Source: Bryoerythrophyllum caledonicum
Taxonomy: Eukaryota > Streptophyta > Bryopsida > Pottiales > Pottiaceae
DNA: 64,000 bases
Direction of reading: 5' to 3'
Assembly (NCBI GenBank): GCA_963971425.1
Contig: OZ020519.1
Coordinates: 7,766,028 to 7,830,027 of the forward strand
Shown here: piece after piece, positions 1 through 64,000 of the stretch
Layout: each line of letters begins with the position of its first letter
Position numbering within the stretch: position 1 is the stretch's first letter
Translations under genes and position numbers: made by a program
Notes under the pieces: generated by a model
Databases searched by the model: none
The model's input: the letters and a program-made list of their open reading frames with translations, nothing else
Told to the model about the DNA's origin: nothing

Positions 1-409
1 CAATCTTGCTTCCGTTTACACCAAAGATCTACTATTTAATATTAAGCTCTTCTCAGATCTAGTTTGTTACACGCTATCGCAAAGCCCTACAATAGCTCTC
101 CAATATAATCCGCTGATCCATCCGTCAATTACGGGGCACAATTATTGTTAAGCATCTTCATGTTTGGAAATATACGATCCGGAAAATCTAAAGTTGTATT
201 CATTATGTAACTACAACAAGACAATTAACAAAATTGGTAATCGGTATTCCAGCTCACTCCTTTCTTAATCCAATTTAATCTGGAAGATAAACTAGTGTCA
301 TTGTACACTCAAGCCACCAACAGGCTAGAATGGAAGCACTCTCTATAGATTTAAGTATTTCCGCCCTAATTTCACTCATTCGTAATTTATAGATTTCCAC
401 GTATGTTGC
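1..409. other. 5' flank of MULE gene, no gene seen
   Basis: AT-rich sequence with no supported gene. It may be the 5' terminal part of the Mutator-like element that follows, but I could not find a terminal inverted repeat matching the right flank, and the element may begin outside the window. Confidence 0.4.
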
Positions 410-419
410 TATATATAAG
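410..419 (+). promoter_or_regulatory. TATA-like box of the MULE transposase gene
   Basis: TATATATAAG lies 141 bp upstream of the ATG at 560, in a suitable position for a core promoter. This is motif evidence only. Confidence 0.35.
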
Positions 420-559
420 AAAATATATTCTCTCAGTAATCAATTCTTTACCAGTTCAGTATTTGAACAAGCACAACAAGCTAGTTCTTACTCTCTTTCG
501 CAATTCAGTTGTCATTGCACCCCACCCTCCTTTAACACCGCCTCTGATAGTCGTTGTGC

Positions 560-3500
560 ATGGCGTCTCTTACTTCTCATCAAGGCGGTGCTCCATTTGT
601 CGTGCCCATTGGCGACAATGGCACAGTCAGTATCTCCGAGTCAATGCTATGTGTTCGTTTTGGTTATCGGGCTGGCACAGTCCACATTGAACAAGAGGTC
701 TATGATAGCAAAGGTATTCATGAGCAGTCCATTTATCAAGTGAAAGACAGTGACATTGGAGGATTTTTTTGGAGCTTGTGTCGTGGTTCATTCAAAGTAT
801 TTGGTGTTACAGATGTTCAATTCGCCGCTCATGCGTCCGTAGCCGTCATGACTCCTCCGACCGATTCTGGTGATACCGTACTCGTGCCCGGTTTAGGCAC
901 TAGGTCTAACCCAAGCGTCCATGTCCTTAGCGATACAGAGGAAGATGAACTATCTGATGTGAACCTTGCAGAGTCAAAGATCCCATGGACCTCAGCTCAT
1001 GAATTAGGTACTCGTACTAATACTAAACTGGTTCCATCATATGCTCAAGCATCTCCGTCTTATTCCTCAGGTAAGCCCCCCGTTTATCCTGGCTCGCGCA
1101 ACGTCAGGAGCATACTAATTCATGTACGGCATACATGTAATAGGAAAGGGTCCAGGTCTGAGTTGTCTAGAATTGATATTGATAGTTTCGATTTGAAACA
1201 TGTTAAGTATTTGCCTCCAAAGTATGATGGGGACGTGGTATTTGAACTTCCACCGCTCCCAGAGGGTATTCCTACACAGTACGGAGGGGGCCTAGATGGA
1301 ATGAGTAAACAGCACGATGGTCACACGTGGTGCAAGACAATGACTACAAATATCAAGAACGATTTTGGTCTGACGTATCGAAAATCTGTATATACGGGGC
1401 ATCTACAGTGCCCTAACATCAGTTGTGATTATCAGTCACGAAACGGTGGGCGCTCAAATCAGACCGAGTGGAGCGGGTTCGCGTTCACTCCATTTTCAGT
1501 GAAGGGAGCACCATCCGAGAAATCTACGCTCTCATGTAAGGTTTGCCAAACCCCTCCAATTTGTCTTGCTCTTTGTGATGCACGTATATACTACGTGACA
1601 TCTATCGATCACGATCGGACGCGCGCTGCAATTCATTTAGGTCATCATCTTCATCCTATCTCGAAAGGTGTAGATCAAGATGCCATGGACGTCATGCACG
1701 ATTGCGTAGCAAAAGAAGTCCAACGTACGCCCAAGGCTACTAATTCTGCAATTGTCATGGCCGCGAGCAAGAATTTCCTCTCCGACTACCTGATCCGTCC
1801 ACAGTCTAACTTGCCCAACCTTGAAGAAGCATCTTTGGATGCTGTCCTCGATCAATTCGAGACCCTTTCGTCTCCGAATATAAGGAATCTAGTGTCCACG
1901 TGCAAGAGGTTCTACAGTGGTGGGAAGGGTGTAATGGACAACATCATGGAGCTGAAAGAGTCGTCGAAATTCGTGTTCATTCACGAAAACAAGTTTTCCG
2001 GCCAGTCTCAAGGTAAAGTATTCCTTTTCAAAATGTCTGTCGACCAATGTGGAAGTGGGGTAGACCTCGTTAGGCGTATGCAACCCGGAAATGACCTTGA
2101 AGATTGTTGGTTGATGTTTGATCATGTCAAACGGGTCAAGGATTGGACTACCATGGCATGTCATGTGTACGACAGCAAGTAATGTAAGGTAATGACAATC
2201 GCCATGTGCGATATGCAATCCGAGGATGCTCAAGCACAGCAGTTGTTCTGGGAGAATCTAAATGATACAATGAGACAACATGGCCTAGAAGATGTGAACT
2301 TCAAAGGCTTCATGGCTGACAGTGCTGGTGCGAATTGGCATGCCGTTCGACGAGTTTATGGCAGTGGCGACAAGGACAAGCCCATGGATAATAGGGAACG
2401 AACATGTTTATTCCATTGGACAAAGTGTCTTCAGCGTGCTACCTCTAGAAGTATTCTTCCAGGCTTCCAAGAGCAACACATTGCCCTATGCAAAATCTGG
2501 AAAAATGCGAAGACCCATGACGAGGCTGAAGCTCAGTACAACGTCATTCGAGCGTGGTGGTTGTCCTCTGGTGCCACTACCGAAATCGGACGTCGTTCTC
2601 TCGAGGATTGGATGGCATTTTGGCACTTCCGTTATCGACAATGGGGCGGCGCAATGCAGCTTGTAAGTGTATTTCAGGCTTTATATTGTTGACATTCCAA
2701 TAGATTCTTCAGTGTTATCAGCTCCTATTCATTGAAAAATGTTGCTTTTCCTCAGGATCTCACGCTTGACGAGAGGGCTGACATGCCTTCCTGTAACCTT
2801 GCCGAAACAGTCCACAATCGTTGGCTCCAACAATCCGGAAACACAATGACGTGTCTATACGCAGCAACCGTAGACGACCTCATCCGTGCTTTTATGCAGA
2901 TTACTTCGTATCGAGCATGGTTGAAGGGCGGTGCGTCGGGAAAAGGTCCGGACAAAGGTACGCTTCGGTTGCGTTCCGCACAACGTTTGGGTGATCCTAA
3001 ACTCATAGCTGATGCTGTTAGGAACTTCCCCGGAGCTGAGGACTTACTAACTAGGACATGCGGCTTAGAAGGTGCGGAGGTTTTTGGATCCACGAAGCGC
3101 AAGCTTGACATGCCACCCGGGTTGTCCCACGATTCGCACAGGTCCGATACGGTGAACTATTCAATTCCCCGTGATGGTAAAAGGGTGACTCGGGCTCGCA
3201 TCGAAGACGCCCTTGGAGGACAAGACTCTGGTGTCCAACATACAACCTCCGTTCTCGAATCAGACTGTGATCCGTCTAAGTGGCACATTGCTCGGCTCCC
3301 CAAAAAGTCAGCTCGAAAATGCCAAGCATTGCAGGCTGACAGTGGTGAGCCTTGCAACACCAAAGTTTCACGTGGAAGTCATGGAACTCCTGCCCCCACT
3401 TATTCGGGTATGAAGAAGGATTACAGATCACCCCGTAATGTTACTGCGGAGTTCTGGTTTTGTCCAGATGATGTAGGCCGCTGTGTAAAGGGGTCGAAGA

Positions 3501-4123
3501 AAGCGTTTGTGATGGATTGGCCATCAGTTCCAATATCGTGGCCTGTGAAACTTGGCACCAATTTGACTGTGCATGAGGTTTTAGCATTGGAGGAAGCAGG
3601 TTTCCAATTGCAACAGCGTGGGGCTCTTTCACCACGACGACAATTCCAAGTGTCTATGGACATGCCGCTTCCACGATCTCACTTCCCCATTCCAGCAAAT
3701 CCGAATTCTCACCACAGCTTTCGGAATGGCTACGCAATTCGTAGGACAACAGATGCTCCCACAATTGACCAACGCAACAAGTGGTCAAGCGCAGCTCTTA
3801 TGAATAACTGCTACGTCTCGAATCTGTTAGCCATACCGTATCCGGGATGGGGATGCGTTATCACTCTTGACACGGGGAAGGACAAGTCTTATTGCGTCAC
3901 GTTTACAGACCTCCTAGGATGTTCATGTCCAGATTTTTTGAAGATGCAATCCGAAGCGTTGGGAAAGAAGGGGCAATGGAAGTATTGCAAGCATGTGTAT
4001 TACGTCTTACGTTATCTATGTAAGATGGATTACAAAGAGGACCTGTTCATGCATGCTCCAAGCTACAGCTTTAACGAAGTTATGCGCATTCTCGAGCTTG
4101 CTAACATCACTAAACGAGCGTGA
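560..4123 (+). pseudogene. Mutator-like (MULE) transposase, one in-frame stop
   Basis: Transposase of a Mutator-like DNA element, about 1156 residues. ATG at 560 is preferred over an in-frame TTG two codons upstream. Residues about 250-375 hold a zinc-binding module (CPNISC, then paired CxxC cysteines, ending HLGHHLH) of the GCM/WRKY-like kind found N-terminal in many MULEs. A MULE-type core follows, with acidic residues in WLMFDHVKR and FMADSAGANW. Near the C-terminus a SWIM zinc finger reads CSCPDF then CKHVYY. One intron is clear: 2663-2755, GTAAGT to TCCTCAG, phase 0. The reading frame is interrupted by a single TAA at 2180-2182, between VYDSK and CKVMTIAMCDM, inside a conserved block. 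Everything else is open to the TGA at 4121. The element is therefore probably recently inactivated, or relies on readthrough or another copy. Terminal inverted repeats were not found. The family call is firm; activity is not claimed. Confidence 0.82.
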
Positions 4124-5492
4124 GGAAGGCATCGCAACCAGAATTATTAATATCTCTTGAATGCTCAAGAGGTCGTCATCTATACATCCTCGGTCCGTAC
4201 CTGATTACATGACTGTAGCTGATGGTCATGAATTAGTTTAATATGTTATTATATTCCGTTATATTATTCTGAGCAGTAGAATCCTGTACTTAGCGTGTTC
4301 TATGGTTTAAGGTGACGATTTTATACATAAGTCATTAGAAATCGCCTATGCCAATATTCTGGGAATTGTCCTGGCGATTTGTGCGAATGATATGCATGGA
4401 AGGCAAAGGTGACTTTCGTGCATTTCGTAGTAAACATTTTCCCTCTCATGTAATTCGAATTTGGTACCGATTTAATACCAGTGAAATATCCACTTAATAC
4501 CTAGGTGATTCCCGTTGATTCTGAAGATCAATATTATTATAAATTAGCAAGTACGGTCAAAAATTGTCCGCTTCGTATGATATTCTACCACAATGCGTAA
4601 ACCCTATACCTAAGTAAATATGTGCTTTTCATTCCAATATGGCACTTTACAAATTGTAGGAGCTTCATGGGAAAAAATTATGATACACCTTTCAACTAAA
4701 ACAGGGGACTCTAAAAAACCGAATTAAAGAAAAAAACATGCAATTTCGCAGTACACCACGGCTATAGGGTAGTTTCTAAAATTAGAAATTTATGGAAAAT
4801 ATGTCACCAAAATGGGATGATCTGCTGAAAAAATCACTAATTTCACTTTTTCCCCAAAAAAATGACCAAAAAAATCCAGATTTCAGGATTTTTTATGCTC
4901 ACCGCTCACCGCTCGCTGCTCACCGCTCACAAGATAGCGTCGCTGTTGCACCTTCTAGGAATCACTTGGTAACCCCTCTTCAACTCACCCGTGAAGTTTG
5001 GCCTTCCAGATGCCACATTTGCCACCTTATCAGAGCCCTCATCATTTCCCTATTCATGACCTCTACGATCCTTGTTGCGTGGTCTTGCTGCCACGTCGGA
5101 TGTGAAGTGGCAAACCAGGTCGTGAAGCGACTGTACGAGGCATGTTGGGTTGAGGCACGATGCCCTCCATCATTCCCTCCATTCTTCTCAGGCTCGCTAC
5201 ACATCACTGACTTTTGCGGTTTAGGATGCATATTACGTGGATGCATTGAAGATGCCTTTACCTCCTCTTTCATCATCTCGCTCTCCTCTCCTTCTTGCAC
5301 TCTCACAATCACCTTCTGTGGGTGCAATTGCAGGCGGTGCTAGGACCTTGTTTGACAATGAGAACCTACCCAGTATGGGCCACTTGCATGTCTATCACTT
5401 GTATTGTCTTGCTCCAACCCCGAAGCCGGTGATGAAGATAATATCCGAAAACTTCTCATTTTTGTGATGTTCAGCATATCACCATCTTTCAA
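4124..5492. other. Intergenic, decayed repeats
   Basis: No convincing gene. Positions 4480-4600 are similar to 30680-30830, sharing a taCTAGGTGATnCCC block followed by a gcaagt...tcAAAA block, so this is a dispersed repeat. 4880-4940 contains short direct repeats of gctcaccgctc. The open frames at 4792-5343 on either strand have no family resemblance. Confidence 0.45.
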
Positions 5493-5666
5493 CACTTCAA
5501 AAAAATAGGGTGTTTAGCAATGTTTTGAAAAATTCCTAAGCAACGCCTAGGGGCTTGCTTTTTAAAGAAGCAATAGATGTAGCGTGGTTTTATGTACAAA
5601 GAAAGCCCCTAGGCGTTGCTAAGGAATTTTACAAAATGTTGCAAAACACCATGTTTTCTTGTAGTG
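5493..5666. mobile_element. CACTA-ended foldback MITE, 174 bp
   Basis: The left end begins CACTTCAAAAAAATAG and the right end is the complement of CACTACAAGAAAACAT. The two arms, about 68 bp each, can pair across a loop of roughly 36 nt. The core, with AGCAACGCCTAGGGGCTT in each arm, is nearly perfect. Three-base flanks are caa and cga, a weak match to the 3-bp duplication of CACTA elements. It has no coding capacity. Such a long hairpin would form double-stranded RNA if transcribed. Confidence 0.65.
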
Positions 5667-5713
5667 CGATTGAGGCCTCGGGTGTCATGTCACGAGGATG
5701 GACCCTTACTTAA

Positions 5714-6010
5714 GATAAGCCTCCCCATAACCAACAGAAATCCATAGCCAACGCCTATAAAATTGGGGGATATCCAACCCTCTTCCATCCCATTACCACC
5801 AACTCAGCTCCAAATGGAGATTTGTTATTAGTCAAGTCACTGGACGAGGCTATTTTGCGAGCATAGAGATGCGAGCGGAGAGCAGCGAGCCTTGGTTTGC
5901 GAGTCTAAAGCGCAAAAAGTAGAGAGTTTTAAGGAAAAAGTAAAAGTTTCTTAAATTATTTTAAAGAAAAGAACTAAATTTAGTACATTACTGGCCCTAT
6001 TACCGTGGAG
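5714..6010 (+). repeat. TTAA-flanked repeat family, copy A
   Basis: Starts just after TTAA with GATAAGCCTCCCCATAACC and contains the family's conserved internal text (attgggg..tatccaaccc, then ccaactcagctccaaatgg). Its distal part (cctattaccgtggagtaggtgcct) matches, in inverse, the start of the copy at 12830-13337. The right boundary is not sharp. Confidence 0.5.
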
Positions 6011-8639
6011 TAGGTGCCTGACACATCAAACAAGCCAAAATAGTTTTCTACAATAAAAGGATTTTAAGAAGAAAAAAGTGCAAGTCATCAAGAGGAAGGC
6101 CTATGACCGTGGTGATAAAGTTATCCAATTATGGGAATTTATGATTTCTATTGTTGAGAAGATAAAGAAGAAGTAAAGATAAATGGGTAGAAAATGAGGG
6201 AGCAGACAGAATGTTGGTAGCATGAACACAACTGAGGTGGATAAATAAAATGATAGTGAGAAGCACTGTTATGGAGAGACATTGACTGGTATCGATAAGG
6301 GAGTTCATGTAGGGAAATGGTGAGAATCAAGGAGAGTGAGAGGGTAACAGATTAAAGATGGAAAGGGTTAGTTCAAAGTAGAGATACGGTTTAGAGGAAG
6401 ATTGATAGAGATTGAGTTAGGACATAATGTTTGTGAGAGGGACAACGAGGGTCCGAGGGGTACAGAGAGGAGTAGGGAGACCTAAAACAATTCTACAGGT
6501 ATAGAACACATGTGCACTAAATATTCATTCCATCATTTTCATGTGATATATAAGAAAGTGCTCATGAAGAAAATGTTGACGTTGCCCTTTTAGTCTCACT
6601 ACAATTTTCATAGAAGTAAAAGAAAATAGTACCATGTAGAGTTTTGAAGTATATTTAAGCACCGTAGTGTTTTAGAAGCAAAATCCAAAGGACTCATTTA
6701 ATCTCATTCTACGTGAAACTAGAAGTGTGCACTGTGACATCTAGGTCGTGGTCAAATCCACAAATTATGGTAAATATGTAGTGGAGGTGCTTGTAGTAGG
6801 TCCACGCACCAAACATCCCAATTGACTTCTTTGACATCTCTGTGAAAGATAGAGAGTCACAGTACGGGAACCAGCCAATTGTCAATATATAGCATGAAAC
6901 CTTTGAAATGCTACTGGATTGTAAAGTAATATTGTAGCCATGAAGGCCGTTCCAGAAGGATGTTGCAGATCTTTGCACCTATTGATAGTAGAGAGGCAGA
7001 ACTATTATGGTGTTTAGTAGTTGGAGCTTTAGGATTCCTACGAATGTTCTTTCTAAATCTCTTGGTAGAGTAGTCCAAAGGGTTAGAAGGAGGAGGATGA
7101 TTTGCAAGGTTCAGTGAAACGCCTCGGCCAAACAGCTTCGCTTCATACATCTCCACACACTTGGCAAGTCTAAACCTACCACATTTGAAAGCAAGTATCT
7201 TGGACTTGCTAAGGTTAGTGCCCATCTTCACCAGCGAGACGTCTAGGACAAGGGGTTTTGAAACCACCTACGGTCATTGAGGGCTGTGGACACAACAATG
7301 GATATCGTTTCTGCAGAAGAACTACATCTTTTCTAGTTTGGTCTATTTGTAATTTTCCATAAGGCTAGTATAAGTTGGAGTAGCCGTAGGTCGCCCGTTT
7401 TGAACAATCCTTGCTATACATTTTTTAATGCCATGCATGGCAAAGCAAGCTTTTGTTGAGGTCCTAAAAAGTCATGTAATGTGCCATTGCTCTTTGTAAC
7501 AATCAATCTCTTCAGCAGATTTGATAATCTGCACAAGGGACGAAGAAGGCGGATTCAACAAAATCAACCTCGGCTAAAAGAGGCTTGTTTTAGAGGGCGT
7601 ATTTGAGTCATAGGATGTGAGATCTTTAGATTATTATGCTGTCTTGTAAGCCGTAGACGAGAAAATTTGATCTTGTCTCGGCCATGGGAGTCAAATTCAA
7701 AACCACAAGGGAGTTCCGCTCTCTGATTCTACAAAGTAAATTCTTCTTGACGTTCCAAGTGAGGATCGGATGTGCAGAATTTGTCTGCACTAGACATTGT
7801 GGCAAGGTCACACAAAAACTCTTTGCATTTCTAGTGCGCTAAGCAATACGATTGACAATACAAAGTCGGGGTTCTTCTTTGTTAGGACCAGCTCCCGGCT
7901 TCTCATCCTTGAGAAATTGCTAGTAAACAACAACCTACATGAATGCGCAACCATGTCATCAACATTGGCGACTTGCAGATTTATTTTTTTAGATAATAAA
8001 ACTTCTTCATGTAAGACTCTTTGTCAATATACATGACGACATTTCCACCAGCTTAGCATCGGTCAAAACCTTACATGAAGAACTTTTATTTGCAATGACT
8101 TGACAGGTGAAGTTAGAAGTACAGACAAAGATCCAAAGTGATTACAGTAATATAGGAAAAGACATGGTAGAGCGTGTTCAATGTTGGCAATGCTTGAGGA
8201 CTAGGACCAATCAAAATCATTTGCCACCATCATGGATGAATGCTATATCATACCGAGCTCTTCTAGGCAGCCGACATTGGCTTTGTAGAAAGCTCCAATG
8301 GAGATAGTATATTATATAAAGAAAATTGAAGACTATACTCCTGAAAGCTTTGATGGAGCAAAGACCGTAGGCAAAAACGTTGCGAATGCTGGCTACGTTC
8401 AATTGGAAAAACAAAGGACAATTGTAGTACCCTGAATAGGCAGCCGATATCGGCGGCCTACAATCAGGGTAGGGGAAAATTCAGGGAAATGAAAACTCCC
8501 AAAAGATTAGGGAAAAAACAAAAAAACATAATTAAAAAGTGCACTGGCAATGTTGGCAGTGCATCATCGTGGAACAAAAAGGGAAATTAATGATAGAATA
8601 GATTGCACTACCGATGTCAACGGACATACAATTTTGACC
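6011..8639. other. Intergenic, unrecognised decayed sequence
   Basis: Nothing recognisable as a gene. Short minus-strand open frames (6911-7267 and 7626-7811) have some coding-like text but match no family I know, and are probably fragments of an old element. The motif GCCGAC/ATATTGGC first appears near 8268 and 8440 and recurs through the next 4 kb. Confidence 0.4.
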
Positions 8640-9860
8640 TTACTTGACGGAAGATATTTTTTTAATGGTTCAAAGAATCTCTAGAAGAGGTCTTCTACAT
8701 CAATATTTTTTTTAAGGGCCCTTCATATATGTAGAAAGGGAATTTTCAAAAGGGTATTGCCATCAATAGTAACGCCATATTGGTTATATTGAGACTTTTC
8801 ATAGTCTCAATTTAATGTTGATCTTATATTAGTAATCGATTTCTCCATTAATCTTACATTTTTAATTGAAATTTTTTTATAAGTGGGATGTTTATCCTCG
8901 ACTCGAGGATAATCTATAATTAGAAAGTCAATACAATGCATGAATTAGCTCAAAATAGGTGCTGAAATTATAGGCAAAAAGTCTCAAAACTCTCAAATTG
9001 TCTCAAAATAATGAATATGACCATTAATCCTCTAGAGGGGCCTTACAATATTTTAAAAGGGTATTTTTAATGCGGATGGCGACATTAGCAACCTTGAAGA
9101 GGGCCCTCACATTGTTTAGAAAGGAAACCTCTATAAAGGGTGTTGACATCAGCATACCTCTAAAAAGACCCTCCAATATATAAAATAGAACCTCTAGGAG
9201 AGACGTTGACATTAAAATCCAACTACATGGTCCATTATATTTATTAATGGAACCCTAGAAAGGGATGCCAATATCGGGACTCCTCTAGAAGGCCCTTCTG
9301 AAGTATAGAAAGGGAACCTCCAAAAGAGGTGCCGACATCACCACCCCTCAAAAGGACTCCTTATATGTACTTAAAGGGAACCTCCAAAAGGGGAGCCGAC
9401 ATCGGCTGCCTCTCAACTATGCAACCACGCTCTAGAGAATTTGAAGGGAATTCCGAAATAGTATTACACTTTATCATTGGACGTTTTACGGATGAGTTAT
9501 CAATAGATGAAGTTTTGAATCCTACAACTTCATCCGCAAATAAATCATCTGTAAATCGTCCTATGATAAATTAAAATACCATTTCGGAATTCTCTTCAAA
9601 TTCTCCAGAGCATGGTTATACAAGCAAGAGGTGGCCGATGTCCGATCCCTTTTTGGAAGTTCCCTTAAGATACATTTAAGGGGTCCTTTAAAGGGCCGCC
9701 GATGTTGGCTCGTCTATTGGAGATCCGCTTAATATACATTTAGGGATCTTTTAGAGGGCCGCCAATGTGGGCTCCTCTTTTGGATGTTTCCTTAATATAT
9801 ATTTAACATGTCTTTTTGAGGGGCGCCGATGTTGGCTCTCCTTTTGGACTCCAGTCTCAT
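8640..9860. mobile_element. Foldback-like element with tandem-repeat arms
   Basis: A central palindrome (about 9425-9612) pairs ctctagagaatttgaaggg... with its inverse ...cttcaaattctccagag, and the GAATTCCGAAAT block is present on both sides. Outside it, each arm is an array of degenerate units of about 65-85 bp containing aaagggaacctccaaaag followed by gccgacatcggc. On the left, about six units lie at 9025-9420 plus outliers near 8690-8770. On the right, three to four inverted units lie at 9630-9860. This architecture is that of Foldback-type transposons. No transposase is visible. Confidence 0.5.
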
Positions 9861-10158
9861 GTTGTTTGCCACACCTAAATTCATGAAGAAAGGTGGCTAC
9901 TAGTGCATTAGGTGGTCTTTGTATTACGTCTCATCCCGCTTCCATCTTGGTGAGTGCACGAGCATCCGGCAAATTATTGAGAAACCGCCAAAAGATCACG
10001 AGTGCCTTACAAAGCTGAACAACTTTGTGCTTCAGATAGAGTCCTTTTCATCAATCTTTGGACTTCTTTCTTTACTTTTTTTCACTTGTTGTTGTCTACA
10101 TAATTTTCCGTTGGCATCCTCTTCATTGAGAATTACTATTACTTGCAGCGCCTTGGTT
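9861..10158. other. Intergenic, no feature seen
   Basis: About 300 bp with no supported gene and no clear repeat. The short open frames here lack codon bias or any family resemblance. Confidence 0.4.
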
Positions 10159-10322
10159 TTAAGGGCGCGGATGTTGGCGGCCACTCTGCTTGTCCTCTTC
10201 CACTCAACTTGGTGTTGTTCGACTGTCTCTGTTGAGTGAAACACTATTTCCAACACTTTTGAGAGATATAGTAACTGTACCAAACACAAGTGTTGAGTGG
10301 CCGCCAACATAGGCACCCTTTA
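10159..10322. repeat. Small inverted-repeat element, about 160 bp
   Basis: ATGTTGGCGGCCACTC at 10171-10186 is perfectly inverted at 10295-10310, and weaker similarity extends about 11 bp outward on both sides. The arm sequence carries the same GCCGCCAACAT/GCCGATGTTGGC word as the foldback element upstream, so the two are probably related. Confidence 0.5.
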
Positions 10323-11358
10323 TTCAGGTGTGCGGCTGTTCGGCCTTGTACTCAACCTTCCTTCTCAGTGATGACTAATTTGCACCTTTTCCTTTCTCAT
10401 TCTGTGGTGTTTTACCTCGTCTGCAATTAAAGAAACGGACTTGAAGCGCCGCACTATCCCTTCACTGCAAACACTTTGCTTTGATTTGATTATAGCATAC
10501 GTAAAGGATGGCCTTTCCATTCATGGGATCTCTATGAATGCAACTGGTATCCTATTCTAGAACAAATATTTAGTTAAAGATGTGGATTACTTGTTCAAAT
10601 TTAAAGAGAATTTTCTCTACGAAGCAGATGCTATGTTGGTCTTTGCTTTAATGTTTTGATATCAGAACAAAAGTCTTTTCATACGTGGTGCCTATAATTT
10701 GAAAGTGCATCGGGAGTGGTAGGGAATCAATGACCTTCCTCTTTCCTCTTATGCAAACCCGGGAGTTAAGGTTAGCTTAACTATTCAATTCACATTGTCT
10801 CCTATCTTTTCTTCAATTAATTTCTAATAAGCTTCATTTCTAACTCCGTTTCTAACTCCATTTCAAATTATTTTTCAAAGTTGTTTTAATGTCAATGATT
10901 TCAAATTCTTCTCTTCATCCAAAATGCAATGGAGGGTGATTGCTCCAAAATTGCTGTAAATGAAGATCTCGTGGAATTTGAGATGGGGGTCTCGGATTCA
11001 AATGTCCTCTTCAATTATACTTTGTTTGAGTCTCAATCCATGAATTGTTCCATTCATTAGGAGGCGCCCGCGAGAAAGGGTGTATCTTCCTCCACACTCA
11101 TTGCGGCCCTTACAAAGGAGAGAGATGTGGTCCTTGACACCACCGCCACAGTTGATACGCATTGTTGCACCATGTTATCATTGTCTATTTCTAATTTTGC
11201 TTTGTTTATCCATGATGATTGTATTTTGTGACTAGGAAATTCACATTGGGTTTGCATAGCCATTGGCCATCATCATAGTAGACATCTTCAACGTCCTCAA
11301 ATTCAACCGAGGTTTTTAGCAAATTTTCAGGCCCATCAAAGTAAATCCCACCCAAGAT
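10323..11358. other. Intergenic, no intact gene
   Basis: No supported gene. The part next to the BTB fragment (11057-11358, minus) may be further decayed remains of the same gene, but no alignment to a known family can be claimed. Confidence 0.35.
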
Positions 11359-11661
11359 CTACAAAAGCACCAAGAATAATTTTAATCCGTTGATGGAAAT
11401 GTCCGGTGGATCCACCACGGAAGTTATTCCTTTACGCATCTCATGCTTGAACATTGCTTTAAATACTTGCGAGTACAAAGACAAAACCCACTTGTGTGCT
11501 TTTATTGATCTCTCAATCGCATTGAATGTCATGTCAACATTGTCTTCTACTTCCAGCTCTATCAGGATCTCGTAATTCGTCCATAATAGAAGCTCTAAAG
11601 TGCTATGAGGTCCCTCTTTTACCAACTCGGTCAAGTCCACGTTCAGCCTGGATTTTGCCAT
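11359..11661 (-). pseudogene. BTB/POZ-domain gene fragment
   Basis: About 100 residues resemble the first half of a BTB domain: an acidic lead-in (DNVDMTFNAI), then IKAHKWVLSLYSQVFKAMF and a HEMRKG...VDPPDISINGLKLFL stretch. This is the usual H-x3-L-x4-S-x-V-F-x-A-M-F pattern of substrate-adaptor BTB proteins. The second half of the domain and any partner domain (MATH, NPH3, BACK) are missing, and the frame closes right after LKLFLVLL. It is surrounded by decayed repeats. I read it as a broken gene copy; an unrecognised spliced gene is possible but less likely. Confidence 0.45.
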
Positions 11662-11812
11662 CCTAAATTACAGTCTCACTATTCTCTCCAACAGTTCTTG
11701 CCAAATTTAAATAATGTCGCCCACCTACATGTAATTTGGACACTCCTCTCGCACTACTAAATATGCACCACCTCTCTCAGCTATCTCCAAAATCACTCTT
11801 GTTGTATCTCTT

Positions 11813-11965
11813 TTCTCCTTCCATTGTTTTGTTCTTGCCATTTTTCCTCTCTCCTTCCATTATTTTATTCTTGCAATTCCTCCTCTCTCCTCCGATTGTT
11901 TTATTCTTGCCGTTTTTTTTCTCTCCTCCCATTGTTTTATTCTTGTCGTTCCTTCCCTCTCCTCT
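11813..11965 (+). repeat. Pyrimidine-rich tandem repeat, about 36-bp unit, 4 copies
   Basis: The unit reads tctctcctcccattgttt followed by tattcttgccgttttt, with small changes from copy to copy. It is non-coding minisatellite DNA; the open frames across it on both strands follow from the repetition. Confidence 0.6.
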
Positions 11966-12829
11966 CACTCTTTTTTTCTTTCCCTCCTCCCTTTGCGACT
12001 TGGCTATTTAAAACCATTATGATCGTTTTTACCCTCTTATTTCATCTTTTAATGCATGTCACCTCCTACGTGAATAGACCATCCCACTATCCGAAATGAG
12101 GCTTCCACAAGAAGACGTTGTTGAGGATTTTTTGTACTTCCAAAAATGATTCAGGGCCCTTACAACCAACCTACTAGTTCATCTTTACATCCAAGATGTC
12201 TTAGACGTCATATCTCCAGCTATTCCTACATATGAGGCTAAATTGATGTTGTTTTCTAAATTTTATATGGGACCATATCTCCAATAGTTCTATCGGTCTT
12301 TGCGCACGTGCACTAGATTGCTGACATCGGCAGCCTATAGGCGTGACGCCCATTGCTTCACCCCCGCATATTTCCACAATTTGAGTTCATTATACTGTAA
12401 CATATTTGATAGAATGGACTTTCCACAATTTACTAGCAGTAAAGTCCTTCGTTTTGGTTCCCTTTTTCTTCTCTTTTAAATATCATTTTATTAGCATGTT
12501 GTCAATTCAAAAGAGTTGTCTCAATATCTCTCCTTGTGCACCATCCCTCTTGTGGTCCACTTTGTTCTTTCTCTGTCATGTCCATTGAAGACATATTGGT
12601 TTCTAAATTTTGCTTTAGAGTTTATAATTTCTATAATGGTACTGTTAATATTGAATGACACCTTTAGTCATATGAACTCATGAATGTAATTTTCACTTGA
12701 TTTAAATTTGAAGTGCTCCTCTTTAAAAACCCTCTGACTCATTCTAATGAAAAAAAAATTCATTTTGAATCCAACTTTGCTCCCCTACTTTGCTGCAATC
12801 AACTAATTTCTTCTAGGCAACTCCTACCA
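11966..12829. other. Intergenic, no gene seen
   Basis: AT-rich spacer without a supported gene. One GCTGACATCGGCAGCC word lies at about 12320, matching the motif of the foldback region. Confidence 0.4.
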
Positions 12830-13337
12830 CGGTCATAGGGTAGTAATACCCATGTCAACTCTAAACCTTCCTCTAATTTCAATTGAAGTGGTGAACTAGT
12901 ATATCATGACAACATTTGAATCTCCAAATGTGGTCCAATTTCCACGGCTATAGGACCCTACCCTAAACCATGATTTTCAATTTTCTTTTAACTTTAAATT
13001 GAAATTTTACTACACTTTTACTTTTTGTGCAAAATCTCATCTTTTTTGCGCTCTACGCTCGCAAACCAAGGCTTTCCGCTCTCCACTCGCGGCTCTACGC
13101 TCGCAAAATAGCTTTCCCCTTAAGACGCTTACTTTTGGTCGTTGGTTATGGCAGGTACCTACTACTCGCCACCCATTAAACATGGCTGCACCGTTTGAAA
13201 ATTCATAACTATTTTAGTTATCATTGACACCCGAAGCAATTTTGGTTATCATCATTAAGGAAGCAATTTTAGTTATCATCGACCCCAATTTTATAGGCGT
13301 TGGCAATGGATTTTTGTTGGTTATGGGGAGGCTTACC
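12830..13337 (-). repeat. TTAA-flanked repeat family, copy B
   Basis: In inverse orientation this matches copy A: a tacgctcgcaaaccaaggct block, then cccaattttataggcgttgg, ending GGTTATGGGGAGGCTTACC followed by TTAC. It is longer than the 340-bp member at 52424-52761, so the family is heterogeneous or nested. No coding capacity was seen. Confidence 0.5.
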
Positions 13338-13984
13338 TTACTTGTGGACGAACTGTCAAACCATGGTTGTGGATCTCATATTTGCTCTCTTAACCCTCTA
13401 ACGGCGAGTGATCATTCTTAGGTCGATTAGCCACAACAATCTCAATAGGAAATGCTACGGGCCACGTCCATGAAAGATTTAAACTATGATAAAGAGGTGG
13501 AGGAAGATGGACATTTGTTGAGACCGGCCCCACGAAATTGGTGCAAGCATCGGGGAGGTAAAGTGATTTTTGTGAAGTGGGATTGCAATGAAATGTAACC
13601 TATGTGTGATCTAGAACACTTGTAGATTGTTGCAGGCTAAAAGAACTCATTGGCGTTAAAAGGTTAATGAAAGAAATATCGGGAATGATGAGGAGATGAT
13701 TATCTTCACCAATTGTTTAATCTTTGACAAAAATGTGGAGACATTCTTAACCCTTTGACACCCAGTTCATGAACTTTCTCCAAAACCAAGATATGTGTTG
13801 ATTTTTTCCTTTGAGCTAACTTTGATGCCTACTTTTAGTATCCAACCTTATGAAATTGAACTCAAACCATGACCTAAACTTTGGGGAAAATATGCACAAC
13901 ACCCAACCGTTGATGGAATAAATTACAGTGTTAAATTTTCTATACGTTGGTATTAAAAATTGTGGACTTTGGAGGGTATACTAC
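13338..13984. other. Intergenic target region of the LTR element
   Basis: No supported gene. The last five bases before the LTR are actac; the five after the 3' LTR are actat, close to a 5-bp target-site duplication. Confidence 0.45.
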
Positions 13985-14279
13985 TGTTAAACGGAGAATT
14001 AGGATTAGAAGGCTCGGGTAGTCATTTTCATTTTTGGACACCGGTTGAGTTTTTAGCTCTCCAATGGATGAACCTGGCCAGGCGGATGATTTTTGTCCTG
14101 AACAGTGTTTCATCCACTAGGTTGGCCGGATGAAACCTAGCTAAGCGGATGATTTCCATCCTGACCAGTTTCATCCGCCAGTTGGATGAACCTGGGCAGC
14201 TGGATGACTTCCATTCAACCTAGTGTTCATCCACCGGATGACTTCCATTAGGGTTTGGTGCACATGGAGGGGGAGCTTG

Positions 14280-14325
<46 letters not shown>

Positions 14326-14550
14326 GTAGAACTTGGAGTTAGAGCTTAGACACAATTAGGGTTAGAGGTGGAGGAGTGTGTTTTTGAGGTCACATTGAGT
14401 TGGAGAGACTTTGCCATGTACAAACTATGACCTAGCCAATAAAATCCAACGTGATTTGAGGTTTTACAAGGTGTTTTGAGCAAATCAGGGTTTCTTAGGG
14501 TTTCTAGGGTTTATGTGAAAGAGAGTTTGTAGGTCAATCTCCCTTTAACA
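13985..14550 (+). repeat. 5' LTR of the Ty3-type element (566 bp)
   Basis: Begins TGTTAAACGG and ends CCCTTTAACA, so it has TG...CA ends and a short inverted TGTTAAA. It contains ggatgaacctgg-type internal repeats and a CT/CA microsatellite at about 14281-14325. It is about 40 bp longer than the 3' LTR, mainly because of one extra internal repeat. Excluding indels I count about 15 differences in about 510 aligned bases. Confidence 0.92.
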
Positions 14551-14749
14551 TTGGCGACCATGCACAAGTTCGAATAATGTGGCTCTTGCTACAAGGAGGC
14601 AACTAGGGTTTGAAGCTTTGAGATCTAGATCTAGGGTTTTGGAAGCTTGTTTGTGAAAATTTTGATTGTGGGTTTTTGCAAAAACCCAACATTGGTATTT
14701 TTTGAGAAAATGCGAAATTAGGGTTTCTGGAGGTCTGAGAGCCGGCAGC

Positions 14750-15960
14750 CAATAGTCCAGGACTAGTCCCAGCCGCAGTCCAGACCAGGTCCAAGTAGCA
14801 ACCCAGGACCAGTCCAAGCGGCAGTCCGGCCTAGATCCAGGCAGTAGTCCAGGACCAATTCCAGCCGCAGTCCAGGCTTGGTCCAAGCAGCAACCCAGGA
14901 CCAGTCTCAGTCCTAGCCACAGTCCAGGCCAGGTCCAGACAGCAGCCCAGGACCAGTTCAAGCGGCAGTCCAGCCCAGGACCAGTCCAAGCGGCAGTCCA
15001 ACCCAGGTCCAGGACCAATCCCAGCCGCAGTCCAGGCAGCAACCCAGGACTAGTCCCAACCGCAGTCCAGGCCAGGTCTAGGCAGCAGTCTAGCCCGCCG
15101 CAGTGCCTTGGAGTAGGAGACAAAGGTAACCAGGAGCTGGAGCAGGCCGGGCAGCAGTTCCTTGGGAGCCAGCAATAGCCAGCAACCAACAACAAATCCC
15201 CAGGAAAGTTTTTCCCCTTCCCATTTCAAATTATTGATTTAAATTTTTAAATTTTTAAATTTTTTTGCTCCCGGTCACACCTTCGTAATTGGTGTAGACG
15301 TTTAGCGGAACTTTCTTGACGTTTAGCAAACTTTTCTAGACGTTTAGCGGAACTTTCTAGACGTTTAGCAAACTTTTCTAGACGTTTAGCGGAACTTTCT
15401 AGACGTTTAGCAAACTTTTCTAGACGTTTAGCGAACTTGTCTACAAGTTTAGCGGCAGTTTTAGAGGTAGTTTTAGGCTTTTAGCGGCCGTTTTCCCAAC
15501 CATTTGTAAGGCAGTTTTAGAGGCAGTTCTAGAGACATTTTTGGGCGGTAGTTTTCGAGGCTTTCAGCGGCAGCCAGCTCGGAGTTCCGACCCGACCACC
15601 ATTTTATTTCCGGTGAACTCGGAGACCCGGAGACATTCCAGCTGCAGCCAACCCGGAGTCCCAACCTGGCCATTATTTTATTTCCGGCGACCCGGAGGCT
15701 TCCAGCTACAGCCAGCCCGGAGTTCCAACTCGGACATCCGAGCACTTCCAGTGATACCCGGAGACCTAGAGGCCTTCCAACTGAAGCCAACCCGGAGTCT
15801 CAACCCGGATATCCGAGCACTTCCGGTGACACCCGGAGAGTCGAGACCCGGAAGCTTCCAGCTGCAGCCAGCCCGGAGTCCCAACCCGGCCATCCGATCA
15901 GTTCTGGCGACACCCGAAGACCAGGAGGCTTCCAGCTGAAGTCAACACCGACGTACCACC
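14750..15960 (+). repeat. Satellite-like repeats in the LTR-element leader
   Basis: Three successive low-complexity arrays are present: a ccaggaccagtcc-rich array (14750-15110); a 42-bp array built from gacgtttagcggaactt and gacgtttagcaaact half-units (15295-15440); and a gcagccagcccggagtcc-rich array (15560-15930). Long open frames across them are a by-product of repetition. An A-rich (aaaaaat)n tract follows at 16045-16090. Confidence 0.65.
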
Positions 15961-16879
15961 CGGACCAGGGGACTATTCTACTCTAGAAGGGGGATGGTGC
16001 ACCCGGACCAGGTATGTTTCCGGAAACACATCCTTCAAGTTAAAAATAAAAAAATAAAAAAATAAAAAAAATAAAAAAATAAAAAAATGGGAAATTTGGA
16101 TGTTAAAGGTAAAAAGTTGCAAAGGAAAATTCCAGCTACAGTATGCGGACACTACTTACTAGGCAGCACCTAGACTAGAGGAATGCACTGCTAACCGGAA
16201 AGGAGGAAAGACAGTGGATGGCTGGCGGGATTGCATGACCAGGGCAATTTATCGGGACCCAGAAAGGGAGGACCACAGGACGGACGGAGGACAAAGGAGA
16301 TCCCCGATCACTACCTGGCCACCCAAGGAAGACCGGATACTGAAGTAGCTGGCAAGACAACTCGACCAGACCAACACGGGAAGTCAGTCACCGGAAGCGG
16401 AAGACAATTCACTCAGCATGGATGGTGACCAGGGAGGAGAAGGTCTAGGAGATATAGGGAGTCAATTCCAGCAACCGCGTACAACCCGGCTAGTATTGCG
16501 GCCGGACAAATTGGAGGTTAACACGGTCATGGGTGGACCACATATGAGCTCGGAGGCTAGCGTACAGCAAGCCTCACATTCACCACATGAGAGAGACATG
16601 GAATTGGAGGGACCGGAATTACACCAGATCCAACCCTGAAGACCGGACTATCCAGGAGGACAACCCGGCGGTCAACAACCCTCTGGAGGGGGGGAATGGC
16701 AGCAAATTGGCGAAGATAGAAGACAACTGGAGATACAACGAAGGGACTTTCACATGGAGAAACCCCCTGCCGTTTACCATTGGCATAAGGACCCCAATGC
16801 AGTTAGCATGAGGGTACATTTTTGATGGAGTGCCTAGTCTACCTCCAACACCGAAGGAAACTGCACACCAGCCGACTTG

Positions 16880-18430
16880 CTGGATAGCCTGGAACGGATG
16901 AGAAGGCGGCTAGAACAAGACCAACCAAGGAGGTATGGACCACTCATGGGGCTCCCAGCCCCTCGACACCGGGCTGCCGACCCAATTCACTTATCATCGA
17001 CAACACCTCCATTCCCAAAAGAGTTTTTTCCGGAACCGACCGAAGACACCCCGGAGGACTGCCGGCGATATGAGGCCTGGAGAGCCCAATCACAAGCCGA
17101 ACAGGAGGCACGACACCGGAGGGTCAGAGAGGACTTATACCGTGCCCAGATGAGAGAGCTTCTGGACCCAGTCGGACGTAGCGGTGGCGAGCCACTGGCG
17201 TTGAGGCCACTGCCTAACCTAGGCGATGTTATGGGCTCCTTAAAGGATCAAGAGCAAGCGATTCGCCGGCAGGAAGCGGAGAGGCACCCTGTTACCCGGG
17301 ACGACGGTCGAGGTGGTCGGAGTCATTGGCTGCCCGGTGATCCACCAGGACCACCAGCCTTGGCAGCAGACCCAAGGAGGCCACCGGAACCAGCAGCCCG
17401 GAGTTTCCCGACCACAAGGGCATTGGATCAATGAAAACCTTCACCTTATGTCCAGTACAAGGAAGGAGGTAACCCGGATGCGCACATCCGGCAATTTGAG
17501 CGCACATTGTGATATAATGGTGAGCGCGAGGAGCAAGTCATTATTAATTTGTTTGGCACTACCTTGATCGATAAGGTGGGAGCTTGGTATGAAACATTTC
17601 AGGAGAACCACCTGGATTGTACTTGGGAGGAGGCCAAAGCGGCATTCCGGCGCTGATATCGGGAGCAGACCACAGATGAGGCGGTCTACCGGGAGCTGAA
17701 ATCATTCAAGCAGCAGGACCGGGAGAAGATCCAGGACTACTACGACCGGTTTATGACTCTAATTAAGTGTTTACAGTTAGACCCCGGCGAGGGTTTCCGG
17801 GCTGGACTACTGGACTACATCAAGGTGCCCACAAGTGTTGTAGCGGTCAAGAATTTAACAGAGCTGGTTGATGCAGCTCTCAGATGTGAAGAAAACTCTA
17901 CAGATTCCACCGGAAAGGCAACCCGGGTAGAAGTCCGGAGAAGTGATGGAGGCGGCAAGGGGTCTGGCCCGGCCAGCAAGGCACCAGCCCAGGAGGCATC
18001 CCGGAAGTATTGCAATGGTTGCAAGCGGTCGAGCCACACGGACACTAAATGTTGGTTCAACCCGGCAAGCTCCCAAGGTACAGCGGAAAAGACCATTGAT
18101 AGTAACACTATGGGGGTGAACGAGGTCGTCATCAAGCCGGCCGTTGGGAACCCCCAGCCCCAATCAAGTCAGGGAAGTTACTCGAGGCCTCAATATGTAT
18201 GACCCGGAGGGAACTCCAACATGAGAAGTAACGAGCCAGAGATATGTTTTTTATGCAAGCAACCCGGTCATCGGCACTACAACTGTCCGCATAGGCATGA
18301 ATGGGAGGCGTTTCTAGCCTCTTCAGCCAAGGCACAAGGAAAATCCGAACACCATGTCAGTAGCGTCACCATCCGACTGCTGGAAGAAGAGGCGGCGGTG
18401 GAAATAGCTAGCCTCACTCGGGCACAGTGA
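16880..18430 (+). other. gag region of the LTR element (fossil)
   Basis: Part of the broken Ty3-type element. It encodes a Gag-like capsid region rich in charged residues, followed by cysteine-histidine nucleocapsid motifs, one of them CFLCKQPGHRHYNC (CX2CX4HX4C). It identifies the frame and direction of the element. Confidence 0.7.
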
Positions 18431-18535
18431 CTGAAGCCCGGCCTGGCCCCACCTGATCAGGAAGACAAGGTACCTGAAGCTCGAATCACCTGGAACCCAG
18501 ACTAGTGGGCTGCCGAAGAGCGTCTCCGGGATGAC

Positions 18536-21500
18536 ATGATCAAGACAATCCAAGATATCCAGCAAGAGGAGGCTGAAGACCGGGCTGGTTCATCGGTAGG
18601 CCTTCCGGCGATCCGAGAAGAAGAAGGTGAAGCACCACTGACAGCAGACTGGGCAGAATTCCCGGACGTAGATGTACTCCAGTCTCCTCGACCGGCATCA
18701 TTGCCAGTCCTAAACACCAACCCGAACGAAGTTCTTCAAACTGTGAGCCGGAAGATACTCGAGAGCCCGGTCACAGTGACGGTCGGGCAGCTCCTGCACA
18801 TGGCACCCAACCTCACTGATTACATGAAGGCCCACCTTTTCCCGGTCACGAACTCTCCGGCGGCTACAACACCAGGTACAACCGGCCCGACCCCGGACTT
18901 ATCTAGTCCAACCCCGGAGACCAACCTGGTGTTGACATCTTCAATGGATGTTGACCGGAACTTGCCGGTGATGACAGTCAGGGTGGGCAATGGCACTCTG
19001 ACCAGTGTTCTCATCGACGGCGGGTCAGGAGTCAACCTGATCACCGAGGAGGAACGGAAGAGGCTGGGTCTTGGAGCAATTCAGCCGGCCCCATATCGGC
19101 TGATGATGGCTGATCAAACCACAGTGGAACCAGTCGGGCTGATCAAGAATGTAAAAATTACATTCATGATATTCCTTACTTGATTACCCTGACGGTCATC
19201 AACAACAAAGAAGTGAATGAAGCATATAGCATGCTTCTCGGGCGACCTTGGTTGATTGATGCGAAGGCTACCCATGACTGGGGTAACAACCTGATGACCA
19301 TTCGGGGTGCCAGGACAGTCAAGACCATCCGGGTGAACGAGAAGACCGGGCCTCGGCCGAAGCTTCCAACAGTATTGGTGTGTTACAACTTTGCACAAGG
19401 GCTGACGGAGGAAGAAGAAGCCCGGTGGCTGGCAACTAAACTAGAGGTTCTGGCGGTTGGCACGGTGACTTTACCGCACTTCAGCCCGGCACTGGAACAT
19501 GACCCATCGTCCGATGAGCAAGGCAGCCCGGCAGTGACTAGCCTATTTTTACAAGGCCGGTATGACTCCGAGGACCAGCAGGACACTCCAGCTTTAGCCC
19601 AACCTGGAGAGTACCCGGCCCATTTTTATACTTATACTGAGGGCGATATCCGGGTCGATGAGACACCTGCCCAGGTTAAGGTGCAGTCCATGAAGGTTGC
19701 CGGCTGGAGTCTACCCGAGGCTGAGTAGCTCCGGAAGATCAATGTGGGGACACCGGAAGAGCCCAAGTATCTCCAAGTCAATGCCGACTTGACTCCGGAA
19801 CTTATGGCCCGGGCTGAAGCTTTATTCCATGCATACAAGGACGTGTTTGCATGGACATACAAGAACCTCAAAGGTATTCCACCCTCTCTAGCTGAACACC
19901 GGATTGAGTTGGAAAAAGACATCCCGCCGGCTCATCAGGCCCAATACCAGATGAACCCGAATTACGCAAGTATTGTCAAGAATGATTTTGACAAACTTTT
20001 ACAAGCCGGGTTTATCAGCCCGGTGGAGGATGCAACCTGGTTGTCCCCCATAGTTGAGGTCCCAAAGAAGAACGGGAAGCTACGGATTTGCATTGACTTC
20101 CGGAAGTTAAATGCTGCCACGAAGAAAGACCCGTACCCGCTACCATTCACTGAAGAGGTTCTGGACACCGTGGCCAGGCATGACATGTATTCTTTTTTGG
20201 ACGGGTATTCGGGGTACCATCAGATCAAGATAGCACCGGAAGACCGGTACAAAACAACCTTCGTGACGGACTGGGGTGCCTTTGTGTGGATTGTCATGCC
20301 GTTCGGGTTGAAGAATGCACCCCCGACCTACCAGCGAGCGGTGATCAAGGCTTTCCGGGACTACATTGATGTATTTATGAAGTTATTCTTGGATGACTTT
20401 ACCGTGTATAGTGACATAGTCACTCATCTTGAGAAGCTTCAAAAATGTTTTGAGAAATGCCGGGAGTACGGCATCAGTCTGAACCCAGAGAAGTGTGTCT
20501 TCATGGTCTTCTCTGGAATTATCCTGGGGCACATAGTGTCTAAGGCTGGGAAGTTTCCGGATCCGAAGAAGTTGGAGGCAGTCCAGCAGATGCCTAGGCC
20601 TGCCAAACCGGCGGACATCCAGGTTTTCAATGGGTTTGCCCAGTTCAACAGGATTTACATTAAATCCTATGCGCACATCATGGAGCCGATCACCCCGCTC
20701 ATGCGGAAGACTGAAGATCTTGTTTGGACTGACCAGTGCGAGGCCGCCTGGCTGGACATAAAACAATGTTACCAGAATGCCCCAATCCTGATCACTCCCC
20801 ATTGGGACCTGAAGTTCCATATCCATACGGATGCCTTCAATATTGCAGTGGGGGCCATGTTAGCCTAGAACCCGACCGGCAAGGGTGACCAGCCTATCTT
20901 CTACGCCTCTAGATTGTTGAATTCAGCTGAGAAGAATTATACGACAACGGAGCGTGAGGCTCTAGCCATGGTGTATGCCTTAAATAAGTACCGGCATTAT
21001 TTGTTGGGTAATAAAGTTGTGTTTTATGTTGATCACATGGCTTTGATTTATTTGGTTAACAAGCCTCAAGTGCCCGGGAGGATTGCTCGGTGGTTACTCT
21101 TGTTTCAGGAATACGACTTCACGGTGGTCTACAAGCTCAAGAAGTCTCACGGAGTCGCCGATGCTCTATCCCGACTATCCAATGGAGAGCCGGCCACCGG
21201 CATTGAAGACAAGACCGGCGACGCCGGGTTGTTTTATGTCTAGCCAGAGTGGCTGACGGATGTGGTGTCGTATCTTTGGACTGGCACTCTACGCTCGGAG
21301 TTGACCAAGGAGGAGCAACACAAGCTAATTCTGAAGTCGTTGCCATTCACTCTAATCGCCGGGATTCTTCACAAACGTGGCCAGGACTTAGTCCTCCGGC
21401 GAGTATTGGACCCGGGACAAGCTGACTTGATCATGAAGGAGTTACACAATGGCATCGGCGGTGGGCATTTTTCCTAGGAGATCGCCGCCCAGAAGATCCT

Positions 21501-22678
21501 CGACGCCGGCTACTGGTGGCCGAATATACACCGGGATGTTTCTGACTACTGTCGGGCATGCGATAAGTGCCAGCGGGATGGCGAATACTAGGCTGGCTTA
21601 ATTGGTGACCAGTATGCCCGCAGAGCCGTTTATGAAATGGGGGTTGGATTTCATTGGCCCCATCAAGCCCATGGCATCCCGGTCAGGCTGTCGGTATATC
21701 CTGGTCGCCACTGACTACGCCACTAAGTGGGTAGAAGCGCGGGCATTAAAGATCATTTTCGCAGCGGTTACTGCCCGTTTCCTCTATGAGCAGATTCTGA
21801 CTGGCTACGGGTGTCCATTGACACTAGTCAGTGACCAGGGGACTCATTTCATTAATGAGGCAATTGCATATCTTGTGGAGCATTTTTTGCTCCAACACCG
21901 GACATCCACCACATATTATCCCTAGGGCAATGGCCAGGCTGAGAGCACGAACAAGGTGATTGGCCGGCTTTTGATCAAACTTGTGAATGACCAGCGAACA
22001 GACTGGGATGAGCACCTCCCGACGGTATTGTTTTCATACCGCACGGCGTATAAGGTTTCTACCGGGCACACTCCGTTTTAGTTGGTGTACGGGCTGCACC
22101 CCCTTATGCCAACGGAGTACATCGTGCCCATAAAAACAGCGACCGGCGAGACGGACTACAACCCGACTAGGGTCTTGACAGCCCGGGTAGCAGACTTGGA
22201 GCAGATGGACAGTTACCGGTCATCAGCCCAGGACCAAGTCGGATTGAAGCAATGGGACCGAGCGTTGTGGAGTCAGCAACACTACAGGCAAAAGGATTTC
22301 CAGCTGGGAGATCACGTGCTTTGGTATCCTAAGGGCCATAAGGACCACGCCGGAAAATTTAAGAGCCGGTGGTTTGGGCCTTATCGGATACAATACCGGT
22401 TACCCAACAACACGGCACTCTTGGTCACAGTGGATCACTTTGAGCCCAATCCCATCCTTGTCAACATCAACAAGTTGAAGCCCTACCGGTTCTATGAGAA
22501 GGACCAACTGGTCACCGTCAGCCCGGATGAGTCAACCCAGGGTCGGGTTGAGCAGGAGAAGGGGATAGTGAAGCGGCAAGTCTGGATTGGACGAAGGAGA
22601 CCGGGAGCGCCGGAAAGCAAGACCTCCAGGAAGGCCGAGCTTTGGAACCCGAACACCGCACGGCCACCGGCGAGGTGA
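18536..22678 (+). other. pol region: protease, RT, RNase H, integrase (fossil)
   Basis: Part of the broken Ty3-type element. Recognisable pieces are an aspartic protease motif (LIDGGSGVN, about 19010), a reverse transcriptase with FLDDFTVYS (about 20390), an RNase H (about 20880-21240), an integrase zinc-binding region with HNGIGGGHF (about 21460), an integrase core beginning with a WGLDFIGPI stretch (about 21640) and an integrase C-terminal region to about 22680. The order RT-RNaseH-integrase gives the superfamily. Confidence 0.85.
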
Positions 22679-23499
22679 GTAACAACTTAAGAGAGGAACG
22701 AGAAGTTGAGGAATCAAACTGGGGTTTTTCTTTGGGTTGCAGCATTATGGAGGTGGTTTGGAAACCGAAACCGGAGACCAGCCGGAGTGGGTTGAAGGCC
22801 CACGCCACAGACCCTGGGGAGAAAACCGAACCCAGGACCGAACCCCCGTGAGGAGCATGACCAGGGAGCAGGTCAAGAGCAAGAACCTAACCAAGAGTGT
22901 TAAAGGCAGCTGCGGCCAACGACCAGCCTTGCACCCGAAACTGAACACGAATAGGAGCCCCAGGGTCACCCGGGCACAACCCGGCAGGATCCCGGAGAGC
23001 CGGGAGTGGTCCTGGAGACCTTAGATGGCCGAAAGCAAAAAGGAAAAAGAGAGGGAAAGGTTAATGGGAAAAATAGAAGGTAGAGTGGATAGGAGGCTGG
23101 CGGGAAAAGAGCAGCTGGGTAGCGAGCAAAAGGAAAAGGAAAAAGAAATAGTAGTAGAAGAAAATAAAGAAAAAAGAAAAAAAGTAGCAAAAGGAAAAGG
23201 TGCTGAAAAAGTAGTTAAAAAAACAAAAGCTGTAGAAAAAGAAAAAGTAAAAGAAAAGGCTGCAGAAAAAAATTAAAAAATAAAGTAGCTGAAAAAGAAA
23301 AAGTTGTAGAAAAAACAGCAGAAAAAAAAAGCTGCAGGAAAGGAAAAGAAGCTGGAATTGCGAAAGAAAGGAACAAGGGATGAGAAATTTGGGTTTTCGT
23401 CCACTGTAGATGGATGTCATCCTGCTGGGATGAAACCCCAAGTCTCACCCCAAGGAGAGCGTCCACTCTCTTTGAGTGGTGTTTTTGAGGAAGGAGGAG

Positions 23500-24090
23500 G
23501 TTGGCTATGGCGGAGGAGAATTGGAGCTAGTAGGAGTGAGTAGTGATGGAAGTCATGGCTATGGCCAGGGTTTCCACGGCTATGACGGAGGAGAATTGGA
23601 GTTAGGGAGAGTGAGTCGTGATGGAGGTCATGGCCATGGCCAGGGTTTCCACGGCTATGGCGGAGGAGAATTGGAGCTAGGAGGAGTGAGTCGTGAGGGA
23701 GGTCACGGCTATGGCTAGGGTTTCCACGGCTATGGTGGAGGAGAATTGGAGCTAGGAGGAGTGAGTCGTGAGGGAGGTCACGGCTATGGCCTGGGTTTTC
23801 ACGGCTATAGCCAGGGTTTCCACGGCTATGGCGGAGGAGAATTGGAGCTAGGAGGAGTGAGTCGTGAGGGAGGTCACGGCTATGGCTAGGGTTTCCACGG
23901 CTATGGCGGAGGAGAATTGGAGCTAGGAGGAGTGAGTCGTGAGGGAGGTCACGGCTATGGCCTGGGTTTTCACGGCTATAGCCAGGGTTTCCACGGCTAT
24001 GGCGGAGGAGAATTGGAGCTAGGAGGAGTGAGTCGTGAGGGAGGTCATTGCTATGGCCAGGGTTTCCACGGCTATGACGGAGGAGGCTGG
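23500..24090 (+). repeat. Gly-rich tandem repeat array inside the LTR element
   Basis: About seven units of mostly 75-78 bp (some about 108 bp) contain gagaattggagctaggagg and cacggctatgg. On the + strand the repeated peptide is glycine- and tyrosine-rich (GHGYGQGFHGYGGGELEL). The minus strand is also open for about 240 codons. The array lies between integrase and the accessory region. Whether it is translated is unknown. Confidence 0.6.
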
Positions 24091-24539
24091 AAGGTGAGCT
24101 CGAAGAAGGTAGCAGCGGAGGCCGAGCAGGAGAGGGTGCTGCAACTCCCATTGAGGAGCGGTAAGAAAAGTATCCACTATCCCAAGCCTCGGGAGCGCCA
24201 CCAGAGTAGCAGCCTCAGTCCCAACTCGACCCGCTACAACGAGCATCCCCGAAGGGAGGATTCTTCAACCTCAAGTGAGCTTTTAGGTTTTTCCAAAATC
24301 TTGTTGAGTCTTAACGGTAATTCTAGTGGATACACGGGTCTAGCAAAGTGGGGACGGAATTTTTAATTCCAAAACAAATTAGGGTTTCTGATGTTAGTCG
24401 GGATGAACAATCGGTCAAGGAATTCCAGGATCCTAGGTTGTGTGAGTTGTGGGAAACGAGTTAATCCTACCAAGGTATTCGGGACCAGTTAGAGCAAGAG
24501 CACGTAACTTGCCTTCAGGAGGGGGATCAATTTGATCAC

Positions 24540-26507
24540 TTGGCTGGGCTAGACCTGGAGGAACACTGGCCAGGTAAGCCAACACTAACTCTAGAGGATT
24601 GGATGGGAGATTCTAACTCTGATTATTCATTATTTGGTAGGCCCAGGCCCAAGAGACACGGGACTAGGCTTGAATTTGGGCTGATGGCGACGGCTGAAGC
24701 TTCGGGGGAGACATCTCCGCTGCCGGACAATTGTCATCGGGAACTAGTGATTCACTCACTCCAAGAGAGCCCAGTCACACCCCGGCCGGAGCCCCTGGCG
24801 ATTGTTGAACCCGGGCACGGTGCACCACCAGAGCTGGTTACACCACCCAGTGGACCGTCGGCTTCTCAACCCGGAGGTATTATTCTACTCTCTACCATTG
24901 ATGGCAGCACACCAGATAGCGAGGCACGAAGATTTCAGGTGATGTGCCACCAGCGGATGACCCGCTAGGTTCCAGTCCAGGCCATGCAACTTTTTACATC
25001 TGAGACTGCCACACCGATAGCACTCGGGCGCCAGGCCGGTGTGACAACTGGAGGCACTGCAGAAGATTTTTCTCCAACTAGACTCCGGTTTGCGAAGAAA
25101 TATACCCAGGGAGCACGGAGATTGGCGGCAGCAGAGCCGGCGTATGGATGGATTTTCACATCATGGATTCAGTGGGAACCCTGGAGGCAAGCCGGAGATG
25201 ACAGGTGGGCTGGTAAGGTAGGGTTGGTGGTATTATATAAATACGCTTGGCCAGCACCTCGCTTGGATTTGGTGCAGGAGTTTATTGCAGGGATACTCCC
25301 ACCAGAGACCAAGGCTGGCGGCACTCTAGCTCTTATTTGGGCCAGGGTCAGAGGACTGGAGGTGATATTGTCGGCGGAAGTGATCCGGGAGGTCTTTGGG
25401 TTGACCGGAACCCGAAGGCTCAAGGCATACAAGGAGGATGAGGAGCAAAGGTCTAGCATTGCACGGAGACTTTCTTTGGTTGAAGAGGATTTTCAAATGG
25501 ATGGAGTTCGGGTGTCCGGGTTCCGAGGCCACTACCAGCCCCGGATCAAGGCACTTCTTGAGGTTTTGTGCCTGAAGAAGACCACCACGCACGCCAACCA
25601 GAACTTGCTTCAATATTTGTTTGAAGCAGTCAGGTCTAGAAAAGAGGTATTAGACTGGGCACCGCTGGTGCTTTCTAACCTCTGCCGGGTTTTGGGTCAC
25701 GCACGCAGGAACATGAAGGAGATCCCGGGTGCACAGCTGATTGAAACTCTTCTCCGGCAATGGTTTTCAACTGATGTGGAGCATTTTTTCATTAGAGCCG
25801 GTCCTCCCCAGGCAACTTTGGAGTCAAGTGACGACCAGGAGGTGGAGGATGAGAGTCAAGAGACTCACAAGGAGACTCCAGCCCCCGCGGAGCGGATGAT
25901 CATTAGCACCTCCAGGAGTCACGATGACTCCAAGGACTGGAGTGTGACCGGGGTAGAGACAAGACCAGGTACAGCGGGGTCTACACCGATCCCTTCAGTC
26001 ACCCGGTCACTAGGCCCGGTCTCCACCGACGGCATGGATTCCCAGGAGAGAAGCAATTTAGAGCAAGGAGTAGTTGACTCCGACCCAGAGCAACTCCAGC
26101 AGTCAGCACCCGGCCAGCCTCCAGCGTCGAAGAAGCGGCGGATTTATCACCCGATCACCAGTGAGGAGACCCCGCAGCAGACTTTTCGTTCTTCTGATTC
26201 CCGGCCGGGGACTCATCCACTGGCTGGAGCTGCTATGGATGAACGATCGGCTAGCTACGCTACAACCAACACTGAGTTACTCTCCGGAGAGGCTTCGGAT
26301 GCCTTCTCACCACTGGTGAAGACAGAAATTACAATCCCGGCCAACCACACCCCGGGCATCACCAACCGCCGGCCTTTGGACTCCCAAGGTGAATCCTCAC
26401 ATCCGACTTCAGACCCGGTGATAAATGGCATGCAGACCGTGATGACAACATTGGAGCAGAATTTGACGGCGGTGACCCAGCTTCGTGACCTTCAAATTGA
26501 GCGGTAG
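24540..26507 (+). other. Accessory protein region of the LTR element (fossil)
   Basis: A long coding-like region downstream of integrase, with the same GC-rich, CCGG-rich style as gag-pol. Its middle part (about 25080-25790) contains WIQWEPWRQAG, ILPPETKAGG and IREVFGLTG stretches and resembles the putative plant transposon-associated domain found in extra ORFs of Tat/Athila-like elements. The C-terminal half is Ser/Pro/Thr-rich and disordered. A short coiled-coil-like piece follows near 26520-26870. It has no envelope features (no signal peptide or membrane segments). Confidence 0.5.
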
Positions 26508-26879
26508 GCCCAGACCGTGCCCATGCTAACGTATAATCGATTCCATGATTGGATAGGCACATTGGAGGCGGAATTGACCCGGACACGCCAGGAGCTGGAT
26601 GCATCCCGGCAGGCGGAGGCAGCCACATCTGCTTCCAAGCTGAGGCGCCTGGAGATTTAGATGCTGGTGAACGCCCAGCTGAAGGCTCACGACCAGTTGG
26701 TGTTGGATCACTACTTTTTGCTGGAGAATTACCAGCGTCGGGGGTTGACACCATTGACTCACCTAGGTATGCCGCTCAGCCATATGAATCATTTTCACCG
26801 GCTGTTGTGGGATTTTTGGAAACACTATACAAATGATGTTGTCCGATGTCGTGTAGAGAGGAGAGCGCTTTGAGAATTC

Positions 26880-29150
26880 ACGGGGAATCTGGCTGTAGCC
26901 GGAATAGATGGCAGGAGAGTCCAATCGTGTCTTCAATTCTTCAAATCTTCATATCTTCATCTCTTCGACTCTTCAAACAGCTCCCCATTGGCCTATCCTA
27001 TGGTGGCTCTAAACAGGTTAAGGGTAAAGGTAACGTGATAAAAACCCACGGCCTCGGACGGGTAAAACGGGACGGCCAGACCACGAGCTGAAACCTTCCG
27101 AAAGATTGGCTCCTAAAATTCAAACCCACGGTGACCAGCAATCGCGCCTCACCGATGGGAACAACATAAATACGACCGTGTGGGTGATCAACCCCACTTC
27201 ACCGCAAGAAAATTTACGAAGCAGAATTGAAAAGAATTAGCCTCCAAATCCGGCTGGGAATAACAAAATAAAGACAACGAGCCTCCAAATCCGGCTAGGA
27301 ATAATAAGCTACAAGCCACAACACACGAGTCTTCATGTCTTCTTATCTTCAAGTCTTCAAGTCTTCAAGTCTTCAAAAACACTAAGAAACTCAAAAGCAG
27401 TGTTCAAAAACACAATGGAAAAATTTCCATCAATGCTGAAACCTTCAAACAAGTGCCACAGATGATTCAAAACTCCAACTACTAAGTTTAATAACTTTCT
27501 GAAAAGATAATACAAATAACTAACACTCCTCCAAATTTCAAATCATTCTAAAGTTCTGTCCAAAAGTTATGTGAGTTCAAAGTTCCGCCCTTCTAAAAAT
27601 TCAATCGCTCATAACTTCTTTCTCGAAACTCCAAATCTTAATTCTAATAGCTTTTAGAAGAGCTGTAATAATGGTGCACACACCTTTTAAATCTCAAACC
27701 ATTCTAAACTACTTCCCAAAAGTTATGGCTTGTTGAAACCTATGCCCTCTCAATGGATGGCCTCGGGTTTTCACAATTTCAAGCCTTCATAACTTTTGCA
27801 ATTCAACTCCAATCAACTTAAATGATAAGTTTATGCAAAGCTAAACAAAAGTTCTTCAACTCCTGAAATTTTCAAAGAAAGACGCAAAAACTACAAACTT
27901 TGGTGGCCGCCCGAATCTCTGCTCCTCTTCGTTGGGTGGCAGCAGACCCTCCTCCACTCACACGCTTATAACTCTTTGCCTATAGCTCCAAATCAAGCGA
28001 AATTAATCTGTCTAAAAGCGCATCTCAAAGAAAAAGAAACGTTCAAAATTTCATTCCAAAATATTTCTTACAACCCGAGGTATCACCCATCAAACTCTCG
28101 GCTTTCTACACACACACACTCCCAAAAGCACACACTCCCCAAAAGCACACCCCTTTTTTCCCCCAAAACCCGACTAAGAGAGAGAGAGAAGATGCCTATC
28201 TACCCTCTAGATCCCTAAGGTGGATAAGATCAGCCCATGTGCATGTCATATGGGCCTCAAAACACCCATCGGCCTTAGGAAAACTCAAAAGATAAGTATC
28301 TACTTATCTTTAGAGGTCAACAAACCTTTAGAGTTCTAACTAGGAGGTAAACTATCCTCTATCTACCATCTTTTAACTTCTAACATTCAAATGAAACACA
28401 AAACAGTTAAATTTAGTACAAAGCTTCAATCAAAATCAAGTAGAGGTAAAAACTAAAGTCAAAAATGGTGCTGTTCTATCTGCAAGAACTTGAGGATGCG
28501 TTTGATAGTAATTGCGATGTAATCTGTACATTGAGTCTTTGTCAAAAGATTCACTAGCCCTTCTAACCAACGATGGTGGCCAGCGCTTAGCTCGATTGGC
28601 CTAGATTTATAGAAATAATGGTCTTCGTTCAGGCCCTCGAAGCTTCCTTCAAATGTCACTTCACGGGTGTCCGGTTCAACACATCCAGTTTGAAGTAAGA
28701 TTACTAAAACACGAGCGTCCTTTTGGAGATTACCATGCCATCGCTGCTCAACACGAGGCTGTTTCAACGGACGAGAAGACCCAGCTTCATCTTGTGGGTG
28801 AATTGGCAATGGTGTGGAAACCGCCGGCTGGGATGGTTGAATTGGCAACTGAGATAAAGAAAGCTGTAAATCTACCTCCGGTTCAGACTCTAGATCTTAT
28901 GACTCTATAAAAATCCTCCAATTCGACTTATTAGTTCGAACTTCACATCCAAACACAAACTCTAAGAAACGTAAAGGAATACTTCGAATTGATGAATATT
29001 GTTTACGGCTTTCGCCTTTTAAACAATTCCATGAGTAATAAGCGTCACCTTGAAGCTACTGGAAGCGTCACCAATAAGTTTCGTCCTCCTAATCAAAGAT
29101 CTTTCCAAAAAAGGTAAACAAGTAAATATTTTATACACTGTAGATATTTA
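26880..29150. other. AT-rich segment of different style within the LTR element
   Basis: Base composition shifts from the GC-rich style of the accessory ORF to AT-rich, and shifts back after about 29160. It contains runs of cttcaagtcttcaa repeats (27330-27380) and catctcttcg-type words. It is either the element's own antisense-gene module or an older nested insertion; no terminal repeats were found to decide. Confidence 0.4.
28459..28848 (-). other. Antisense open frame in the LTR element 3' region
   Basis: An open frame on the strand opposite to gag-pol, about 129 residues from a TTG, with coding-like text but no family I recognise. It has a proline-rich, basic N-terminal part (RPLKQPR) and an acidic helical C-terminal half ending FLQIEQHHF. 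Tat-lineage elements in other plants are known to carry antisense ORFs between pol and the 3' LTR, so this position is meaningful. Its 5' boundary is uncertain because no ATG begins it. Confidence 0.35.
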
Positions 29151-29842
29151 CATCAGGACACCGATACCGCCGGTACCTGAACCGGTTTTCAGCAGCCTAC
29201 TTGGACTTCGATTTTCTGACTGGGGACTTGGAGTCGTAGGCCTCATCTTGACCCAAATGCCTACCAGTCGCAGTGCAACGGCCCCTTCTACAGTGACTTC
29301 GGATGGCGGTTACATGTCTGCCTATCCCCCACAGACCTGGGAGAGATTCCGCAGCCACTACACCCCGACCGTGCCACCCAGACCACCCCCAGTGTCTGAC
29401 TCTGGGAGCTCCGGTGTTCAGACTCTGGGTGATGGGCCACCAAGCAACCTCGACAATAGTCACCAGCACACTGTGGGCCCGTCGTAGACTAGCGATCGGG
29501 CTCTGCCGACTGACCTGTCTCCTCAGGGTCGGGGCCCGGCATGGGTTTCAGTTGAGGTATGCCCTCGTCCCGGAGCAGTGATACCCCGTGGCATCTCCAG
29601 GGCAGCGGATAGAGGTACCCGGAGTCCAGCCGCGACACTAGGCATTGGTGCCCCCGGCGACATCCCTGGCGTTGTTGTATTTCCCAGTGGCTAGGAGTAC
29701 ACTAGTGACATTTTTTTGAAGGGTGTTAGCCGGGAGTCCCTTCCTCCCAAATTTTGGTTTTTAAATATTTAGATTTTTTTCCGGCCACACTTACTTTCAC
29801 TAGGAGCCCCAAATTCTTGAACATCGGAGGGCCGATGCAGTT

Positions 29843-29856
29843 TAGAAGGGGGATAA
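29843..29856 (+). other. Polypurine tract of the LTR element
   Basis: TAGAAGGGGGATAA directly abuts the 3' LTR, as expected for the plus-strand primer site. The same 12-mer TAGAAGGGGGAT also occurs at 15984-15995 in the leader. Confidence 0.75.
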
Positions 29857-30104
29857 TGTTAAACGGAGAATTAGGATTAGAAGGCTCGGGTAGTAATTTT
29901 CATTTTTGGACCCCGGTTGAGTTTTTAGCTCTCCAGTGGATGAACCTGGCCAGGCGGATGATTTCCGTCCTGACCAGTTTCATCCACTAGTTGGATGAAC
30001 ATGGGCAGTTGGATGACTTCCATTCAACCGAGTGTTCATCCGCCGGATGACTTCCACTAGGGTTTGGTGCACATGGAGGGGGAGCTTAGGGCTCTCTCTC
30101 TCTT

Positions 30105-30139
<35 letters not shown>

Positions 30140-30383
30140 CACACACACGTAGAACTTGGAGTTAGAGCTTAGACACAATTAGGGTTAGAGATGGAGGAGT
30201 GTGTTTTTGAGGTCACATTGAGTTGGAGAGACTTTGCCATGTACAAACTATGACATAGCCAATAAAATCCAATGTGATTTGAGGTTTTACAAGGTGTTTT
30301 GAGCAAATCAGGGTTTCTTAGGGTTTCTTAGGGTTTCTAGGGTTTATGTGAAAGAGAGTTTGTAGGTCAATCTCCCTTTAACA
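29857..30383 (+). repeat. 3' LTR of the Ty3-type element (527 bp)
   Basis: Same TGTTAAACGG start and TTTAACA end as the 5' LTR, with a CT microsatellite at about 30094-30136. It is followed by actat. Confidence 0.92.
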
Positions 30384-31100
30384 ACTATTTTATCCTTCGA
30401 TAGATTCTTGCAAGAATTTTTTAACTTTGAATAAAAGAGGTTCACATGTAAATTCAAGACAATCTTTTTTATCGGAAGATGGCAATACATGGCACCTTAT
30501 GAGTCAATTGTGTGCATATGATTCTAGTGTAATCCAATAGTTATCTTGTTGGGATTTAATACCCCACATAGTGATCAATTTTGTACATAATCATTTCAAA
30601 ACGGAGAATGTCTAAAAAATTTGAATTTCTAGGGATTTGTCTAGGTAATACCCATATATTTCCAAGGTGACACCCATGTAATACCTAGGCATTATCCATG
30701 TAATGTCTAGGTGATACCCATGGATTTCTATTGTGTTCGAACCACTACAATTTAGAAAAATGAGTAATCTCGCAAGTTGTGTCCAAAAGTGACCACTTCA
30801 TACAATAGCGATAGCATGAAGGAAACATGATTATTATTGTTGAAGGTATAACAGCACTGATGACTATGCAGTAAACGTAGTAATTAATTGGTCTTAAAGA
30901 ACAAAATGTCACAGACAAGTTCTGTGTTTAGTCTTGTTCATAATAGGAAAAAATGCATGATGAATAAAAATTAGCAATTTTTTTTAATCAATGAGTGCGG
31001 TGGCAAACACAAGTGTAGCTACACAAGTTGAAAGAGATGTTGTAGCTATTATTATACCAAAAAATATGATTAGTAGAATTTTACTTTTTATTCAACGTCC
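30384..31100. other. Intergenic, dispersed repeat remnant
   Basis: No supported gene. The part at 30650-30830 is made of repeated taatacctaggtgatacccat-like words and resembles 4480-4600 downstream of the MULE. Confidence 0.4.
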
Positions 31101-31883
31101 TGTAAAGAAGGGAACGTGCATCAGCAGAGGGATCGTTGAGAGAACGTGCATAAAAGGAGAGAGCGTTTTGGGAACTTGGTGGGAGCGTGGAAACGTCGAA
31201 GGATCACTCGCGTCGACAACCCATACCCGTCACGGCACCCAAACCCAAACCCGACGTATTCTCCCTGGAACGTAGATCCTTGTCAAGAAATCTACAGAAC
31301 AGCGGTGACGGTTTATCACACACACCTCTCGTCGTCTCTCTCGCTTCACTTCTTTCGTTGCTCCTCCACAATTTGTCTGTACTCATTCTACCTCAAACAC
31401 ATCATTCCGCTTGTTTTCTTCGATTCCAATTCAGCGGCATCGACCGTGCGAAGGATCGCGTCAGTCGGCGCCGTCTGCAGCATGTTTTAGGTCACCATCT
31501 CTGTTTCTCCTGAGCTTTTCAGTTGCTGAGTGTTTTTCGAATTTTTTGATTTGCTTGATTCTAAGGTTTTGGATTCCAGTATCGGAATCTCCCGAGGTTG
31601 TATGGAACATGGCTCGGATAACTATGTAGGTGCCACACATAGAGATAGATAGAGAGAGATCGGGTGAGCGGCCTTGACGGTGGGCGTTAAACTCCCCTGT
31701 TAGACGATGTCTTTGATGAGGAAGTGAACGCTCCATGAATCTTGAGAGCGTTACCACAATCACTTAGACAGTGTTGCTTGGTAAGAAAAAATTGCTAAGC
31801 ACAGGGCTGGATGCCAACCCGAACAGCTTGTGTCCATTTATTTTTTTGCGACATTTGCCGGGGGCTTTCACTTGAAGCCTTTG
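31101..31883 (+). other. Pyrimidine-rich, leader-like intergenic sequence
   Basis: CT-rich, GC-richer sequence (31100-31490) ending near AGCATGTTTTAG, followed by GTCACC, looks like a plant 5' leader or promoter. Open frames in several phases end quickly and match nothing. It could be the distal promoter or leader of clathrin, 2.5 kb upstream, or the remnant of a lost gene. Confidence 0.25.
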
Positions 31884-32354
31884 GTTGCTCGTTAGGTCTC
31901 TCTCTATTTGTCCCTATGTGTGGCTCTAGATGGCTGTCTGAGCTGTGTTTCATCATATTGGTTGATTGCGGGAGCGTCACGGCGAGGAAGAAGATGACGT
32001 CACCCATGCAGTAAGAACTTGTGAGTTTATATTCTCATCTCTCTTGATGTTTGCAACCTAGGATTGCGTTAGTGGAGACAAGTTTCCTCTGCTCCTTGTT
32101 TATTTGAAAGAAGTAGAGTTTATTCGTTGCTCGTTAGGTCTCTCTCTATCTGTCCATATGAGTGGCTCAAGGTGGCTGTCTGAGCTGTGTTTCATCATGG
32201 ATTAGATTGCGGGAGCGTCAAGTCGAGGAAGAAGATGACATCCATGCAGGAGGAACTTGTGAGTTGATATTCTCATCTCTCTTGATGTTTGCAACATCGG
32301 TCAGTGGAGACAAGTTACCTCTGCTCATTGTTTACTTGAAAGAAGTAAAGTTTC
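31884..32354 (+). repeat. Tandem duplication, 242-bp period, 2 copies
   Basis: Copies start at 31884 and 32126 with gttgctcgttaggtctctct. Both contain gtggct...ggctgtctgagctgtg and gcgggagcgtca, and both end with the gtttacttgaaagaagtaaagt stretch or its close variant. Divergence is roughly 15%. No coding function was seen. Confidence 0.7.
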
Positions 32355-33437
32355 TGATGATTTTGCTTGTCTTGATCTGGACATGGTTGTCAGGAGAGTC
32401 TAATTGGTAAGTGATTCGTCTGTGTTTGGAATTTTGGATGGGATTGAAGATGTCTCATATGAAAGTTCTATTTCATACTCATGGAAATCAGTGAAATTGT
32501 TTGCAAATCCAGTTTCACATTGCCAGACATTAGTGTGTCATTGCCCATTGGATGTGTTCACTGTTTTGTTTTCGTTTGATTGTTCTTCAAGACAAAGGCT
32601 TTTTCTTGCTTGCATTTGCCAAAGCACATGAAGGTCGGAATTTTGAGGATTGGTGCAATGTGATTTGGTAAGGCTAGTCATCATCTAAAATTAGAATGAT
32701 CAAGGTAAATTAGAATATGGAAAAAATCCAAATGAAAAATATGCATGAAAGTGTATAGTGCCATCTTTTAAGACTGGTCATTTATAAATAATAGTTTGGG
32801 GTGCATTTTGTGACTTTGGAAAATGCCCTCTTGTTATTGATCTAGAGATCTTCTGTGACTTCTGTATATCAAGCCCATTTCATTTTTGGCATGATCACCT
32901 TGAACAATTGGCACTTATGGAAGATGGCACTCCAATCCATTGCAATGGAAATAAGCTCATGGTGTGACAAAACTAGTATGACTAGAAAACTCATCGAACT
33001 TGAATCCCATAGAAAGTAGGCACACATGCCAGCCGTATGGCTCGATTTCGACCCCCATCTAATCCCTGGAATCTCGGATTGGGGCCTAGATGGGTTCAAC
33101 CCCACGAATTGAAAGTACTCCTTAGAAAGTAGTTGGAAGATTGTCAATAATTTCTTACAACATTATTGAAAGAAGAGGTAAACGGTGCAAACTGCTCACC
33201 TAGAAGTCAAAACCCGTGGTATCTTTGCCCTCACTTCACATATATACCAATTCAGAGAAATAAAACAAAATTCACATGGCGGCAGAATGTTTGATGAGAG
33301 TGTCCGGTCACGCATTTGACCAAGCGCTAGAAGAATCCCCAACATACGGTCCCCAAGCGTACAGACAAATCAGTATACGAACCAGTCGGCCAGAGTGGCA
33401 CCCGCGACCACGTCGTTCCAGGAGAATCACCAACCTG
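32355..33437. other. Intergenic upstream of clathrin, no gene seen
   Basis: No supported gene. A short minus-strand open frame at 32869-33147 has no recognisable family. Confidence 0.4.
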
Positions 33438-33508
33438 ATACGCTCCTCATGAACCCGTGATTAGCCCGTGATTAGCCCGTGATTAGCCCGTGATTAGCCT
33501 GAGCGTAT
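33438..33508. repeat. 11-bp x4 array inside an 8-bp inverted repeat
   Basis: Four perfect head-to-tail copies of CCCGTGATTAG (33454-33497) are flanked by ATACGCTC (33438-33445) and its inverse GAGCGTAT (33501-33508). It lies about 450 bp upstream of the clathrin ATG. It may be a regulatory array or a small unstable minisatellite. Confidence 0.6.
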
Positions 33509-33953
33509 GTTGAACCAGTCCCAGTATGCCGCGCGTACCGTCTTCACCGTTCACGTACGCTCTCGTACCGTTTCCACCAATCGGAAAATGCCTTCTAGTG
33601 TTTTATTTTAAAGATAGATGGTTTGCCAAATTCATTCTTTCCAGCTCTGCACACGGTCAACGGCTGCGGAGTACCCGCGGCTTTAGGTGCTGTGACGTAT
33701 TCGGCTTCGGCGGATGTACGTGTTCGCATACGTATTGGTCGTCGTCGTCTTCTTCATCGTTCGAGAAGCAACAATAGTGAGAAAGTGCTGATTGACCTCA
33801 ACAGGAGCTTGTTTATTTTTGTTTGGCTTGTTTTGTAGGTAGAGCGCGAGAGAGCGCGACCTCGAGCTCCGTCGCGTGCTCTCCTAGATCTGCTTCCTGC
33901 GCATCATCGAGAGAGAGAAGGGCAGTGGCCCGTGCATCGCCACCGGAGACGCC

Positions 33954-36900
33954 ATGGCGGCCGCCAACGCTCCCATCGCTATGAAGGAGGCGTTAACGGT
34001 GCGTACGCCACCGTTTAATTTGATTTTTTTAGGATTTGGTGAGATCTGTGGATCGGGAGGGCGGGGGAAATCGTTTCGTTAGGGTTTTTGAGGGGGTTTG
34101 GTGTGTGGCAATGCTGCAGCTGACGAGCTTGGGGATAAATCAACAATTCGTGACGTTCACGCATGTCACGATGGAGTCGGAGAAGTACATTTGCGTGCGG
34201 GAGACCTCGCCGCAGAACAGCGTGGTGATCATTGACATGGCGATGCCGAACCAGCCGCTGCGCCGGCCGATTACGGCGGACTCCGCGCTCATGAATCCGT
34301 CCAGCCGCGTGCTTGCCCTAAAAGGTGCGTCCTGAATCTTTCAGTGGAAGTTTTGAGGTTTCGAGTCTCTAGAGAATACTGACGTTTGGTGTTCCGGTCC
34401 AATGTTTAGCTCTAATCCCGGGGACTACTCAAGACCATTTGCAAATTTTTAACATCGAGTTGAAATCGAAGATGAAGTCTTATCAGATGCCGGAACAGGT
34501 ATGCGGTGAATTTGCTTGTTTGGGGAAGAAATTTCAAAAAGTATTTTGCTGGCGAATGGGATTAGGTTTTTAATTCTACTTTCTTTACAGGTGGTGTTTT
34601 GGAAGTGGATCACTCCAAAGTTGCTTGGGCTCGTCACACAGTCTTCAGTGTATCACTGGTCCATCGAAGGTATGGATAGTACGAATCATAAGCTTGTTGC
34701 GAGGTTATGGATGTAGTAGAAAGATTTTGGAACTTATAATTTTTTTCTGGTTTGAATCATCGGTTGTAGGTGAAACTGAGCCGGTGAAGATGTTCGAGAG
34801 AACTGCAAATTTGACTGGCAACCAGATCATTAATTACCGGTGTGATCCCTCTGAGAAGTGGCTCGTATTGATCGGCATTGCGCCTGGTGCAGCTGAGGTA
34901 CGTACATGTTTGGATAAAGCATGGGAATGAGAGCTCTGGAACAGTTCTTTGACACCATGTGATGTGATTTACAGCGCCCGCAGCTTGTGAAAGGAAACAT
35001 GCAGCTGTTTTCCGTGGATCAGCAGAGAAGTCAAGCATTAGAAGCTCATGCAGCATCATTTGCATCTTTTAAGGTAAAATGGTCATGTTGCTGAGCTTGA
35101 TATGATGTGAGGGAGTGCGTTCATCTCTTTACTTGCTGTTGGAGATGCGGTTGTGATCTTTCGAGGTGCTGTCTTGAGTGATCCAGGTTCGAGGCAGTGA
35201 AAAGCCCTCTCTTTTTATTTCATTCGCAACAAAGACATTAATTGGCGGTCAGCTGGTTTCCAAAATGCATGTTATTGAGCTGGGGGCTCAGCCAGGTCGG
35301 TGTCTTCTTTTCTTTCCTCGTGTAGTTATCCTAAATCGATTTGATGAAATCAGGTGCCAGGAAACGACTCACCAAGTCTCCTGATTGCCTTCTCAACGAA
35401 AACCATTACTGCTGGACAGCTTACATCGAAGCTGCATATCATTGAGCTTGGTGCTCAGCCAGGTTGGTTCGACCTGGCAACGATCCATCTCTATTGGCTC
35501 AGTGCATTTAGTGTCCTCCACCCGCATCATTTCCCTAGAACTCAAATTTCAATTCCCAGCTCATCTCAGTTCCTACCTTTCATCTTTCGAACAAAGTGCT
35601 CATGTGAGGCACTGAACTGAACTGGAATTCGACTCCTACGACTAGTCTTCCGGGTCTATTACATGCAACGGGGCTGCTGTCGTTTTCACAACAGCTCAGA
35701 GTTTTCTAATAGCTGGCTCTTTTTGTACGTTTGGTTGCAGGGAGACCTAGCTTCGCAAAGAAGCAGGCAGATCTGTTCTTCCCTCCAGATTTTGCAGATG
35801 ATTTTCCCGTTGCAATGCAGGTGGGTTCTTTTGTATGGTGTCACTTGGAATGAGTTCTCGTTCATGGATGTCGTCTTGCTAGACTTTGTTCTGTTTTCTT
35901 TGTTTTATGATGCCCGTCAGTTCAAGAAGTTAAAGTGTATTCGAATTTGAACATGTTCCTCTTGTATGCTCTAATAGTTCATGTATGACCTTCGAGGATA
36001 CCTTTTCAACTAGGATGACCATGGTTTTTGCAGATTTCATCGAAATACAATCTTATTTACGTCATCACGAAACTGGGCCTTCTTTTTGTCTACGATCTGG
36101 AAACTGCTACAGCTGTGTATAGGAACCGTATCAGCCCAGATCCGATCTTTTTGACAGCTGATGCACCAGCAGTGGGCGGGTTTTATGCGGTCAATCGTCG
36201 TGGACAAGTTCTACTGGCCACTGTTAACGAGGCCACGATTGTTCCATTCGTCAGCAATCAGGTGAACATTTTGCTTCACAAATTAGTATTTTATGGCATT
36301 TTTGTTGAAGTACACCACGATATTGACTTCCTACTCGAGTCGGATGATGGGGATGGTTATTTTTTGGTTCATTTTCTGACCTGGTGGTATCCACTCTATC
36401 TGGCAGCTGAATAATTTGGAGCTCGCGGTGAATCTTGCAAGGCGAGGAAATTTGCCTGGAGCGGAGGGCCTGGTATGTTATTTATTGTGGGAATTGGCGT
36501 CGGCGTTTGAAATTTATTCAGATCTGCGCTTGTCAGTTGGACTTTTTGTGTTGCTGAATCTAGTATATGTGTCATCTTTCTTGAATGTGGGGCTGTTAAA
36601 TGTCTGTATATCATCTCCTTGACTTTTACATGTAATATCTTACATTGACGAGGATGGGAATTTCTTGTTGGATACAGGTTGTTCAACGTTTCCAAGAGTT
36701 GTTCTCCCAAATGAAATACAAGGAAGCAGCTGACCTTGCAGCTGAATCACCAAAGGGGATTCTTCGAACTCCAGATACTGTGGCTAAGTTCCAGGTTCGT
36801 CACCCACTTACACTATAAATCTAATCCAATTTAATATCTACAAGGTGTATGCATTTATTGATGTAGGTTCTGTTTTTCTTCCAAGTCACTAGCACGGATT

Positions 36901-39900
36901 GGATGGACTTCATCAGTGTTAATATCTCCTCTATTCCTGATGTAATATAATCTCATTTCTTCTGTTTTCTTATTGCAGAGTGTTCCGGTGCAGCCCGGAC
37001 AGACTTCGCCACTTCTGCAGTACTTTGGAACTTTGCTGACGAAGGGCAAATTAAATTTGTTCGAGTCTTTGGAGCTTTCTCGCTTGGTTGTAAATCAAAA
37101 CAAGAAGAATTTGCTCGAGAACTGGTTGGCTGAGGACAAGCTTGAGTGCAGTGAAGAGCTGGGAGATCTTGTAAAGGTAATGTTTTATAACTATTTTTGT
37201 CTGATCTAATACCTACTGAAAGTTTTTTTCTAAATGGTCTCATGTACTGAGTTCCTCGCTTATCGTTTATGACTTCCACTTGTGTTGGAAGTCATGCAGA
37301 CTTAAGATGTATTTGGTTATCGTTCACAAGCTAGTTTCAGTCTGTAATGTTAGGGCTTTCTTGAATACACATCGGGATCTGACGATTGCTATTTGCAACG
37401 GGTTCATTTGTGTCAAAATAGAGTACAGTGAGAGGGCTTTCTTCTGCTTTGTTTTTGTTTGTGGTTATCGTCTGGGGCATTTAGCTGTGCTAATTTACTG
37501 TAATTGTGTTTTTGACTTTTCAGACTGTGGACAACGACATGGCTCTGAAAATCTACATTAAGGCCAGAGCTACTCCCAAGGTGGTTGCAGCTTTTGCTGA
37601 GCGGGGTGAATTTGACAAGATTTTGATCTACTCCAAGCAGGTTAGTTTTCTACAAGCTCTTTGAACCGTCTTGACAGCTTTGGGGAGTTGTTTACTGGAA
37701 TGTTATATATCAGTAGTTTCTCTTATCCTTTTCACATTGGGCCAACTTGTCGGTGTACGGCAAATAGAAGCAGACAAGTTACCTACAAAATTATTGACGC
37801 AATGTTGCCTATACTGCAGGTCGGCTATACTCCAGATTACTTGTTCCTTCTGCAGACAATCTTGCGATCAGATCCTCAGGTACGTATGAGCTTCGTACAT
37901 TTTGTTCCAAAAAGTACTCAGAAGTGTTTTCATTCCTTGTAACATATAACTTAGTTCTAATTCTATCTATTTTTTTGTGTGAATGCAGGCTGCTGTGAAC
38001 TTCGCTCTGATGATGTCTCAGCTGGAAGGAGGTTGCCCAGTAGATTACAATGTCATCACTGATTTGTTTCTTCAGGTATGGATCAATGCTGATTTTTGTT
38101 TGACGTTGAGTGCAGCTTACCGGGAGTATTAGAGGCCATTTGGTTTCTGATGTGTTGCATCTTCTGACATGCTTGTTCTCGTCGTGCAGCGTAACATGAT
38201 CAGGGAGGCAACAGCGTTCCTTTTGGATGTTTTGAAGCCTAATCTGCCAGAGCATGCGTTGCTTCAAACCAAGGTATGTTTTGGCCTTCTGCATGCCATA
38301 CTTTTGTACAATTATGTGCACATGGTATTGACTTCAATGACCATTTTTTGACCTTTTAGGTTGTTCTAGCAAGTCTGTTTATCTCAATTGCCTCTAATCC
38401 TCGCACCTGAAGCTTTTGCCCTTTTTGCATATATTTTTCTCACTCCAACTGAGTGGAGATTTATTTTCTGTAATTTTAAATTTTACCTCCCCTGATATTG
38501 ACATGTTCTGATTTACCATTTCAGGTGCTGGAGATTAATCTCGTCACATTTCCTAATGTGGCTGATGCAATTCTGGCCAACGGCATGTTCAGCCATTACG
38601 ATCGTCCTCGCATTGCTCAGCTGTGTGAGAAAGCTGGTCTGTACGTGCGTGCTCTTCAGCACTACACAGAGCTGAATGATATCAAGCGTGTTGTGATTAA
38701 CACTCATGCTATTGAGCCTCAGGTATCCAAGTTATAGCCTTCTCATTTATCTCTATTTTTTCTGTGTTTCCTTCTGTTGTATGATGGAAGTTTAAGTCAA
38801 ATGCTCTGTGCTGTCTCATAAGACTGAACTGTAACGAGCCTGTACATCTTTGTGTCTCTGTAGGCTCTCGTAGAATTCTTTGGAACACTGTCAAAGGAGT
38901 GGGCTTTAGACTGCATGAAGGAGCTGCTCCAAGTCAACATGCGAGGCAACCTTCAAATTATTGTGCAGGTGTGTTTCAAATTTGCAGCTGGTTAGCAATT
39001 CCAATATTTAATGAATTTTAAATATGTGAAGGTACTTTGCTAGTTTTCTCTAATGGCTAAGTAATACTATATTGATAGGGATGTTGGTATCTGATACTCT
39101 AACCTTCAATCAATTAACAAGTGTATTTGTACAGGTCGCAAAGGAGTACGGGGAACAGCTGGGTGTTGACCATTGTGTTAAGTTGTTTGAGAGCTTCAAG
39201 TCGTATGAAGGGCTTTACTTTTTCCTTGGTGCATTCCTAAGTACAAGGTGAGTTTTCGTTTGTTAGTATTAATCTTTAGGATGGCCGTAGGCAAGGCAAT
39301 CTGGTTTGGATAAGTATCGTGAGATGCCTAAAATTTCGTGATGTTACTTTTTCATGTTTCTTTTGGCATCGTGCTCAAGTACAATCCTTCTTAATCGATT
39401 GGCTGCTGTGTTCAGTGAGGACCCTGAGATTCACTACAAGTACATTGAAGCCGCAGCCAAGACTGGCCAAATCAAAGAAGTGGAGCGTGTCACACGAGAG
39501 TCGAACTTCTATCCTGCGGAGAGGACCAAAAATTTCTTGATGGAAGCGAAGTTGCCAGACGCAAGGCCTCTAATTAATGTTTGTGATCGCCATGGCTACG
39601 TGCCTGATCTTACTCATTATCTCTATGCCAACAACATGCTTCGATATATCGAGGGATATGTGCAAAAGGTAATTCTTTTTTTGAAATCAGTGGCTCGTAA
39701 TCGAACTGCGTGCTGCACTCCTGAATACCTACCTAACGTCTGTGTAACATGTAGGTCAATCCTCAAAACGCACCTTTGGTGGTTGGGCAATTGCTGGATG
39801 ATGACTGCCCTGAGGATTTCATCAAGGGCTTAATCTTGTCTGTCCGCTCATTGCTTCCAGTGGAGCCTCTAGTCGCCGAGTGCGAGAAGAGGTAACGTGA

Positions 39901-42900
39901 ATGTTCTAATCTGTCATCTGACTGGTTCTACTTTTTAACCATTTTAATCCACACTGTATTTCGTTCGTCAGGGATACTACTAGTGTCGAGACAGTTTCGA
40001 GTTTGGATTCTCACGGAATCCTGGCGCTGACGAGTTCATCACTAATAGGCTGTGCCTCTTGACAGGAATCGTCTCCGGCTCTTGACCCAATTCTTGGAGC
40101 ATTTGGTGAGTGAAGGAAGCCAAGATGTGCATGTGCACAATGCTCTTGGGAAGATCATCATCGATACCAACAACAACCCTGAGCATTTCCTCACCACCAA
40201 TCCTTACTATGACTCGAAAGTCGTTGGCAAGTATTGTGAGAAGCGCGACCCCACGCTTGCAGTTGTTGCATACAGACGAGGCCTATGTGACGATGAGCTT
40301 GTTGCCGTCACCAACAAGAACTCTCTGTTCAAGCTTCAGGCCAGGTGAGGCTCCTTCCTCTTTCTTTGCCGCCGGAAAAATATCATCAGACTCGATTCAT
40401 TTAGAATCTCAGGCTCCTCGGTCAAATATTTCTCTCTGGATGTGTCTATACTTGGCTCCACTTTTATTGTTTTGTAAGTTGGTTCTCTTCTTAAACTCTT
40501 TTGCTATGTGGTATGATCAGGTATGTGGTCGAGCGAATGGAGCCTGACTTGTGGTTGAAGGTTCTGGACCCAGAGAATCCTTGCAGAAGACAGCTCATTG
40601 ATCAAGTGGTGTCTACTGCTCTGCCAGAGAGTAAGAACCCAGAGCAGGTGTCAGCCACCGTGAAGGCGTTCATGACTGCAGACTTGCCTCATGAGTTGAT
40701 TGAGCTTCTAGAGAAGATCGTTCTGCAAAACTCCGCCTTCAGTGGGAACCCGAATCTGCAGAATCTTCTCATTCTCACAGCAATCAAGGCTGACACATCA
40801 AGGGTTATGGATTACATCCACCGGTTGGACAACTTTGATGGTCCGGCTGTGGGAGCAATTGCTGTCGATGCCGAGCTTTACGAGGAGGCGTTCGCAATCT
40901 TCAAGAAGTTCGATCTCAACGTCCAAGCCGTTGATGTTCTTCTGGATAACATGCGCAGCATTGACCGTGCTGTGGAGTTCGCAGCACGCGTGGAAGAAGA
41001 TGAAGTCTGGAGCCACGTGGGTAAGGCGCAGTTGAGAGAAGGCCTGGTCAGCGATGCCATTGAGTCTTTCATCAAGGCTAATGATGCCTCTCAATACAAT
41101 GAAGTTATCGACGTTGCATCTGGTGTGAGGGCATATGAGGATCTCGTGAGATACCTGAACATGGTACGCAAGAAGGTGAAGGAGGCGAAGGTGGATTCTG
41201 AGCTGATCTTCGCATATGCCAAGCTTAACCGGTTGGATGACATTGAGGAGTTTATCGTTGCTCCCAACCTTGCAAACCTGCAAACTGTTGGAGACCGTCT
41301 CTTTGATGAGGCTCTGTATGAAGCTGCTAAGATCATTTTCACACACATTTCCAACTGGGCCCGACTTGCCAGCACTCTTGTCAAGCTTCATCAATTCCAG
41401 GCAGCCGTGGATGCAGCTAGGAAGGCCAACAGCGCACGCACATGGAAGGAAGTCTGCTTTGCTTGCGTGGATGCTGAGGAGTTTCGCCTGGCCCAAATCT
41501 GTGGTCTCAATGTCATTGTCCAGGTATTCAAATGTGTTTAATTTGGGATGAAATTGCTCGTTGTAGTCAACAATCATTGTAATATGCAGTCCAATAGCTA
41601 GAATTTGGCTGTCTCGTGCAAAGTTGGTTTGGGAAAAGCAGCACTAATCCCCTGTGCATGTCTTTTGTAGGTTGATGACTTGGAAGAAGTTAGTGAATAC
41701 TACCAGAACAGGGGTCGTTTCGATGAGCTCATCTCACTCATGGAAAGTGGGCTCGGTTTGGAACGCGCTCACATGGGTATCTTCACAGAGCTTGGCACCT
41801 TGTATGCCAAGTACCGCCCAGAGAAGCTTATGGAGCATCTCAAGCTGTTTGCCACTCGCATTAACATTCCAAGGCTTATCCGTGTTTGCGACGAGCAACA
41901 GCACTGGAAGGAGCTTACATATTTGTACATTCAGTATGATGAGTTCGACAATGCTGCTGCTACCATGATGAGCCATTCTCCAGAGGCATGGGATCACATG
42001 CAGTTCAAGGACGTGGCTGTCAAGGTTGCCAATGTGGAATTGTACTACAAGGCTGCACATTTCTATCTGCAAGAGCACCCAGAACTCATCAATGACTTCC
42101 TCAATGTTCTTGCTGCTCGTGTGGATCACACGAGGGTGGTGGACATCATGAAGAAGGTGAGTTTATAGTCACTTATCTCTGCGCATTCTGAATATATAAT
42201 ATACGTCGTTCGTATGTTGTAGGTATGGTTGCCTGGAAGTTTTTTTTTTCCCATTCAGCTCTATTTTTGGGTAAACACATATCAGAGATGTTTCTCACAT
42301 GGGATTCTACGTAACATCTGCAGGCTGGACAGTTGCCACTCGTGAAGCCATACATGGTGGCTGTACAGAGCGCGAACAATGCTGCAGTGAACGAGGCTCT
42401 GAACGGGCTCTACATCGAGGATGAAGATTACGAGCGGCTCAGGGAGTCCATTGATATGTATGATAACTTCGACCAAATTTCAATGGCACAACGGGTAATC
42501 ATCTCCAAGCTTGCAAATCATCACACGTACTGCAATTCTGCTGTCGTTTATTTTAGCACTGGATTATATGCTGAATGCTCTTTTTCCCTTATTCTCGTCA
42601 GATTGAGAAGCACGAGCTTCTCGAAATGCGAAGGGTGGCGGCTTACATCTACAAGAGGGCTGGGAGGTGGAAACAGTCGGTGGCTCTCTCTAAGAAGGAC
42701 AACTTGTACAAGGATGCCATGGAAACTTGCTCTCAGTCAGGCGACCGTGATCTCGCTGAGGAGTTGCTTACTTTCTTTGTGGACAAGGTAACTGATCTCA
42801 CTCCTTGTATCTTTGTCTGTCTGTATATACTTCCTCACTCCAGTCTTGTCCTAATTTGTACATCGGGGTCTCTGCTCTTTTATACAGGGCAAAAAGGAAT

Positions 42901-43474
42901 GTTTCGCTGCATGCTTGTACACCTGCTACGACCTCATCCGTGCCGACGTTGCCGTGGAGCTGGCCTGGATGCACGGCATCATGGATTTCGCTGTACCCTA
43001 CTTGTTGCAGGTCAGTAGTCTTTTTTCTTCCTCACATGTCACTTCGTAAATAAGCCCTTCTTTGCGAACCAGTTACTCATCAATATCATCTCTTCCAGTT
43101 CATGCGCGAGTACACAACAAAGGTTGACGAGCTCATCAAGGACAAAATCGAAGCAACCGAAGAGAAGAGGTCCAAGGAATCTGAGGAGAAAGACGTAGTA
43201 GCCCAACAGGTAAATTCCCCTCACCAGCATCCCCCTGTCAGTCAGTCATCTATTTCTCTCCCATGAGATGTGTCAACACTTTGGCTGAGTTTCTACTGTT
43301 TTTTCGATGCAGAACATGTATGCTCAGCTGTTGCCTCTAGCTCTCCCCGCTCCACCGGTTGCCGGAATGGGAGGCCCCATGCCAGGCATGGCCGGAATGC
43401 CTGCCATGGGCGGAGGGATGCCATATGGTGGAATGCCAGGAGGGTACGGTATGCCTTCCATGAGCTCATTCTAA
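33954..43474 (+). CDS. CHC: Clathrin heavy chain
   Basis: Structural subunit of the clathrin triskelion, coating vesicles at the plasma membrane and trans-Golgi/endosomes. There are 29 exons: 33954-33998, 34120-34324, 34410-34498, 34591-34669, 34770-34897, 34975-35073, exon 7 as two alternatives (35187-35295 or 35354-35462), 35741-35820, 36034-36261, 36407-36472, 36678-36794, 36979-37176, 37524-37640, 37820-37879, 37989-38075, 38190-38273, 38525-38722, 38864-38968, 39135-39247, 39416-39668, 39755-39891, 40066-40344, 40521-41523, 41671-42156, 42324-42494, 42602-42787, 42888-43010, 43099-43209, 43313-43474. With one exon 7 the CDS is 5118 nt, 1705 residues, the same length I recall for Arabidopsis CHC1. 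It starts [15 protein letters not shown]. Residues 1 to about 330 form the seven-bladed propeller; the rest is the CHCR leg repeats and trimerisation region, ending in a Gly/Met/Pro-rich tail. All introns are GT-AG. It appears intact. Confidence 0.97.
35187..35295 (+). other. CHC: Clathrin alternative exon 7a (109 nt)
   Basis: Encodes [16 protein letters not shown] then a [16 protein letters not shown] stretch, residues 216-251 of the propeller. The acceptor is atccag and the donor gtcggt. It enters in phase 0 and leaves in phase 1, exactly like exon 7b. Compared with 7b, 13 of 36 residues differ, many conservatively, and the reading frame is intact, which argues for retained function. It has RGSEK where plant clathrins usually have a VPGN-type start. 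Confidence 0.85.
35354..35462 (+). other. CHC: Clathrin alternative exon 7b (109 nt), canonical-like
   Basis: Encodes [16 protein letters not shown] then a [16 protein letters not shown] stretch, closer than 7a to the plant consensus. The acceptor is gaaatcag and the donor gttggt. The intron between 7a and 7b is only 58 nt, shorter than every other intron of this gene, which would hinder direct 7a-7b splicing. Confidence 0.88.
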
Positions 43475-44289
43475 AACAAGACAAGGTTGGTGTAAAACAA
43501 GACCTCCTACCTTTCAAATGGGTGCCGCTTTTGTTATGTAGGTAGCTAGGTTGGCATTTCGGTGTCAAACGGTGTATATGATGATGAGGGTCGAGGGCTT
43601 CTGTGGACGGATGTGGGTTGCTGCTGCAGATTTGTAGGTTAAAGAGAAGTGCAGCGAGTGAAGCCCGCGTGTAGGGAAAGCCTTTTGATTTTTAGCAATT
43701 TCTGCGTTTTGATCTCACGTAATTTTCACTCTGTCTGAGTTGTTTGTAACAACTTTTCTCTTCCACGTTTTGCAATGGTCGATTTGTAATATTCCTTGTG
43801 TTGACATGTGTTCAGTGAAAACACCATAACTAACTCCGATCACGATTCTTCGTAAGAGGTACAATTGAACGACCATGAATTGAAAGAGGAGTCGTGACAC
43901 GTTGGATGATATTACAGATAACTTGAGTAACAAGTAAGACAATACTGTAAGTTGAGCTCAAACAATTTTTAATTGCCTCAATATTCGTCACAATATTCAA
44001 TTCGATGATCTTTCTCAATTTAATAGGTACTAAAACAAGATCAACGTTATACAAAGATAGACTCACGGATTGTTTTTCTGTGATTATCTATCAGCGAGAA
44101 ACTGCAAAAAGGTCATGTGGGAAATGCTGCACGCTCCTGCTCCAAAGAAATGAGAATCGCTTGCACCACGACAAAATGCTGATAAGAGGAGCTAATATTA
44201 TTAAAGTTATTATTCTACAAACCAGGTCTCTTGCACCTTCTTGTTGACGACGGTGGAGTTGTTTACACAACATGAGCAATATCTTGGGC
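43475..44289. other. Convergent intergenic region, clathrin / TFIIE-beta 3' ends
   Basis: The two genes end tail to tail, with about 815 bp between stop codons. It contains the clathrin 3' UTR proximally. No separate gene was seen; the small open frames lack similarity. Confidence 0.5.
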
Positions 44290-45825
44290 CTAAGTGGGCA
44301 CTGAAAATTGCAGAAGCTCCGGTAAGTGGGCGTTGGTGTACTTGGTGCGTTTGGATTCCCTTCGCTTCTTTTTCTGTGGCTTGGGAATCTGAGAGCGTGG
44401 GACTCCTGCCATTGCCTCTCTCCGTGCTGAGTTTGTGGCCGGCTTCATGCCTGCTTTTTGCAGCTCTCTCTCCACGTCCATGAACTCTCGTGGCGTGTCA
44501 ATTCCCCTGATCAATTGTTTCAAATCTTCGTCCACCTGGAATCAACCAAGACGCTGTTATAAATTGCACTTGGACATTAAAGAATAATGATAAAAACACC
44601 GACCAGAAGACTGAATTTCGCACCGTGATGACGATTTTGGGGTCATTAGGATAGACGATTTCCTCTTGGGAGTCGCTGTTCATCAACACCCATACTTTGC
44701 CGGTTGCTTTAAGGTCCTGCAAATCAGAAATAGCAGGTCAGACGGCATTTTGTAGCGGCGACAATCCAGGGCAAAACTAAGAATATATGCGCTCAAGCAA
44801 AGGAAATATATATATATATATATATATATCAGATCGACATACCTTCACGCGGCTAAACTGAGTTCCCACTCCTGAACTACATGCCATGAGACCACTTGCA
44901 AGGATTGCAAATGAAAGCTGCCTAAGAATCAACCATGAATACCTGCACATCAGCATGAATTCCGGGATACGAGTCTTTCAAGTCACCCATGGGAACCCCT
45001 TCGGGAAGCTTTCTCACGAGAACAAGAAGCTCGTCCTTGTTTTTCAGGTCGTGCTTCGACTGTCACGGCAGAACATTAGCACATCTAGTCAGGTCCGTTT
45101 GAATTATTTAAAGAGGTTTCCTGCATCATCTTACAAGGAAAAGTAGATGCAGGCAGGATTCCGGGCATGTGCGGAACAACCATAGAGACTGAGATGAGTT
45201 GGAAGAAAAGGAAAACCTTATAAGCGAACCGCTGCCCGTCAAATGAGACCTTCACATTACTCTTCAGACTCTCAAACACATCCTTGTTGTGTTTCACGTC
45301 AACGAAGCAGAGATCGTTAATTTCCTCAGGCAGAAGCGACTGCCGCGTCTGCACACGCCACAAAATCCACCACGAAGAAGTCAAACAATCCGTCTTAAAA
45401 ATCCAACTCCTCACAATCAAATCGTCGAAAGCCTCATAAAACATCCAAAAACCCTAATCCATTCCAACTCACTCCAAACCACTCCGGAATTCACACCGCC
45501 CCGAGGCAACAACTCACGGAAGCGAAATTCGGCAAAATCCACGGACCTCGAGCAAAAGGTCGAGCACGCGCTTGATCTGCGCGCCGACGGGCGACTTCTG
45601 GATGGTGGCGATCTGCTGCAGCTTCTCGGTGTCATTGGTGAAGGAGAAGCGCTGCGCGAGCGGCACCAGAGGCTGCGAGCGCGGGGGCGGCAAGGGCGCC
45701 TTGCGCGAGGCGGAGGAGGTGGATGCCGCCTTGTTGGTCGGAGGCCGCGTCGGCAACGTCGCAAGCGACGCCTGCAGCTTCTCCTGCTGCTTGGTGAACT
45801 GCGCAAGCTTCTGCGCCAACGCCAT
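44290..45825 (-). CDS. TFIIE-beta: Transcription initiation factor IIE subunit beta
   Basis: Beta subunit of general factor TFIIE, which helps recruit and regulate TFIIH at RNA polymerase II promoters; nuclear. Five exons (transcript order): 45547-45825, 45217-45348, 44943-45059, 44624-44716, 44290-44535. The sum is 867 nt, 288 residues, close to the usual plant length. The N-terminal helix-rich segment starts MALAQKLAQFTKQQEKLQ, followed by a basic Pro/Ser-rich linker. The core winged-helix region spans about residues 75-175 and includes VLDLLLE, KHDLKNKDELL and the PEGVPMGDLKDSYPG stretch. VWVLMNSDSQEEIVYPND follows, and then a basic C-terminus (KPQKKKRRESKRTKYTNAH). All junctions are GT-AG and phase 0. 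The tail after PELLQ (FSVPT) is short and less conserved. No defects were seen. Confidence 0.93.
44804..44830. repeat. (TA)n microsatellite in TFIIE-beta intron 3
   Basis: An AT dinucleotide run between exons 3 and 4 of the TFIIE-beta gene. Confidence 0.8.
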
Positions 45826-46410
45826 CGCCCTCCCCGCAATTCGCAATCCTCCAAACCCTAATCCACCACCATCTTCTACTTCTTCTTCTTCTCCAACCTC
45901 TTCTTCTTCCACTTCTTCTAATGTTTTATGAGCCCCTACTTTGTCCTCGCCCCTCCTTATTCATCTTTCCGTTTACTTTGTCACCGTGGCCTTTACTTTT
46001 TCATCTATAGATGATTATCATCTCCATTCCGTCGCAGCTCATGCTTCAGAGTGGATGGCTGGCCCCTTCTTGGAGGACGACATTCATCTTATGTCGGTTT
46101 ACTTTCGTGTCGTACTTTTACTTTTCATGTTCGCCTTTGGCTCTTCCGCTTCTTCCTCGTCTTTTCCGTTTACTTTGTCTTCCTGGGCTATACTTTTACT
46201 TTCCCATCTGCGGATGATTTTCATCTACTTTCCGTCGCTCTTGTAGTCCAGAGCGGATTATTAGCCTCTTCCTGGATGAGTTTCATTCATCCCTAGCCGC
46301 TTCTGTGTCGGTTTACTTTTGCTTTTCCATGTTCGCCTTTGGGAACACGGTAGCTCTGGATTGCTTTGTTGCGTCGTCCATTCTGATCTATTAGAAATGA
46401 TCACTACACC
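45826..46410 (-). promoter_or_regulatory. TFIIE-beta upstream region with a 197-bp tandem duplication
   Basis: Immediately upstream of the TFIIE-beta ATG lies a CT-rich leader (tcttcttcttc on the + strand, GA-rich on the sense strand). Beyond it are two diverged copies of a roughly 197-bp unit, beginning near 45971 and 46168 with gtttactttgtc and both containing gcctttgg late in the unit. No other gene was seen. Confidence 0.45.
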
Positions 46411-46619
46411 AAAGTTGGTATTTAGTGTTAAGCACAGAAAAATGACTTGTAAATGCTACAAGTTTTTACTCTTGATGAATATTTTTACTAACTATGTTTA
46501 CAATGATTCTCTTCTTTAATAGTATAAATAGTTATGCTCTCAGTAAAAATCCATAGCAAAAGTAAAAAATTATAGCATTTTCAAACCATTTATTGTGCTT
46601 AACACTAAATACCAACTTT
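46411..46619. mobile_element. MITE, 26-bp perfect TIRs (209 bp), copy 1
   Basis: AAAGTTGGTATTTAGTGTTA plus AGCACA (46411-46436) is perfectly inverted at 46594-46619. The interior is AT-rich and non-coding (aagtttttactcttgatga, then tagttatgctctcagtaaaaa). A diverged relative lies at 55410-55605. No clear target-site duplication. Confidence 0.7.
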
Positions 46620-48700
46620 AAATTTGCCACCTTAATGGTTGACGAGTGCTTCGAGAACTATCAAGTATTGTTGAAATTAATAATCTTGGATTGGTCGGAC
46701 ATCAAATAAATATTCAACTTTACATAATTGAACTACTATCCCTCCGCGGTTGTGCTATTGAAGAGGGAAGGGTAATTAGTGAAGATTATAAAAAACAAGG
46801 ATATGAAAATCTCAATTTGTCTCTAATTTTGAGAATTGATTAACAATTCATGCTTCGAGGATATAAACTAATAGAGTTTTTGTAAAAGTCTAAATTTTAA
46901 AAGGCGGCCACTTTGTATCAGCCAAAAAGTTCCATTGAATCATCTTTTGAGGACCCAATGTCCTTTTCTATCCCAATAGCAAGGTGGGATTTCAAAACAA
47001 AAGTATGTGAAGCGGGAGAAATCTCATCCAGCGTACTTCTTGGGCCATAGGTTGACATTTTCTGGATGGTACTGCAATATTCCCCAGTAGTTGTCATTGC
47101 TGATCTCGTCAGCTATTAGTTAGTTGTACTTTACCATGCCTCAAACTATATCAATGTTTAGTTCTGGAGCTCATAATATAAGCCACAATAAGCCTCAAGT
47201 CACCCTAAAATATGACCAACAATATTTGGTCAACTTGGCCTTTACTCTTTCCTTAGATCATGGAGGTCACTTTCAGGTGGACTAATCAATTGGAGGATTT
47301 AGGGTCAGAAGTTGGGTCACCGTCAGGTCTACTCTCACCGTCAGGTCTTTCATGAGAATTATAATATCATAGTAGCTATAGAAGAGTTGACACCCTTGTG
47401 ACACAATTTTTTAATTATTTTCTAAAAAAATGTTTAATAGTTCAATTTTTCTTTTCTTTTCTTTTCGATATAATGAATTCACTAGAATTGACCTCAAATA
47501 ATTTAGAAACATAAATATTTACCAAAAATTATTCTTTATATTTTCAAATTTTGGCCTTCATAATTTCCTATCTTCTCTCTTTCTTTTTGAAATTAGATTG
47601 CATGGACCTCATATGGTGATACCACACAATATATGTAGCTGTAAATAATTTCAAATGCTTTATAACCAACATCTTATGGAATAGCATGGAATCTATAAAA
47701 TTTACCTAAAGAAATCATTCCATAAATTCTTCTAAAATCGCATGTATAGATGCTCATATTGCAAAATATGCTTCTATTTTAAAATTTTGGAGTCTTGTCC
47801 AAATCCAATCATCCCAAATCAATTCTCATATCATGAGCTTGGTGGTTTCAAGTCTTGAAGTTGATGGCTTTAGCCCCTAAGAGCCCAAGTATACGTGGGG
47901 CGTACGTTTTGGATTTTGGGCAGGTTCCTAAAATTTCATTTATTTTTATTTTAAAAACTCTTATTCTAGATTGTCCTTGATAAGAGCTCCATGGATATAT
48001 ATATATATAACTATAAAATTTTAAATTTTAAATTTTTTTGGATTCATGGTTTGAAAGTTAGTATAAGTTAGAAATGGGGACTCTGAGCAGCTCCAAAATT
48101 TTGCTAAAAGTCTCTGTTGACATTGAGATTTTCCATACACATAGAAAATATTACCTTCCTAGAAGATTTAAAAAATATATCCATGCCTTTAGTGTAAAAA
48201 AACACATTCACTTAAGCCAAACATTTTTATACATCTTGGGCAAGTTTTTTTCCCCAAAATGTTTTTCACTTTTTATTTTTTCTACAACAATATGTGGTGT
48301 AGACCTTCTTATTGACTATTTAGATTATCATTCTCAAACATATTAAATTCACAAAAAAAAAAATCTTGAATTGACAATTTTTAAACCTCCACTCCTTGCA
48401 CACTTGTTTTGAATATGCTACACCCCTTTTGAACCTCTAAAAATCGGTGTATACAGAACAAACATCATGCTCAACACAATGATAAAAGATTTAGTCCTTG
48501 TGTAGTAATGTCAAAGTTTGCCTGATCAACTCAACGCACAGAAGAAAATGAAACATTTTGTTGCCTTCAAACACTATAATCTTTCAATCTCTGCGGTCAA
48601 AGTGTATGAAATTTTGTGAGTATGTTACTTAGTAAGTCTTTATGGAGATCTTATGGTCAAAAGGATAAATATAAGGTTTTATTTCCTTCCTTACTTACTG
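46620..48700. other. Intergenic, AT-rich, includes a dispersed repeat arm
   Basis: No supported gene. The part at 47890-48530 is a dispersed repeat whose inverse copy lies at 52030-52400 (for example gtggtgtagaccttcttatt and aacctccactccttgcacac). A (TA)n run lies near 47998-48009. The open frame at 46646-46843 has no recognised family. Confidence 0.5.
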
Positions 48701-49177
48701 CACTAGAATCAACAATTTGGAAGTGTTTTTGGTGTGAAATTGTTATGGGTTCTTAGGGGTTAGGGAGGCTTCATGAATGGGTCCACATAAGGTAATCCTG
48801 CCGTAATCAACCAAAATCCTCAATTGACACTTATTAAATTGGGGTATATCCAACTCACGTTCACCACTATTATCACCCATGTAGCTCCAAATGGGAATTT
48901 ACTGTTAATTAGCACCCCTTACTTTTGGTTGGCGCTCATGCGATGTATCTATTGACGGCCACCGACTAAACACGACATCGCACTTTGAAATTTCTTAACT
49001 AATTCAAATTTCATTGAATTTTATGAAATTGCATGTGTTTGAAATAGTAATGCTAACTGTTATCACTGAAGAATAAATGTTATGTTTGTTCTCTCCATAT
49101 TGCTCAGCTTGTTGTTAACCCCTAAATTTCTTTGACAATTTCACACCAAAAACACTTCAAAATTGCCCGTTGTAGTG
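48701..49177. mobile_element. CACTA-ended non-autonomous element, 477 bp
   Basis: The left end is CACTAGAATCAACAATTTGG and the right end is the inverse of CACTACAACGGGCAATTTTG. Both continue into GAAGTGTTTTTGGTGTGAAA and, more loosely, an aggggtta block (arms of about 60 bp). The interior includes text of the TTAA-flanked repeat family (48775-48965), so the two are nested or share parts. No transposase. Confidence 0.6.
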
Positions 49178-49319
49178 CAATGAGTAAGGACAAAACAAAA
49201 AAAAATTTACTTCTACTTTTAACCGCACGATCTCAATTAAGACTTATTGAGTAACTTACCAAAAAAATTCATAAAGTTTGACGGCACGGATTGTAATATT
49301 ATAGTATTTGAAGTAGAGT

Positions 49320-51965
49320 AAAGGGTCCATTATCTTCACCCCGAAAACGATATTACCACAACCTCGAACACAATCAAAATAGAGAACAACCAAGCCCACC
49401 TATACAAAGCAAATGGCCGACATTTACACACTATCCCCACTACTAGACTTCAAGGGCTATGGAATCAATACAATATGAAACTAAAAACCCCTACAAACAT
49501 TGAACCAACTATCCAACCATTTAAAACCGAATTGATTTGGCTATACCAAAGATATAAATACCGCATTCCAAAAAATAATCCCCTCAAAAATGCACAATAC
49601 ACAATACCCACACCCATTTTAGACTCATTAATCTCATCCTTTAACATCGAACAATCATACTTCTCTTCCCCTGTCACATGTTCCACCAAATTAAAAAAAT
49701 TCTACTCATTCTTTGAAAGAGATAAAATATTTGGCTCCCTGGGAAAAGCCTTTGACTATAAATGGGTCGCTAATGGTATAGCGCACCCCCACAACAAAGA
49801 AGAAACTCGACAAGCACTACACTGGGCCCGCCTCGCTGCTAAAAACGACCCACAACACACATCTACACTCATTATCACACCAATCAAAAATTGGTACCAA
49901 AGCTTTATTCCCCAGTCCAGCCCATTTGTAGATTCCCACATCCTTGCATTATTTGAAACAATCTCAATTCCTTGCGAAGAACCTACTATCCCACCCGAGC
50001 TAAAAAAGCCCATAATTGAACCATCTACATTACAAATAATATGCGTCCACCACCAAAACCAAACCCTAGGCACCCTAGATCAACTTGCCGAACTCACCTC
50101 CATAGCAAAAACTCTTAACATAAATCGGCTATATACAAAGATAGCGCCACCAACACCTTTTCCTTACATTAGTCAATAGAAGCAATTAATGGTCAAAACT
50201 AAACTTCAATAACAATACACTAGATCACAGTTTACCACTTCCACCCCTCCCGGACTACCAAACTACCGCCTCACCAAAATTTGACCCCGCATATTGCTAC
50301 TATACCGATGGCTCCTTAAAACCACCAGAACAGATCAGTCCGGGTAATTGGCATAGAGAAAAAGCCGGTTATGGAATATAAAATTTTACGAAAGAAATAA
50401 AATTAGCCTAAAGACTGCATGGACTACAAAATATTCTTAGAGCAGAACTTATGGCCATCCACAAAACACTGGAAATTGTTACAACAAAATACAACAATGA
50501 AACAACACACATTTTCACAGACTGCACTAATGCACTATACTTACTAAACACCCAAATAACACACCCTACCCTCCACAATAGTCACCCCGACCAAATCATA
50601 CTAAAGTCTATGGTCCAAATGATACTAAAACGAAGACAACTCACAACCATCCACAAAGTTCGAGCCCATGCCGATATTGATGGTAACGAACATGTGGAAA
50701 AACTAGCAAAAGAGGGCCGGGAAAAATCACACAAAAATGCCAAAGATCCACACGAACATGCCCACGCCACCCCATAATACTTCCAAAAAGAAGATTGGCC
50801 CTCCAAAGAAAACACCCCCGATAAAGGCTCAATTAGATTTTTGAGCAAATACCTCCAAAAACAAGACCTATATAATAACCTTGACACAATCTCAGATAAC
50901 TTCCCTAACATAGAAAACTGGACTAACAACATATAGACAATGAACTCTCCACAAATTTCTGGAAAAATTCTATCATCACCGACTCACAAATAACATGCCT
51001 TATTAAATTTCGTACTGGACAATACATGAGAAACGCCTGAAAACAACTCTTCTTTGGAATAGAAAGATTTCCATCCATAACATGCCCAATATGCACGTCC
51101 ACGGACCCTGACACATGGTTACATGTTTTACTTAAATGTCATAACCATCACATACACTCCCTAATTGTCAAAAGACATAACAAAGCCATATGGGAAATTC
51201 GTAAATTAATCACCTCCCATAACAAATCAAGATGTTTTATCCTCATGAATGCCAGCAGCTTTAATAACAACCTACAAGGAAACATGGTACCATCATGGCT
51301 ACTCCCATGTACATGTGAAACCCAACGATGCTACTGCAATGCTCGACTCAAACCCGACATACTTTGTGTTAAAGACCTACCATATAATGACCCCCACCCA
51401 ACCACATAAACCAAAACTATACCATTCAATTCATCGAATTTACATACTGCAATGACAGATTTTCCCCTGAAACAATCGAAAACAAAATCAATAAATACCA
51501 ACCCCTTATTGATGACATCACTATCCTCGGCTGGAAAGTGGACCCCTTTATGGTAATCACAGCCGGCGCTCGCGCCACCACCTTTATCCCATCTATAAAA
51601 ACCCTAGAAGATATCTTCAAAACTCCTATTAACACAATTACAAACACTTTCAAGAATATTAACGCAATTGCCATGCAATATGCTATGTCCATCCTTCTAC
51701 ACAAACGCAAAATTGAAAACAACCAAGCCCTTCCTGATACACAAGACCCCCCATAAAATCTCCTTTGCTTCACTCCTCGATACTTCTTTGATTGGTTGGT
51801 TTTATGGTTTTGTGGTTACTTGTTACATAGTGTCTACCCTCGAGAGGGGGAAGTAGTTCCAGCTTACTCTTTCCTTGTCCGGTGGGCATGGTCTTAGTAG
51901 TAGAACGAACAGACACTTTATTCACGCCAGCCTCTCCTGGAGACCGTCGTTCTTCTTCTTCTTCC
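49320..51965 (+). mobile_element. 5'-truncated LINE with RNase H and C-terminal endonuclease-like domain
   Basis: C-terminal part of a non-LTR retrotransposon; the reverse transcriptase itself is missing. An open segment from about 49323 (in frame through ATG 49475) to 50179 encodes a domain of uncertain type. RNase H follows (about 50290-50780): a YYTDGS stretch, then AELMAIHKTLEI, IFTDCTNALYLLN and KVRAHADIDGNEHVEKLAKE. Next is a zinc finger CPICTSTDPDTWLH...CHNHHIH (about 51080-51150). The last domain reads RLKPDILCV then, in another frame, IQFIEFTYCNDRF and GWKVDPFMVITAGARA, resembling a restriction-like endonuclease. Several frame changes and stops separate these pieces, including a TAG at 50177 and a TAA within the RNase H lead-in near 50410. 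The 3' UTR carries gaaagtagttcc/tgtccggtgggcatgg words shared with two further copies. Confidence 0.7.
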
Positions 51966-52029
51966 ATTTTCTTTCCTACATCTAGTAGATCAGCAGACTT
52001 TGACTTCACTTGGTGTCAAATTTTTGCAC

Positions 52030-52400
52030 TACGTAAGGTCTAAATCCATTTCCATCATGTTAAGCATGATATTAGATCCTTGAACTCCAATTTTTAGAGG
52101 TAGAAAAAGAGTGTAGCATATTCAAAAAAATTGTGTAAGGAGTGGAGGTTCAAAAATTGTCAATTTGCGTTATATGTTTTTTGCAAACTTAGTATGTTCT
52201 AGAATGAGAATCCAAATGGTCAATAAGAAGGGTTACACCACGTATGCTGCGGAAAAAATAAAAAATAAAATTGAACTCACACAAAGCCTTTAGAAATGTC
52301 CATCTATTGTAAACATTTCAAAAAATAATATTATAAACTGACGTAGGAGGTACCTGCCCAAACCACCTAGAGTCCCCTGAGTCCCCTCTTGGAAATATAG
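52030..52400 (-). repeat. Dispersed repeat, inverse of 47890-48530
   Basis: On the minus strand this reads gtggtgtaacccttcttatt, then gacaatttttgaacctccac and gaatatgctacac, matching 48290-48450 with about 15-20% divergence. The two copies lie in opposite orientation on either side of the LINE. Confidence 0.6.
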
Positions 52401-52423
52401 GGGTTAATGAGGGGCACTATTAA

Positions 52424-52761
52424 GGTAAGCCCCCCTAAAACCAACAAGCTAAGGAATGTGCATATATGGAGAGAGGAGATAATTGAACTATTATTTTTCA
52501 GTGATAGCCAATAGAATTACAATTCCAACCCAAGTGATTTCATATTTTTTCAATGAAAACGGAATTAGTTATGAATTTTCATGTTTAGTGGGTGGCCAGC
52601 AGTAGGTACCCCCATAACCAACGACCAAAACTAAGGGTCTTGGCTAATAGCAAACCTCCATTTGGAGGTGAGTTGGCAGTAATGGGATGGAAGTGGGTTG
52701 GATATACCCCAATTTTATAGGCGTTGGCTATGGGTTTTTGTTGGTTATGGGAAGGCTTACC
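52424..52761 (-). mobile_element. MITE flanked by TTAA, copy D (about 340 bp)
   Basis: The terminal inverted repeat is GGTAAGCC..CCCnTAAAACCAACAA on the left and its inverse TTGTTGGTTATGGGAAGGCTTACC on the right. Immediately outside both ends is TTAA (52420-52423 and 52762-52765). A TTAA target with GG..CC termini is the pattern of piggyBac-type or some Tc1-type MITEs. The interior is shared with 5714-6010, 12830-13337 and 48775-48965. Confidence 0.62.
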
Positions 52762-53036
52762 TTAATTCTAATTCATGACAATGGGGCAACTGACGTTGAA
52801 TCAAACTTGCGTGTCAATCATGTGACATGTGTTGTCGGCTTGCGACAGGCATGAATCAAACCCTGCACCTTTATAGCTGCTCTGGCACGACTGTCCCAGG
52901 CATTATCCTCAGATCTAACACATCTCCTTGTCCAAATGTGTTTCTTGCTTTGCCAAGTCCAAGTCCAAACCTCCAACAAGATTCATGCCGCCAAACCGTG
53001 ATGTCATCATCTCAGTAAGTCACTATGTAGAATTTA

Positions 53037-54750
53037 CAGTACCTTGCAAATGAGTTACGTTCATTGTATCCACAGGGCAGTAAACAGACATGGAGTTGTA
53101 ATTTCGAATTGGCATTACAGATTCAATTTTGAGCCAAATCGTGTATGGAAAATTGCATTGGAAAGGTAATGAAGTGGACTTTACTGCAAGAAGAAAATTT
53201 TACAACAAACTTGCAAAATCATACAACAATAAAGTATCTTAGAATATACTACCTACCATCTTATGCTACCACCTTTAGCATCAATTACAGCCTTCATACG
53301 TTTAGGCATGCTAGCAATGAGGATCTCAATTATTTCCTTAGAGATGCCTTCCCATGCCCGTTCAATGGATTCAATCATTTCTTCTTGGTTTTTTGGTATC
53401 GGCCCATTTTGTACACAGTCCTTTACAATCATCCATAGGTTTTCTATAGGGTTCAAGTCTGGCAAGTTTGCCGGCTACTTCAGCTTCTTAATGTGATGCG
53501 CTACTCTCCTACTTTCAGCATATTTACTACGATGCACTGGGGCGCCGTCTTCCATGAGGATAAGATTCTCACGCTCATCATGCATGAAATAAAAGCCACT
53601 TAAGCGACCTTCATATACGATATTCACAAAATCTTCACTTGTGCGTTTGTGAAGTGGCATAACAATAATAGGGCACTTATCAAAGCCACTAAAGGCACCC
53701 CAAATCATGACGGAAGTGCGGCCCGACTTGAATGTGGGGGCTATGCAATCCATTGAGTAGCGTTCATACGCTCGACGCCAAACCTTGACTTGTCGGGACC
53801 TCTTTCCAATTTCAAAAGAAGACTCGTCTGTCCACATAATGTTGCGCCAATGTGATAGAGTCCATCTCTTGTGTGCCTTTGCAAATGCTAGCCTATATGC
53901 TTTGTGTTTCTCGCTCAAATGTGGCTTTCTCACTGCAATTCGATTGCCAAAACCCAATTTGTTGATATACGTTGACAATGTGCGCTTGCAGACCTCGACC
54001 CTCATCTGCTCAATGATATCTCCACGAGATAGGTGACGATTTTGGGTGAGAATGCGCGCAAGGTCCCTCTTATCACGAATTGAAAGCTTTTGAGCCCTTC
54101 CACAGGGCTTACGCGCTACCACTGTACCACGCTCACAGTAGTTCTTCCAGATAGTGAAGACAGTTGATTGACTCATTTCCAGTTCCTTCGCAATACTATA
54201 AGTTGACATTCCAGCATTCCCCATTCCCATGATGACACCTCTTTCTTCCTCACTCAAAGTCCTTGTCTTCATCTCTCTCAAATGGAACCAATACACAACA
54301 AGCATGCAAAGACAACAACAACATGCACAACTTTGCACATACCATATACCCAACAATTTCGACCTCCACCAACACTCAGTTTTGCTACAAACACTCTAGC
54401 ACTCAAATCCACTATGATTCTTAGAACCCAAAGATCCATTTTGTAGATGCAAGTCAGAAAAAATCTTTGTTGTGATGGCGTGTTCGCAGTTAACATTGTT
54501 GCAAACATTCCAGTTGTAGTGATAGCAAGTTCAAGCTGTCTCTTAAAAATCCCGAATTTGTAGCTGTTGACATTTTGATACGTCCTAAATTTAGCAACTG
54601 GTGAGTCACAACTATGATTTTCATGTATCCACTAAGTTACGTAGCCAGGTGTTTGAAATTCTTGCCAAGATCTCATTCCGAAGTGACACCACTATAGAAG
54701 ACGTGTTCTGATAGTTCAAGAAATAAACGTAACTCATTTGTAAGGTACTG
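53037..54750 (-). mobile_element. Tc1/mariner element (DD34E), 1714 bp, complete ends
   Basis: A whole DNA transposon. Ends read CAGTACCTTGCAAATGAGTT and, inverted, CAGTACCTTACAAATGAGTT. The inverted repeat is about 29 bp with 2 mismatches, and TA lies directly outside both (53035-53036, 54751-54752), the canonical Tc1 target duplication. It encodes one transposase on the minus strand. Plant Tc1/mariner elements are normally the DD39D type, so this is unusual. Confidence 0.92.
53253..54272 (-). pseudogene. Tc1-type transposase, one in-frame stop
   Basis: 339 codons plus stop. The start is set at MKTRTLSEEERG; an upstream extension to 54356 is open but hydrophobic and unlike transposases. The N-terminal paired helix-turn-helix region includes GMSTYSIAKELEMSQSTVF and a basic GRAQKLS linker; a second HTH includes RTLSTYINKLGFG. 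The catalytic triad is D in MWTDESSF, D in LMEDGAPVH and E in LNPIENLW, with 34 residues between the second D and the E (DD34E). A single TAG lies at about 53473-53475, between HIKKLK and PANLPDLNP, where the family usually has W; the frame is otherwise intact. One nonsense change therefore separates it from a complete ORF. The near-identical ends and open frame suggest a recent arrival. Confidence 0.92.
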
Positions 54751-54752
54751 TA

Positions 54753-55099
54753 CATAGAGGACACTATTCCCGCAATGCATTATGTTTGGGTCTTGGAATG
54801 ACAAGCCCGTACCCATTTTTTCAATTTGTGCCACTTATAATGATTTTCTAATGAATTGTTGAAGTAAATTTTTGTAGACCCCTACATTGTCAGCAAAATA
54901 CTCCATTCTTGTGCTTAAACCATCCACCAGTCGTATGCCACCGTACTTGTAATGTTTTTGATCAATGATAAGAAACAAGGGAATTGGATTAGGAACAAAG
55001 AAGTTAGATAGAGGTGTGTTTGTATGAGACCGCTACATATCCGACATAGAAATAGTATCCTCAGATTTCCACCTCTAGTTGTATATCCTTGTAGGCTCT
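54753..55099. other. Intergenic, no gene seen
   Basis: AT-rich spacer right of the Tc1 element with no supported gene. Words near 54890-54930 (tactccattcttgtgct) recur loosely at 55258-55285. Confidence 0.4.
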
Positions 55100-55260
55100 T
55101 ATGATTTGTCAGTAATGTACTCTATCCTCAAAAGGGGGAGTAGTTCTACACTACTCAACCTATGTCCGGTGAACATGGATTTAGTGGTGGAACGAACATA
55201 CACTTTGTTTACACCGGCCCCCTTCGGCAACCAAAGTTCTTCGTCTTCTTCAATAATGTA
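55100..55260 (+). mobile_element. LINE 3' tail, copy 2
   Basis: A 3' UTR fragment matching the tail of the LINE at 49320-51965: tctatcctcaaaaggggga, gtagttct, tgtccggtgaacatgg, tagtggtggaacgaac, acactttgtttacaccggcc and a final tcttcgtcttcttc. The coding part is absent (severe 5' truncation). Confidence 0.65.
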
Positions 55261-55409
55261 CTTCATTCTTGTACTCATGTCACCCATTCATCACTTACCA
55301 TCAATTCGGCAATGTTTCGCTCCACAACCAAGTACAAAATGCCTGGATTACAAATCAAGGAGCTATACACTAATGCATTTATACGAGACCCCTACAAAAC
55401 AATGATCGT

Positions 55410-55605
55410 GATATGTAGTGTTACCACAATATATCATTTATAAATGCTATAAGTTTTACTCTTGACGAGCTTTGACCAACAATGCCAACAATGATCACTC
55501 TCTTTGAGTAGTACACATAGTTGTGCTCTCAATAAAAATCTTCGTCAAAAGTTCAATTTATTTTTTAGCACTCTCAAATCACATCATGTGGTTACACTAA
55601 ACATA
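55410..55605. mobile_element. MITE related to 46411-46619, copy 2
   Basis: The left end ATGTAGTGTTACCACA is inverted at the right as TGTGGTTACACTAAACAT. The interior shares aagttttactcttgacga and tagttgtgctctcaataaaaa with copy 1. It is older and more diverged than copy 1. Confidence 0.5.
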
Positions 55606-56299
55606 ATAATCACTGAACAGATTCAACACAGGAATAGTATCCTTCACCACACACGCTTCCATTGATTTACACTATCTGACAAGTTGAGTTGAACAGTAGA
55701 AGAGTACAACAATAGATTTCCAGCTTTGCCAGCAAAAGTGGCAACGTTGAGGATGCCAATGGCATGTGTTCAGCAGTGAGCATTATATGCACGCCATTCG
55801 TACACCATCATATCCTTAAGAATAGTACACATTGCACAACCCAATCCTTTTGCTCACAATAATGGAGAATGGAAAATAAATTTTTCTGACCTTTTATTTA
55901 TTTTTAGTAGTTGGATGACCTCTAACCACCAACTTAAGATTTATGACCTATTTATAGCGTTTGTATACGTGGTAAGATTTTTTTTGGGAATTCAAAATAG
56001 GATTTCATGAATATTGCAATTGTCGTGACCATTTATTTCTTCATATTGAAATTGCTACAAATTTTTATAGTGGATAGTAAGCCGTGACCCATTCCTTGGC
56101 GTACAAAACTCTCTACTTCCACAGTAAGTTGTGCTAATGACCACTTGTCAAAGCACCCATCACTGTGAGCGCAAGAAACTAAGAACCGAGAGCTGTGAAC
56201 CAATTATAAACTGAGACCCAATTATAAACTGACTTTCCTAAAATTTCGGAAATGGGGTGGGCAGCTGGCGGTTTTGGCCCACATAAGACTGTCGATTCT
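55606..56299. other. Intergenic, no gene seen
   Basis: AT-rich spacer between a MITE and a LINE fragment; no supported gene or clear repeat boundary. Confidence 0.4.
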
Positions 56300-56880
56300 G
56301 GGGTTGATGGTGGTGATAGGTTATCCAACCTTAGAAAGAAACGAAATCATGACAGATTTTCTCCACATGCAATCGCAAACAAAATCAATAAATACCAACC
56401 ACTCAGCAATGACATTCCAACTCTTAGATGGAAAGTTGACCCCTTACTGTCATCACCGCCGGAGCTAGTGCTACTTCCATTATCCCCTCTATCAAAAGCC
56501 TAAAAAAATAAATTCAATATCCCCTTTAATCCAATTAAGAAACAATTTACAAAAATCAACACCATCGCTATCCAACATGCAATCATTCCATACTTCTACA
56601 CAAATGAAAACTCAAAAATAACCAACCTCTCCCAGAAACCGCTAAAAACCTCTCAAAAACACACATTCAACCCTTATAGATTTAATATCTTGGAATTGAG
56701 CCTTGTAGCTCTAATCCGTCCGTGGCCCCTAACCACTCATTCCAAGAGTGTCTATCCTCACAAAGAAGGAGTAGCTCCGTACTATAAAACCTACGTCCGG
56801 TAGACATATATTTACCAGAGGAACAAACAAACACTTTATTCACTCCAACCCCCCTTCGAAGACAAAACCTTTTTTTTTTG
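56300..56880 (+). mobile_element. LINE 3' end, copy 3
   Basis: A longer fragment of the same LINE family. It includes the terminal coding part (NDRFSPHAIANKINKYQPL, then WKVDPLL), shifted out of frame after that, followed by the family 3' UTR (tatcctcacaaagaaggagt, acgtccggtagacata, cactttattcactccaaccc). It ends near the poly-T run at 56871-56880. Confidence 0.65.
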
Positions 56881-57681
56881 TTTATATACAGATATATATC
56901 TATTCATACTACTAAAAATCATAATCCACATAGTGAACCAGGCAACAATCAACCACGCACTGAACTATAGAAACGCTGCAATCAACCGCGCACTCAACCG
57001 TGCAGTGAATCATGTTACATTTTTATTTATTTATTTATTTATTTATAGTTTGTAATATAAGAACTACAATAAATATGGTTGGACTAATGCGTTGCAAAAG
57101 CAAGCGCCAATTGCTAGTATTTATATATAATAATAATAGTAATAATAATAATAATAATAATAATAGATTTTTCTCTCACGTACTCCGCCCCTCGTAGTCA
57201 TTTTGCTTCGTACTCCGGCCCTCGTATGCCGGCACGTGTTTATCGTAGGAAGTACGCGTACGAGTACAGAGTACAGAGTACTCTCTGACTTTGATTAACA
57301 AAAACAACGAATAAAAATTATTATAAAAAGTTATTTAAAAAAAGTATTTAAAATTAAAAAAAAAAAAAAAAAAACAGAGAGAGAGAGAGAGAGAGAGAAA
57401 AGGAAAAGAAAAACTCCGTCGCTGGCTCCGTTGCAGACGCTGCAGCTGCTTTTCTGGTGATGCTGCTGCTACTCATTCTCGTCTGCGGGAAGCCACGAGA
57501 AATGTTGCATCGATCATCTAGTGAGAGTGCGCCGTCGGCGTGCGTGTGTGTTGCTGTAAGATCATATCTGGCTAGAGTGAGTTCGGGGAGTGAGTGAAGA
57601 GCGATATTAAGCTGCAGGCACGATGTGGAAATTTCTTCTGTGAGAGTTGGAGGAAGGTGGTAGCCTTGTGATTCTGCGGCG
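56881..57681 (+). promoter_or_regulatory. Upstream region of the transporter gene, microsatellites
   Basis: Holds a (TTTA)n run (57018-57047), an imperfect (TAA)n run (57127-57166), two copies of CGTACTCCG(C/G)CCCTCGTA (57178 and 57210), a poly-A (about 57353-57374) and a (GA)n run (57377-57398). GC content rises from about 57400, consistent with a 5' UTR. No other gene was seen. Confidence 0.5.
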
Positions 57682-60598
57682 ATGGCGACAATCGCTGCAA
57701 CAGAGTTACCGGGGTCTGCCTCACCGCGAGCTGGAGACCCGGGAGACAGTACTCAGGTGCCGCCTCCCAACCTGCGCGGAATCCTCAGAGTGGCGGAGAA
57801 TCGGCGCGTGCTCATCAGCGTCATCCCCACTCTCACACTGGCCATCATGGGCGGGTGAGAGTTCCGGCAGATCGTGCACGGAATCGATATTGCTGCAACC
57901 GTGAATCTCTTTTCTGTTTCGCAACCCATCTTTCGCTTGCTACCATCTCCTCTCACTCGCAACTATTCTCTCGACGCTCACAACCAGTGTCTACTGGAAA
58001 ATCATCTCTCTTTCGCACTCATTCTTGGGAGCCGCTGATTTGGAGCCGGTGCATGCAGGGCGGTGTTGCCAGTGGCGTGGGCGTTCAGCGTGACGGGCAT
58101 TGGAGCGGGGCTGCTCATCATGGTAACAGTCGCGTCCGCGAACGCCTTCACCTGCGACCTCTTGCTGCGCCAGGCGTACGCCACGGGCAGCCTGGATTAC
58201 GAGACGCTAGGACTTGCAGTCGCCGGCCCCGCGTGGCGCGTAAGCTGCTGCTCATGCTGCAACCCATCCATCCCAGCCATTCAAGCAAGATGATGGGTTT
58301 CCGCAGTTTCTCACGCAGGGGGGTATTTGTCCTGGTCTGTGCAGCTGACGACGGAGATCAGCATCGTGGTGCTGTTGTTGGGGTACGTAACGCGTGTAGC
58401 CTACGAGCTCTCTCTCTCCGCCTTTCCTGATTGAATTCGTGGGATTTGGTAGGTCGATTACGGGAGGGATTGCGCAAGTGGGCGAAGCGGGCGCGACCGG
58501 ATTGTTGAGTATCTGGCCCACCACTCCCGAGGCGCTTGTGAGTGGGAGCGGCCGCTTGCTCATGGTCTTGGTGAGCGCATTCGTAATATGGCCTCTTTGC
58601 TTGGTCAGCCGCCTTCGTCAGGTATACTCTCGTCACCGCGTACTCCAACTCCACACATGATGGAACAGTCATCAACATACGTTACGACGCCTCATCTTAA
58701 CGAGTGTTCATCATGTGTGTAGTTGGAGTACGCGGGGATGGTGGGCACAATGATAGTCCTGTGGTTGATGGGCGTCACGGTGGTCGAGGCGTCCATGAAC
58801 GGGTTGCCTGCCGTCAGAAACGGCGAGTTCGCCGCCATCGGCTTCACCTCAATCGGTAACCAAGCTGCAGCACACCGGAAAGTCATGGATTGCAGGGTTT
58901 TGGTTGACAAAAATCACGGCGTGGTGTGGCTGCTGCAGGTTTGGTGTCGCAGGCGGTGTCCGTGTTCGGATTCGCGTTCTACATCCAGCCCGTGATCATG
59001 CCGCTCCTGGAGGAGATGCCGCCGGGGCAGCTCGGCGTGAAGCTCACGTCCTACTCGACTCGCACGGTGGTACTCGGTGCGTGCTGCGAAACCCTAGAAA
59101 CAAACAGATGCTGACTTGACTTCGCTCTTGAATTGCCTTTGCTTGCATCATTTCACATGGTTTTTCACATTGCCAATTGTGGGTTGGTCTTGTGGTCTCT
59201 TTCATTGCAGTGAATTCGTTTGTGATTTATGGATTGACGGGGTTCTTTGGCGCGGCAATGTATGGAGCCAGCACCGAGTCCAACATTCTTGTGAATGAGT
59301 GGCTTGGAGGTGGTGTGGCGCAAGGGATTCTCAACCTCTCCATGACGCGTATGCTTCTTTTTCCTTCACCTTCTCATTCACGTAGAAATATATTACCTTC
59401 AATCTTATTCCCATGCTAAATCCCACATCCCTCACCTCCTGGTTCATTCTTGCTGTTCATAATCCTACATCCTTCACCTCTTTGTCAAATCTTGCTGTAC
59501 ATTCATAGCCATGTGGAATTCCATATCCTTCACATAGCTCCTGGTTACACACGTAACCGTGTTGCATTTTTCCACATCCCTCACGCTGTAAAAAGCCATG
59601 TCAATTGATACCAAGCCTTTCTGCTAGCTCCTAGTAAACCTTGTACACATCCAGTTGAATCTTTGCTGTCCATAGCCATGTTGCACTCCACATGAGGCTC
59701 TGATTGTATGTTCTGGAATAGCTTCTCGGAAATCATGTACATATCCTTCAACTTGTGCTGTCTGTAGCTCTGATTGTATGTTGCTTTGGTTGTCAGTGTA
59801 TTTGGCATTGTCTCTGCCCATGTTAGAGTTCCCAACCAGGCACACGATTGACGGCTGGATTCCGCTTCGTTGGGCACCAAACCAGCGCCTCCGGCACGTG
59901 GTGGTGATGACTACCATCGTCGTGCTCTGTCTGGCCATCGCCGTGCTCTGGCCCGCTTCCTCGGGGAACATGCTGGTCGTCACTGGCGCCACCGGCGTCT
60001 GCATGGTTTCGTACATCATCCCAGTGATCAATCACATGCTTCTCTATTATTCAAGGTATGTGCATCATCCCATGCTTCTCTATCATTCAAGGTATGTGCA
60101 TCATCCCGGCGGTCAATCACATGCTTGTCTATTATTCAAGGTATGTACATGTGGGTCATGTACATGTAAATCTGAAGGGGATTTTCTTGAGACACTGTTC
60201 TGTCTTAAATGTGTTTGAATAGGCCCCTCTTATTTGTATGATGATGGATTATTATAAAAGCACATCGCCATGCATGGCAATAAATAACTAAGGTGTATGC
60301 ATGTTTTGTTCTGAGAGGTGTTGAAGAGATGTGTTTCTGTCTTTGATTTCTGAGACACTTCTATTATGTATCTTGATGATAGTTGCTTGTTGATTTCAGG
60401 AGCAAAATACAGGGGCTCCGGAAACTAGAGCATGAGAGAGACCCAGAGAGCAAGGAATTTCAACTGATTGTGTACAGGAAGGAACGGAAGCCCGGGACAA
60501 AGTGGCGCATTGTGGAGGTTTTGCGTGAGCTTTTCTTGCCAGCACTTGTGTTAGTGGTCGGTATCTTTTGTAGTGTTGCCTCTCTGACTACCTTGTAA
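57682..60598 (+). CDS. AAAP-family (SLC38-like) amino-acid transporter
   Basis: Predicted membrane transporter of the amino acid/auxin permease superfamily (Aa_trans). Nine exons: 57682-57854, 58059-58239, 58345-58382, 58453-58621, 58723-58855, 58939-59076, 59211-59348, 59797-60055, 60400-60598. The sum is 1428 nt, 475 residues. A cytosolic Pro/Gly-rich N-terminus of about 40 residues is followed by roughly ten or eleven hydrophobic segments, beginning VLISVIPTLTLAIMGGAVLP. Others include ISIVVLLLGSITGGIAQVG, a GFAFYIQPVIMPLLEE stretch and a C-terminal LFLPALVLVVGIFCSVA. The GGAVLPVAW start of TM1 and the internal GFAFYIQP motif fit SLC38/AVT-like carriers. The substrate cannot be told from sequence, nor plasma membrane from vacuole. 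All junctions are GT-AG and the phases close. The exon 8 donor is locally repeated. It is convergent with the DUF3429 gene, with 266 bp between stop codons. Confidence 0.85.
60012..60140 (+). other. Triplicated 5' splice site of transporter exon 8
   Basis: The segment catcatccc...cacatgcttctctattattcaag followed by GTATGT occurs three times in tandem, giving donors at 60056, 60092 and 60141. The second copy lacks 13 bp, so using its donor lengthens exon 8 by 36 nt without a stop and adds 12 residues (a YVHHPMLLYHS stretch). The third adds 85 nt and shifts the frame. Confidence 0.7.
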
Positions 60599-60864
60599 GA
60601 TGTGCGGATGTGGCCGCACCTGTAACTTATTCCCTCTTGAATTTTTGAAGTAGGAACAGATTCTTCAAATTTGTACACTAAAATGAGCCACACGTACGAT
60701 TCTGGAATGCACATCATGTTGTCAACATCTACGTCTGAAAGCTAGCGCGATGGATGACTACCTCCATGAATGACTTTCAGCTTTATGCAACAAGCACCCT
60801 AGTATTCTCAAAAATTCTAACAACTTTTTCATCTCAACGTTCCCTTCATTTTCCGGCTAATAAC

Positions 60865-63487
60865 TCAGATTGCTGCGGCCAACATCGACGGTACCATGCT
60901 CAGTGTGGCAACAAATGTCAGGGGCCACCTCAGCGACAAGAACCTGTGAGAAGAATCATGCAAGCCATGAGCCAAGAGACCATGATAACTTTCAGAGAGC
61001 TGCAAACGATTCACAGACCACTACGCATTCATTTTTTGCAAGAGTAGACATACCAGTATGGCACCAATTTCAACCTTGCGAAGAGAAAATCCACGCCAAG
61101 CACCTTCACAGAAAAAATAAAGATGGAAAATTAAATGGGCATCTTCAATTATTTCCTCGTGGCGCTGGTCTTGGATCAGTAAAGTAACTATTACAGACGT
61201 CGATTTCAAATTATGTGAAATTTGCAGGTATGATTGAGTAATTAATAAAGTCACCTGTAGGTTGTAAATTACTCAATCATACCTGTATATTTATAAACCC
61301 CTCTCTTGGGTTCTTATCACTCTTTCCTCACTCTTGCTACATTAGAGCTTGGTCGTCTCTGAACTAAATCATTCAATTAGTTGAAAGCTATCTAAGACCG
61401 ATTTTGATGTTATCTTTGCCTCACTTTATAAATAACTTCATAGCGCATAAGCTCCATTAGTTATCAAATTCCAAAAGCTTACTGAACTAGCAGAAAGCAT
61501 GAACAACGGGATTGACAACTTACCATCCAAAGAGAGAAAATAAGAACAGCAAATTTGTCAGTCGCAGGTAGAAGAAGAGCTGCCCATGCCATTAGAGAGG
61601 GCACCACACTCCAAACGTATCTGGAGAACAACGATTTCTAAATTAGTTCACATTTCAATCATAAACTGATCGCTGTCATCTTTCAAAATCACAGCAGGTT
61701 TAGGAGCAAGTACAATGCACATGCAGATCATGCATTATACGACCAATAGATTGAACCATCACCGTGACAAAACGTCACAGGTTATTGAGAAGCCATGTCA
61801 AGCAACCAATCAACGAAAAGTCAGCGTGGATAGAAAGCTGCTCGGATCTGAAACCCCCCTGAACTCACCTTGATGTCATTAACGTCATGTTTGCAACTCC
61901 ACCTTTGCCTGGAGCTGCAACGGACAGGTAAGAAGTGGAAAGACCTGTGAGTTTCGTGAAAGAATACATGAACAAAAATTCTCACTGAAAGGGTACAACA
62001 TCAAACCTGCATAGTCAGCCATGGCCAAACCCCAATGGATTGCACCGAGAAACGAAATAATGGATGCTCCGTAAGCTGCCTGTGCATTAGCATGTCCAAC
62101 GGCCAAAATATCCTGCAGCCAAAATCCATCTCCACATTAGTCTATCATTCAAAACAATCCAATCAACACATACATTGAAATGATAGGATAATAGCTTACG
62201 GGTAATGGAAGCATTTGTGCCAGCGGAGGGGCTAATGCAACGAATGGAATGAGCCCTGCTATTCCCAGAATCAGTGCTGGGAAAGGAACGGCTCCAAAGT
62301 CCAACAACATTTGCTTCACTATTCCCGACCCCTTCGTCTTCGGTTTCTCTTTCTCTTCCGGCTTGCCCTGCACAATATGATATATCCTACATTAAAGAGG
62401 GTACATGTCAGTCCTAAGAGTATGAGATCCAAAGGTGTACAATATTCTCAGGAATGGCCAGTAAAACAGAGTTAACAACCCTGTGCTAAGTCAATCCTGA
62501 AAATTGCACGAGATCAATTTCATTCCAAAGTTTGCAGCTCATTGAAGTTATTTGTAAAGTCACCCAGAGTTTGAATAAGATACCCCCTCTGTTTTCATGA
62601 AATCACCTGTAAATAGTTCTCGATTCAGCTCAAAGAAATAAAAAAAGATGGCCAACATTCATCAGGACTAAATGATGGCTAAATCTACGTCGACATGAGT
62701 TTTAGGACCACCAAGCTCTAAATAACTACTTGGAGTGAAGAAAGACTTGTAAAAAGAGGGGATATCTAATTGAAACTCCAGGTGACTTGACAAACAACTA
62801 CAGTATTCACGACAGTAGTAGGCCATACCATGCCAGTCGAAGGGGGTGAAGTTTGCCCCGATGACGGTGATGTATTTGCCGATGATGGTTTGGTTTCCGA
62901 AGAAGCTTTGGAATCTAACGGTGCTCGTGTTGGCGTCGGTGACGAAGTCTGTGTTGGCGTCTGAGTTGCAAGGCCCCGAAGAAAGACCTAAAGAAGCAAA
63001 GAAAAAATCCCGTTACATACTCTAACACATAGTATCATACAATCCAAGTGAGTCGGGCTCATATGACTCTTTATCCCGCCTGCTCAAATGTCCAGATTTT
63101 ACATTAAAAACATTGAATATCTAATACACACCTTGCATAATTCTGATACCTCAACCCAAACCCTAACCCTAATTCTCGTGCATCCCAATTGCAATTAGGT
63201 CTAGGAGATACATAATTTGGCGTCCGTGGCTTGATTGCCGCTGCCGCAATTCCACCCACAGAGGTTGCTCGCGAAGCATGCCCATCGATCACACCTTGCA
63301 AGGCAAACGACGGGGAAGCAATTGTCCCAAATTCACGCTCTTTCCTGAGAATCACCCCAATCGACGACAACGACGAAGCCAAATTTGGGGAGAAAGAAGA
63401 GAATGCGCACTTGGAGAGGTGGGGAGTGTGGGAGATCCGGTGCAGGGAGCTCACAAGTGCTCGCCCTGCTGCAACTCCGGCCCTCAT
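60865..63487 (-). CDS. DUF3429 / TMEM69-like membrane protein, organelle-targeted
   Basis: Member of the DUF3429 (TMEM69) family, small multi-pass proteins of unknown function, usually mitochondrial in eukaryotes. Exons (transcript order): 63128 or 63132 to 63487, 62829-62987, 62200-62367, 62007-62112, 61869-61914, 61524-61620, 61054-61103, 60865-60943. With the 63128 donor (GTATTA) the sum is 1065 nt, 354 residues; the stronger-looking donor at 63131 (GTGTGT) would leave the frame wrong for exon 2. The N-terminus (MRAGVAAGRALVSSLHRI, Arg/Ser-rich, no acids) looks like an organelle presequence. Exon 2 is a Ser/Thr/Pro linker (residues 121-173). The core has hydrophobic segments such as LILGIAGLIPFVALAPPL, the family motif GAIHWGLAMADYAG, and the C-terminal PLTFVATLSMVPSMLAAAI. 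All exons from 2 onward are phase-consistent. The start at 63487 is the first ATG in a frame that is open further upstream from a TTG. Confidence 0.78.
61225..61285. repeat. Perfect 19-bp hairpin in a DUF3429 intron
   Basis: CAGGTATGATTGAGTAATT (61225-61243) is perfectly inverted at 61267-61285 with a 23-nt loop. It sits inside the intron 61104-61523. It could be a tiny foldback element or an RNA hairpin. Confidence 0.7.
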
Positions 63488-64000
63488 TGTTGCCAAAAAC
63501 TGCTGCTCCCCTAAAACAAACCCTCCACAGAGACTGGAGTTCAATACCTCATGAATCCTCGGAGATAGGGGGCGATGTTTGTGGTGAAGGATACCTCTTC
63601 TGCATGGTGACTGGATTATCGTGTTGGATTATTCAGGAGATTGTGTCCATTGAGGCTTTGACACACCTTCTAGGTGTAGCAGACTGGCTCTGCCATGTGG
63701 GCACGGTTCCGAGTTCTCCTGGATCCTGAAAACTGGGAACTTCGGCCACCGGTGTTGCTGAAACTGCCACCTTGGACTACCATGATATGCACCTAAATAG
63801 AATCTTTCAGTTTGTTAGCAAACTCTGGAATGAAAATGCGTAAACAAGGCATTTCCACCATTCAACATACTTGTCCTCTGTTTTCTGTTTGTTCTCTAAA
63901 TTCATCCTAGAATTACCGAAGAGTTTACCTGGTTTTACGATGGGGGCAGAAGCACGTTACACGTGCTCCTACACTGTATACTTAAGTTGCTGCAGCTGGT
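63488..64000 (-). promoter_or_regulatory. Upstream region of the DUF3429 gene
   Basis: Probable 5' UTR and promoter on the minus strand. A CACGTG (G-box core) lies at 63960-63965, about 470 bp upstream of the ATG, within GCACGTTACACGTGC. Open frames on the + strand overlapping exon 1 are shadows. No further gene was seen to the window end. Confidence 0.4.

Follow-up and report, generated by a model that had tools for sequence, protein, structure and literature searches.

A tandem pair of apparently mutually exclusive exons in a moss clathrin heavy chain gene

Introduction

Tandem-duplicated exons that are spliced in a mutually exclusive manner are best known from animals, and the classical cases of steric exclusion are reportedly those of alpha-tropomyosin and alpha-actinin. 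Clathrin heavy chain (CHC) is the chief protein in the coats of transport vesicles; it is essential, and its degree of conservation is high. Whereas the classical short-intron clusters are likewise said to be animal ones, the exon pair described here lies in a plant CHC gene.

Two-exon clusters with a short intron, as described in the available text of PMC6071210, share several properties with this pair: the tandem exons are homologous and equal in length and phase, the spacer between them is below intron length, and the wrong combinations cause a frameshift. In Dscam, 14-3-3zeta, and Mhc, competing RNA structures are described in which one element matches a site beside every one of the duplicated exons and forms one pairing at a time (PMC6071210, part available). 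The locus studied here likewise has a single element with a complementary site at both exons (an intronic box predicted to pair with both donors), but in contrast to Dscam-type docking sites, it is the 5' splice sites themselves that are predicted to pair, and there are only two exons. A study cited in the same text attributes, by its title, exclusion at Dscam exon 17 to steric hindrance combined with RNA structure, a combination that resembles the one proposed for our gene.

Exclusive exon choice has also been described in plant genes, namely Arabidopsis MAF1/FLM (PMC3266260) and Picea abies DAL19 and DAL1 (PMC6243048). According to the parts of these sources available to us, these genes encode transcription factors of the MADS-box class, the two exclusive exons of MAF1 account for 19 and 15 aa, and the DAL choices lie near the gene ends. 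Unlike those cases, the present one concerns an equal-length duplicated internal exon of a coat protein in two mosses. The affected domain is the well-known clathrin propeller with its arrestin box, and the available portions of the literature on it contain no heavy-chain diversity by exon choice. In the available text of a review from 2026 on clathrin-mediated endocytosis in plants, splicing is mentioned once, for Chara light chains (PMC13176895). We found no report of heavy-chain diversity by exclusive exons in plants in the literature on CHC, exclusive exons, and moss and plant splicing (a search that was thin on subscription journals), which agrees with the statement in the original prediction that no description in plant clathrin was known. 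Exons that exclude each other, and steric exclusion as a cause, are thus already known phenomena, and the plant clathrin heavy-chain pair appears to be the new part.

Results

The CHC gene contains two versions of exon 7

The window (the whole stretch of 64,000 nucleotides that was analyzed) contains a CHC gene (Table 1), which is referred to here as the C7 copy; its paralogs, C6 and C10, are named by their contigs. All introns in the gene model are GT/AG, the borders and phases are consistent, and there are no internal stops in the 1705 aa encoded with either 7a or 7b. Exons 7a and 7b are identical at 23/36 residues and 65% of bases (tblastn E 9.7e-14 in a search of three pieces totaling about 30 kb), and these adjacent, homologous exons of equal length and phase have the character of a tandem duplication of the mutually exclusive type. 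Neither inclusion of both exons nor skipping of both is productive, because the first stop is at codon 282 in each case, within 7b when both are included and in exon 9 when both are skipped. The spacer between 7a and 7b measures 58 nt, compared with 77–347 nt for the remaining 28 introns. The gene model and alignment reproduced the coordinates, 109-nt lengths, phases, AG/GT borders, and 23/36 identity of the original prediction, as well as the two stops and the difference between the 58-nt intron and introns of at least 77 nt elsewhere. The branch point that it had proposed, CTAAAT, fared less well: it is not conserved in the paralogs, in which YTGAT, with its A 10 nt upstream of the 7b exon, is conserved instead. 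Both candidates are at most about 48 nt away from the 7a donor.

Table 1. Features of the CHC gene around exon 7, in window coordinates
Feature	Position	Strand	Description
CHC gene, coding part	33954..43474	+	29 exon positions, two exon 7 versions; 1705 aa
Exon 6	34975..35073	+	gene model; phase 0 at end
Exon 7a (alternative)	35187..35295	+	109 nt, phase 0 to 1; open frame and splice borders; intact in C10 paralog; 7a-like block in P0124
7a donor region GCCAG/GTCG	35291..35299	+	perfect 9-nt complement of the intronic box (inverted repeat I7)
Spacer, 7a donor to 7b acceptor	35296..35353	+	58 nt; shortest interval of the gene
Exon 7b (canonical version)	35354..35462	+	109 nt, phase 0 to 1; 34/36 identical to Physcomitrium patens A9U2Z4
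7b donor region GCCAG/GTTG	35458..35466	+	left arm of predicted hairpin of 9 bp, including one G-U pair, and a 3-nt loop; -16.2 kcal/mol when 41 nt are folded; ranks first in local structure among 65 donors
Intronic anti-donor box CGACCTGGC	35470..35478	+	core GACCTGG in all three genes
Exon 8	35741..35820	+	gene model; phase 1 at start

No clear third copy of the exon was found in the nearby introns. The best of ten intron-exon comparisons (intron 6-7a with 7a) was equaled by 7/300 shuffles and the second best (C6 intron 7b-8 with 7b) by 18/300, and we take both as chance among ten comparisons. A likeness of the type PGND-PSLL 3' of 7b (E 0.85) was rejected as a third copy, as 282 of 300 DNA shuffles were equally good. 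Separately, a perfect 11-bp tandem repeat (CCCGTGATTAG, 4.2 copies) was observed at 33454–33499, about 455 bp upstream of the CHC start codon.

The exon duplication appears to predate the CHC gene duplications

When the 437-Mb genome, in which the window lies on a 31.7-Mb contig (C7), was searched for the clathrin propeller family, three places were identified, one in each CHC gene (C7, C6, and C10). In a tree of 23 CHC proteins, the window gene grouped with Physcomitrium patens A9U2Z4 (support 83/85), although none of the three genes is identical to it, and the C6 and C10 paralogs were sisters (100/99) that adjoined this pair; Sphagnum fell outside, and liverworts and vascular plants lay further off. 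Judged by this position in the tree, the host is a moss. The 7b-form frames of both paralogs are intact at full length (1697 aa in C6 and 1710 aa in C10). In C10, 7a is also intact and the full frame of 1710 aa is maintained with either exon, whereas in C6 only 7b is intact and 7a is a relic with frame damage and a stop. Because the pair is present in C10, and C6 has a relic 7a beside an intact 7b, we infer that the exon duplication is older than the CHC gene duplications in moss.

The synonymous distances between these sequences were large. Within one gene, 7a and 7b differ by a dS of 2.2–2.8, which is near saturation, and a dN of 0.20–0.26. For exons 1–28 in the 7b form, C7 differs from C6 and C10 by a dS of 1.3–1.6 and a dN of 0.04, and dS between C6 and C10 is 0.87. 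The exons that match 11–22 are fused into one 1748-nt exon in both C6 and C10, and this common feature supports the sister relation suggested by the tree. Relative to positions 36678–40344 of the window, eleven neighboring introns (between 12 exons, 11–22) are gone from C6 and C10, as after repair with spliced RNA. We also observed a rearranged CHC fragment with a stop at about C10:10906117–10906257 (within C10:10902500–10910499). It matches exon 7b of the window gene at 90% over 80 nt and exon 8 at 92% over 52 nt, and it also holds remains of intron 8-9 and a segment from the end of exon 22; there was no match to 7a.

The spacer is shorter than the minimum for a plant intron

The interval between the 7a donor and 7b is the shortest in each of the three genes: it measures 58 nt in C7, 57 nt in C10, and, counted from the donor of the 7a relic, 54 nt in C6. 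All three lengths are below the minimum of 70–73 nt for a functional plant intron that is given after Goodall and Filipowicz in the available part of PMC1626468, in which a plant cut-off of 73 nt was also derived from the authors' own data. An intron that is too short is a known cause of exclusion in two-exon clusters (PMC6071210, part available). The short spacer therefore supports steric exclusion of 7a-7b joining, as predicted from its length: joining would be blocked because the spacer is under the plant minimum, and each transcript would take one of the two exons for the same reason. Products that were mis-spliced to contain both exons or neither would carry an early stop and then be degraded, and the reading frame would in this way remove any wrong product that escaped the spacer block. 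The donors of exon 6 (GTAAAA), 7a (GTCGGT), and 7b (GTTGGT) are unlike the U12 donor consensus and do not point to the U12-type border that exclusion by U2/U12 incompatibility would require. The stops and the spacers of 58 and 57 nt support the proposal in the original prediction that exclusion is enforced by the frame together with a spacer that is too short, and an exclusive choice between 7a and 7b in this moss is most likely.

A conserved predicted hairpin at the 7b donor may influence the choice

In all three genes the 7a donor begins with GTC and the 7b donor with GTT, whereas 55/59 other donors have A or G at this position. When 60 donors were ranked by weakness, 7b was the 5th weakest in each gene, and 7a was 5th in C7 and 15th in C10 and C6. 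The acceptors are not consistently weak (29th, 56th, and 32nd from the bottom of 60 for 7a; 18th, 12th, and 26th for 7b).

The 7b donor can fold into a hairpin with the intronic anti-donor box, with 9 predicted pairs in C7 (GCCAG/GTTG with CGACCTGGC), 8 in C10, and 7 plus an extension in C6. Positions +7 to +15 past the 7b donor are identical at 8/9 sites in the three genes, compared with 0–3/9 in 16 other shared introns and 5/9 after 7a (background 0.20, p 2e-5, calculated post hoc on an alignment that had already been seen). The arms of the hairpin are nearly invariant over the three genes, which amounts to conservation rather than covariation. In predicted binding to the box, 7a and 7b are the best two of 29 donors in C7 (-20.2 and -18.1), and they are second and third in C10 and C6, in which donor 23 binds better. 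Inverted repeats I1, I4, and I8, which link exons with intron 7b-8, were given no weight, because the intron past the box aligns poorly between paralogs.

The new elements here, namely a 7b donor hairpin that is conserved in three genes and an intronic arm that perfectly complements the 7a donor in the window gene, suggest a switch. In a docking-site model with two competing sites, which is possible on these predictions, the box would pair with either the 7b donor or the 7a donor and mask exactly one of them, forming a two-state RNA switch that is perhaps responsive to temperature or to an RNA-binding protein; we regard this as a tentative proposal that is rather unlikely to be correct in this form. 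The same tentative reading would date the conserved core of the switch to before the divergence of the moss CHC paralogs, and would have the switch set the propeller hairpin of clathrin. An alternative that concerns the choice only, and whose chances we put at about even, is that the conserved 15 nt past the 7b donor are an ordinary splicing enhancer or the coding end of a retained intron (GWFDL...), with no donor mask or switch. C6 retains the hairpin despite its dead 7a, these 15 nt contain a sole change that would be silent in the read-through frame, and by mean unpaired probability the 7b donors are just the 9th, 10th, and 25th most hidden of 65, all of which fit this alternative. It is opposed by the finding that, when the same 65 donors are ranked by strength of local structure, 7b donors take three of the top four places, and by the exact complementarity of the box to the 7a donor in the window gene. 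With less certainty than the exclusion itself, then, the choice between 7a and 7b would be set by the weak donors together with the box, which would mask the 7b donor or pair with the 7a donor.

A 7a-type exon is present in a P. patens-like spliced sequence

A protein search with the 7a form (155 found, of which 120 were listed) yielded P0124, a 443-aa sequence (source lgn, 5 members, 2431-nt contig) that is a single cluster representative. P0124 runs from the start codon through exons 1–11 into exon 12 uninterrupted by introns, and because of this the contig must derive from spliced RNA. Over residues 1–415, P0124 and A9U2Z4 (P0004) have 15 differences, all of which fall at 217–252 (exon 7 and the split codon); the rest is identical. 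The exon 7 block of P0124 matches C7 7a at 27/36 residues and C10 7a at 24/36, compared with 22–23/36 for any 7b, whereas exon 7 of A9U2Z4 is of the 7b type (34/36 to window 7b). The plain reading of these sequences is that one P. patens gene carries both 7a and 7b.

Two irregularities in these sequences appear to be technical. The last 20 or so residues of P0124 are in a shifted frame, so that its frame ends early, probably because the contig differs by one base. In A9U2Z4, residue 415, the end of exon 11, is followed by four residues (ASHP) that are absent from P0124 and the window gene, which suggests that A9U2Z4 is a gene model with a misplaced splice border at this point. We assume that 7b, as the canonical form, is used in P. 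patens RNA.

In a tree of exon 7 sequences, the three 7a versions grouped together (83/92) and the 7b versions were mixed with Sphagnum and algal-like sequences; overall support was weak, with only 36 columns. Seven positions (217, 221, 227, 229, 234, 235, and 239) set the three 7a sequences apart from all four 7b sequences, and at five of them (227, 229, 234, 235, and 239) the 7a sequences are alike or almost alike while every 7b differs. The comparison with related species that had been proposed as a check found a 7a-type block in the P. patens-like P0124, and the exon pair is also present in the C10 paralog of the same genome.

Exon 7a has evolved under purifying selection

Between C7 and C10, 7a has accumulated 13 synonymous changes in 28.3 sites and 11 nonsynonymous changes in 79.7 sites (dN/dS 0.215), an excess of synonymous change with a one-sided Fisher p of 0.0007 (rounded counts). 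The dN/dS of 7b in the same comparison is 0.10, and dN is 0.153 for 7a versus 0.053 for 7b. We also simulated neutral evolution, crudely, using substitutions only and C10 7a as a stand-in for the ancestor. Both 7a frames stayed open in 7–14% of 20000 runs, and the observed 27/36 identity of the 7a copies was reached in 0/5000 runs at each of three distances. Judged by these substitution patterns, the results show that the 7a copies evolved under purifying selection. Synonymous divergence, which if unusually low might indicate a splicing constraint, was not significantly reduced (5th to 13th percentile of windows for 7b and 15th for 7a).

These results bear on the possibility that 7a is a dying duplicate, open by luck, rarely spliced, and without function, while 7b does all the work. 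Its decay in C6 and the roughly threefold faster amino acid change in 7a than in 7b are what such a history would produce; the purifying selection seen when C7 7a is compared with C10 7a, the intact 7a-type exon in P. patens-like spliced sequence, and the five positions that consistently distinguish three 7a from four 7b are not, and we consider it quite improbable. The relic in C6 itself shows how far a neglected copy decays in the period after the C6-C10 split and, because C6 has lost its copy, 7a is by this evidence dispensable in at least one paralog. A very improbable account is that regulated splicing of both exons or neither serves to lower CHC mRNA by nonsense-mediated decay, with the protein change secondary, since although either product has a stop at codon 282, a poison exon has no need of selected in-frame amino acids and the spacer, which is under the plant minimum, is too short for joining.

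The exon swap would change one hairpin of the propeller

Alignment to solved clathrin domains places exon 7 at human clathrin residues 206–237, where it encodes a linker and one beta-hairpin of the N-terminal propeller. Structure prediction for P0124 gave a propeller with high confidence (mean pLDDT 89, pTM 0.86, and pLDDT 86–94 in blocks 211–250). It matches clathrin terminal domains of solved structure, among them that of the arrestin complex 3gd1, and exon 7 forms a beta-hairpin in it, with strands at 223–234 and 237–246. The fixed differences between 7a and 7b lie in the linker (217 and 221), strand one (227, 229, and 234), the turn (235), and strand two (239).

The arrestin box is lined by W164, L183, S185, R188, V190, I194, F216, I231, and V233, and F218 and H229 lie in a neighboring patch (PMC5182127, part available). 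At the positions of F216, F218, H229, I231, and V233, the window 7a and 7b, P0124, and A9U2Z4 all have I, F, H, I, and L; C10 7a has Y in place of H at the H229 position. The exon swap would therefore spare the known peptide contacts in two of the three genes with 7a and alter their surroundings, as judged from the alignment and the model. Altered arrestin-box contacts as a consequence of 7a were rejected for the window gene and P0124, in which these residues are unchanged. The suggestion in the original prediction that the choice tunes adaptor specificity is accordingly weakened, since the arrestin-box residues contributed by exon 7 are the same in window 7a and 7b, although C10 7a changes one of them (H to Y). 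Because these residues are the same and the differences are in the turn, adjacent strand positions, and the linker, the swap probably affects the surface or stability of the propeller, or partners beyond the classic peptides.

Distribution of 7a-like sequences among other CHC proteins

No 7a-like exon 7 was present among the best 120 of 1467 CHC proteins (at most 26/36), a search of full-length representatives in which clustering at 90% identity hides isoforms. An initial search for 7a-like proteins gave zero matches, yet it also missed canonical plant CHCs that are present among the proteins searched, and we gave it no weight. Of 240 proteins of at least 100 aa, 23 score higher with 7a than with 7b. 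P0124 is first (142 versus 119), and the remaining 22, which score at most 124 with 7a, are mostly divergent or partial sequences.

Four Sphagnum-like CHC frames (P0125, P0126, P0127, and P0129) are 294–297 aa long on contigs of 5–85 kb (P0127 and P0129 by their listing). In P0125 and P0126, on contigs of 5 and 26 kb, exons 2–9 form one open frame; the introns needed for exon choice seem to have been lost there, which would make the choice impossible. The exon 7 motifs are present twice in P0123 (Oryza meridionalis, 607 aa), probably as a gene-model artefact or a local duplication.

Discussion

We conclude that a tandem duplication older than the moss CHC paralogs and the split from P. patens very probably gave rise to interchangeable versions of exon 7, one of which would be used per transcript. 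P0124 shows P. patens-like RNA in which splicing has placed a 7a-type exon between exons 6 and 8. The reading frames, the paralogs, the signature of selection, and P0124 together support the tandem duplication, and the coding use of both copies, that had been proposed for this locus. An ancient duplication of this kind would let one CHC gene make two forms of the propeller.

The finding would mean that a plant coat-protein gene has an exclusive exon pair retained by selection, and that the pair is present in the genetically tractable P. patens, in which gene replacement by homologous recombination is feasible (PMC13176895, part available). It makes testable both exclusion in plants by spacer length and donor masking, and the role that a second propeller hairpin may have in endocytosis.
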